Source: Liolophura sinensis
Taxonomy: Eukaryota > Mollusca > Polyplacophora > Chitonida > Chitonidae
Assembly: GCF_032854445.1 (NCBI RefSeq)
Contig: NC_088302.1
Location: 21,029,788-21,093,787 of the forward strand
Length of the DNA stretch: 64,000 nucleotides
Direction: 5' to 3'
Shown in pieces: positions 1 through 64,000 of this stretch (position 1 is the first letter of the stretch; the number at the start of each line of letters is the position of its first letter). The notes beneath the pieces were generated by a model. That model was not told the DNA's origin and did no database searches. It was given only the letters and a program-made list of their open reading frames with translations. The position numbers and the translations under genes are program-made.

Positions 1-113
1 CAAGTCCAGCTCATGCTGGCTTCCTCTCTGTCAGCCCGGTTTCCCCGGGGTATAAGCGAAATATTCTTGAGTAAGGCGTAAAACACTAATGAAATAAATA
101 AATTTATTTACGA
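1..113 (+). mobile_element. SINE family 1, 3' part, cut by window edge
   Basis: Contains CAAGTCCAGCTCATGCTGGC, the B-box side of the tRNA-like head. It ends in a diagnostic tail (AAATATTCTTGAGTA...GGCGTAAAACAC) followed by AAATAAAT. About 20 copies of this family occur in the window. Confidence 0.9.
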
Positions 114-185
114 GTTCTCACACTGCAGTCTTACTACATACGTGTGAACATTTAGAAATTGTCACGTTAAGTCTTACAAGTGAAA

Positions 186-597
186 ATTTACCAGTAATTA
201 CTCTCACTTTATTGTGTACGTAGGAGTAGTTACCAGTAATCACTCTGTCGCTTTAATGTATACGTAGGAGGAGTTACCAGTAATCACTCTCTTGCTTCAC
301 TGTGTACGTAGGCGCTGTTACCAGTAATCACTCTGTTACTTCTCTGTATACGTAGGAGCAGTTACTAGTTATCACTCTGTCGCTTTAATGTATACATAGG
401 AGGAGTTACCAGTAATCACTCTGTCGCTTCACTGTATACGTAGGCGCTGTTACCAGTAATCACTCTGTTACTTCTCTGTATACGTAGGAGCAGTTACTAG
501 TTATCACTCTGTCGCTTTAATGTATACATAGGAGGAGTTACCAGTAATCACTCTGTCGCTTTACTGTATACGTAGGAGCAGTTACCAGTTATTACAC
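186..597. repeat. 44-bp minisatellite with a 132-bp higher-order period
   Basis: About nine units of 42-44 bp, each beginning TTACCAGTAATCACTCTG. The block at about 309-427 recurs almost exactly at 441-559, an offset of 132 bp or three units. The last expansion was therefore by trimers. It lies 0.8 kb upstream of tubulin copy 1. Confidence 0.93.
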
Positions 598-599
598 TT

Positions 600-1119
600 G
601 ATATGGTATTTAATTGATATTTAAAGCCGTACCCAGGAATCACGAGTCAGGTTGATGGTTGCGAGAAAATGAAACACCCGGAATAAACTACCGCCCATTG
701 CCAAGTACTCCCGGACAATCTCACGATTTAAAGCCACAGTCCATGGAGAACTGGATACAAACAGGCCATTGGCCAAAAGCCTGACGGTTACAGCGAGTAA
801 GCGATTTAACCATTTGAGCAAATCTGTGATCCGACTTTGAATGACTAACATTTCCCCTAATGTATGAAATCGGAAGAAACAAATTGTTTGATGGAAATTG
901 ACATCAAAAACAATTAGTCAGTGGTGTATTTCTTCAACCTATTCACGCGAGGTCCCACCTAAAGGTGCATAAATTTGGTCAAAATGAACCAACATTACAT
1001 GAATAGTGAGCAAAATAAAAATGTCTACAATTGCCATAATGCTTAAATCGCCTTGGGATCTATAACCGGTCAGTAACTTCATATACATTGTCACTCAGTA
1101 ATATTGATTTTAACAACAA
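600..1119. other. Intergenic, no feature recognised
   Basis: AT-rich DNA between the 44-bp array and the tubulin promoter. The short minus-strand open frame at 621-851 has no recognisable protein features. Confidence 0.6.
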
Positions 1120-1437
1120 GTGCGCAATCCCTAATTCCATCTCACGCAATCAACTTTATCCGATAAATACATGTGAAAACAAGTTCCTTAATACTTTCCC
1201 TCTAGTGATATCCCTCCCCTAGCACACCGGCCATGAAGGGATTAAGGATTTATACACATGCCTCTACATTGCATGGTCTTCAAGGACTACATTTTACAGC
1301 GTAAGCTTATTGTATGTTGCCATGAGTAATTCACCCGTCATGGACTACATATACATCGGGGAATCCACCAAAAGTCATCACCGATTTTTCTTCCATTCTC
1401 ACCCTCGACTAGAAGGTTCACCCGACCAGCTTACACC
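1120..1437 (+). promoter_or_regulatory. Tubulin copy 1 proximal promoter and 5' UTR
   Basis: About 300 bp conserved with the same region of copy 2. Shared blocks include CCATGAGTAATTCA (1320-1333) and, next to the start codon, CTCGACTAGAAGGTTCACCC. The TATA-like site (ACATATACAT, about 1347) is weaker than that of copy 2. Confidence 0.65.
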
Positions 1438-5437
<4,000 letters not shown>

Positions 5438-6079
5438 GCGGAACTGATCAATTAAAAATGAACACATGGAAACAGACACGAGGAAACGCTTCAGTGAAAA
5501 GGAAATTGATTTGTTTTAAGAGATTTCGTTGAGGTAAACAAGCTTAGAATTGGTAATACGTTTCTGTCAATTACTTTAATAGTTTTGTGTAGAGTGTTCT
5601 TTTTTTATACCTCCCTGTGAGCGCGATATTGTAAGCTACCTTTTCCGCTGTAAGTAGGGGGTTACACTGGGGCGTCTGTTGGGGGTGGTCAGCTTCAGGG
5701 TTCTTTGCAATGACGTTTGTGTTAAAACATATTACTGCTGTATTGCGCGAACACACCGATATATTGAGCTACGACCCGATGCCACATTGCTCTGTAGAAG
5801 GCACTCCATCTTTAAGTATATTTCTCAGTTGTGAACATTACCCATTTATGTCCAGAAATAGCTTTTCGAATGTTAGTTAAATGAGTTGTATTTAAAGTAA
5901 AAATTAATTAGTCAATGGATCTTCTTAGGCGTAAGACCATAGCTGAAAAAATATTTTCCAGATCAGTTAGTTAATTTATTCGCCTTAAAAATGGTTGAGA
6001 TAATTATCACAATAACCGCGCAATGGTATATGTTATAGGTCACTTTATTCCTGAAACCGATTATTACATGATATTGCAA

Positions 6080-6085
6080 AATAAA
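6080..6085 (+). promoter_or_regulatory. Candidate poly(A) signal, tubulin copy 1
   Basis: AATAAA about 640 bp after the stop codon. Confidence 0.4.
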
Positions 6086-6305
6086 ATCCAATATACAGCT
6101 AATTAGAGAGTGTTTTTCATTGTGTGTAGTTATTCACAATAACGCCATGGCTACCTTTGTTCACCATGTTCCGAATTTTTTGTGATGGATGTTAACCATA
6201 CATATTTGCTGACTGAAGCACTATTGGATGGTTACAAGCGTAAACTGTTGGTGAGAGATTCTTATAATTTGTAAAGTTTGGTGGCAGATATATGTTTACA
6301 ATATT

Positions 6306-6560
6306 CCCACACTTTTGTGTGGAGCTTCAGTAGTGTAAGTATATTCCATGGCGCACACTGGTCGCTATCGGAGTGTGAATCTCAGTATGCCCATACTTTT
6401 GTGTTGGACTTTACTAGTGTAGGCATATTCCATGGCGTACCTTGGCCACTATCGCAGTGTGAATCTCAGTATACCCATACTTTTGCGTGGAGCTTCGGTA
6501 GTGTGGAATATACATATATATTCCATGGCGTACCTGGGCCACTATCGCAGTATGAATATT
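6306..6560. repeat. 84-bp tandem repeat, three copies
   Basis: Starts at CCCACAC or CCCATAC (6306, 6390, 6474), and each copy contains ATATTCCATGGCG. It lies between the tubulin genes. Short open frames here come from the repeat. Confidence 0.9.
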
Positions 6561-6760
6561 GTTATTTGTGTCGTACTTCTGCTTACATGGGTGGAAACCA
6601 TAGCACATCTCAGGAGGCCCTTTTACACAGTTGTTGCAGCAGTATGAAAAGCGCATTCATCATGGTGATGTATCTTCTTTATATGTGGCCATAGAAGTAA
6701 TTCCAACAGCTTCGCAAAACAGTCCCCAGCGTCCTGACAACCCGCCTTCGGTCGTAATAC

Positions 6761-7005
6761 GGGGCCTCCATGGCAGAGGAAGTTAGTACGCCAGCGTGGT
6801 GCAATGACCTCCCACCAATGCGGGCCGCTGACGCTGGCTTCCTCTCCGGGCGTACGTGAGAAGGTGTACCAGCAACCTGCGGATGGTCTTGGGTTTCACC
6901 CCGGTCTCTGCCTGGTTTCCTCTCATCATCCTGTTGACCGCCGTCGTATAAGTGAAATATTCTTGAGCACACCGATCAAATAAATCAATCAATCAATCAA
7001 TCGAT
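6761..7005 (+). mobile_element. SINE family 1, near full length
   Basis: The head GGGGCCTCCATGGC is followed by an A-box-like stretch, a weak B box, the conserved middle (CAACCTGCGGATGGTC), the tail TATAAGTGAAATATTCTTGA and an (ATCA)n end. Confidence 0.93.
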
Positions 7006-8049
7006 CGTAGTACTGATGTCGTGCAAGCGGTATAGCTAAATTTGAACACCCTTGTATCACTGGGAAAGGATCTAGTCATCAGTATAGTCAATGCTCTACA
7101 TGTACAGGTACATCGCTCAGCTGGATACCGTGATATATAGTTTACCGTATATCAAAGTTGACCATGAAGTTTCCATTTGCCAACTATCATACTACCGTCG
7201 CTGATTTTCTTTCATTCCTGCATAAACCGAAATTCTGCTGGTGAATAATCATCCTCAAGGCCTGGTCCCTTTGCATTGTTTTCATTGGATTTTTTGTCAC
7301 ATGTGGTGACAAAAGAGCATTGTGGGTATTTCTTGGCCAGAGACGTCCAATAAATTACAGGATAATCGTGAGACAGACTGAGCCTCCTGGTATACTCCCA
7401 TGTATCAATCGATTATCGTAAAATGGACAGCGATAGCTCCGTTGTAATTTCCAAACAGTGTGCGAAACAGAAAATAATGATGTGCAAAGTGACAATTCGG
7501 TATGAAATTATCATAGCTGGCACTTTAAATAAGTCTAAACCAGTGACTTCTAAATGTCTTAATCATCGATTTGATTTGCCTAATTCTACATGCTGGATGA
7601 GTTCCTACTATTTAAGGATTTACCTAAATAGCTAAAAATCGACAAAAGGTTGTTACCTGTTACGTGTGATTATTTGCCAACTATCTTGCTTTTTTCAGTG
7701 GTATGATTATATAATTTTTTGATGTAGACTTTGTGTCATTATTCTTTTCTGAGCGAACTGCATGCAGGCTGATATCGTTCAGCTACTCGATGGCCACACA
7801 TTACACCCAAACCGGACTTTTCATGAGAACCTACAACCCGCGCGTAACCTTGCGACATGCACAATTTTCATGGCAACATGTCACTTCATCGTGTTTTGCC
7901 ATGCCAATTACACTTGCGCAAATTTACTAAAGTATTGTACAATCCTTGGACTTGTTTCACGAAGCAGTGGCAACATGCGCCTGTAGTAACTTCCATGACA
8001 ACATGCCTATACTGTTATAGTGAAGAGATACAGCACCATGGTAATTTCG
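7006..8049. other. Intergenic, foldback-family fragments only
   Basis: Fragments containing TTTGCCAACTATC at about 7170-7195 and 7670-7690 belong to the foldback family. Short open frames show no protein-like composition. Confidence 0.6.
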
Positions 8050-8255
8050 CACCATCATTATGGTGAGAGGAAACCGGGCAGAGCCCGCGGGAAACCCATG
8101 ACCTCCCGCAGGCTGCAGCAAGACCTTCCAACATACCACCGGAGAGGAAGCTTGCATGAGGTGGACTAGGACTCACAGCGATCGCAATGCCGAGAGGCTC
8201 CTGTGTCATTGTGCTGCGCTACCATGCTAAACACCAGACCAAGCACGGAGGACCC
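8050..8255 (-). mobile_element. SINE family 1, tail missing
   Basis: Reverse-oriented head and middle (GGAAACCGGGCAGAGCCCG); the 3' tail is absent. Confidence 0.88.
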
Positions 8256-8502
8256 ACATTCCCCTTTCTATACCATGGGGCTAAGAGCAGCGACGTGCAT
8301 GATTACCTCTTTATTTTCAGTATGGTGATGAATATACATCAATTATAAAGCCCTTTAAAATGTAAAATTTAAGACAGTACTTGACCGGATATGCATATGT
8401 ATCGATGAAGTATCCCACATAGAGTTTAAAAAGCATACCTTTTAATGTTAGTGATGTTGCAAAACCGAAATATCACATATCATGGTAGGCATACTTTTGA
8501 TG

Positions 8503-8632
8503 TATTTATTTATTTATTTGATTGGTGTTTTACGCCGTACTCAAGAATATTTCACTTATACGACGGCGGCCAGCATTATGGTGGGAGGAAACCGGGCAGA
8601 GCCCGGTGGAAACCCACGACCATCCGCAGGTA
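8503..8632 (-). mobile_element. SINE family 1, 3' half
   Basis: (TTTA)n tail, GGTGTTTTACGCCGTACTC and GGAAACCGGGCAGAGCCCG, truncated after CATCCGCAGG. Confidence 0.92.
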
Positions 8633-9164
8633 GATGGCAGACAGCAGATCTTTGAAAAAAATTGAAAGCGACGCCGTGTTATCAATTTTAACGTATCAGT
8701 TGCTATGTATTTCTATACTGAAAATGCACTTCTTTTCGCTAACATCACCTGCCCACTGCTTTTCTTTTTAACCATAAGAGTGTGGGGTATAAGTGATATG
8801 GCCTAGTAAGAATTTTTTTAAAAAAAGAGTAAAAGTTTTATAAAGTTAAGAAGCACGTTTGAGCTGTGGCCGTTTAAATCTGTTTCCTCCCCTCTTTCGA
8901 AATAACTAAGATGATATTATTTCTTACCTGATGATTTACTCTCGCCTCAGCCGATAGACATAGAGGGTCGCCGGATCAAACCCAACTCTCTCTTGTTTGG
9001 CTCCTACTTTCATTCAGGTGGTTTCTCAGGTGTAACTGGAAAGTGCGGTTGTTTACTGATACAGTGATCTAAACATTATATTTATTCCGTTCAATTTTTT
9101 TTTTTAATTTTGTGTGTATATATTTGTAGATACGTATATGTATACATGTATTTATTTATTTACT

Positions 9165-9360
9165 GTTCATTTAAGCCATGCATGCTCAGTTATTTTTCAC
9201 ATTCACGATGGCGTCAAGTCTTATGGGTGTGGAAACCGGAGTGCCCCAGATAAATCATCCTATTTGCAAGCTAATGGCTAACTTTTTCTAAGTGGCCCGC
9301 CACGATATGGCTGAAATATTGCCGATGTGGCGTTAAGCCATAATCATTCATTTATTCATT
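9165..9360 (+). mobile_element. SINE-like repeat, family 4
   Basis: Ends in GATATGGCTGAAATATTGCC, then TGGCGTTAAGCCATAATCA and (ATTC)n. The tail resembles that of family 1 but the body differs. Only one copy was seen. Confidence 0.6.
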
Positions 9361-9390
9361 CCAATGAGTGGCATATGTCATAGTGGAAGA

Positions 9391-9585
9391 TTTATTTATT
9401 CCTTTGTTTGATTGGTGATTTACGACGTATTCAAGAATATTTCACTTATTTGACGGCGGCCAGCACATATAGTGGAATCAATCCTGGGCAAAACCCGGGG
9501 GAAACCACCAAACCATCCGCTGGTTGTATGAGCTGGACTTGAACCCACAACGACCTTACTGGTAAAAGGCACGTGGTCTCCCGCG
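9391..9585 (-). mobile_element. SINE family 1, diverged
   Basis: The tail, middle and B-box side (GACTTGAACCCACAACGACC) are recognisable. Confidence 0.85.
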
Positions 9586-10134
9586 AACTTCATGTAAGGA
9601 CTACGCAAGGGAACATCGTCGACATCCCATTGCCAACCGCAGCCCCGAGAACCGCAGAGACAGCAGAAAGCACAAAATTCCCGTCCAGCATGACTGTCAC
9701 CCTGCTGGTTTCGGAGATATACAGTTCATATAATGCGAAATCCCGCGTCTCAACGTGAATTTCCTTCAAACTGTTAGTGCTGATACGTGAACATGAATCT
9801 ATGTGATAACAAGAAAATCTCGCTCTAAAACATGATATCGCCTTACATGTATTCCACGGCCGGTTTCGGTGTTCACTCTAGATGATCACCCGAGTCGAGG
9901 CCCTCTTTAAAGGTTAACCATTTAGCAACTATTACTGCGCTGTCGTCGCTGCTCTGGTTTTATACTTTGTGCTGCGGACTTCTCAACGTGAATTTTGCTT
10001 AATAACAGGATCGACACGTCAACACGAGTTTCTCCCCGACTTGTGAAGATACTTTACATTTCGTTTAGAATGCCATAGAGGTGTTAGATGTCACTAGATT
10101 TAGGACATATGGTGTGCAGTATTTATACTCACTA
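9586..10134. other. Intergenic upstream of tubulin copy 2
   Basis: Holds a foldback-family fragment (about 9917-9975, GTCGTCGCTGCTCTGGTTTT). No gene recognised. Confidence 0.6.
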
Positions 10135-12685
<2,551 letters not shown>

Positions 12686-13110
12686 GCGGAACTGACCAAT
12701 GAAAAATGACCACCTGGAAACGGCTGGTGGACATGATTTTAACAAAAACCTTTCACAAAGGAACTTTTTTGGAGTTAGAATATTTCGTTGAATTGGCGAT
12801 TGAATTTTTCGTCATTGGCTTCTTTAGTTACATCTTCATTCAACCTACATCTACATGACCACCTGGAAATGTTTATAATTGGCGGAATTTGAGTATATGA
12901 TTTGCGGACACTTGCCAAACGAAGGTGATTCATGAATAATAAATCAGTGACATTAAACATACATTTATAAAATGTTAAACCCACGTATATGTATTTCAAA
13001 GGACAATTATAAAGAAAGCACACACCTTTCAGCGAACCCTCTTTGCCTTAAATTTTGTATTTATTGGATTCCTTGTGTTTACTTGCATCTTCGTTTCTTC
13101 GTTCATTTGT

Positions 13111-13116
13111 AATAAA
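13111..13116 (+). promoter_or_regulatory. Candidate poly(A) signal, tubulin copy 2
   Basis: AATAAA about 425 bp after the stop codon; a second AATAAA lies near 13210. Confidence 0.45.
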
Positions 13117-13219
13117 CACTACATTGAGAGTCCCCAAACTGAAGATAAACAGTGTAAATTGCAGATTTTTTTACAGTAGAATATGGTCACTCACTTAGTT
13201 TATATTTTGTAATAAATCT

Positions 13220-14640
13220 GGAATACAAACAGAAAGCCGTCTTGTTTCACTTTGTGGATGTCTATAGTGTTCAGGCTGTGTCGACCATACATATCCCATT
13301 GGTTGTCCTTCTACACAGGGAGATATTCCTCGCCCTGCGCTAATCTATACCGAGACACTTTGATAACTGACAATCAGTGGAACTGAAAAGTGTTTATCAT
13401 TAAAGGAAAACACTTTTGAAAAGACGAAGTCCTGAACAGAAAAAAACAGAAAACGACTTTACCACTCACAAATGTGATGTTTGTCTCAATCATTTTTTTC
13501 TGCCGAAGTTGTATAACAATTTCGCCAAATTTTGTGCTGTGCGTTTTCAAGGTGTCTCGGTATGTGTCTCTGCAAGGCATCTCACTTATGTGGTCTCTGG
13601 TAAGCGATTGGAGAGAACTCTATTAGATTCCTTATGAAGAAGATCTTAAAACCCGATGCTTGCTTGCTTATAGATTTGATTCTAGTCGTTTCAGGAAAGC
13701 ACAAGAAAATAAAGTAAAATTTCATGTAAATGGATCGTTGGATAATGTTTTCCAGGCATCATTTGGTTTTGGACCAGCTGTGAACAAATATGGTATATGA
13801 CAAGTTCGTGTTTACCGCTAAAGTGTCATCTGGCGTTGCAGCCCATATGGTCCTGTTTAACCTGACGCGGCATGTGACCAGTTCATTACTTTCGCTACTG
13901 TGGCATCTGACAGTACACACCATTTAGTCACTTTATTCTGACCCGATTTTTTAAAGGTTGGTTACTTTTGTTCGAACGTGTGTCCGTTGGCGCTGTCTAG
14001 CTATTTATTTATTTATTTATTTATTGTTCACTTATTAGATTGGTGTTTAACGCAGTACTCCTAACGGAGGCCTCCGCGTCCATTTTTTACCGCGATCTTA
14101 GCGAGAGCGTCCTTCGCGATACAGGGTAGCTATATTGTGTATCGAGCTTTACTTCTAGTCCATGATTCTTTCCAAATTTTTAAAAAAGATATGTTTTGCG
14201 AAAACAGCTTAATATATAAACTCTGATGCCTTTCATTCTCACCTGTTAAACCGAACTTCTCCAGAACGTTACGTATATCATTAGATTATAGCGATACAAT
14301 ATTTTTGTTTGAATCACTGTTAGAAGACATATCCATATAGACGTATGAGAGTGTGATACTTACTTCTTAATTCTCTGTTAACCATGTACTATATAGCAGA
14401 TATACGTTAAAGACAGCTGATGTGTGAATATGAATGTCTAATACGACATTACTGTATATAATTCTATATGGGGCATATTTAGTTTGATGTCTATATATCC
14501 ACTTACACGTGTGAGAGGTTACACGTATGAACCATGGGTCTCTATAAGCAGTGACCGCCACCTTACAAGTGAAATATTGAAGTTATAATATATAAAATAA
14601 ATAAATACATCCAGAGACAGGTGTGAAAGGCCGTTGTCTA
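13220..14640. other. Intergenic, little recognisable content
   Basis: A short SINE family 1 tail fragment (about 14030-14060) and AT-rich DNA. No gene recognised. Confidence 0.55.
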
Positions 14641-14975
14641 TATTCAGTTACACCTTTGAAAGATGGGTGTATATGTCTGAGTAATCAATACTTTAGTACC
14701 TGTATCTAGTTACACTTGTGAAAGATGAGTGCCTATATCTGAGTAATCAATACCTGAGTACCTGTATCTAGTTACACTTGTGAAAGACGGGTGTCTATGT
14801 CGGAGTAATCAATACCTGATACCTGTATCGAGTTACACTTGTGAAAGATGAGTGCCTATATCTGAGTAATCAATACCTGAGTACCTGTATCTAGCTACAC
14901 TTGTGAAAGATGAGTGCCTATATCTGAGTAATCAATACCTGAGTACCTGTATCTAGATACACTTGTGAAAGGTGT
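14640..14975. repeat. 62-bp tandem repeat, about 5.5 copies
   Basis: The motif TTGTGAAAGATGAGTG recurs at 14656, 14718, 14780, 14841, 14903 and 14965. Diverged copies extend upstream to about 14500. It lies in intergenic DNA between tubulin copy 2 and the channel gene 3' end. Confidence 0.92.
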
Positions 14976-15162
14976 TTATCTACAAGTTTTCTTAAAATAA
15001 AGTGCAAATGTCCATTCATAGAGAGAAACCATGCATTGTGTATCAGTATATATCTGGACAAGAACGGTTGTCTTAGTTTCCTTACCACGGATTACGATTT
15101 TCTCCAATTAACAAACACAAAGGACACAAAAGACATAACGTGTATATGATAAAAGTATTAAA

Positions 15163-15168
15163 TTTATT
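15163..15168 (-). promoter_or_regulatory. Candidate poly(A) signal, channel gene
   Basis: AATAAA on the minus strand about 1 kb after the proposed stop, and the first such signal I found downstream. Confidence 0.4.
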
Positions 15169-15615
15169 TACAATTTAACAATCACTCAAAGAGACATTTC
15201 AACTTTTCCTCACCCATAAACATCATGTTCAAATTTACAATATTTTTTACTGACTTGCTAGAGAAAGACAACCAAGTTTTCACGGTGCAACCAGTTGACG
15301 TTAAAATCTTTCAAATAAATTTCTTTTCATATACACAGTTCCGAAAATTGATTTACGAAGTTTTGTGAAAGGCCCGGTCTAGCAGCTATATATGAAGGTT
15401 GGCCGTTCGAGTCCCGACAAGACTATCAAATATACAAAAAATATAAAACACTTGCGACCACCGTGATTGTCGGTGCATACATTTGCAAGATAAATAGAAC
15501 ATTTACAGCTCGACTAGTTTACCCTGATGTTCCTCAGTTCTGTTCACAGCCAAATTAAAACCATATATCCATTTGTAAATTTACTTATTTCTCAAAACTC
15601 TATGTATTTCAATAC

Positions 15616-15796
15616 CCCTTCTCCTGCCTCTCCTGCCTCTCCTGCCTCTCCATACATACGCACGTAGGTTTAGATGGTGAGTTCATTTCATAGATTGATA
15701 TGCGCCAAGCTAATAAGGTGTTTCAGAGATTCAGGTTATCCCAAATTAACAACAGTCAACTGTTCCCCTCACTTCCCACCCCCCCCCCCCCCCCAC
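15616..15796. repeat. CTCCTGC repeat and poly(C) tract
   Basis: Three to four TCTCCTGCC repeats (about 15620-15650), and a C run at 15779-15794. Both probably lie in the channel-gene 3' UTR. Confidence 0.85.
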
Positions 15797-16142
15797 CCCA
15801 GTTTCAACAAGTCAAACATCCAAAGTTTACATGTGCCATTTTAGGAATATATATGCAACGTATTTCACTTTTTAGACCAATTAATATGACCATAATATCA
15901 GACTCAGGCTAGAGATTGCTTAATACAAAGCGAGTCAGTATATTTGTGTATTGGATACACGTATATACACGCTCACGTGTCTCATCAGTCTTCATTTGTC
16001 CAGAGGACACAGATATTGCCTGTTATATACTGACTGCACTGAAAATGGTAACGCCCTTGTGAATCCCGTATATTTGTGATCGTCCTTATTTGGAAGTCAC
16101 CTGTAATTGTAACCTATAGTTCGTAGCCTTTGTTTGTAAGGG

Positions 16143-19100
16143 TCAGTAAGCTTTCTTGTCATCACCATCATCGTTTTCATTGGCACCGTCTTCGTCTTCG
16201 CAAACTTTATCTTCATCATCATCAATACCACCACAGCACTGCAAATCGCTTTAAAATCTTTTTTTAATTGGCCTTATCCAAAGTAGAGTTCGAGAACATG
16301 GAATCTAGCGAAAAACCGACCGTCCAGATTGCTTCTTAAGTTCACTCCAGATTAATGCAGATTGTCATACACGCCTCCCAAATGACATGCAGAAAACTTT
16401 CCAATCAGTTTGTTCGGCGATCAATAAAACTTCGCATGGACTTCCTCTTCTCGTTATACTCTCCTCCGAAAAGACGACGTGCTTTCTCCTGTAATAATTT
16501 GAGAAATTATGAATTAGTCTTCATAATTCACAACTCCGAAGGACTGTTACTCCTGTTCTAACGATAGATCTTCGTCATAGCCCAATGTTACGTAAGAAAT
16601 AAGAGTTTTTAAAGGAAATCTTACACCTAGTTTTCATTGATAACAATGTTGCTGAGGGTAATCGCTGGTTGAGACTATCACCCCAATTGTCTAACCCGTG
16701 ACCAATGATATCGAATGTTCGAATCAAGCTCTTGGTGTTTCGGCTACAGTTTTAAGTCAGTAGGTTTGTAAGATACCTGGCCACGGTTTCTTACCTCGGA
16801 CACTTCGGTTCCCTAAATTCATACACCTAGTTGAGCGCAATCATATAAGTGAAATGTTTTTGAGCAAAGGCGTTAAAAAGTAATAAAATACGTAAGTAAA
16901 TCTGCCATTCCAATAAAGACTACATTGTACACTTACATGTTAATTTATTTGACTGGTGCTTTACGCCGTACTCAAGAATATTTCAGTTGTACATTTTACA
17001 GCAATTATTGCGAGGAAATTTTTCTGTTTGTACTTTAATTACTTATTTCATGGTGGTTGTACGCCACACTGAAGATTATTTTTCTTATATGTCAGCTGTT
17101 CATATTTATGGGCGGATGGAACTCGACACGAGCGCAGGAGAAACCATCGTATCTACGTATGTGCTAGAAACGTTTCCTGACATAAAAATCTCAACTGTAT
17201 TAGTGAAAGGTAGATTTGAACCTGCGAGCTCGAGGTCATCAAGAGCTATGGTGGACGTCCGGAGGAGCTATTTTTCTGCTCGGCAATAATATTTATTATA
17301 ATATATAATATTATTATATATTTATTTACCCTGTAAGCGCTGTCTTTTTGATTCATCGTTCTTCTTCGTCTTAAAGCCTGTAAAAAGAAATAGATTTAAA
17401 CATTAGAACTTCGTTGAAAACAACAAGGTAAAGTCATAGTATTTTTGCATTTGTTCACTTGGCATTTTCGCTCTATAACCCAGATATCGTTATTTTCAAA
17501 AAATGAAGCTATTGACATTTGAATTTATAAAGTTTGGAGAAACTGGCTGCAGACCCATTTAGACAAAATTTAGTAATAATAATAATGTAAAACAATAAAC
17601 TATACAGTAAAAGTTATTGCCCAGAAAAGAATTATTTAACAAAGAGTAGAAATACAGCGAGGATTATGGTAACACATCAGTGCAGTATAATTCACAGCCA
17701 AGACCACATGGCCCTTATTAATCAACCGCATTAAGGCTTACGTCAAAAATTCAAATAGAGCTACAATTAAAACGTTTTTCTCTAGGAACTATAAAACCTG
17801 TACACTGATCCTTTACTGCAGATTAAAGTCCCAACTACAGTTTGAGTTATTTGCCGGTTTCAGTTTGGATTTCTAAGCATGTGCATCTTAAGCGTTAAGC
17901 CGCATAGTAAATTAGAGCCCAGTTTTTCAACAGATCTGTGAGGTTAAGCGACAAAAGAAACTCATTGGTTAAGCTTATAAACTACATGTTACGGAATCTA
18001 CGTAAAATATATCACTTTTCCTCTTGACCATATACATAATTTGGAAACATTTCGTTGACATTTCACCATATACGCGTGCGTACAAAAGCATCAAACTTAC
18101 TTGAAAATAAACATTGATCACGAAGGAAATTTGGCAGACGGAATAGCAGGCAATTAAGACGATGAAAGCTATAAAATCCATTTTCTCGGCAAGTTGAACA
18201 TCAGTGGTAGCGAAACTGATGACGGCGTGCCAAATACAGACTACATACAACAGGACCATAGACAGCAACACGTACACATCCTGTATAACAGAGAACACCG
18301 ATAATTATATAGACTAAAGCAGTGTATGCCTCCTGGTGACGTCATCATTGCTTTACTTGCAAACGCAACATGCACTTTTGGGGATTGGCAATTCAAGTTG
18401 AAAGTATTAAGCCGATCGCATTAACGCTTGTGGGGAAAAACGAAGGACATACACACAATCACCCACGTGCACGCAGAGATTTCTCTTATAGTTAGATGAA
18501 CAGGACGCAGATACGTGTTTGATAGGCGGATAGAAACGCTTACAGAACCTGAAGGAGTCTTAGAAATGAGAAATTTCTTTAAGTACAGACGAAATACAGA
18601 TCTATGTATGTATGTGACGATCATTTGTATCCTGATGATATGAATAAACTGAGGTCAGCGAAACATGGATTAATCAGGATTCAGTTTCTAAGAGAGCACG
18701 GAACTCAGTTTTACAAAGCACTTATTTTTGGAAATTATTACCAGTTAATGTTGTCCTTGGTTGAGGATGAGCTTACCATAGATATGATATCCTGGGTTGA
18801 GGATGAGCTTACCAGAGATATGATATCTTGGGTTGAGAATGAGCTTACCAGAGATATGATATCCTGGGTTGAGGATGAGCTTACCAGAGATATAATATCC
18901 TGGGCTGAAGATGAGCTTACCAGAGATATGATACCCTGGGTTGAGGATGAGCTTACCAGAGATATAATATCCTGGGTTGAAGATGAGCTTACCAGAGATA
19001 TGATACCCTGGGTTCAGGATGAGCTTACCAGAGATATGATACCCTGGGTTCAGGATGAGCTTACCAGAGATATGATATCCTGGGTTGAGGATGAGCTCAC

Positions 19101-22100
19101 AAGAGATATGATATCCTGGGTTGAAGATGAGCTTACAAGAGATATGATATCCTGGGTTGAGGATGAGCTTACCAGAGATATGATACCCTGGGTTGAAGAT
19201 GAGCTTACAAGAGATATGATATCCTGGGTTGAGGATGAGCTTACCAGAGATATGATATCCTGGGTTGGAGATGAGCTTACCAGAGATATGATATCCTGGG
19301 TTGAAGATGATCTTACAAGAGATATGATACCCTGAGTTGAGGATGAGCTTACCAGAGATATGATATCCTGGGTTGAAGATGAGCTTACCAGAGATATGAT
19401 ATCCTGGGTTGAAGATGAGCTTACCAGAGATATGATACCCTGGGTTGAGGATGAGCTTACCAGAGATATGATATCCTGGGTTGAAGATGAGGTTACCAGA
19501 GATATGATATCCTGGGTTGAAGATGAGGTTACCAGAGATATGATACCCTGGGTTGAGGATGAGCTTACCAGAGATATGATATCCTGGGTTGAGGATGAGG
19601 TTACCAGAGATATAATATCCTGGGTTGAGGATGAGCTTACAAGAGATATGATATCCTGGGTTGAGGATGAGCTTACCAGAGATATGATATCCTGGGATGA
19701 GGATGAGCTTACCAGAGATATGATATCCTGGGTTGAGGATGAGCTTACCAGAGATATGATATCCTGGGTTGAGGATGAACTTGCCAGGGATATGATATCC
19801 TGAGTTGAGCATGAAGTTATCATTCCGTTAAGTGAGATATCATATCTTTGGCTAACGACGAGTTTACCTGATAAATGATATATATTATCTTTGGTTCGGA
19901 GTAAACTTACCAGATACGTGAGATACGATATTTTTGGTAGACTTTGACTGAGGACGAACTTGAAAGCCACAGCGGTTAGGACGAGCGTAAAGGACAACTG
20001 AAGGCGGTTCTGGGGCTTGTCCCGACTCACGGCGAATGTACAAAACGACAGGGTGCATATTAAAGCCTGTGGGGACAACAGAAACAAGCAGTCCTGTCTT
20101 GAACGTGTTAAAACGGGAACACCATTCGATATAATTTGCTAATAACACTAATCGGAAATTACTGCAGTGCCCTAGACTGATATATAACAATATCAACGAC
20201 CACATGTTTGAACGAACGCTGAATATCCTACATCATTCTACGTCACAAGGGAGGTAACTTCGCCATTTCTAAATCTAAACATTCGTTCCATTCACCTTTT
20301 CATAGTTCACATAGTGAGTCCCATCTAATTAGGTTACAGGAAAAGCTTACATATTATTCAAAGCCACTGTATTTGGAGAGGCTCCTCGGTCGGCATAATT
20401 CATCAAGTGTATATCACAGGCTGACAAAGAAGAAAACACTTAAAAGCTTGCATCTTCATTAATTCGAATCTTAAAGATTTGCAAATCAAAATGCTTTCTC
20501 ACCTTAAACGCCATCAATCCAAGACATGCTTAGTATGCATTCAACCGAAGGAATGGCAAAAAGTGGGATACTTGGTCACTGATATTGTAAACGTGAGACT
20601 TTATATTAACAGGTACCTCATTTATACATGTACGTGTAATTCATTCCTTTGTTTCCGAAAATTTTATATTGCAAGCAATCAGCCATATTCTAGGTGTAGA
20701 ATCAAACATTTGTATACCAGCCATCGACCATAATGGATGTTAACATGTCGATAACCGCAAGACCAATTTCCAAAACAATGTTAAACAAAAAGAAGTAAGA
20801 CAGAATGTAACATGTCACGACTAGCATTCTTATCTAATTAGGAATGACGGCAGTTTTATTATAAATTATATTTAGTAGAAAAAAATACTTCATTTACTCT
20901 ACGTTTCGTGTCTTGTAGCAGTTCCATGGCAAAGACCGACCTACACTGTTAGTGTTAAGTCAAAATATGTTCTAATGGATATGTTTCGCCAGTCACTTTT
21001 CCACACGGATGTCTTTCCTTGACTTTCTTACCGTAATTAGGAGAATATTCCACATGAAGAAGCCTGGTTTTCGCGAAGCGCGACACTGAAGGAGAATGCC
21101 TGAGTGTTTGTATCTGGAATTGACGAACTCTTTGCTCGTTGGCTGCTGGAAGGACTCGATGTGTTCGTAAAGTTTCCATTCCTGAGCATCAATAAAGCTC
21201 TGAGCGTTCACGATGCTCATTTCTTTATCTTCTTCTACAAGATCTACTTCTGCTTCCGGTAACTCAGAAATCACAAACACGGACAGATCCTGGAATGCAA
21301 AGGCACATAGCTATAACTATTGTCTCTCAGGGAGTTCGAAATCAGCTCATGTCAGTGTGTCATCCACTTTACCACATGGAGGAATTTGTAGTTAGCCGAC
21401 AAGACCACACCAGTACAGGTAGAATCTCTATCTTCCATCAACAGTACCAGCTGCTGGTGTAAAATAACTCACAGAAATGTAACAAGCATACAATCTTTGG
21501 TGTATTTATACTTGGTGCAACATTCTTTACAAGAAAAGACACACAATACAGACCTAATTATCTTGAAAGAGGGGTAGAAACAGTTCTAAACGGCCACTGC
21601 CATGCTTTTCTAATCGGCTTTGTATCTCTATAAATCCAGTTTAATCTGGGATTCCCACGAGGCCATGTGATACCACATGTCAGAGAAACCGGAAACACGT
21701 CATTCTTACCATACGCTTATACAGTAAAAGGTAAAATAAGCAAATGGTATACTGTTTCCAAAAAGTTTATAATTGCGCGTGCTCAGCCACTGAAATTAAT
21801 TCACAGTTCTGAACCATTCTGAAACATTCTGCTTCGTGATCAGGACTTTGATGTGTAGCCAACAGCCACTTGTAATTCTCTAACCTGCGTATCAAAAGGA
21901 AACTGTTTTAACTCCAGGTTTTCTGCAAATGTCCCCGCCAAGCGGCGCTTCTCCAACACGTAGGCGTGGCCGCTTTCATCGGTCTTAATTTCCCGCCAGG
22001 TGGAGATCTTGGGTTCTCCCAGTGCGTTTTGAACGTGGATGCGAGGCGTCCAGATGTTGGACCAGTCAACTTTATCGCTATCCTAAGGAATGGTAAAAGA

Positions 22101-24827
22101 GAAGAATTCACTCACAAGACATGCTAAAATTGGAAATGCATGTCGATGATTTTCACACGGGAAATTAGATTTCATCAAATTGTGCTTCAGTGTTAAGACA
22201 AATAAAATCTGCATGAGCAATTTAATGATAAAGAAATTAGAAATTAAAGCTTTTGTTCTGATCTTTATATGTCTTTCACATGAAACTTCACAAAATTTAA
22301 CAGAGTGAATGTTTATCATAACATTTTTAATAAAAACCAAGGTGAGATGTTATACATATAGGATAGATGCGAGCACTTGGAAGATGAACTGTCTATTATG
22401 ACATGTGTCATGATGTCAAGCCAGGTGGACTAAAGTACATGATAATAACACTGTATGATCAGTGAAAAAACAGCGAATCATTCACAGCGTCTTGAAATAA
22501 GATCAATTAAAACTTTAAAGTTACCTTTTTCGTAGCGCCATCTAGTGAGGGGTCTCTCCATCGAGCTTGAAGAAAGATATCAGCATTGTAGTGTTCTTTA
22601 ATGGTGTCGATTTCACCCACTTTCAAAAACACTATTTTGATATGTACTGTTACCTGAGAGAAAGAAATCAAAAACCTGATATTTGAATTCTGGTTTTGCC
22701 ACAAGAAAATGTTGAGCATAAGATGTCCTGTATTCCCGATTATTGTAAGACTAAGCAATACAGAAGGAAACATTTCCTTGGCCCAGTCGCCTAGGGATGT
22801 TGCTTTCCCAAGATGACCGGACCCTCGTCGCGCGTTCGAATCCAGCTTTCGCTGATACCTATGATTCTTTTTGTGGAAGGCTGGGGCACACAAAAAACAG
22901 TTGAGTTGTATGAACACAAACCTGTGTTCTTTCCAACGAAAGTATTGTGTCATATTTGAGTAATTCTATCTTCTGTTGAATTAACACAAGGTCTTTTGTT
23001 GAAAGAATTGTACCGCACAAGATATGTCAGATGTTATGCACAATACATGTTACAAAATACACAAGATTTTGCTGTATTGCATAAATTACTTTCTGGCTCA
23101 ACGCAAGTTTGTGTTTTATTATTTTGTAACATAAACATGTGTACTTTGTATTTATTTAACATCTGTTTATGCTGGGTAACACGTTTCTCTGTTGAATGAA
23201 AAACAAGGTGTGTTAGATTTCAATACAAGTGTTTTTGTGTGTATGATATCCCGTCACGTGCAGTCGTTTTGTAAACCCACATAAACCTTACTACCGTGTT
23301 ATAAGTTAAAAATTTGTAACCGCACATATTTGTTAAACCCAGTTAAATAAGAAAATTACATTATAGAATGCCATGGGTTTTGTTATTCATATTTCTTCTT
23401 TTGTTGAATATCTTCAATCAAAAAAAAAAACCATAAAGACTGTGAAAACCTACATAAAAGCCATTGGTGACCCCATGAAATTAGAGAAGCTGAACAGCAC
23501 AAAGTCAAACCACGGCTTTCTTCAGGCCGTGCAGAGCGTAAATTAAATGCCATATCGTGTTCAGATATGATAAATCACAATCATGAAACCCGACCATTTT
23601 CAGAATGAAATCCTTTAACATCCATTTCAAGAAGGAAGTCAAATGCCTACATGTATACAGACAGGGTTTCCCCGGGGCCCCAGGCCTACCATAATTCTGG
23701 CCGAGGTCGTATAAGTGAAATGTTTCTGACTACGACATAAATCATCAATCAGTTAGGTAAAACAAATACATGTATATACAGTGCTTAAATTTTAAGAAAG
23801 ATGTCTTATACCAATTCAATTTTAATAAGCATTTGAATAATAGTATATTTAACAGGATTGCCGTTTTCTCCTGTCCACACGAGAAGGCAATATGAAGATT
23901 CGGTGAACATTGCTTTATATTTGCATCTTCGAACAGACCTGGTGGCCCCCATGGCCGAATAGCAGGCCTGCCAGAGCAGCACAATCACTCTCACTAATGC
24001 GAACGCTTTTAATTCAATCCCAGTTCCTGCTGGCTTCCGCTCCGGAAGGTTTACGTGGAAAGGTCTGCTAGTAACTTGGGATGGTACAATGTTTTCCCCC
24101 GGACTGCACCCGAGCCCTTCCTCAAACAAAATGCTGTGCATCAGTGTTATAAAGAAATAAATAAATCCAACAGACTTGAGTACCTTCGGTATATTGAATA
24201 TTGCAGACGTAGCCAGATTCAAAATTACCTGTCACTACACACGAAATATTTCGTTCGAGCTTACATACCGATCTGCGTTCGGTGAAATTCCTCTGAAATA
24301 GAGTCGTTGTCGCGGTAGAACGTTCGGGTACATCCGACCGACTGGCTAAACTTATCTCCCTGAGGACAGCCGCCTTGTAGGGCGGCGAAGAGCCGTACAT
24401 GTCCGTTCGCTCGTCGTACCGCAGCCTACCCGACTCACGACGGCGGGACCTGGCGTATATGTACGAGAGACACTTGTTCTTTTTTAGGTCACGATATGCT
24501 GCCTTGTGGGTGACACGACAGATTTACGCTTAATTTCTCCGCATGTAATTATAATGTCAGGTTTGGAATTAACCCCCCTGTTCACTGTTCATCTAAAGTG
24601 ACGTCTTTATCATGTCTTTAATCTGAATCGTGATATAATTGTTAGAATTCGATCGCAGATTCATTACATTAAAATCCAGCCATAAAAAGTGTTATCATGA
24701 ATCATGGACTCGGGAAAAAATAAAATGGATTCGTGATAGTTGTCATAAGTTTGCAATAATTTGCAAAGTTAGGCGCTATTAATGCAGGTACACAAGGTGC
24801 ATGCTCGAATGGTTATCTACCATTTCC

Positions 24828-24909
<82 letters not shown>

Positions 24910-27900
24910 GGCTCAGTGGTTTATGATTGAATGATTGATCGATGGATTGATAAACCCTGCATGCATGAATATTCCCGTCACGTATTACATCAAAATACCA
25001 AGATGTCATATACGCTTGTCCCTTCAGTTAAAATGTAGCAATATATAAATGATTAACCTACTTTGTTGTCAAACAATTAGTTTAATTGGGCAGCAATTTA
25101 GTTGTGTAATATTTACAATATAAGCTGTGCTCCTTTATTATTATCAAATATAGTTACGCGTGGTTACTATATCTGTAACTATATCAATACTGTTAAATGG
25201 GACTGACATTCAGCCTTATTATAGAGCTTTAGAGCTCATTATTTGCCTAGCACATGGCTCGAAGAGAGTGACATATGATGTATGCATGTAGATGTCTACA
25301 TTAACCTAAACGTATGACATTATCCTGTAAGGTGTACCTGCGATATGTAAAATGCGATATAATACCTTCAGCCTGGTCCAGTTCTCATTCACACGCATTC
25401 ATCACCATGTACGATTTATATTCTTGGCTGAAAGTATATCCCTAACACATTCAAAAGAAGGAATCACAAGAACGGTTTAGTGTGTATTACCTCCATTGTG
25501 TTTCAGTGCAATGCTCAACAGGAGTCACAGAATTGTGAGAGAGACATTTTTAATTAACAGGTATGTAATGGGTAATGCCAACAGCTGGGATATACGATAT
25601 ATGATGATTTGCCAAGTTAAATATTGTCTTACCAGACAAATACAGGGATATGGAAGCCGGATGAGAACATCTCGTCCACCCACCGGTCGCGACACGGGAG
25701 AACGAGGACGGTATCATGTCCTCATCCGCCTTCAATACACAGCCCCACTATGTCCCCACATAAAGTGCAATGTTTTCGATGATATCCAAGAGGTAACAGA
25801 ACCTATATTAGCTTCAGTTATACACGAAATTAGCGAGGATGGGGTGATCGTTCGCTCGCTCAGATGATAAAGCGATCGCTCGATGCGGCAACGAGGCCTT
25901 TCACCTATGAGAGGGAAAGTTTGAATTCAGCTCTGGGACTCTCGGCTGCGGCCGAGTACATGGTCATACCAACGACTTAAAATGTGGTACTTGTTAATAT
26001 TTGCTGCCTCGCTTGACGCTCAGCATTGAGAAGTTAGAGTAAGAAAGCAGAACTGGTTGGTTCAGTGTCCGTATAACGTGACTTGGTGGGGGGCCAGGTC
26101 TGGTGTCTTCGATATGATACTTCAGTCAGTATATATATGCTTGCGTGTGTGTATTTATGCTTGGGGTTTTATCCATGACACTCCAGCATAAGATATACGG
26201 TATACATACACACACCTAATTACTCCTCGTCGCCATGTGCCTGAATAATTGTTAAGTACGACGTTAAACCACAAGCATACATATATTCTTACAAGTAAAC
26301 AAACGATAGCTGCACCCAGCATCCCCCGAATAGGATTCCCTGTCGCTTTGCACTCAGGGTATTAAGCTGAAAGCCCTGCCAAAAAATAGGAGACCTATAT
26401 TAAAAGAGAGGATAGGACAAATTTGACGGAATGACTGACTTGAAAAGCTACCCAGTCACAGCAGATAATTCCTGAGTACAGCGTAAAACACCAATCATAT
26501 AAATCAATGTATTAACTTTGCCGCAGTTGAGGGTAGTTTATATCATGGCGACTGTGTTATTTGAATACGCATCTACAAAAAACAACTGGCATAAAAGTTA
26601 CTGGCGTTAACTGATAGGATGACGTCCAGAGTTGGAATTGAACTCCATGCTTACTTCAAAGTAACTCATTCACCTGGCTTGTAAATCTTTTTACCAAATT
26701 CAAAGTTTTCCTGCAAGTTTATATTACAAAGTGTTGTGAAGATGGTATTTATAACTGACTTTACCGGTGCATGCATGTATATATTTCCTTTACAAAGTAG
26801 TACTAACGTGGATCTACGGCGGAACTATGTTAGAACCATGTCGGAATCAGTAACCTCTGCCTGGTATTTGTGTGAGCCTATATAGTGAATGCATATAGAC
26901 CAACATATAACGCTACCGTACCTGTCTTTGAACTTTTCTTTGAGCTATAATACGGTATTATAGCTCGTATTGATACAGTGACAGTTGGGCTTAGTTCTTG
27001 CCATGACGATTGGCAATCGCCCAAGAATGTGTGTTGGCCACAGTTTAAAGAGATCATGACGGGAACCCAGAAATATACATACTGTATAGCTTACAATATA
27101 TTGTAAATGTACATAACTGCCATACATAATTATATGGTATTTGACTGAATATTGAAAACTGTGCACCAATGTATTTTTCATGTAGGGTTTGTTATTTTAG
27201 ATGACTCTATTAAAATTAAAATTTTAATCACTTAACTCGTTTTGTGAATGATCTTTGCGGCAGAATAAACTGGTTAGTAGCAGGGTTAAGCTGCTCTCTC
27301 TATATATATCGCCTATTCTATAGTTAGATGAGGATATAACCCGGCCTATGCGTGTACATGTACATATATATTAATTATACTGTCTTCTCATAAATACAAA
27401 AACGCTACATTCTCTCGTAGTTAACCAAATAATGACTTATATATTTATTTATTTAAATGGAGTTTTACGCCATACTCAAGAATATTACACTTTTATGACC
27501 TCATAGCCTGGGAGAACCTACAGCAAAATTAGAAACACGGTACCTGCTCTTTGGAGTGAATAAATGCATTGGGCATAGGTTCCTTTGGTGGTCGGTCACG
27601 ATGGCCGGACTTGTGTTTGGACGATTTTTTCTTGGGCGGTGAGTACTCCCCTGTATTGGCCATCCCGTCGTTCAGACTCTGTCGCCATGCCGGCATATGG
27701 TACAACGTATTTCCAACGGCTAGCACTTCTCCCTGATACTTATTCCTAATTTCTGGCTCGTGAACGCGAACTTCGATGACTGGGCCGTGGTCCTTAGGAG
27801 GTTTGTGTTCCATGCTGTTGTTTGCAGACTATATGCTATTTCACCATAAGATTTAAACACTATATGCATCTACCTATAGCTGAGTATCACCCCAGTGTGT

Positions 27901-30900
27901 ATTCCAACAGTCATGCGCACCCGGGCATTAATGGATCAGCTTCGACAGCTTCTCAATAATGCCTATATTCAATATCATTCTATACCTGCCTATATCTGCC
28001 TGCCTCACGAGACCATTGTTGACTTTAACAATGTCACCATCTGCGCTATACGCTGGTTGCCAATATTTACCTGGTGGAATGAGGCTATTGAAGCGTGGAG
28101 AACACCAGAACTTAAGCGGATTGGAATCCATGCGTGTCCACCATCACCGTCTATGAATAGAGCTTAATGACCTAATGCCCAATACCCATTTGGCTAAATT
28201 ATTATCTTACGACAGACGGTGTCATACCTAAACCCGATAAATACCTATATATAGCGCTACATGTGTATAGGGGTCATATACGAAGGTTAATATTATAATC
28301 CGCGAAATAAAATTTCCAAAATAACTCTCTACTAATAATGTTCAAAATAAACCAAAACATTTTCATGAAAGCAAACTTTGCAAATATTCACTTCTCTAAC
28401 CGATAAGACTATTGCGTCACCCATATAACCAGTGATTTAAGTCAAGCCACTGACGATTTTATTGTTGGCATATATAATTGGTATACAAAACCAGCCCAGC
28501 GGCCGATTCCATAAAGACATGTCTGACTTAAGTCAAACTTTATAAGGTTGTCACAATGTTTAATTTTCGGTAATGGAAGTTGGAATGTTGCCACATTTGT
28601 CTTAAGATAACATTGATCAGGTGGTCAAAATTTTAATTTACAGGACTCAAAAATTAGTTCTGATAAATGATATTTCAAATTTTTGACTTAAATCAAAACT
28701 GGCTTTGTGGAAGCGGCGCCAGATTCACTTGTTAAATATCCTTGGGACAGAATGGTAGTCACTAGTGCAAACAAGTTCTTTTCAATTATTCCAGTGATAT
28801 GTTCAGTTATTCCTATGATATGTTCAATTATTCCAATGAATATGTGCGTTGCAGTTGTGATAAAATATATAATTGGTCCGTCTTGCCTTGATATCAAGTA
28901 TAACCAATAGATGTACAATTTGAAAACAATCGTTTTAACACGAAGCTAGAAACTTCGTTGATATATATTTAAAAACTGCTCCCTAAAGATTGTTTATGGG
29001 TAAAGAGAGGCAATAGTGTGACATTTTCGTTTTAGTCGATCATAGGGGCCTACATCGATTGTATTTAGGATTACTGGGGTCTCATTGGCCTGATGGTTCG
29101 CTTGCTAGCGCAGCCCAATGACCCAGAAGCATATCACAGATGCGATGGCTGTGAGTTCAAGTCCAGATCAGGATGGCTTCCTCTACGGTTGTACATGGGC
29201 GTATTTTTTCTCAGCAGCTTGCGGATGGTCGTGGGTTTCCAACGGGCTCTATCAGGTGTCCTCCTACCATAATGCTGGCCGCCATCGTATAAGTGAAATA
29301 TTCATGAACACGGCGTAAAATAAATAAATAAATATTTCAGTTGACTACAAGTGTTCAAAATCCAGGACACGTGAAGTGGGATTATGCAATTCTAAAGCCG
29401 TGGTTCCTTTCATCTGGGTTGTTCAGTATAGCAATACATTAAGAAGATATGTATGTATATACATGTACATGTATGTATGTATGTATGTATGTATGTATGT
29501 ATGTATGTATGTATGTATGTAGTTATGTATGGATGCATGTATGCATGCATGCATGCAAGAGTAATGTGACTGGGTGATTATAATATATTTAAAGACGTAC
29601 ATCATAGAAAGTAAAAACAGAGCAGTGACGACTGCGTGGTAGTTGGCTAATGGTCACAAGTAATCGGTGAAATACAGTCTTTTTTCAATTTACCCCAGTA
29701 AAGATTTTATTCTGTCTGTACATGTAAATGAATACATACTATGTACTCCGAATCACTCATCGTCTTTATATGACTGAAAACTGTTCAGTACGACGAAAAA
29801 ACCCTGCAGTCGTCGCTGCTCTGTTTTTACTCTCTATGATGTACGTCTTGAAGTATATTATAATCACCCAGTCACATTATACTGGCACCGCGCCAACCAG
29901 TCCTGTTTCCTTGTTCTAACCTCTGTGAACTCAAATCAGAAGCAAGAACCATTTTAAAAGTCTTTGGTATGACCTGACTCGGGTTTGATCCCAAGTCTTC
30001 CGGCTTCATTCGAGGCGGACGCGTATAATTACTTGGCAACCGAAGTGTTCTACTGTTCTAATATGAGTTCTTGTTTATTTGATTGTTCATATAACCCGCT
30101 ATTACTTGATTCCAGAGCTCAAAATTTAACGACTTTTTCTGTGGAAAAAAGGCGATAGATTTTCCTGCAAATTTAATAGTGAAGAAGTGAAGGCACCCAC
30201 ACGCAGTTTTAACTGCTGCCTATAACTTCATTAATATTTATCAATCCTCGAATACTATGAAAACAGTATACATAACACAGGAGTTGTTATCCATAATATT
30301 CGTCTCAATGTATTGTTATAATACTTTACAACTTCTGGAAATACCGCTCATGGATACCAATTGTATAAGTTACATGGTCATTTGAGCGCCTAGTAAAGAC
30401 GATCTAAGCTTTTCCAAAGCACCAATCTTTGTGGCACATGCCATAAATTGGATGTAAAGTAACCAGTGATGCACACTTGCAGATATCAAGACCAGTAAAT
30501 ACCCCACAACTGTTATTAAAACTAATGGACAGTATATACTAGTTACAATACAAACATATAACAGAAAACAGGCATTGGAATGGCTCGAAATTTAAAATTT
30601 TGCAATTTTTCTTAAGATTCAACGACCACTAGCACTGACCACTACAAATACCAGCCAGTTTCAGAGTTACTATATATGTGACAGATCCCGTAGGTTAATT
30701 TTTATCCAGCCGAGATAGGAAGTGACGTACTGAACGCTTTGTTCAACTGGACTGTTATATGCTGTAAAGTTAACTTGTTAACGTGTGGTGTCTTTTGACA
30801 TCGGATGGTTAGATCATATGTGGATTTTTATTACGTGTTTGACACAATCTACTCGCCGTGCATGTCGATACATTGCTGGTTATAATCAATATTTTCGGCA

Positions 30901-31586
30901 TTTGTGATACACTAAAGAATCGTCTAACCTATCTTGGTATACAAGAGCTGTACATCGAGTAGTGTCCCCTATATATACATAGTCCATACAAACATCTATT
31001 CTATTGATTCACACAATAGCTAAGAATCAAGCGGTGTCACCAATATCAAAATATTGTATGTGGAAATCAGCTATGCACTATCCTTCTTACTTAGGCAAGA
31101 ACAAAGGACTGATAATAAATGAGGTAATCTATATGCACGTTTTTGAGGAATCTAATTGCATCATCCTTTGCACGTATAAGACCATAAAATACCCTGACTT
31201 TGCCATCTTTTTTCGATTTCCATTTTACCCTTTATACAGCCTACATGTACGTCAAATTTTGAACTATATATACTAAGGGTGACTAAGATCATTGAAAGTC
31301 ACTGAAAAAAAACAGTATACTCTGTGTGATGCACGATTGACATTTACCAGATGAGATGTATTTACCTACCATCACTATTTACACTTACTTTAGGGGTGTT
31401 TTCTTCGGATGCGTCTGTGGATTCGTCTGTCTCTGAGCGACTAGGATTCTCCAGTTGTACTCTCGATTCCGTTTTCTGCTCCTTCGGTGTGACAAATGTG
31501 AGAGGTACTAAGAATCGTGGGGGAACGGGCGGCTTTTGTACCGTTGGTTCTCCACGGTCGTCTGTAATAGCTTCACTTTCAGCCAT
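16143..31586 (-). CDS. Pentameric ligand-gated ion channel subunit lacking the Cys-loop (9 exons, reconstructed)
   Basis: Neurotransmitter-gated channel family subunit, expected in a membrane as a pentamer. Ligand and ion selectivity are unknown. Exons, 5' to 3' on the minus strand: 31586-31389, 27828-27544, 22653-22525, 22082-21885, 21289-21032, 20066-19911, 18280-18101, 17377-17330 and 16238-16143. All eight introns are phase 0. The product is about 515 aa. Residues 1-66 are Ser/Glu-rich and a Lys/His-rich stretch follows; no signal peptide is visible. The ligand-binding domain runs from about residue 162, with loop-A-like WTPR near 215 and FPFDTQ at 265-270. The two cysteines that normally flank that motif are absent. 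M1 runs through FMWNILLIT and ALICTLSFCTFAV, M2 is around RLQLSFTLVLTAVAF, M3 starts at DVYVLLSM and M4 is near IAFIVLIACYSV. The M3-M4 loop is very short. Two assignments are less certain: the first exon, and the acidic last exon ending DDKKAY. Known relatives are Cys-less channels of lophotrochozoans such as Alvinella Alpo subunits, but this placement is inference. Confidence 0.85.
16830..17250. mobile_element. SINE family 1 fragments in both orientations
   Basis: A plus-oriented tail at about 16840-16900, a minus-oriented tail at 16941-16990, and a diverged related segment to about 17250. They lie in the channel-gene intron between the last two exons. Confidence 0.65.
18757..19800. repeat. 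36-bp minisatellite, 29 perfectly phased units, carrying repeated 5' splice sites
   Basis: Twenty-nine consecutive units of exactly 36 bp with no indels, only point variants. On the plus strand each unit encodes variants of WVEDELTRDMIS. On the minus strand, the sense of the channel gene, frames read STQDIISLVSSS or LILNPGYHISGK. The array lies entirely in the channel-gene intron 19910-18281, about 110 bp from the true donor. Each sense unit contains CTCTGGTAAGC or a close variant. Because 36 is divisible by 3, several frames stay open for hundreds of codons, so these long open frames are not evidence of genes. Degenerate half-units at 19801-19911 bridge the array to the exon end. Confidence 0.97.
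23657..23757 (+). mobile_element. SINE family 1, 3' fragment
   Basis: GTATAAGTGAAATGTTTCTG preceded by the conserved CTGGCCG segment. Confidence 0.8.
23938..24165 (+). mobile_element. SINE family 1, diverged, near full length
   Basis: The head TGGCCCCCATGGCCGAATAG, a diverged B box, CTGCTGGCTTCCGCTCCGG and a terminal AAATAAATAAAT. Confidence 0.75.
24831..24908. repeat. (AT)n microsatellite
   Basis: About 39 TA dinucleotides in the large channel-gene intron 27543-22654. Confidence 0.98.
25885..26285 (+). mobile_element. SINE-like repeat, family 2
   Basis: Shares GGTCATACCAACGACTT, a middle region and the end ATTGTTAAGTACGACGTTAA plus CATACATA with the copies at 35.4, 49.7 and 54.3 kb. Confidence 0.8.
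29076..29335 (+). mobile_element. SINE family 1, near full length
   Basis: Head with GGCCTGATGGTTCGCTTGC, B box GAGTTCAAGTCC, the conserved middle, tail TATAAGTGAAATATTCATGA and (AAAT)n. It lies in the first channel-gene intron. Confidence 0.92.
29447..29557. repeat. (GTAT)n / (ATGC)n microsatellite
   Basis: A GTAT tetranucleotide run passes into ATGCATGC. It directly abuts the foldback element that begins at 29561. Confidence 0.95.
29561..29880. mobile_element. Foldback (MITE-like) element with 78-bp inverted arms
   Basis: Arms 29561-29639 and 29803-29880 are inverted copies with about six mismatches (TAATGTGACTGGGTGATTAT on the left). The centre of about 160 bp includes a family-2 SINE tail. 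It lies in the first channel-gene intron. Confidence 0.85.
29945..30050 (-). mobile_element. SINE-like repeat, family 2, fragment
   Basis: Reverse complement of the family-2 5' region (GACTCGGGTTTGATCCCAAG). Confidence 0.7.
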
Positions 31587-32865
31587 AACTTGATCTGATT
31601 TTTCCCACAGTTTCCACAACAAAGAGTTATACGCTCTGACCAGCACCTTCTATCTCAGACTTGTGCATGTGTGCCTCGGCACGAACGCATATATATAATG
31701 CATTACGAAGTCACAGGCGTTCGTATCTAACGTACAATTACCTGATCGATCTGCACCAATCAATGAAGTATTTCACACCTTTGTCTTTGACAGGTAAAGA
31801 ACAATCGTGTATATGTGAGGTTTTGCTTTGTCCAAGGACAAATAACCGTTGGTGATATGACACCAGGGTGCCATGTTGACGAACTGAGCCATCTGTTGTG
31901 TCATAAACAACATCCACTATATAAATGGAACATTTTTGCCACCGATGAATGACAATTTTGACCCAATAGTGGATATATGTATCCCAGAAAGACACCTTTA
32001 TAACACCTCTTCATTATCCCCTTATAGACAGACTAATGTATTTGTGACACCCCAAGTCAAAATATATGTGATAGGTATGTATGTATTCATTACGGTAACA
32101 AAACACCTTTGTCATTGTTAGTGGGCTGTGGAACATTTTCTGAGTCGGTTTACACCAATAATTACAGTGTTAAAAAAATCAGGCTTCTTGGACATCTGCG
32201 AGTTAAACTGTTGCAACGATGCATCAGATTACTATCTCATTACATGACCGTCTCTGTCCTGAGTAATGATTAATTTTCCCAGGGAGAACAAGTTCTTGAC
32301 CAATGAGAGCACGTGTTCTATAATATATGTAAACCCAGCTTCTTTACCTCAGCAGGTTTATCAGGTCTCTGCATCGTACAACCTTCAGAATCTGGTCGCA
32401 TTACTAATTAATTTGACTTGATGACTGAATCACTCCTCAGAAAAGGAACGGCTAAAAGCAGCAAAGGAATCATAAATATTTTTTTTATTACGTACAAAAA
32501 CGTTTGACTCTTGAAGTTGTATCTTGGTAGAAACATCACACCCCATAGCATCCATTCATTGCCCTGAGATCTAAATGCCAAGTTGTAAGTATTCAGCACG
32601 CTTTAATATCCTTGGAAGACATCCGGTTTGGAAGCGTACCGGCACCCATGCAGCAACCTTGCAGGCCCCTAACCCAAGGACATGGAATAGCAATCAAATA
32701 AAGAATTAAGTGGTCTTGCCTCGTGCAATGGTCCCTTTATATTGCCATTATTAAATTGTAAAATAAATTTGGCTTAAGACATAGTGCTAGAGGGCGTGTA
32801 CGTAGCGATCGTTTAATCATACACATGCATGAACGGATGGAAAAAATAAGAGCCCGGGGTTTTTC

Positions 32866-33320
32866 ACTGGCAATACGTGTGGTCATTTGCCAACTATCAC
32901 CCTATCGTCGATGCTCTGGTTGTAACTCTCTGTGTTATAGTCTTTTATCTTCAATGCGAGATTTGCTGTATTCTTGGGAGACTTCTTGTAAAGACTTTGT
33001 TGCAAGAAGTCAGCTAAGCCGTTGAGATTCACAAGTTCGAATCCAGCTCCGATTGGTTTGTCAGGTATCTAGTACGCTAGGGTGGCAATCTCCAGGGCTT
33101 CGTCGGACTTCATTCGCCCACAAACAACACCGCCCTCATATATACAGTATTTACATAAAAATATGTATGAGTAGGGCGTGGAAAATGAAAATCAAACCAA
33201 TCTCATTTCATCGACGATATCTGTATAGACAATGACGTCGTTTAGCCAAGACACAATTTTGATAACAATATAATAAAAGATTTGAAGCATAGAGAGTAGA
33301 ACACGAGCAGCGATGAAATA
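32866..33320. mobile_element. Foldback-family element
   Basis: The left part contains ATTTGCCAACTATCACCC and GATGCTCTGGTTGTAACTCT. The right part has the inverted partner GCATAGAGAGTAGAACACGA. It lies between the channel and sphingomyelinase genes. Confidence 0.65.
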
Positions 33321-33351
33321 CGGTTCCCCATGCATTAGTTATCACAAAATT

Positions 33352-33598
33352 CCGGGTACATCCTTGGCCGAGTGGGTTAATACGCCAGCTAACGTGGTGC
33401 AATGACTCAGGAGCCTCACACCAATGTGGTCGCTGCGAGCTCAAACCCAGCTCATCCTGACTTCCTATCCGACCGTACGTGGGAAGGGCTGGGAAGCAAC
33501 TTGCGGATGTGTGTGGGATTCCCCCGGGCTCTGCCCTGTTTCCTTAAGAAAATATTCTTGAGTATGGCTTAAAAACATCAATCAAATTAAAATCAAAA
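33352..33598 (+). mobile_element. SINE family 1, near full length, best-preserved head
   Basis: The A-box region reads TTGGCCGAGTGGGTTAA and the B-box side GAGCTCAAACCC, a Leu/Ser-tRNA-like head. It lies just downstream of the sphingomyelinase gene 3' end. Confidence 0.92.
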
Positions 33599-33657
33599 TT
33601 CCGCTGGAGTTTAAGACATCCCAGAGCTTTTACACCGGTTATTCACAGAGGTATACA

Positions 33658-33663
33658 TTTATT
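33658..33663 (-). promoter_or_regulatory. Candidate poly(A) signal, sphingomyelinase gene
   Basis: AATAAA on the minus strand 14 nt after the TGA stop, implying a very short 3' UTR. Confidence 0.45.
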
Positions 33664-33676
33664 AAAGCTCTGATAT

Positions 33677-43353
<9,677 letters not shown>

Positions 43354-44264
43354 TAACCAATCTATTTACATGTAACAAGCACTATGACCCTGAGTCAAGG
43401 AAACGTTGGCAAGTATACGTTTTCAGATAGGCTTCGGTCACCTACTTTGATAACACAGTTGTGAATGAGCCAGCTAAAGAAGCGGTGAAGGGGATTGGTA
43501 CCATATATTAATAATGTACATATATGCATGCCAAATCCACTGCAGATTTGGGGTTAGGTTACATATATCGCATGCACTCTGGATTTCTTGCTACATATAT
43601 GTACCTGCTGTGGAATTATTCATTTTGTATTTGACTGTATGGTTTTTTTTACAGCCGTACCTGATTATTTTAATTCATATATCACAGCGGCTTGACTAAG
43701 TGTGTATGGAGTGGAATGAAGGAAACCGGTACGTGCATAGCTGGAGTATACCACTGACCCCTACTAAGCTCCTGGCAAAACCCTCTGATTGAATTTCCGC
43801 AAAAAAGCATCGGCTGGAGATGGACACGTGAAGGCACTTCAAAAGACAATGGTAAAAAACAAAACAAAACAAACAAAAGAACGCCATTTATATCTGAAAC
43901 TGATATGAATTGAAACGACCAAAAAGGCCATATGTAGAGTTTAAACATTCTTATTCCGCTAAAAAAAATATCCAAAAGAAAAAAAAAAGAGTCATATTTC
44001 ACATTATTTATATTGTTTGTAGTGGAACAAAACATGCCATAATTTTATCGAGCATGGGAAACCTGGCGTAGCCAACCCATGATTCAAGTCCGTGTAGTTT
44101 TTCCCCTAGGTTGACTTCATGGTTCTAATTATGCATGCTAGGGAGTTTTATTAATTTATTTACCTTTAATGAATAAAGCTTACGATGAAGGCCCAAGTGA
44201 TAAATATAGTTTTCTTGGAAAATGGACATGCTGGAAGAATATTTCTGCCAAAGCTTGAATTGTT

Positions 44265-45375
44265 GATTACAGATCCGTAAAAGTGACATGGTAAAAATAA
44301 AATGTTTGGAGAGAAAACAAAAATTTTTGAAGATAAAAAAAAACAACATGGTGAAAAAAATTTGAGGTAAGAGAAAAAAGTTTTCAAGTCTGTGGGAGCC
44401 ACATACTCGCATCTCTCTCTCATAACTACTGCATATTTTGACTATAGGGTCTTACCATGACATAACTACCTTGTATTTTAAATCAAGAACAAGGATTTCC
44501 ATGGGCATGATCGCCAACACAGGTTGATTCCAATCTGTTTAAAAACACCTGTTATCAACATCCATGTTCAGTGCTTGTGAACTTCATTTATATGTACGAC
44601 TTTGCTCGACGGACACGACTAGGTCTACGCAGAAACAGTGACGTACTGAATGAAGAAAAGAGTACACCGCTTTAGAACGACCTGATTTAGGGGTTCAACG
44701 CATTTCCCTATATGAACGAGGCAGCCTATTAATAAACAGATTTAAAGAGGCATATATGGACTGAATAAACAATAAAATACAAATACAACGTGCAGCCCGG
44801 CCCTCATATAGCCTAGTTGAGTTCTGTCAATTTCAACTGCAACAGCTAGACATATATGTGAGACACTATTCGAATACATGTATTTGATCCAGCCAGGGTG
44901 GAACTAAGGCAAACTTTAGGAGCAAATGCCTTAACTTTATGTCACATACATGTATGAGGACGGCTGTGATATGTTTTAAACTTATCGTATTATTTGGTTA
45001 AGTGTTTACTTTATTAATAATAATCCCAGAATCATGAAGTTTTATACTATAATCGTGTTGGCTTTCCTCGTCGTCTAAAAGAACATCTTCGGGCTGAGAA
45101 AGTACAACCTGCAAGCGACAAAAGTTGATTTGCAAAAGCATAATGACACTGACGATCAGGCAGTAGCCCCTTATATAGCGTAACCCTTACTGATGATTGA
45201 TCACTGATGTCTTGGTGCCCCGACTTGTCATCTCGAGGCTCCGATTAGTACTGTCGGGGGTTAAAACAAAAAAAAAATGTCAAAAAAGTTTTTTTTCACT
45301 ATATAATTGTTTTTTTTTCTCTCCCAAATTTTTTTTTCACCATGTCGCTTTTACAGCTCCGTAGTTGATACATCA
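44265..45375. repeat. Inverted repeat pair, about 60-100 bp arms, 1 kb apart
   Basis: The left arm carries CCGTAAAAGTGACATGGT and the right arm has ACCATGTCGCTTTTACAG, each flanked by an A-rich or T-rich extension with GGAGAGAAAA. It could be the ends of a non-autonomous DNA element, or two inverted insertions of one repeat. Confidence 0.55.
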
Positions 45376-46453
45376 GGCCTACTACATCATTTACAAGAAA
45401 CTCCGGCGACCCTGCTTAAATAGCCTATAACTGCAGGTGCACGGTGGGGTATTCTTGGTCCAGGTCGTAGCCTCCAGATAGGTTGTGCTTGTGATTTTGA
45501 CCCCAATTAAATGTTTACAAAATTACAATAGGATTGCTGTACAACTAGATTCATGCTCAATTCTGAAACAAATGGAAATAAACCTATAAGTACCAGTGTG
45601 GCTGATCTAGGCATTCGAATGTCGCTGAATTTTATGCTTTAATTTTGTACCTGTAGCTTCCAGGATGAGAGCAGTGCTACCCTCTAATTATCGCGGACGT
45701 CAGAGAAAGCACCTAGGTTTGAACACGGAGTTCAACAATTTTACTATATTTTATAAAAGAAAACAGAAAAAAACATGCCGTGTATGCGAGAAATGCGAAG
45801 GACCAAAATTTAAATTCTACAGTTTTAATAAATTCAGAGGGAAAAAATTATATCATAAGATTTTTAATTAATATTAAGCGTTGTCCGGTGAGATGCCGTC
45901 TTCTCATTCCCATAAAACTTCGGCATCACTAATAAATATTGTACTGACTCTGATAGGCCTATTTGTTGTTTAGAAACTGCTGACTAAACGCTAAAGTGAA
46001 CGACAATGTATTTGGGGAGACGAGTGCAGTTTGGGCCGAGACAATATATGCTACTGCCAGACATAATTTGTGATACCATCATTGAATATTACACGACTTG
46101 TAAATCAACTGATTTTACGTCTGTGGTGATCCGTAAGTGATACAGACTTGCCCCAGAACACTTTGTGAAATGGCCTTCCGTAACTAGGCCTACATGTAAC
46201 TAAATCGTTGTAAACGATTTCAAAATGATGTAGTTTTGTGTTTTGTAGTTTATTCAGTAGTTTTGTGTTACCCGGATCATATGTCGCTTCATGGAATGAA
46301 TTGGTAGAGGTCACAAGTTAGGCTGCGCAACCTGATGGCAACGTTTTTGATCGGATAAAATTCTCAAGATGGCTGCCTTGACCCACACCAGCCATTTGTG
46401 CCGTATTGTCATTTTGTTCTACGAGTTATTCGTTGAAATCTCATTAAAATAGT

Positions 46454-46493
46454 AAAGCATGATACTTTTTAGAAAGCTTTAGTATCATGCTTT
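46454..46493. other. Perfect 13-bp inverted repeat (hairpin) upstream of DDX49
   Basis: AAAGCATGATACT and AGTATCATGCTTT are separated by 14 nt, 240 bp before the DDX49 start codon. No terminator or RNA gene function is assigned. Confidence 0.75.
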
Positions 46494-46734
46494 CAACTGA
46501 AATATGTTTTAGCCAGGTACCGTCTTGTCCTTTCATGTTTACAGATAAAATACCAAATATCAGGGCGAAGTTATTCTTCTGGTCCGTACATAGTTCCAAA
46601 CTCTGAACAAAAAAGTAAGTAACTGAACGTCTGCTCGAGGGTCTAAATTTTGTGGGCCAGCCCCGTAGAGGGCGCTGTTTGTCAATCTCCAAAATCCCAA
46701 GTAGTGGAGAATTCAATCCACGTGGTCTCGCGAA

Positions 46735-49700
46735 ATGACTGAAGCGATGGCAGGAGAAGGAGATATCTCAGAGTTTGAAGATTTAGGGCTTAATGAATGG
46801 CTCTGTAATCAGTGTAAAGCCTTAGGTATAAGAAAACCGACGCCGATTCAGAAGAACTGCATCCCGGCTATCCTAATGGGTATTATAAGCTTATGTGTTC
46901 TAGAATATTGTCTTGTTTATAATGACGATAACTGCACCCTTAATAGCATGCCATAGTAAATACATCTTAATATAGAGTCCTCTAAAATCACATTCATTTA
47001 ATCAGTGTTATACATTTGATATGTTTTAAGCTAAGATATCTTTGTTACATATTTTATGGTGGTAGCGAATGTACTATAAATCAAAATTAGGCCTCCATAC
47101 TCTTTTGTATAACTTCAGGTCAGGACTGTATTGGGTGCGCCAAAACTGGAAGTGGTAAAACTGCAGCCTTTGCTTTACCTGTGCTACAGAAGTTATGTGA
47201 GGATCCATATGGAATATTTGCCCTTGTCCTAACTCCTACCAGGTGAGGCCTAGCTTGAGTAAACCAGATTGGAGTGTGACAGATGGTACAATAGATACAG
47301 GTCTTATGGTAGATAAACCTATGGGTTACAACTTTGAAAGAGTCACACCAATTCAGAAAATTTCGAGCATTTTAAATGAATGTTTCCGTTACTGAAACTT
47401 TACCTGCAGTAAATAACATTTTGAAATCGAAAACTTAGAAAGAGAAAAAAACCATGTAGGAGAACAAGATGCTGTGATATCGCTAGAGTTCACAATGTTG
47501 TTGCATTGGCAGGATAGGGATAAAATTGACACATTCTTCTGTTCCAAGAAAAATTACAATTAAAGCATTTCACCTATTATATTATAGATGCAGAACTGCA
47601 TCTCTCTCACTGACGGTGTACTGATGGACAGAGTGCTATACAGCTAGTGAAATCTTCAGCCATGGGACGGATCCAGTCCAGTCTATATTGCAATATGGCG
47701 GGTTTCCATTGCAGAGAGGATACATTGTGTACATCAGAAATATCAGCAGTGTATGGATGCTGCTGCCATTAACTATATCTTGAAAGGCTCCCATAATTTT
47801 CAGAGACTGAAAATATGGCCAGATGAATTAGCCTAGTCATACAGTTTTATTTTGAATTTAATATGATGTTTTGTCCTTACTTTATATGAAGAAAACATAA
47901 ACAAATATCATCTTTTCTTTTGAAAGAGAGGAAGAAATGAATCAGTTTTATTTTTTTCCAGAGAATTAGCATTCCAGATATGCGACCAATTCCAGGTCTT
48001 AGGAAAACCTATCGGAATACGCGCCACAGTGATTACAGGAGGAATGGGTAAGTCAGTTGTCAGCCTACTTTCTTCTTCCACTGGCATGCTTGATTACTTA
48101 CAATTCGTACGTGGGAAGGTCTACAAACAACCTGCAGATGGTCATTGGTTTCCACTGAACTTCCACTGCCTGGTTTCCTCCCACTGTAATGTTGGCCACC
48201 GTCTTATAAAGTGAAATATTCTTGAATATGGTGTAAAACTCAAATAAGTAAAGAAATAAATTATTGATGCAATGTTGCATAACGACAAATGTTATCAACT
48301 GGTAACAAGAAAAAATGTTATTTTAGATGACATTGGTTTGTACCTGTTTCTGATGTCGTGCAGGGGGCAAAATTAGAGATATTTGACTTCATCAGGAAAC
48401 TCACGCCATCCACAGGATTGTGCAAGTTCGGGTAACAAGATTTCAGGAAGGCCTGCTACAGTAGATATGTATGGAGAACAAATTATTATTCATTTTGACA
48501 CTTATTTTCCAACACCATTCCATTATGAAAAAAAATCATTGCCCACTTTGAAGACACAGATGCAAGGAGAAGAGATGATTTGTCTTTCAATTTAACCTCA
48601 TAAATGGTGAGAATGTTCATATCAATTGACTTCAAAACATAGAAATCCAGATCGAATTTGTAATCCCTAGCAGCAAAATCCTTTGTTTCCCTTGAGAAAT
48701 CTGCAGGAGCCAAATAAGCTTCATTAACAGTTGTAACATTCTGTAAGGCCGGCTGAAAGTTAGAGACCACATGATCTCCATAGCAACAGTTTGAGTGGGT
48801 GAAAAAAATTGTCCACCTAATGTTATAGCATAGGAAAATGCCTATTTTGTGAATCGCTGTTAGCGATTGTGTATTTGTTGGATTTGTATAATTTTCAGCT
48901 TTCCAAATAACCTGAGCACATTTGCACAGCTTACTTGATGTCTTTTGTACAACCAGGGCTTACTGGTCACTGACCTAGTGGCGGACATGGACCTTTTTCT
49001 GTATGCTTTAACATAGGGTGGCCAGTTTGTTTTCGCCTACTTTAGGGCAATTTGGTGATCAATAACTTGTGTTGGTTAACGATGACCTCGGTTGGTTAAT
49101 GATGACCTCGGTTGGTTAACGATGACCTCAGCTATCATATGTATCAAACATATTACTGTGTTGTTGTTTTACAGATATGCTGCAGCAAGGCCTTGACCTG
49201 TCTGTTCAGCCACATGTTGTCATCTCTACGCCAGGACGTCTTGCTGACCACCTCACCAGCTGTGATACATTCTCCCTGAAGAGAATCAGATTCTTGGTGA
49301 GTACTGATCAGTTCTCCTGCTTCTTGATCAAGAAAATACAGATTTTCTTGCCAAAATATCAGGTCATTTGCATGTGCACTCTGGTATGACTTACAGTTTA
49401 TGCCATTATTAGTCAACAGTTCCTAAAAGAGTCTATAACCGGAGGCTTTTATCAAAAATCGAAGAGTGCAAATCCAATCAAATTTCTTGCATTACTTTAA
49501 GAAAGACGAAATAATTACCGTCCACAAAATATCGGCTTTGTCTAAATGAATCGGTAATAATGGTCCAAAAAATTATAAAACATTATTGTCGCATTATAAT
49601 GTCTTTAGACCTAAGAATTATTTAATTTATGTAATTCAGGTATTAAGCCTGACATTTACTGAAAAGCAATAATTTGAGCTATTCTTGCTAAATATACAAA

Positions 49701-52700
49701 ATTTGATTTGATGTGTTGTACAAGGTGACATGTCTCTTGTCTTCGGTGTGATATTTCAGTGATGTAGCACTCTGGCGGCATGGAGTCGCCCTGCCACAAG
49801 AAGACATATCGTATATACATAAACCTGATGATTCCTTGTCGTCATGTGACTGAAAAATTGTTGAGTACAATGCAAAAATACGTACATACTTAGCTGATAT
49901 GGGGTTTTGCCCAAAATCTCTGGTATAGCCTTTTTTTTTAGTTTTTATTTTATTTATTTATTTTTTTTTTTTTTTTGATGTTTGTGTTCAATTTTCACAG
50001 ATCCTTGATGAAGCTGATCGACTATTAGAAGATGACTTTGGAGAGCAGTTGGAGACAATATTTCAACGATTACCAAAGAAAAGGCAAACGTTGTTATTCA
50101 GTGCTACTATTACAGACACTCTGAAAGAACTGCAGGAAGTTGCATTAAACAAACCTTTCTTCTGGCAGGCTGAGTATACGTGAGTGGCCTCCCTTATTGA
50201 CTGACAAACATAGTCTTACATTTGGTAGTCATTTTCAAACAGTCGTGGAAAGGAGTGTGATCACTACTTTCATTATGAATTAGTTTTGTCTTGTTATATT
50301 TTTCCAGTTCTTCCTTGTCAGCAAGGAATCAAATAACCTTTGCCAAAATAAGAAAATTTATCTCTTCTCCACTTACAGTAAACAACCTAAAGTTTCGCAC
50401 CCGAGTTATTGTCGTTTACTTTTGCACAATCTGAGTTGGTGGCAAGATGAGGGAAGAGAGTGATTAGCCCCCCCCTCGTTTCATGGGGCTGTCACTGACA
50501 GTAGACCTAAATGTAAATATTCCCATAAATGAAATCGAAGAAAATATTAAGAAGGGAGATGTCTATTACAAACCTTTAAATTCCAAACATTGCCTGAAAG
50601 CATGAACGAGTCAATCAAGAAATGTAAATGTACAATGTATACTGCAGACAAACCAATTATTCGCGTTAGGCCTACGTGGAATTCACCTCACACCGTTACC
50701 TGGTGAACGATTGTCTGCTGAGAGTCCTCACTATGCAACGAATATGTGTAATGTATTTGAGCTGAAAACGAATTTCACTGAGAAATATCTGTCACCACCT
50801 TCAGTCTGCACGCACATTTTGTTTCTTTAGTTGGAATTGCCCTCCGATTACAGAAGAGTTGCTTTTCCCACGTATATCGAGAACCTCCATTAAACACAGA
50901 AAACATACTCCACGCAAGGTTTCCGAAAACAGGATAGACAGGATTTGTTTGAGTTGTTATGACATTAAGAGTTCACACAACACCGTCACTTGCTTTATAC
51001 CAAAATGAAAAGCATGTTTTATGATTTCCTGTATACAATTTTGTCCAGACGTGATTTACGTGTTGCCTGCGACAGACAAGATTATTGTTTTGCCTTTCGC
51101 CAACAAAAATCACGTTATCGATGGGTACACCCATGGAAATGTCGAGTCCTGTGAATGTAAGTGGCTTGTATCTACATGTAGACATTAAACCAGTCTGTCT
51201 GACTTAAATTTCATCAAAGGGGACTCGATTAAGTATTAAGTAAATTAAGCATTCATCTTCATGAAATATTGGCGGAAGTTTTTCATTCAAATTACGCCAG
51301 AATGAACAGGAAATGTTTAGCTGCAGAAGCGTAAACTAGGTGTCGCTGTAATCATAGTTTGACATCTCCATCGCGTCTGCTGGTAGGCGTAGTTTGCAAG
51401 TATTGGTTTGCGGTATACTAAATTCTGCTACAGCTTTGTATATTGAGATCCCTGCAGTTTAAAAACGGACATTTGCCATGACACTCCACGTGCATAAAGG
51501 TACTGGGTGGTCACACCCAATCTCCACAGAGTTTTCTCCCAAATTCCCATTTATCACAAAACAATCAACTTGTTGCAAAGTGCATGTGCTATAACTATTA
51601 CGATTAAAAGTGAGGAAACCACGAGGTGTTGATGGTAGGAGGTAGGAGAATAACTGCTCAGTGAAGTGTGAGCTTATTTATTAGAACTGTCAGTATAATC
51701 CCCTAACCACCCCTGATGCTGTTTCGCGGCGGTCAGTCAGTAACAACCACAACCAATGCAATGAATCCTCATGTACACTTTCTGAGTCTCGGGGCGAAAC
51801 TTTAGGTCATTTGCCATATCCTCATTTCTCAACGTAACCTCAACAATTTCTCACTGTTGGTCCTTAGACACTGTTCAATTTCTCACTGTTGGTGTTTAGA
51901 CACTGTTCAATTTCTCACTGTTGGTCTTTAGACACTGTTCAATTCCTCACTGTTTGTCTTTAGCCACCGTTAAATTTTAAAATAAGTATGAATGTTTCAA
52001 TTAACGTGAAGAACAGCAACTGTTGAACAGTATGATAACAACTTCCATGTTAACTTAGTTTTGTCTGTAAAAATATGAAAATCTTTTTCTTTTCAACCTA
52101 CTGGTACCTTAATTTTTCGATGCAACCCAAACTAAGAATTTCTCAGATATGGTCTTAAGTGTGAATGTGTTATGTTACTTGCAGAACAGCGACTGTTGAA
52201 CAACTAGACCAGAGATACATGCTGATGTCTGCGGATGTTAAGGATGCCTATTTACTTCATTTGTTAGATCGCTACTCAGAAGAAAATAAAACTAGCTCAA
52301 TTTTAATATTTACAAACACCTGTAAGTAAGTATAGAATTATTGTATTTGACTGAATTATTCATATCACCTCATTCTGAGAGTTGTATTAATCTTAAAAAA
52401 GTGTTGATTTATTTGTTTATTTGATTGGCGTTTAAAGCCGTGCTCAAGATTGTTTCACTTACACGACGGCGGTGAGCATTATTAAAACACCAGAAGTAAT
52501 ATTTCATAACCTGTATTTGCTTTTTTTGGGACATAACTTTACGTCATGAATGTACAGTAGTTCAGAACAAGTGAACTGAAATGTTCTTTATGGTCTGCAT
52601 AAAAAGGAAACCGAAATCTTATTGCTTTTAATGATATTCCTAATACTTCAACTGGCCATTTTAAATTTGTTAGATGAGGATAAATTAGACTCGTAGAGTG

Positions 52701-55700
52701 TAGTAAGAACAATTATTCAGTACAATATCTTCCTTTTCTCTTACAGATATTGTCAGATATTGGGGATGGTGTTGAGGGAGTTGGGTTTTCCCTGTGCAGT
52801 GTTACATGCCATGATACCCCAGAGACAAAGGCTGGCAGCTCTCGCTAAATTCAAATCCAATCAAGTCAGAATTTTGATCGCTACAGATGTGGCCAGCAGG
52901 TAATGCAGAATTTTGCACGGGTCCTTAAAAACCTTGAAAGTACTTGAATTTTATTTTGGTAATTCAAGGACTGGAAAGTGCTTGAATTTGACCATTTTTA
53001 TGTGGAGGTCCTTGAAAGTACATAATTTTGTGTGTGTCACGTGAAGAAAGTTATTCGGTGGTAAGAATCTGTGTATCAACTGGCAACAGGCATGCACCTA
53101 AAGCGGCTGCCAGTGGTATGTACATGTTGATGGTTTTGTGCCACTACAGACATCCCCTTCTCCGCCAGAGGAAGCTAAGATCGCCATTTTTTGAAAAAAA
53201 GCATTAGAGATGACAGGCAACTGTCGTTTTAATGAAGAATGGCTGTAGTTCCCAGATTTCAAGGACTGGCTTGTGGGCGACGCCAGCAGTGTCAATCGGG
53301 CATACTGCCGATTGTGTCTCTGAAGAATAGATGTCTCCAGTATGGGCAAGTCTGCCCTGGACTACTCATCTACTCATGACTGGCAGTGGCGCTGTTTACA
53401 AACACGTGCGTTGTGTGGAAATATTTTAAGCTGCGCTTTTTATTCTGACGGACAGTGGAAAATTTATAAGAATCATTGATGGGTTATATGATTATCAGTG
53501 ATGTCTGCACTGATTGAAGGTTATGGCACCAACACAAGGCTGCATACCCGTCGAATGCATGGCTATACCACGCTTACGAAATGACCTGAAAAAGTATTCA
53601 AGCTGCGGCTGTTGTCACAGATTTTATGCGAATTTGGATTTTAAGTACTTGAAAGCACTAGAAAAATACTGGATTTTTTTGGCCGTGAGGCGTGCGATCC
53701 CTGGTAATGGTGTGCTAAAGATTCCTGTGGGTCTGGTTCCAGACTGCTAAGTTTATTGTAATTACCACAGAAAAGAACACTAAAAAATAAAAACAAAGCT
53801 TGCTGCTTTGAGAATAATAATCTGTTTTGCCTATGATAACTTTGGAGCCAGGCCCAGTATTGTTTGGTAGTTAAATTATCATACTTGTATGCAAAGGCTA
53901 TACAAGTTGTGCAGTCTGTGTATTGGACAAGACCCTGTTTAACAAAGTTACATTTGTATCATAGACTAAGTTGCTTGCATTAAACCATGTCTATCTTTGT
54001 TACAATGTCTGTCGTAGATTAAGCTGCTTGTAGCCATGTCTGTCTTGAACTGTGTCACTTGTAACCATGTCTGCCTTAAACTATGTTCCTTGTAACCATG
54101 TCTATCTTATAGTAATTTGCTTGTAACCATGTGTATCTTAGACTAAGTTGCTTGTAACCATGTCTATTGCAAACTAAGTTGCCTGGGAGCAGTGCAGAAA
54201 AAAGGCTCGTATTCTGTACTTGTTTAGGGTTTCCTTATGTATGCATTGTGACAGGGGACTAAACCAATAGCAGTGTAAATATTAGTCTTCCCAGTTGGTG
54301 CAGTTATTTTCCAAGGGCACTTGTTGTTAACTGGCGTGGTGCTCAGCACGGAGAGTTTAAAACAAGGAAACAAGATTGATTTGCTGGGTGTGTATAATGT
54401 GACTCAGTGAATTAAGATGTCATGTGTTTTTGGCATGATACTTCAGTGTTGGGAGCACTTAGGCGGCAATGACTGGCTGTGCCACAAGACGCACACACCT
54501 TATGACTGCTTGTTACCATGTGACTAAAACATTGTAAATTTGACGTCAAACCTAAGTATACATACATGTACATATATAATGTGTGGTATAGGCTGCAGGG
54601 GATGAAGCGATCTTAAGACTAAAGTCATAATTTCATTAATCAATGTTGATTTGTTCCTTTCCCTTATTTTAGCTGAAATTTGTTTTACAATAATTTTACC
54701 AAGAATTTATGTTGTCAAGCAATATTTTGACCTTGTTACGGGAGAAATAACAATTTTAAAGTGATTTTCAATTTTAACTTAAGTATAAGATCACACTGTG
54801 ATCCCTGGGCCAGAACCGTTTTACTATTGAATATACACAGATTACACTTCAATCTGCAGAATAGTGCAAGTAATATTGATCTATGGCATTGCTTTTTTGA
54901 TTTCAGAGGTTTGGATATCCCTATGGTGGACCTGATCATTAACCATAATGTCCCTAACAGACCGAAGGACTACGTTCATCGTGTCGGCAGAACAGCCCGT
55001 GCTGGTAAGGCCCATATCATCAGTTCATGATAATTAAGGAAGGTGCCTTTGAGTTCTGTGATGCCAGGTTTCCTTATGCTTGTTACCTTACATGTGTCAG
55101 AGACAAGGAAAAACTTTAAACCCTCATTTCTGATGCCAGATTAAAGGAGACGAAAACCTACAAACATGACACTGTAGGCTGAAAAGAGCACATTTTTTTC
55201 TATCTGGTGGTGCCTGCTGCATAATTTTGCCTTTTTTCCTTGCCATACACATAAAGCCTGAAAACGCCAAAGCTGGCATAAATCGCTGAGTCCATTGCGT
55301 CCTCCATCTTGAACAGTCTGTAATTTATGCTGGGGTTGTGTTGCCTCTCAGCCAGTGAGAGTCTTTTAAACTGCCGGCTTGTTCAAGTAAACTCAGAACC
55401 TACGTCCAACATTCCAATTTCCCAATCGTCAAGCGGAAAACGAACTGCACTGTTCGCTACCTTCTGCAAAAAAGAGTTCTACCGGAAATCTATGAACAAT
55501 TTGTCAACTTGAGGTACATATTATAATTTTTTTATGTCATGCACCTGCAAGGAAAAGCATGCTCTTTTCGATGGTATTTGATTGATATTTAAATTTCTTC
55601 TCCTTCAAGGAATTTGTAAGGTGTGTTCTTTTTTGGTGACTACCTTTTTTCTTTACTGTAGTTTTCTTTACTGTAGGCGCTATCAATTTATTAGCTAGTC

Positions 55701-58700
55701 TGTACTAAATACAGGCGTTGCCTATGTTCCAAGTGTCAGCGTCCTGTAACAGAGGAAGCAGTTTTAAAGTAACTGTTAGGGATGGTATCTTTAAAACTAG
55801 TGCATGTATTGAGCTTAGGCACGAATGTAGATCCCAGTATTAACACGAGGGGGATGTTCTATCGTTAATTTGCTGTATCTTTATTAATTACCGTAAATTA
55901 CAAAATTCTTGACTTAGTGTATTGTGTATTAGAATTAATGTAAGTGTTAGGGTTGTGTCTCAAAAATTACTGCATGTATTGAGCTGAAGTTTTACACACA
56001 TATAAAGCACTATGACATGACGGGGATGTTCCATCATTGATCCGTATTAGGGTAGCCCTTTAGCTCACTTCACACCACACTTACAGGGCGCTGTGCGCAC
56101 GTGATACACCACAGCGTGCCGTACCTTGAAGCCTGTAATAAGAACACGGACAAATTTGAAATTGGCATTTCTATGCATTACCAATGGCTGTTTCCATTCA
56201 ATATAATTCAAGCCTTATTTATTTTCGCCCCTGATACTTTTTAAAAACATAAAAGATTAGCTCCAGTGTTACTTTCACCGGTGTTGAGTCCCTGCAATTC
56301 ACAATCTGCTGGCCTGACCGCCTGGATCCTCGTACCACAGCTAATATTGCTGAACTTGGGTGTAAAAATTTATAGGCTGTTAACTGCGAAACCGTGCCAA
56401 ATTCTCCATAGGTACTACCATAATTCAGTGGATGTCCAATTCGTGCCAGACAAACTTATGTCATTGACTTGGCCTGTCGCTATGCTGTACATTTTAGTAC
56501 AACTCTGGTTGCCTGTCTTGCAAAATATTTGTTGGAAAACTGTTTTACTTATATTATTTTCAAGGTGCTAATTAAGAAGTGTACATGTAGGGGTAATTAT
56601 AGATTAAGTCACACGATAGCTTCTGGAAAGACATACAGTGGGTAGGCCTAATGCATGGATTTGGCTGTGCTTTGTAGGGCTTTTTAATACATAATCACGG
56701 CAGGTATTCATGACATGACATCATTTCTCCAGGGCTCCACGATCAAAAAGAAAGGCAGAAAGCCCAACTTTAAGGTTTCTTTTTTTTTTTTGAATGGAAC
56801 TAGTTAACATAATAGTTTTTCAAATGCAATGTACAGACTAACATAGTCTGGGGATACCGTATACTGCCAGCAAAAGACAAATTTTGACTGTAACATGGAT
56901 CGAGGTGGTGTACAATGTTAAGCACTCATTGTGTACGATGTTTTGTCTTCTTTGCAGGTCGTGGAGGAATGGCAATAACACTGGTCACCCAGTTTGATAT
57001 CCGGCTTGTCCATGCCATTGAGAGCTTTATCAGTAAGTGTTCCAAATCTGTAGTTCATTTAAATTAAACACTGAGGTCTTTTTGTCAACAATTTCTGATA
57101 TTTACCTTGCCTCAATTTTAAATTAAAAAATGTGGTTGGCCCATTCCGATCAATCAGACAGCAGTAATCTGTATAACCCCAGAATACAGCCGTTTCTGCT
57201 TTTGTACCCGAGACCAGGTTTGTTTGCCTTTTGACTGTGTGTGCCTGGGGTATGAGTGATGCTGCATTGTTTTTCCTCTTGCAGCTTTTACGTGATGCAT
57301 CCCATTGTCTCCAGATGAGAAATTTATTTATTGAGTTACCAAGTAGGTCCAAAAAGAAATGGCTCCAGTGCTTTAGTTTCCACCTGTCTTCCTAAATAAT
57401 TCAAGTTATGTGACATGTGTTTGTTGTCTTTGTTTAAAGCTGTTTGCTTTTAAGTCACCTCCAGGATAATTGAGGTGTGGCTTGAGACCCAGCAATGGAT
57501 AGAGAATTTTCTTCGATTCCCCACTCTAACTGATTGTGGGGCTTTGGTGACAATGAGCTGTCAACAGCTCACTGTTGTGAGCATTGCACAATCTAACTTT
57601 TTTTGTGCATGTCTGTATGTCACAGGTGGGAAAGTTCGTCAGTAACCATATAGCCAAAGGGCGGTGGTTTTACCCTGGGCTCTCAAGTTTCCTCCCCACA
57701 TAAAACTGGGGAATGGGAACTTAAGTATGGCATTGAACAGCAATCAAATAAATACAAAATAATCCTGTAACACATCTTTAACTGTTCATGCTACTATGTT
57801 GACAGAAACCAAATTGACGGAGTATGAGACAGCTGAGAGTGAAGTGATGAAGATTCTATCTGAGGTGGCAGTAGCTAAGAGGGAGGCAGAAATTGTAAGT
57901 TGGATGGTCAGTGGTTGATGAAACAAAGATGTGGAGAAATTAGAGTAATATGAATACTCAGGGCAATGAGTACACTACAGTATTTTGTTTATTGCCTCCA
58001 CCTTTATGTTTTTGTCATCATTTATTTTTCAGTCTGTTTATATGCCAAAAAGATGTCAGTCTATCAATATGAGATATAAATTGCCGCATTGACTGTGATA
58101 AAGCATGAGAGAGGAACTTCAAATTTAGAATGTATGTTGATGTTAAATTAGTCTTATTTAAATTAAGGTCATTTCATTTAAATATTTGGCAACCAGCTCT
58201 AAATTGCGTTAATTTGGAGGATATGTCATACCTTGGAGAGTGTAACTGTTAGAGTATAACTGAGGCTCATGCCTAATGATATATGAATGTAGTGGTCTTG
58301 CTTGTAATTTTAATAAATGAAGACAAAATGATTTCAATTTTTTTTTTTTTTTAAAGAGATTGGATGAGAAGGATTTCGGAGAACAGAAACAGATCAACAA
58401 AAGGAAAAAACTGATATTGGAAGGAGAGGTAAGTTTGAAGAGTGTTTTTAATGTTTTATCTTAGTTTGTCATTTGACATCTTATTGTGAATTACTAGCAT
58501 TACTGAAGCATGCAACTGCTACAGTACGGCCAGATCCTAACTTTTAATCCTTCTCCCATATTGGCCAGACGGTAGGTGTAAGATACGTCGACGATTGGCT
58601 GGCTCTGAGCCAATGAGCTGTCACCATCGGCATATCCTCCGCCCATCATTTCACCAATGATGGTTAGATCATGACACCACGGTCAGCGTAGGAATGTACG

Positions 58701-60620
58701 ACATTGTCGGGTCAGTAATTCTATTTTTAGTTGAGACTGTAAACTGTGATGGCAGTGTGAAGGCCTTTCCAAATCCAATAAATTTGAGGTCCGTAAGGTC
58801 ACAGCGGCATGCTCCTCATGCAGTTCCATAAATTTAGTGAACACTTGTCGAAAATAGGACTCGGTAAGCCTTTCGATTTTCGCTACTCATAGGCATATAG
58901 GTTTAAAGTGAACATAAAGTCTGCTACTATATATACATAGAAAAAAATGATGTAGGGCACAGTTATCACAGAAAAATATGTAAAAAATTCTATAAAGATT
59001 TGAAAGCCAAGAAGATGAAGTTCAGCATTGGGGATATGGCATTGACGGACATTTCACTCCGAGTACCCATGTTGTAAAAGCCCTTATGAACTTGGCCAAT
59101 CATTAGCCCTGAAAACGTCACTTGATAATTGGCTGTCAAGTCAGAAAACCTATTGCCTCTCGATTGCCAATGTGGTTTCTTATAGTTGATAGATATCGGT
59201 GGAATAAATTGAATTTTGCGATTAGTTTATGTGTTAAACTGATGCTTTTTGAACCACACAGTTATGAGCAGGGAACTGATAACGGCTGTCCATGTCACAA
59301 TGGGTACAAGTTTGGCAGGATATTGCAGTAACTTTTCAGGGTGAGCTGGCAAGAAACCCGCCTCCGGAGAGTCAAGAAAAATATTGTTACTTTGCATTAT
59401 TTTTCCTTAACAAAGTCAGATTTATCATGAAAATATCTTCTCAAAATTGGAATGAATGGGTCTGTTATCAATCAGAAAGTCCTGCCATGTTCGGTAAATT
59501 CTCTGAAGTTGGAACAGCCAGCTAGGCCAAACGCTTACACCCATGTGGATGAGGACGAGCAGGACTGCTAAAATATGATGACTCTGTCCATGAACATCGC
59601 CCTGAACGAGCACCAAACTAAGCGAAACATCAGCCCTTTGAACACAGAACAGAGCTGATATTCTTTGGTTGGGTTGGGTTTTTGTTTCTTTCTTCTCATT
59701 GTCACACTGTTTTATACCGATAGTACAGGTGGGCTCCTAGGTATTGTGACGTATCTCTAGATAGCTATAACACGGCAAAACAGTGTCACCAAATGAGTGT
59801 TTAGGTACTGACTATTGTTTGCCATTTATTTTGTTGTTAAAAGGGGGTAGAATATTTAAAATATTTTGAGAACATTTCTGGAATACTACTTTATTAATTA
59901 ATTTAGCTTTAGTGGCTGCATTTGTGTTCACTTTATAATAGGACATGGACACATGCTTGAACTTTTAGCTGTCTAGAATCGAGTAAATGGTAACCTTGTG
60001 TGCTGGATAAGATATGTACATGTTACAGGCTTCCTCTGGGGTTTATCATGGCCTGGCCATCTTACAAAGAGCTCATCAATTTATTGAAGGCGTTCACATG
60101 ATTTGAGACAGCACGTCTACAACCGAATGGCTGTCGTGCCAGAAAAGGGTACCATATTATGATAAAAAAAAAACTGTGATCAAGATACGCAGACAATCCG
60201 TGTATCATCCACGTTTGATCACTGGAAAATCTCGTCACCATCCGGGTAGAGAGGGGAACACGATCAGGGTATGGTCCATGGACCATCAGCATATGGCCCT
60301 GCCACGTTGGGTGTAGGATTTAATTTTAGGATTCGACTGTACTGTCTATGAACCATTCTGATTCTTCTGAAAAATCTTTTATGATTTATGAAACTAAAAT
60401 CACTGAATCTTCAGATCATCGAGATATTATTTTGCATTTTAGTTATTATGTTGACATTAGCCAGGTAATAAATTCTACCTCTCACTTAAAGTCCAGCACA
60501 GTGTATTAACTTTACAACTGTTTTTTATCATTTCAGGATCCAGATGAAGTGGAAAAGCAGCAAAGGAAAAGAAGATTAGAGCGTGGGAAACAAGGGAAAA
60601 AGAAAGCAAAGAGCTCTTGA
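46735..60620 (+). CDS. DDX49: ATP-dependent RNA helicase DDX49 (DEAD-box, Dbp8 family), 12 exons
   Basis: DEAD-box helicase; yeast Dbp8 and human DDX49 act in the nucleolus in small-subunit rRNA processing. Exons: 46735-46879, 47119-47242, 47962-48047, 49175-49296, 50001-50179, 52185-52325, 52747-52899, 54907-55004, 56958-57032, 57806-57894, 58357-58428 and 60537-60620. All are GT-AG with continuous phase. The product is 455 aa against 483 in human. Visible motifs: Q motif GIRKPTPIQ (about 31-39), motif I AKTGSGKT (56-63), [19 protein letters not shown] (162-165), SAT (193-195), IFTNTCK, ATDVASRGLDIP, and motif [12 protein letters not shown] (341-350). The C-terminus is a basic tail ending in KKKAKSS. 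The start ATG gives an N-terminus of normal length. Introns 5 and 7 hold small tandem repeats and intron 7 also holds a hAT-like relic. The sphingomyelinase gene diverges 3.4 kb upstream. Confidence 0.97.
48085..48268 (+). mobile_element. SINE family 1, 5' truncated
   Basis: TACGTGGGAAGGTCTACAAA, CCTGCAGATGGTC and a diverged tail, in DDX49 intron 3. Confidence 0.88.
49071..49130. repeat. 20-bp tandem repeat, three copies
   Basis: GTTGGTTAACGATGACCTCG three times in DDX49 intron 3, 45 bp upstream of exon 4. Confidence 0.9.
49725..49895 (+). mobile_element. SINE-like repeat, family 2, 3' half
   Basis: TGTGACTGAAAAATTGTTGA, then an AC-rich tail, in DDX49 intron 4. Confidence 0.82.
51845..51985. 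repeat. 32-bp tandem repeat, four copies
   Basis: TTCTCACTGTTGG recurs every 32 bp in DDX49 intron 5. Confidence 0.88.
52408..52487 (-). mobile_element. SINE family 1, 3' fragment
   Basis: (TTTA)n, then TTGATTGGCGTTTAAAGCCG, in DDX49 intron 6. Confidence 0.85.
52912..53707 (+). mobile_element. Degenerate hAT-like DNA transposon with BED-finger coding relic
   Basis: The left side has CCTTGAAAGTACTTGAATTT and the right side has the inverted counterpart (AAGTACTTGAAAGCACTAG) ending GCGATCCCTGG. Inside, about 53215-53400, one plus frame reads FNEEWL, stop, [18 protein letters not shown], stop, [10 protein letters not shown]. This resembles the N-terminal zinc-finger region of hAT-type transposases and their domesticated relatives. 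At least two stops interrupt it, so it is not functional. It lies in DDX49 intron 7. Confidence 0.65.
53955..54190. repeat. Degenerate tandem repeat around TTGCTTGTAACCATGTCT
   Basis: Seven or so diverged copies of a unit of roughly 30-40 bp in DDX49 intron 7. Confidence 0.8.
54310..54570 (+). mobile_element. SINE-like repeat, family 2
   Basis: GGCATGATACTTCAGTG, TGCCACAAGACGCACAC, and the tail TTTGACGTCAAACC with (CATA)n, in DDX49 intron 7. Confidence 0.8.
57460..57750 (+). mobile_element. SINE family 3, diverged
   Basis: Shares AGTTCGTCAGTAAC, GGGCGGTGGTTTTACCC and the tail CAGCAATCAAATAAATA with the copies at 61.7 kb and 39.3 kb. It lies in DDX49 intron 9. Confidence 0.7.
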
Positions 60621-60872
60621 TGTTGAGAACGAATATATTGTACCTGTGTCACTGCAGAGAAATGCCTGTGTTGGCCGTTTGGGTTCACCAATCCAGCAAT
60701 CAGACTCTCCCTCTAGTCTGGTAACAGGGTTAAAAATCCCCTGGCTACACGTGTGAATAATATCCTCAGTTTTGACTTTTCTCTCTACTTTATGAGTTTA
60801 CTCCAGCCATAAACTCCAGTTTACTCCAGAGATCAGTGTGACTGGAGTTATAGGACTGAAAAATTCTTGAGC

Positions 60873-60878
60873 AATAAA
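60873..60878 (+). promoter_or_regulatory. Candidate poly(A) signal, DDX49
   Basis: AATAAATAAATAAA 250 bp after the stop. The preceding AAAATTCTTGAGCA looks like a SINE family 1 tail, so the signal may be SINE-derived. Confidence 0.4.
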
Positions 60879-61739
60879 TAAATAAACCTGTAGCAGGATA
60901 TTCTTCATGATTATTTATCTAAGTATGATTTATTTAAGTTCATAGTACATAACTGTCATTATCATTTTTCACATTAAAGAGGCAGATACCCACTTTATCC
61001 AATATCTGAACTATCGCTATATGCTATGTTCATCCCTTGTAGGCCTATGGATTAGATTTTTTGTGTGTAATTAGGCAAAGACAGATGTATTCATTGCTGA
61101 TATGTATATGAAATAAAAAAAGATATAAGCCAGAAGTAATTTATGATTTTTTTGTTTTTTTTGTTTGTGTTTTCCTTTACTGCTTTACCAGAATTTGTAT
61201 TTCTTTTTCCTAAATTGAATAGTGCTGAGAACTTAAGATGATGTAGGCCACTTGAGTGTCATGTTGGTGTCTTGTGCTTAGCATTTTAATGCAACAGCAC
61301 TTGACATTAAGATCATCATCTTTACAAGAAGATAGAGTAATGATTAGACCAAACTTTTGTTGAACATGAAGCTAAACATTAAGCAAGGGAGTTGCAAGGT
61401 TTGCAATTTTCTGGTCATAAGTCCTTACCTTACTTGGGATGGAACTGGTGCTTTGAATTAGTGAGGCAGCATGCTTGAAATGGAGCTATCACTTTAGATA
61501 CATACTTGATCTATACACCATTGCGATATGACAAGTCCTCAGACTGCTAAGCTATTCATACACACGTGGAAAAATGAAAACCAGTTTCTGTCAAAAGTGT
61601 AAAAATACCAAACATTTTAACTGATCAAATCAGAATTTGAACATTAACCCTGTAGATGAGAGTATTACAATGGTGATAATATTGATTCCAGCCGTAACAC
61701 TGTAAAAAAAAAAATGGATAAACTTTAGTCACATTGGGG

Positions 61740-62095
61740 ATGTGTGGTAGCTCAGCAAGAAAGGTGCACAACTCCCTAACCACAAGATGCAGGTTCAGTC
61801 CTGGCATTGGACATGGAATGTGTAGATTCCCCAATTCTTACTGTTCACTAGAGCCCTCGTGACAGTTAACACTATACTTATGCAATGCTCATAGAAGCAT
61901 TTGTGCAGCCTTACATTCATTGAAGATCACTTCTGTTCTATCAACATGACGCACAAGTCACAAGTTTGAAAATTTACACGTAACTCACCAAAAGTGGGTG
62001 GTTTAGGCTACCTTGGATGCCCTGGTTTCCTCTTCCGATATAACTGATCCATCATATAAGCAAAAAATTATTGAATTCCTTTAAACAACAACTTC
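61740..62095 (+). mobile_element. tRNA-derived SINE, family 3
   Basis: The head has the A box TGGTAGCTCAGCAAGAAAGG and the B box GGTTCAGTCCTGG with tRNA spacing, followed by a unique body and the tail AAAAATTATTGAATTCC. Confidence 0.8.
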
Positions 62096-63119
62096 AAGAA
62101 ATCATGACACTGTGGACCCTTCTTGAGGCTATCATACTTCCATGTGCACTCTACCAGTTAAACTAGAGGTTTTACTTTTCTGCTGTTGGATGAGACCCAG
62201 TGGTTTTCTGCTAGCACTGCCAGCATTCTTTCATCTAAAATTGACATACTCTGAAGTGTAACTATGCTTGGGGGAAAAAACAAAAACACTTCAAGTAAGA
62301 AATACATGTATCTGAAGACAAAGGCATATGTTTGGTCAAAGGCATGTCAGTCCATGCTTGATGCCTTGCAATAGCATCATGATACTGACACTGGACAGGA
62401 CATCCATTAGTACACCCAACAGAATAAGCTACACTAGTCAAAAAAGCCCTAGCATACAGAAAGCAACTAGGCTTGTTTATGAAAGATGCCAAGCATTAAA
62501 ATTTATTCAATTTTTGGTAAAGAAATCTTTTGTGATATGTGTAATCAACATTATCCCAGTGGCAATTAATTTCTTCAATTTTTGATTCAAATTTCTATCA
62601 TTACTGTTTACAGTGCAGTAGACCAATGATACCAGTAACATATCTAATGTACACATTTTATCCTGGGTATATTTTGTGTGGGGAGTCCACTCAATGACCT
62701 TGAAATCATCGTAGTGCAATCCGGTAAAGGAAACTGAGATCTGTCAGATCTCTGTACGTGTTTTCATGGCCATGGGATGATGCTTTACAAGTCACGATGA
62801 GGAACAGGAGTAATTCGGGGGTTCGACTGGACTACTACCAGCGCCTTCTCCATCGAACTATTCTCAAACATCAGGCATGTTGAGTTTGTGCAGCAGCGCC
62901 CTTTACGCATGGTGTTGTTGTTGTACAGTTTGTAGCAGACGGCAGGATTTCGTGCCTGGTGGTTTCGCTCTCTAATATTCTTTTAATCAACATAGTCGTA
63001 GCATGCAACCAAAATTTCACTTCTTTTACTCTATACATGTGTATCCCCACATTACAAGCCATTTGAGATAGTGCATTTCTATTATTGTGTCTCCTATATG
63101 ATTTATCCTATATTTACAC

Positions 63120-63235
63120 TTGCAACCTGCGGATGGTCGTGGGTTTCCCCCGGTTTCCTCCCACCATAATGCTGGGCGCTGTCGTATAAGTGAAATATTC
63201 TTGATCAAAATGTTAATGAAATAAAGAAAATAAAT
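63120..63235 (+). mobile_element. SINE family 1, 3' half
   Basis: CAACCTGCGGATGGTCGTGG to TATAAGTGAAATATTCTTGA and an A-rich tail. Confidence 0.92.
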
Positions 63236-64000
63236 ATATGTACACTTTGGCTAGTTAAGCTCTGAGGCCATGTTTCCAATTTAGCCTCCACATTAACTAT
63301 GTTAACTGCCCAGATTCATTACATAAAATAACCTGGAACTTGGTTCTGCCGTTTGTACAATCAGAAGGGTTGGTGTACTCCTCAAAAACAGGTTTCCTCT
63401 AATCATCACGTAAATGCTGATTTCACATCACCTCATAATCACAGATTAATAAATGCCACACCATCACAAATTCAAGACGGCGGACATATGGGCATTTGTA
63501 GTTTTACTCACTCTAATGTGCTTACTCGCTCACACGCTCACACACAATGAAAACATTGTCAGAATAGCATTTGAGTTAATATAACACTCTACTTCACGTC
63601 TAAATATGTCCGAAACCAGGTTGTGTCGACCATAACAATTTATATACATGTGTGCTGTGCACATTCTTCCGTTGTCTTAAATACTGCAATTTCTGGTCAT
63701 TATCAGCTGTACTTCCCTGAATATCGTCCAGTGTTGTTCATTTCCCTATACCCTCCCATGTTCACGTCATCGTCTGTTTGCCGCTGCCTCATCTGAATGA
63801 AGTGCTCGGATGTCCGCTGTCTCAAAGACTAGAAATGCAACCAATGCATCTAGTCAGACATCATCTGAACTTGGCCATCTTATTATTATTTTGCTGGGGG
63901 ACTACCGTATACGTTATCTGTCCCCCTTTTAATGGTATATTGGTCTGTATCTTGGTTTTAATCCGCTTGTTTCTTGAGTTTATATTTTTCTGGATTATGT

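Follow-up and report, generated by a model that had tools for sequence, protein, structure and literature searches.

Directly downstream of a putative 5′ splice site, between the M1–M2 and M3–M4 coding exons of a channel gene, lies a minisatellite in which most units carry a donor-like site. Its position raises the question of whether the array arose from the exon–intron junction beside it, and whether its many donors matter for splicing. Both points were addressed in the window (the whole 64-kb stretch of DNA that was analysed) and in paralogs of the gene.

The host gene, referred to as C8, encodes a pentameric ligand-gated ion channel: three exons joined together score 29.2 bits against Neur_chan_memb, above the curated cut-off of 28.1, and the joined protein also matches ELIC and GABA-A. 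The M1–M2 exon alone reaches 23.2 bits for PF02932, which is under the cut-off, and the M3–M4 exon by itself gives no Pfam match. Alignment of the joined protein with ELIC (LPRLPYTTYIDQM) shows no gap at the exon junction. On the minus strand the M1–M2 exon ends with CACGTATCTG at 19911 and the intron, which is in phase 0 and 1630 nt long, begins with GTAAGTTTAC at 19910. A viral collection contained no confirmed relative of the host channel.

Table 1. Features of the channel gene and its minisatellite in window coordinates; a slash marks a splice boundary.
Feature	Position	Strand	Basis
Preceding exon, from the last part of the ligand-binding domain to the beginning of M1	21032..21289	-	
Coding exon M1–M2 (ALICTLSF...LPKISYLTYL), phase-0 end	19911..20066	-	PF02932 and ELIC alignment
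Founder unit u0, 27 nt exon + 16 nt intron = 43 nt	19895..19937	-	
Putative authentic 5′ splice site CTG/GTAAGT	19905..19910	-	U1 duplex −9.1 kcal/mol; ELIC alignment
u1, diverged copy, 43 nt, donor CAG/GTAAAC at 19867 (U1 −8.3 kcal/mol)	19852..19894	-	
u2, diverged copy, 47 nt, opening 23 nt agreeing with the exon at 19/23, without a GT donor at the aligned place	19805..19851	-	
36-bp array, 29 full units, 23/29 with GTAAGC	18754..19804	-	TRF and unit list
First in-frame stop (TGA), exon frame read on into array	19050..19052	-	
Second in-frame TGA, exon frame read on	19014-19016	-	
Next exon M3–M4 (DVYVLLSM...), acceptor TTATACAG/GAT	18101..18280	-	

TRF called the array at 18754-19814, with a period of 36, 29.5 copies and 93% matches. 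Each 36-bp unit consists of 20 nt of exon-derived sequence, including CCCAGG, and 16 nt of intron-derived sequence, and the donors of the 29 full units read GGTAAG (20), TGTAAG (4), GGTAAC (3), GGCAAG (1) and TGTGAG (1). The array adjoins the authentic boundary, and from the junction inward its register runs 43, 43, 47 and then 36 nt; the units nearest the boundary are the most diverged, while the interior is homogenised. The exon-derived part has gained an acceptor-like CCCAG/G, so that each unit looks like a 15-nt microexon. When the 609-Mb genome was searched with a 25-base unit core, allowing up to two mismatches, all 28 matches fell within the C8 array; this disfavours a dispersed satellite, genome counts of repeats being lower bounds. 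A 291-nt stretch across the junction has a predicted fold that beats 200/200 shuffles (z = −4.0), from which we draw no function because the stretch contains several copies and inverted repeats.

Diverged extra copies were also sought on the 14 flanks of seven arrays in the window, and four flanks beat 500/500 shuffles: the right flank of an 84-bp array, the left flank of a 31-bp array and both flanks of a 52-bp array, whose right flank falls in part within a longer TRF row. The 64-kb window gave no Rfam match at gathering score and no tRNA, and its abundant repeat is presumably molluscan SINE-like. One molluscan SINE is RUDI (PMC11121367).

With the donor itself masked (positions −3 to +6), the flanks of the true donor agree with the unit at 16/27 positions and those of the first bridge donor at 18/27. 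Across 467 other GTAAG/GTAAA/GTGAG sites in the 64-kb window the mean was 7.05 and the maximum 14, on which grounds a chance likeness brought about by the common splice consensus was rejected. Aligned against 40 nt of exon plus 30 nt of intron, a tripled unit scored 28, a value reached by 0/1000 dinucleotide shuffles and 0/9618 other stretches; the exon side alone (33/1000 shuffles, 50/9626 stretches) and the intron side alone (11/1000 and 193/9630) gave weaker results. The bridge is identical to the exon at 19/23 positions (4/2000 shuffles as good). The exon 23-mer matches u2 at 19/23, which none of 124,954 window 23-mers equals, and the exon 27-mer matches u1 at 19/27, with one of 124,946 window 27-mers as good. 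An ungapped comparison of u0 with the next 43 nt (u1) gives 25/43, whereas the best of 124,914 window 43-mers reaches 24. Further homology tests were weak (60/2000, 277/2000 and 2/300). Combined, these tests clearly indicate that the array units derive from the exon–intron junction, their source being a stretch of 27 exon nt and 16 intron nt. The preliminary description had proposed such an origin, to be checked by scoring unit against junction relative to shuffled sequence, for 29 units that mostly keep GTAAGC and are joined to the true donor by diverged units, in a channel gene between M2 and M3; each of these points is borne out, and the bridging units are two in number.

We interpret the array as a mirage-type, junction-derived minisatellite that is most likely a tolerated by-product and not a device, with a probability of roughly 0.7 (0.72). 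Tandem duplication of the last 27 exon nt and the first 16 intron nt would have placed a second donor inside the intron, and unequal exchange or slippage may then have expanded a shortened 36-bp version, with the interior becoming homogenised and the edge units diverging. The authentic donor probably still does most of the splicing, and the decoys would leak at a low level at most, because its predicted U1 pairing is slightly better than that of 29/29 decoys and mirages have been reported with normal transcripts. We favour a by-product of slippage at the junction because no special conservation marks the donor positions and the exon frame, if read on, runs into TGA codons.

A paralog on another contig, C11, has its own junction-derived array (88 bp × 21.2) at the intron corresponding to that of C8. 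No shuffle in 1000 matched the C11 junction as well as its unit, and the first copy agrees with the exon at 22/25 nt. In three further paralogs no array adjoins the donor, and C4, which has a weak exon-like copy (6/500 shuffles), was counted as having none. By eye, the C4 intron contains a direct duplication; elsewhere it holds a 41-bp × 1.9 repeat outside the junction test, and the C6b intron holds a 28-bp × 3.4 repeat mostly inside it. Junction arrays are present in 2/5 paralogs and 0/26 other channel exon ends (Fisher p = 0.02), a post hoc comparison in which one of the two positives is the starting case, the 26 control ends are placed approximately and unequal numbers of shuffles were used (100 versus 500). 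These controls were the best 30 of 106 matches, less four that were without a donor candidate, and two of the 26 lie near the threshold (4/100 and 5/100 shuffles). In favour of a by-product, intronic minisatellites are common in this genome, one lying within 400 nt of 8/30 other channel exon ends (best 30 of 106 matches). Arrays in two paralogs exceed what one accident would predict, which counts against a tolerated by-product.

A variant compatible with the by-product interpretation, which we consider unlikely though worth keeping in view, has the first duplication preceding the C8/C11 split, after which the two lineages would each have expanded their own unit anew. The two genes have the intron and the register (exon end plus donor) in common, and, compared with the C11 exon, the exon-like stretch of a C8 unit agrees at 17/19 nt (score 28, 2/1000 shuffles), about as close a match as that to its own junction (score 31, 0/1000 shuffles). 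The C8 M3–M4 exon is also nearer to that of C11 (37%) than to that of C4 (26%). However, the paralogs are only about half identical (26/52 residues in the M1–M2 exon), the unit lengths are unequal (36 and 88), and C4, the nearest relative in the M1–M2 exon (37/52), is without a clear array; trees of C8, C4 and C11 do not discriminate (AU p = 0.33, 0.46 and 0.62). It is more doubtful that the junction is a recurrent hot spot at which paralogs each grew donor arrays, perhaps because slippage is seeded by a near-repeat in the sequence coding for the conserved SYLTYL motif, with in-frame decoys of one gene able to lengthen the M2–M3 loop. In C8 this near-repeat spans the donor (CGTATCTCA CGTATCTGG), and in C11 only 5/9 positions agree by eye.

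Whichever way the array arose, its donors might compete with or delay the true donor, so that repeat number would tune or lower channel expression. We regard such a functional decoy field as improbable, while regulation of splicing by the array is possible. Predicted U1 pairing of 20/29 units is −8.0 kcal/mol, within about 1 kcal/mol of the −9.1 of the true donor, and of the 78 GT sites on the minus strand of the 64-kb window that reach −8.0 or better, 20 lie in the array. Folding predictions make the true donor less accessible than 26/29 decoys (28/29 over a longer span), a result that also counts against the by-product interpretation. Reports on ABCA7 describe a one-unit retention isoform and skipping of the next exon that grows with VNTR length, but unit retention itself is unchanged with length (PMC5954066), and the amphioxus Adh, globin and troponin C mirages are reported without splicing disturbance (PMC3087553, PMC3902484). 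Within the C8 array, a single array considered without orthologs, donor positions are no better conserved than the other positions (10/174 variant cells versus 33/870 elsewhere, Fisher p = 0.29), and in C11, where the real donor is GTATGT, the decoys read GTGTGT in 17/22 copies listed; the buffering or regulatory role suggested earlier is thus unsupported. The first C11 decoy has an 11-mer identical to that of the authentic donor and 2/22 decoys listed are predicted to pair better with U1 (−7.9 and −8.3) than the authentic donor does (−6.7), so U1 strength fails to explain the correct choice of donor in C11. These energies slightly lowered our probability for a tolerated by-product, from 0.75 to 0.72.

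A coding reservoir, in which array donors or 15-nt microexons would add in-frame repeats (DIISLVSSSSTQ) to the M2–M3 linker, is very unlikely. Each of the 29 array donors keeps the phase of the true donor, units 1–21 would add 42–282 residues without a stop, and the consensus unit offers CCCAG/G, a 15-nt stretch and a donor. Nevertheless, an open frame comes cheap because 36 is a multiple of 3: another minus-strand frame stays open across 360 codons, and the plus strand across 250 and 155. The exon frame meets TGA at 19052 and 19016, 8/19 of its distinct variants are synonymous against 5.1 expected, the u1 donor shifts the frame, and read-through in C11 ends at codon 9, ahead of the first C11 decoy. 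An insert in the M2–M3 loop would probably break gating. A coding tail was likewise rejected: no stop occurs up to and including unit 21, but TGA follows, and openness of this kind is not special. Hardly credible at all is an array unrelated to the junction, similar through splice consensus and chance: the donor hexamer is common to both and each side alone scores modestly, but the donor-masked and 43-mer comparisons and the clear homology of array to junction in C11 argue against it.

The junction-derived minisatellite that we favour belongs to a known kind, to which C8 adds another case; the array is unusual for one gene, as had been remarked, but not as a kind, given amphioxus mirages and human ABCA7. 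Mirages are reported in amphioxus Adh3, globins BflGb6 and BflGb9 and troponin C, with similar repeats in PGBD5, and the edge units of their clusters are described as the most diverged and left out of homogenisation (PMC3087553, PMC3902484). As in those accounts, the C8 array consists of tandem, minisatellite-like copies of an exon–intron boundary, many with AG/GT signals, and its edge units escape homogenisation. Unlike the repeats named mirages in these sources, which come from cephalochordate hosts, it lies in the genome of what is probably a mollusc, to judge from the SINE-like repeat, places 29 units after the donor of a channel gene and has a second array in the corresponding intron of a paralog. 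The intron-18 VNTR of ABCA7, an Alzheimer risk gene, counts 23.7 copies of its 25-bp unit in the reference and likewise repeats the splice donor of an exon downstream, the first two bases of its repeat being the donor (PMC5954066). By that description the ABCA7 repeat starts at the donor GT, whereas the C8 unit takes in 27 exon nt; 25 bp shifts the frame and 36 bp does not; and splicing has been measured for ABCA7. Internal tandem repeats in human genes are reported to alter gene structure through cryptic splice sites and new introns, so minisatellite expansion can supply splice sites and change the exon–intron structure of paralogs, although the changes described lie in segmental duplications and not in an array from one donor junction (PMC2812944). 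The abalone TSSK1-like gene resembles C8 as a marine invertebrate gene with an intronic minisatellite (intron 3, 27-bp unit), but the passages cited mention no link to a splice junction (PMC6905558). Through the C8 array, minisatellites that span a splice junction become known from a ligand-gated channel gene, probably outside chordates. Since two paralogs have arrays at the same intron and three have none adjoining the donor, the family offers a natural test of how the spliceosome chooses among about 30 near-equal donors, and of the proposal, made in PMC3087553, that junction repeats seed new introns.

The 36-bp array lies in the 1630-nt, phase 0 intron that follows the middle exon of a gene (C8) for a pentameric ligand-gated channel in the 609-Mb assembly. 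Joined, the three channel exons matched PF02932 at 29.2 bits (cut-off 28.1), the middle exon by itself reached 23.2 bits against the same cut-off, and the last exon by itself gave no Pfam match. The top solved-structure matches of the joined protein were ELIC and GABA-A gamma-2, bacterial ELIC being the closest by sequence, and the putative 19911-18280 join is supported by the ELIC alignment, which runs without a gap across LPKISYLTYL/DVYV. This join agrees with the preliminary description, which placed the intron between M2 and M3. M3 and an apparent M4 share the single 60-residue last exon with a very short linker; typical animal Cys-loop receptors, in contrast, have a long M3-M4 loop.

Coordinates of features in the window (G000:C8:21029788-21093787) and in the C11 paralog locus
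Feature	Coordinates	Strand	Details
Channel gene exons	21289-21032, 20066-19911, 18280-18101	minus	pentameric ligand-gated channel
36-bp array	18754-19814		29.5 copies (TRF)
C11 paralog minisatellite	2167-4263 of L026 (G000:C11:29511000-29520999)		88 bp x 21.2; same intron as C8 array
Beta-tubulin-like genes	3919-5437, 11181-12685		two, in tandem
52-bp minisatellite	36753-37203		8.7 copies
SINE-like repeat	e.g. 1979-2051, 8495-8567, 34236-34295, 41944-42003	both	GATTGGTGTTTTACGCCGTACTCAAGAATATTTCACTTATACGACGGC; window-wide

Elsewhere in the window, the beta-tubulin-like pair is 96% identical across two compared 300-nt stretches, and Pfam analysis covered the first gene. The 52-bp minisatellite, which has diverged copies on each side, is probably intronic to an acid-sphingomyelinase-like gene, for which a single exon scored 22.3 bits for PF19272, slightly under the cut-off of 23.7. 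The abundant repeat, which we take to be a molluscan SINE, includes families D6 and D7, found at 12 and 8 places with at least 60% identity.

The preliminary description held that the minisatellite was built from an exon-intron junction, and the alignments bear this out. The register that fits best makes the junction itself the opening unit (u0, 43 nt), comprising 27 exon nt (CCAAAAATATCGTATCTCACGTATCTG) and 16 intron nt. Two diverged longer copies, u1 (43 nt) and u2 (47 nt), come next and form a bridge to the 36-nt units. The unit-to-junction alignment score of 28 was reached by none of 1000 shuffles and none of 9618 windows. With the splice consensus masked, the flanks of the real donor and of the u1 donor matched the unit at 16/27 and 18/27 positions, against a mean of 7.05 and a maximum of 14 for 467 other donor-like sites. 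Ungapped, u0 and u1 are identical at 25/43 positions, a level matched by none of the 124,914 other window 43-mers (best, 24); the exon 23-mer matched the start of u2 at 19/23 (0/124,954 window stretches as good) and the exon 27-mer matched u1 at 19/27, equalled by one of 124,946. Weaker results came from comparing the junction with the next 600 nt (2/300 shuffles as good) and 875 nt (1/500 with the target shuffled, 0/500 with the junction shuffled), and the entire bridge with the exon (4/2000). Also weaker were the matches to the unit of the exon side only (33/1000 shuffles and 50/9626 windows as good) and the intron side only (11/1000 and 193/9630), and those of u1 to the exon (277/2000; 5/2000 to the junction), u2 to the exon (60/2000; 80/2000 to the junction) and u1 to u2 (322/2000). 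Descent of the array from the junction is indicated by these tests in combination, those of single sides being weaker.

Each unit is laid out as CCCAG/GATATCATATCTCTG/GTAAGCTCATCCTCAA. The alignments indicate that the donor at its right end derives from the real one; the acceptor-like CCCAG/G on its left seems to have arisen from exonic CCAAAAA via the CCAAAG of u1 and u2, so that every unit would resemble a 15-nt exon between splice-site-like signals. Calculated with a sequence that we take to be the U1 5' end, predicted duplex energies were -9.1 kcal/mol for the authentic donor, -8.3 for u1, -8.0 for 20 of the 29 units and -4.3 to -5.0 for the remaining nine; all 29 array donors are thus weaker than the true donor in U1 pairing, most only slightly. 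The predicted accessibility of the true donor fell below that of 26 of the 29 array sites, or decoys (28 with a longer span), which would count against the easy view. Donor positions were no less variable than the remainder of the unit (10/174 versus 33/870 variant cells; Fisher p 0.29).

Every donor position in the array (29, including one GC) shares the phase of the true donor. If used, the donors of units 1-21 would lengthen the protein by 42 to 282 stop-free residues, and those of units 22-29 would read into the TGA at 19052. Splicing from u1 would cause a frameshift with a stop in the next exon. The open frame is no evidence of coding, because other frames are also open there (a second minus frame throughout the array, and plus-strand stretches of 250 and 155 codons) and synonymous variants are not clearly enriched (8/19 versus 5.1 expected).

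A genome search returned four close paralogs, on contigs C4, C11 and C6 (two), with an identical intron position after ISYLTY(L/M). The C11 minisatellite begins about 235 nt past the donor, within a 3166-nt intron. Its units matched 58 nt of the C11 junction (score 61; 0/1000 shuffles), while 766 other stretches tested from that locus scored at most 40; the first copy keeps 22/25 exon nt and, 75 nt downstream, a donor 11-mer identical to the real one. These matches indicate that the C11 array, in the same intron, is also junction-derived. GTGTGT occurs in 17 of the 22 listed donor-like copies. In U1 pairing, two of the 22 surpass the real C11 donor, one equals it and 19 fall short of it. No array adjoins the donor in the C4 and two C6 paralogs. 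A direct duplication was read by eye in the same intron of C4 (L027), which also has a weak exon-like copy (6/500 shuffles); together these may be a degraded trace of the process that produced the C8 and C11 arrays. As controls, 30 other channel-family exon ends were taken (best 30 of 106 matches), and a junction copy beyond all shuffles was found at none of the 26 testable ends (smallest, 4/100); the paralog recurrence statistic is post hoc. Some minisatellite lies within 400 nt of eight of these 30 ends. Those at loci L046, L049, L052 and L054 measure 48 bp x 12.8, 56 bp x 21, 40 bp x 18 and 39 bp x 9.

The likeliest history, to which we assign a probability of roughly 0.7, is that the exon-intron junction was duplicated, that the duplicate would then have undergone minisatellite expansion, and that the array would be a by-product tolerated because the true donor is presumably still mostly chosen. 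The real donor is the best U1 pairer in C8 but not in C11, where the two better-pairing decoys lower our confidence in the by-product. The main rival, a regulatory role, is possible by analogy with the human ABCA7 VNTR, for which PMC5954066 reports measured length-dependent exon-19 skipping and an isoform retaining one unit. A further rival, an inherited array shared by the C8 and C11 genes, gained slightly in probability, as did the regulatory (decoy) rival. The exon-like part of the C8 unit matches the C11 exon at 17/19 nt (2/1000 shuffles), and shared and independent origins both stand because the tree of C8, C4 and C11 gives no clear grouping; low paralog identity and unlike unit lengths make us lean towards independent expansion. 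That the splice junction is a recurrent hot spot for donor arrays is improbable, its odds lowered by the weakness of the proposed seed repeat in C11.

Matches listed from the open-access literature included no molluscan or channel-gene junction minisatellite. The duplication and expansion proposed for C8 match the amphioxus mirages, junction-derived minisatellites for which RT-PCR pointed to undisturbed splicing (PMC3087553; see also PMC3902484), and the ABCA7 VNTR, in which the exon-18 donor supplies the first GT (PMC5954066).
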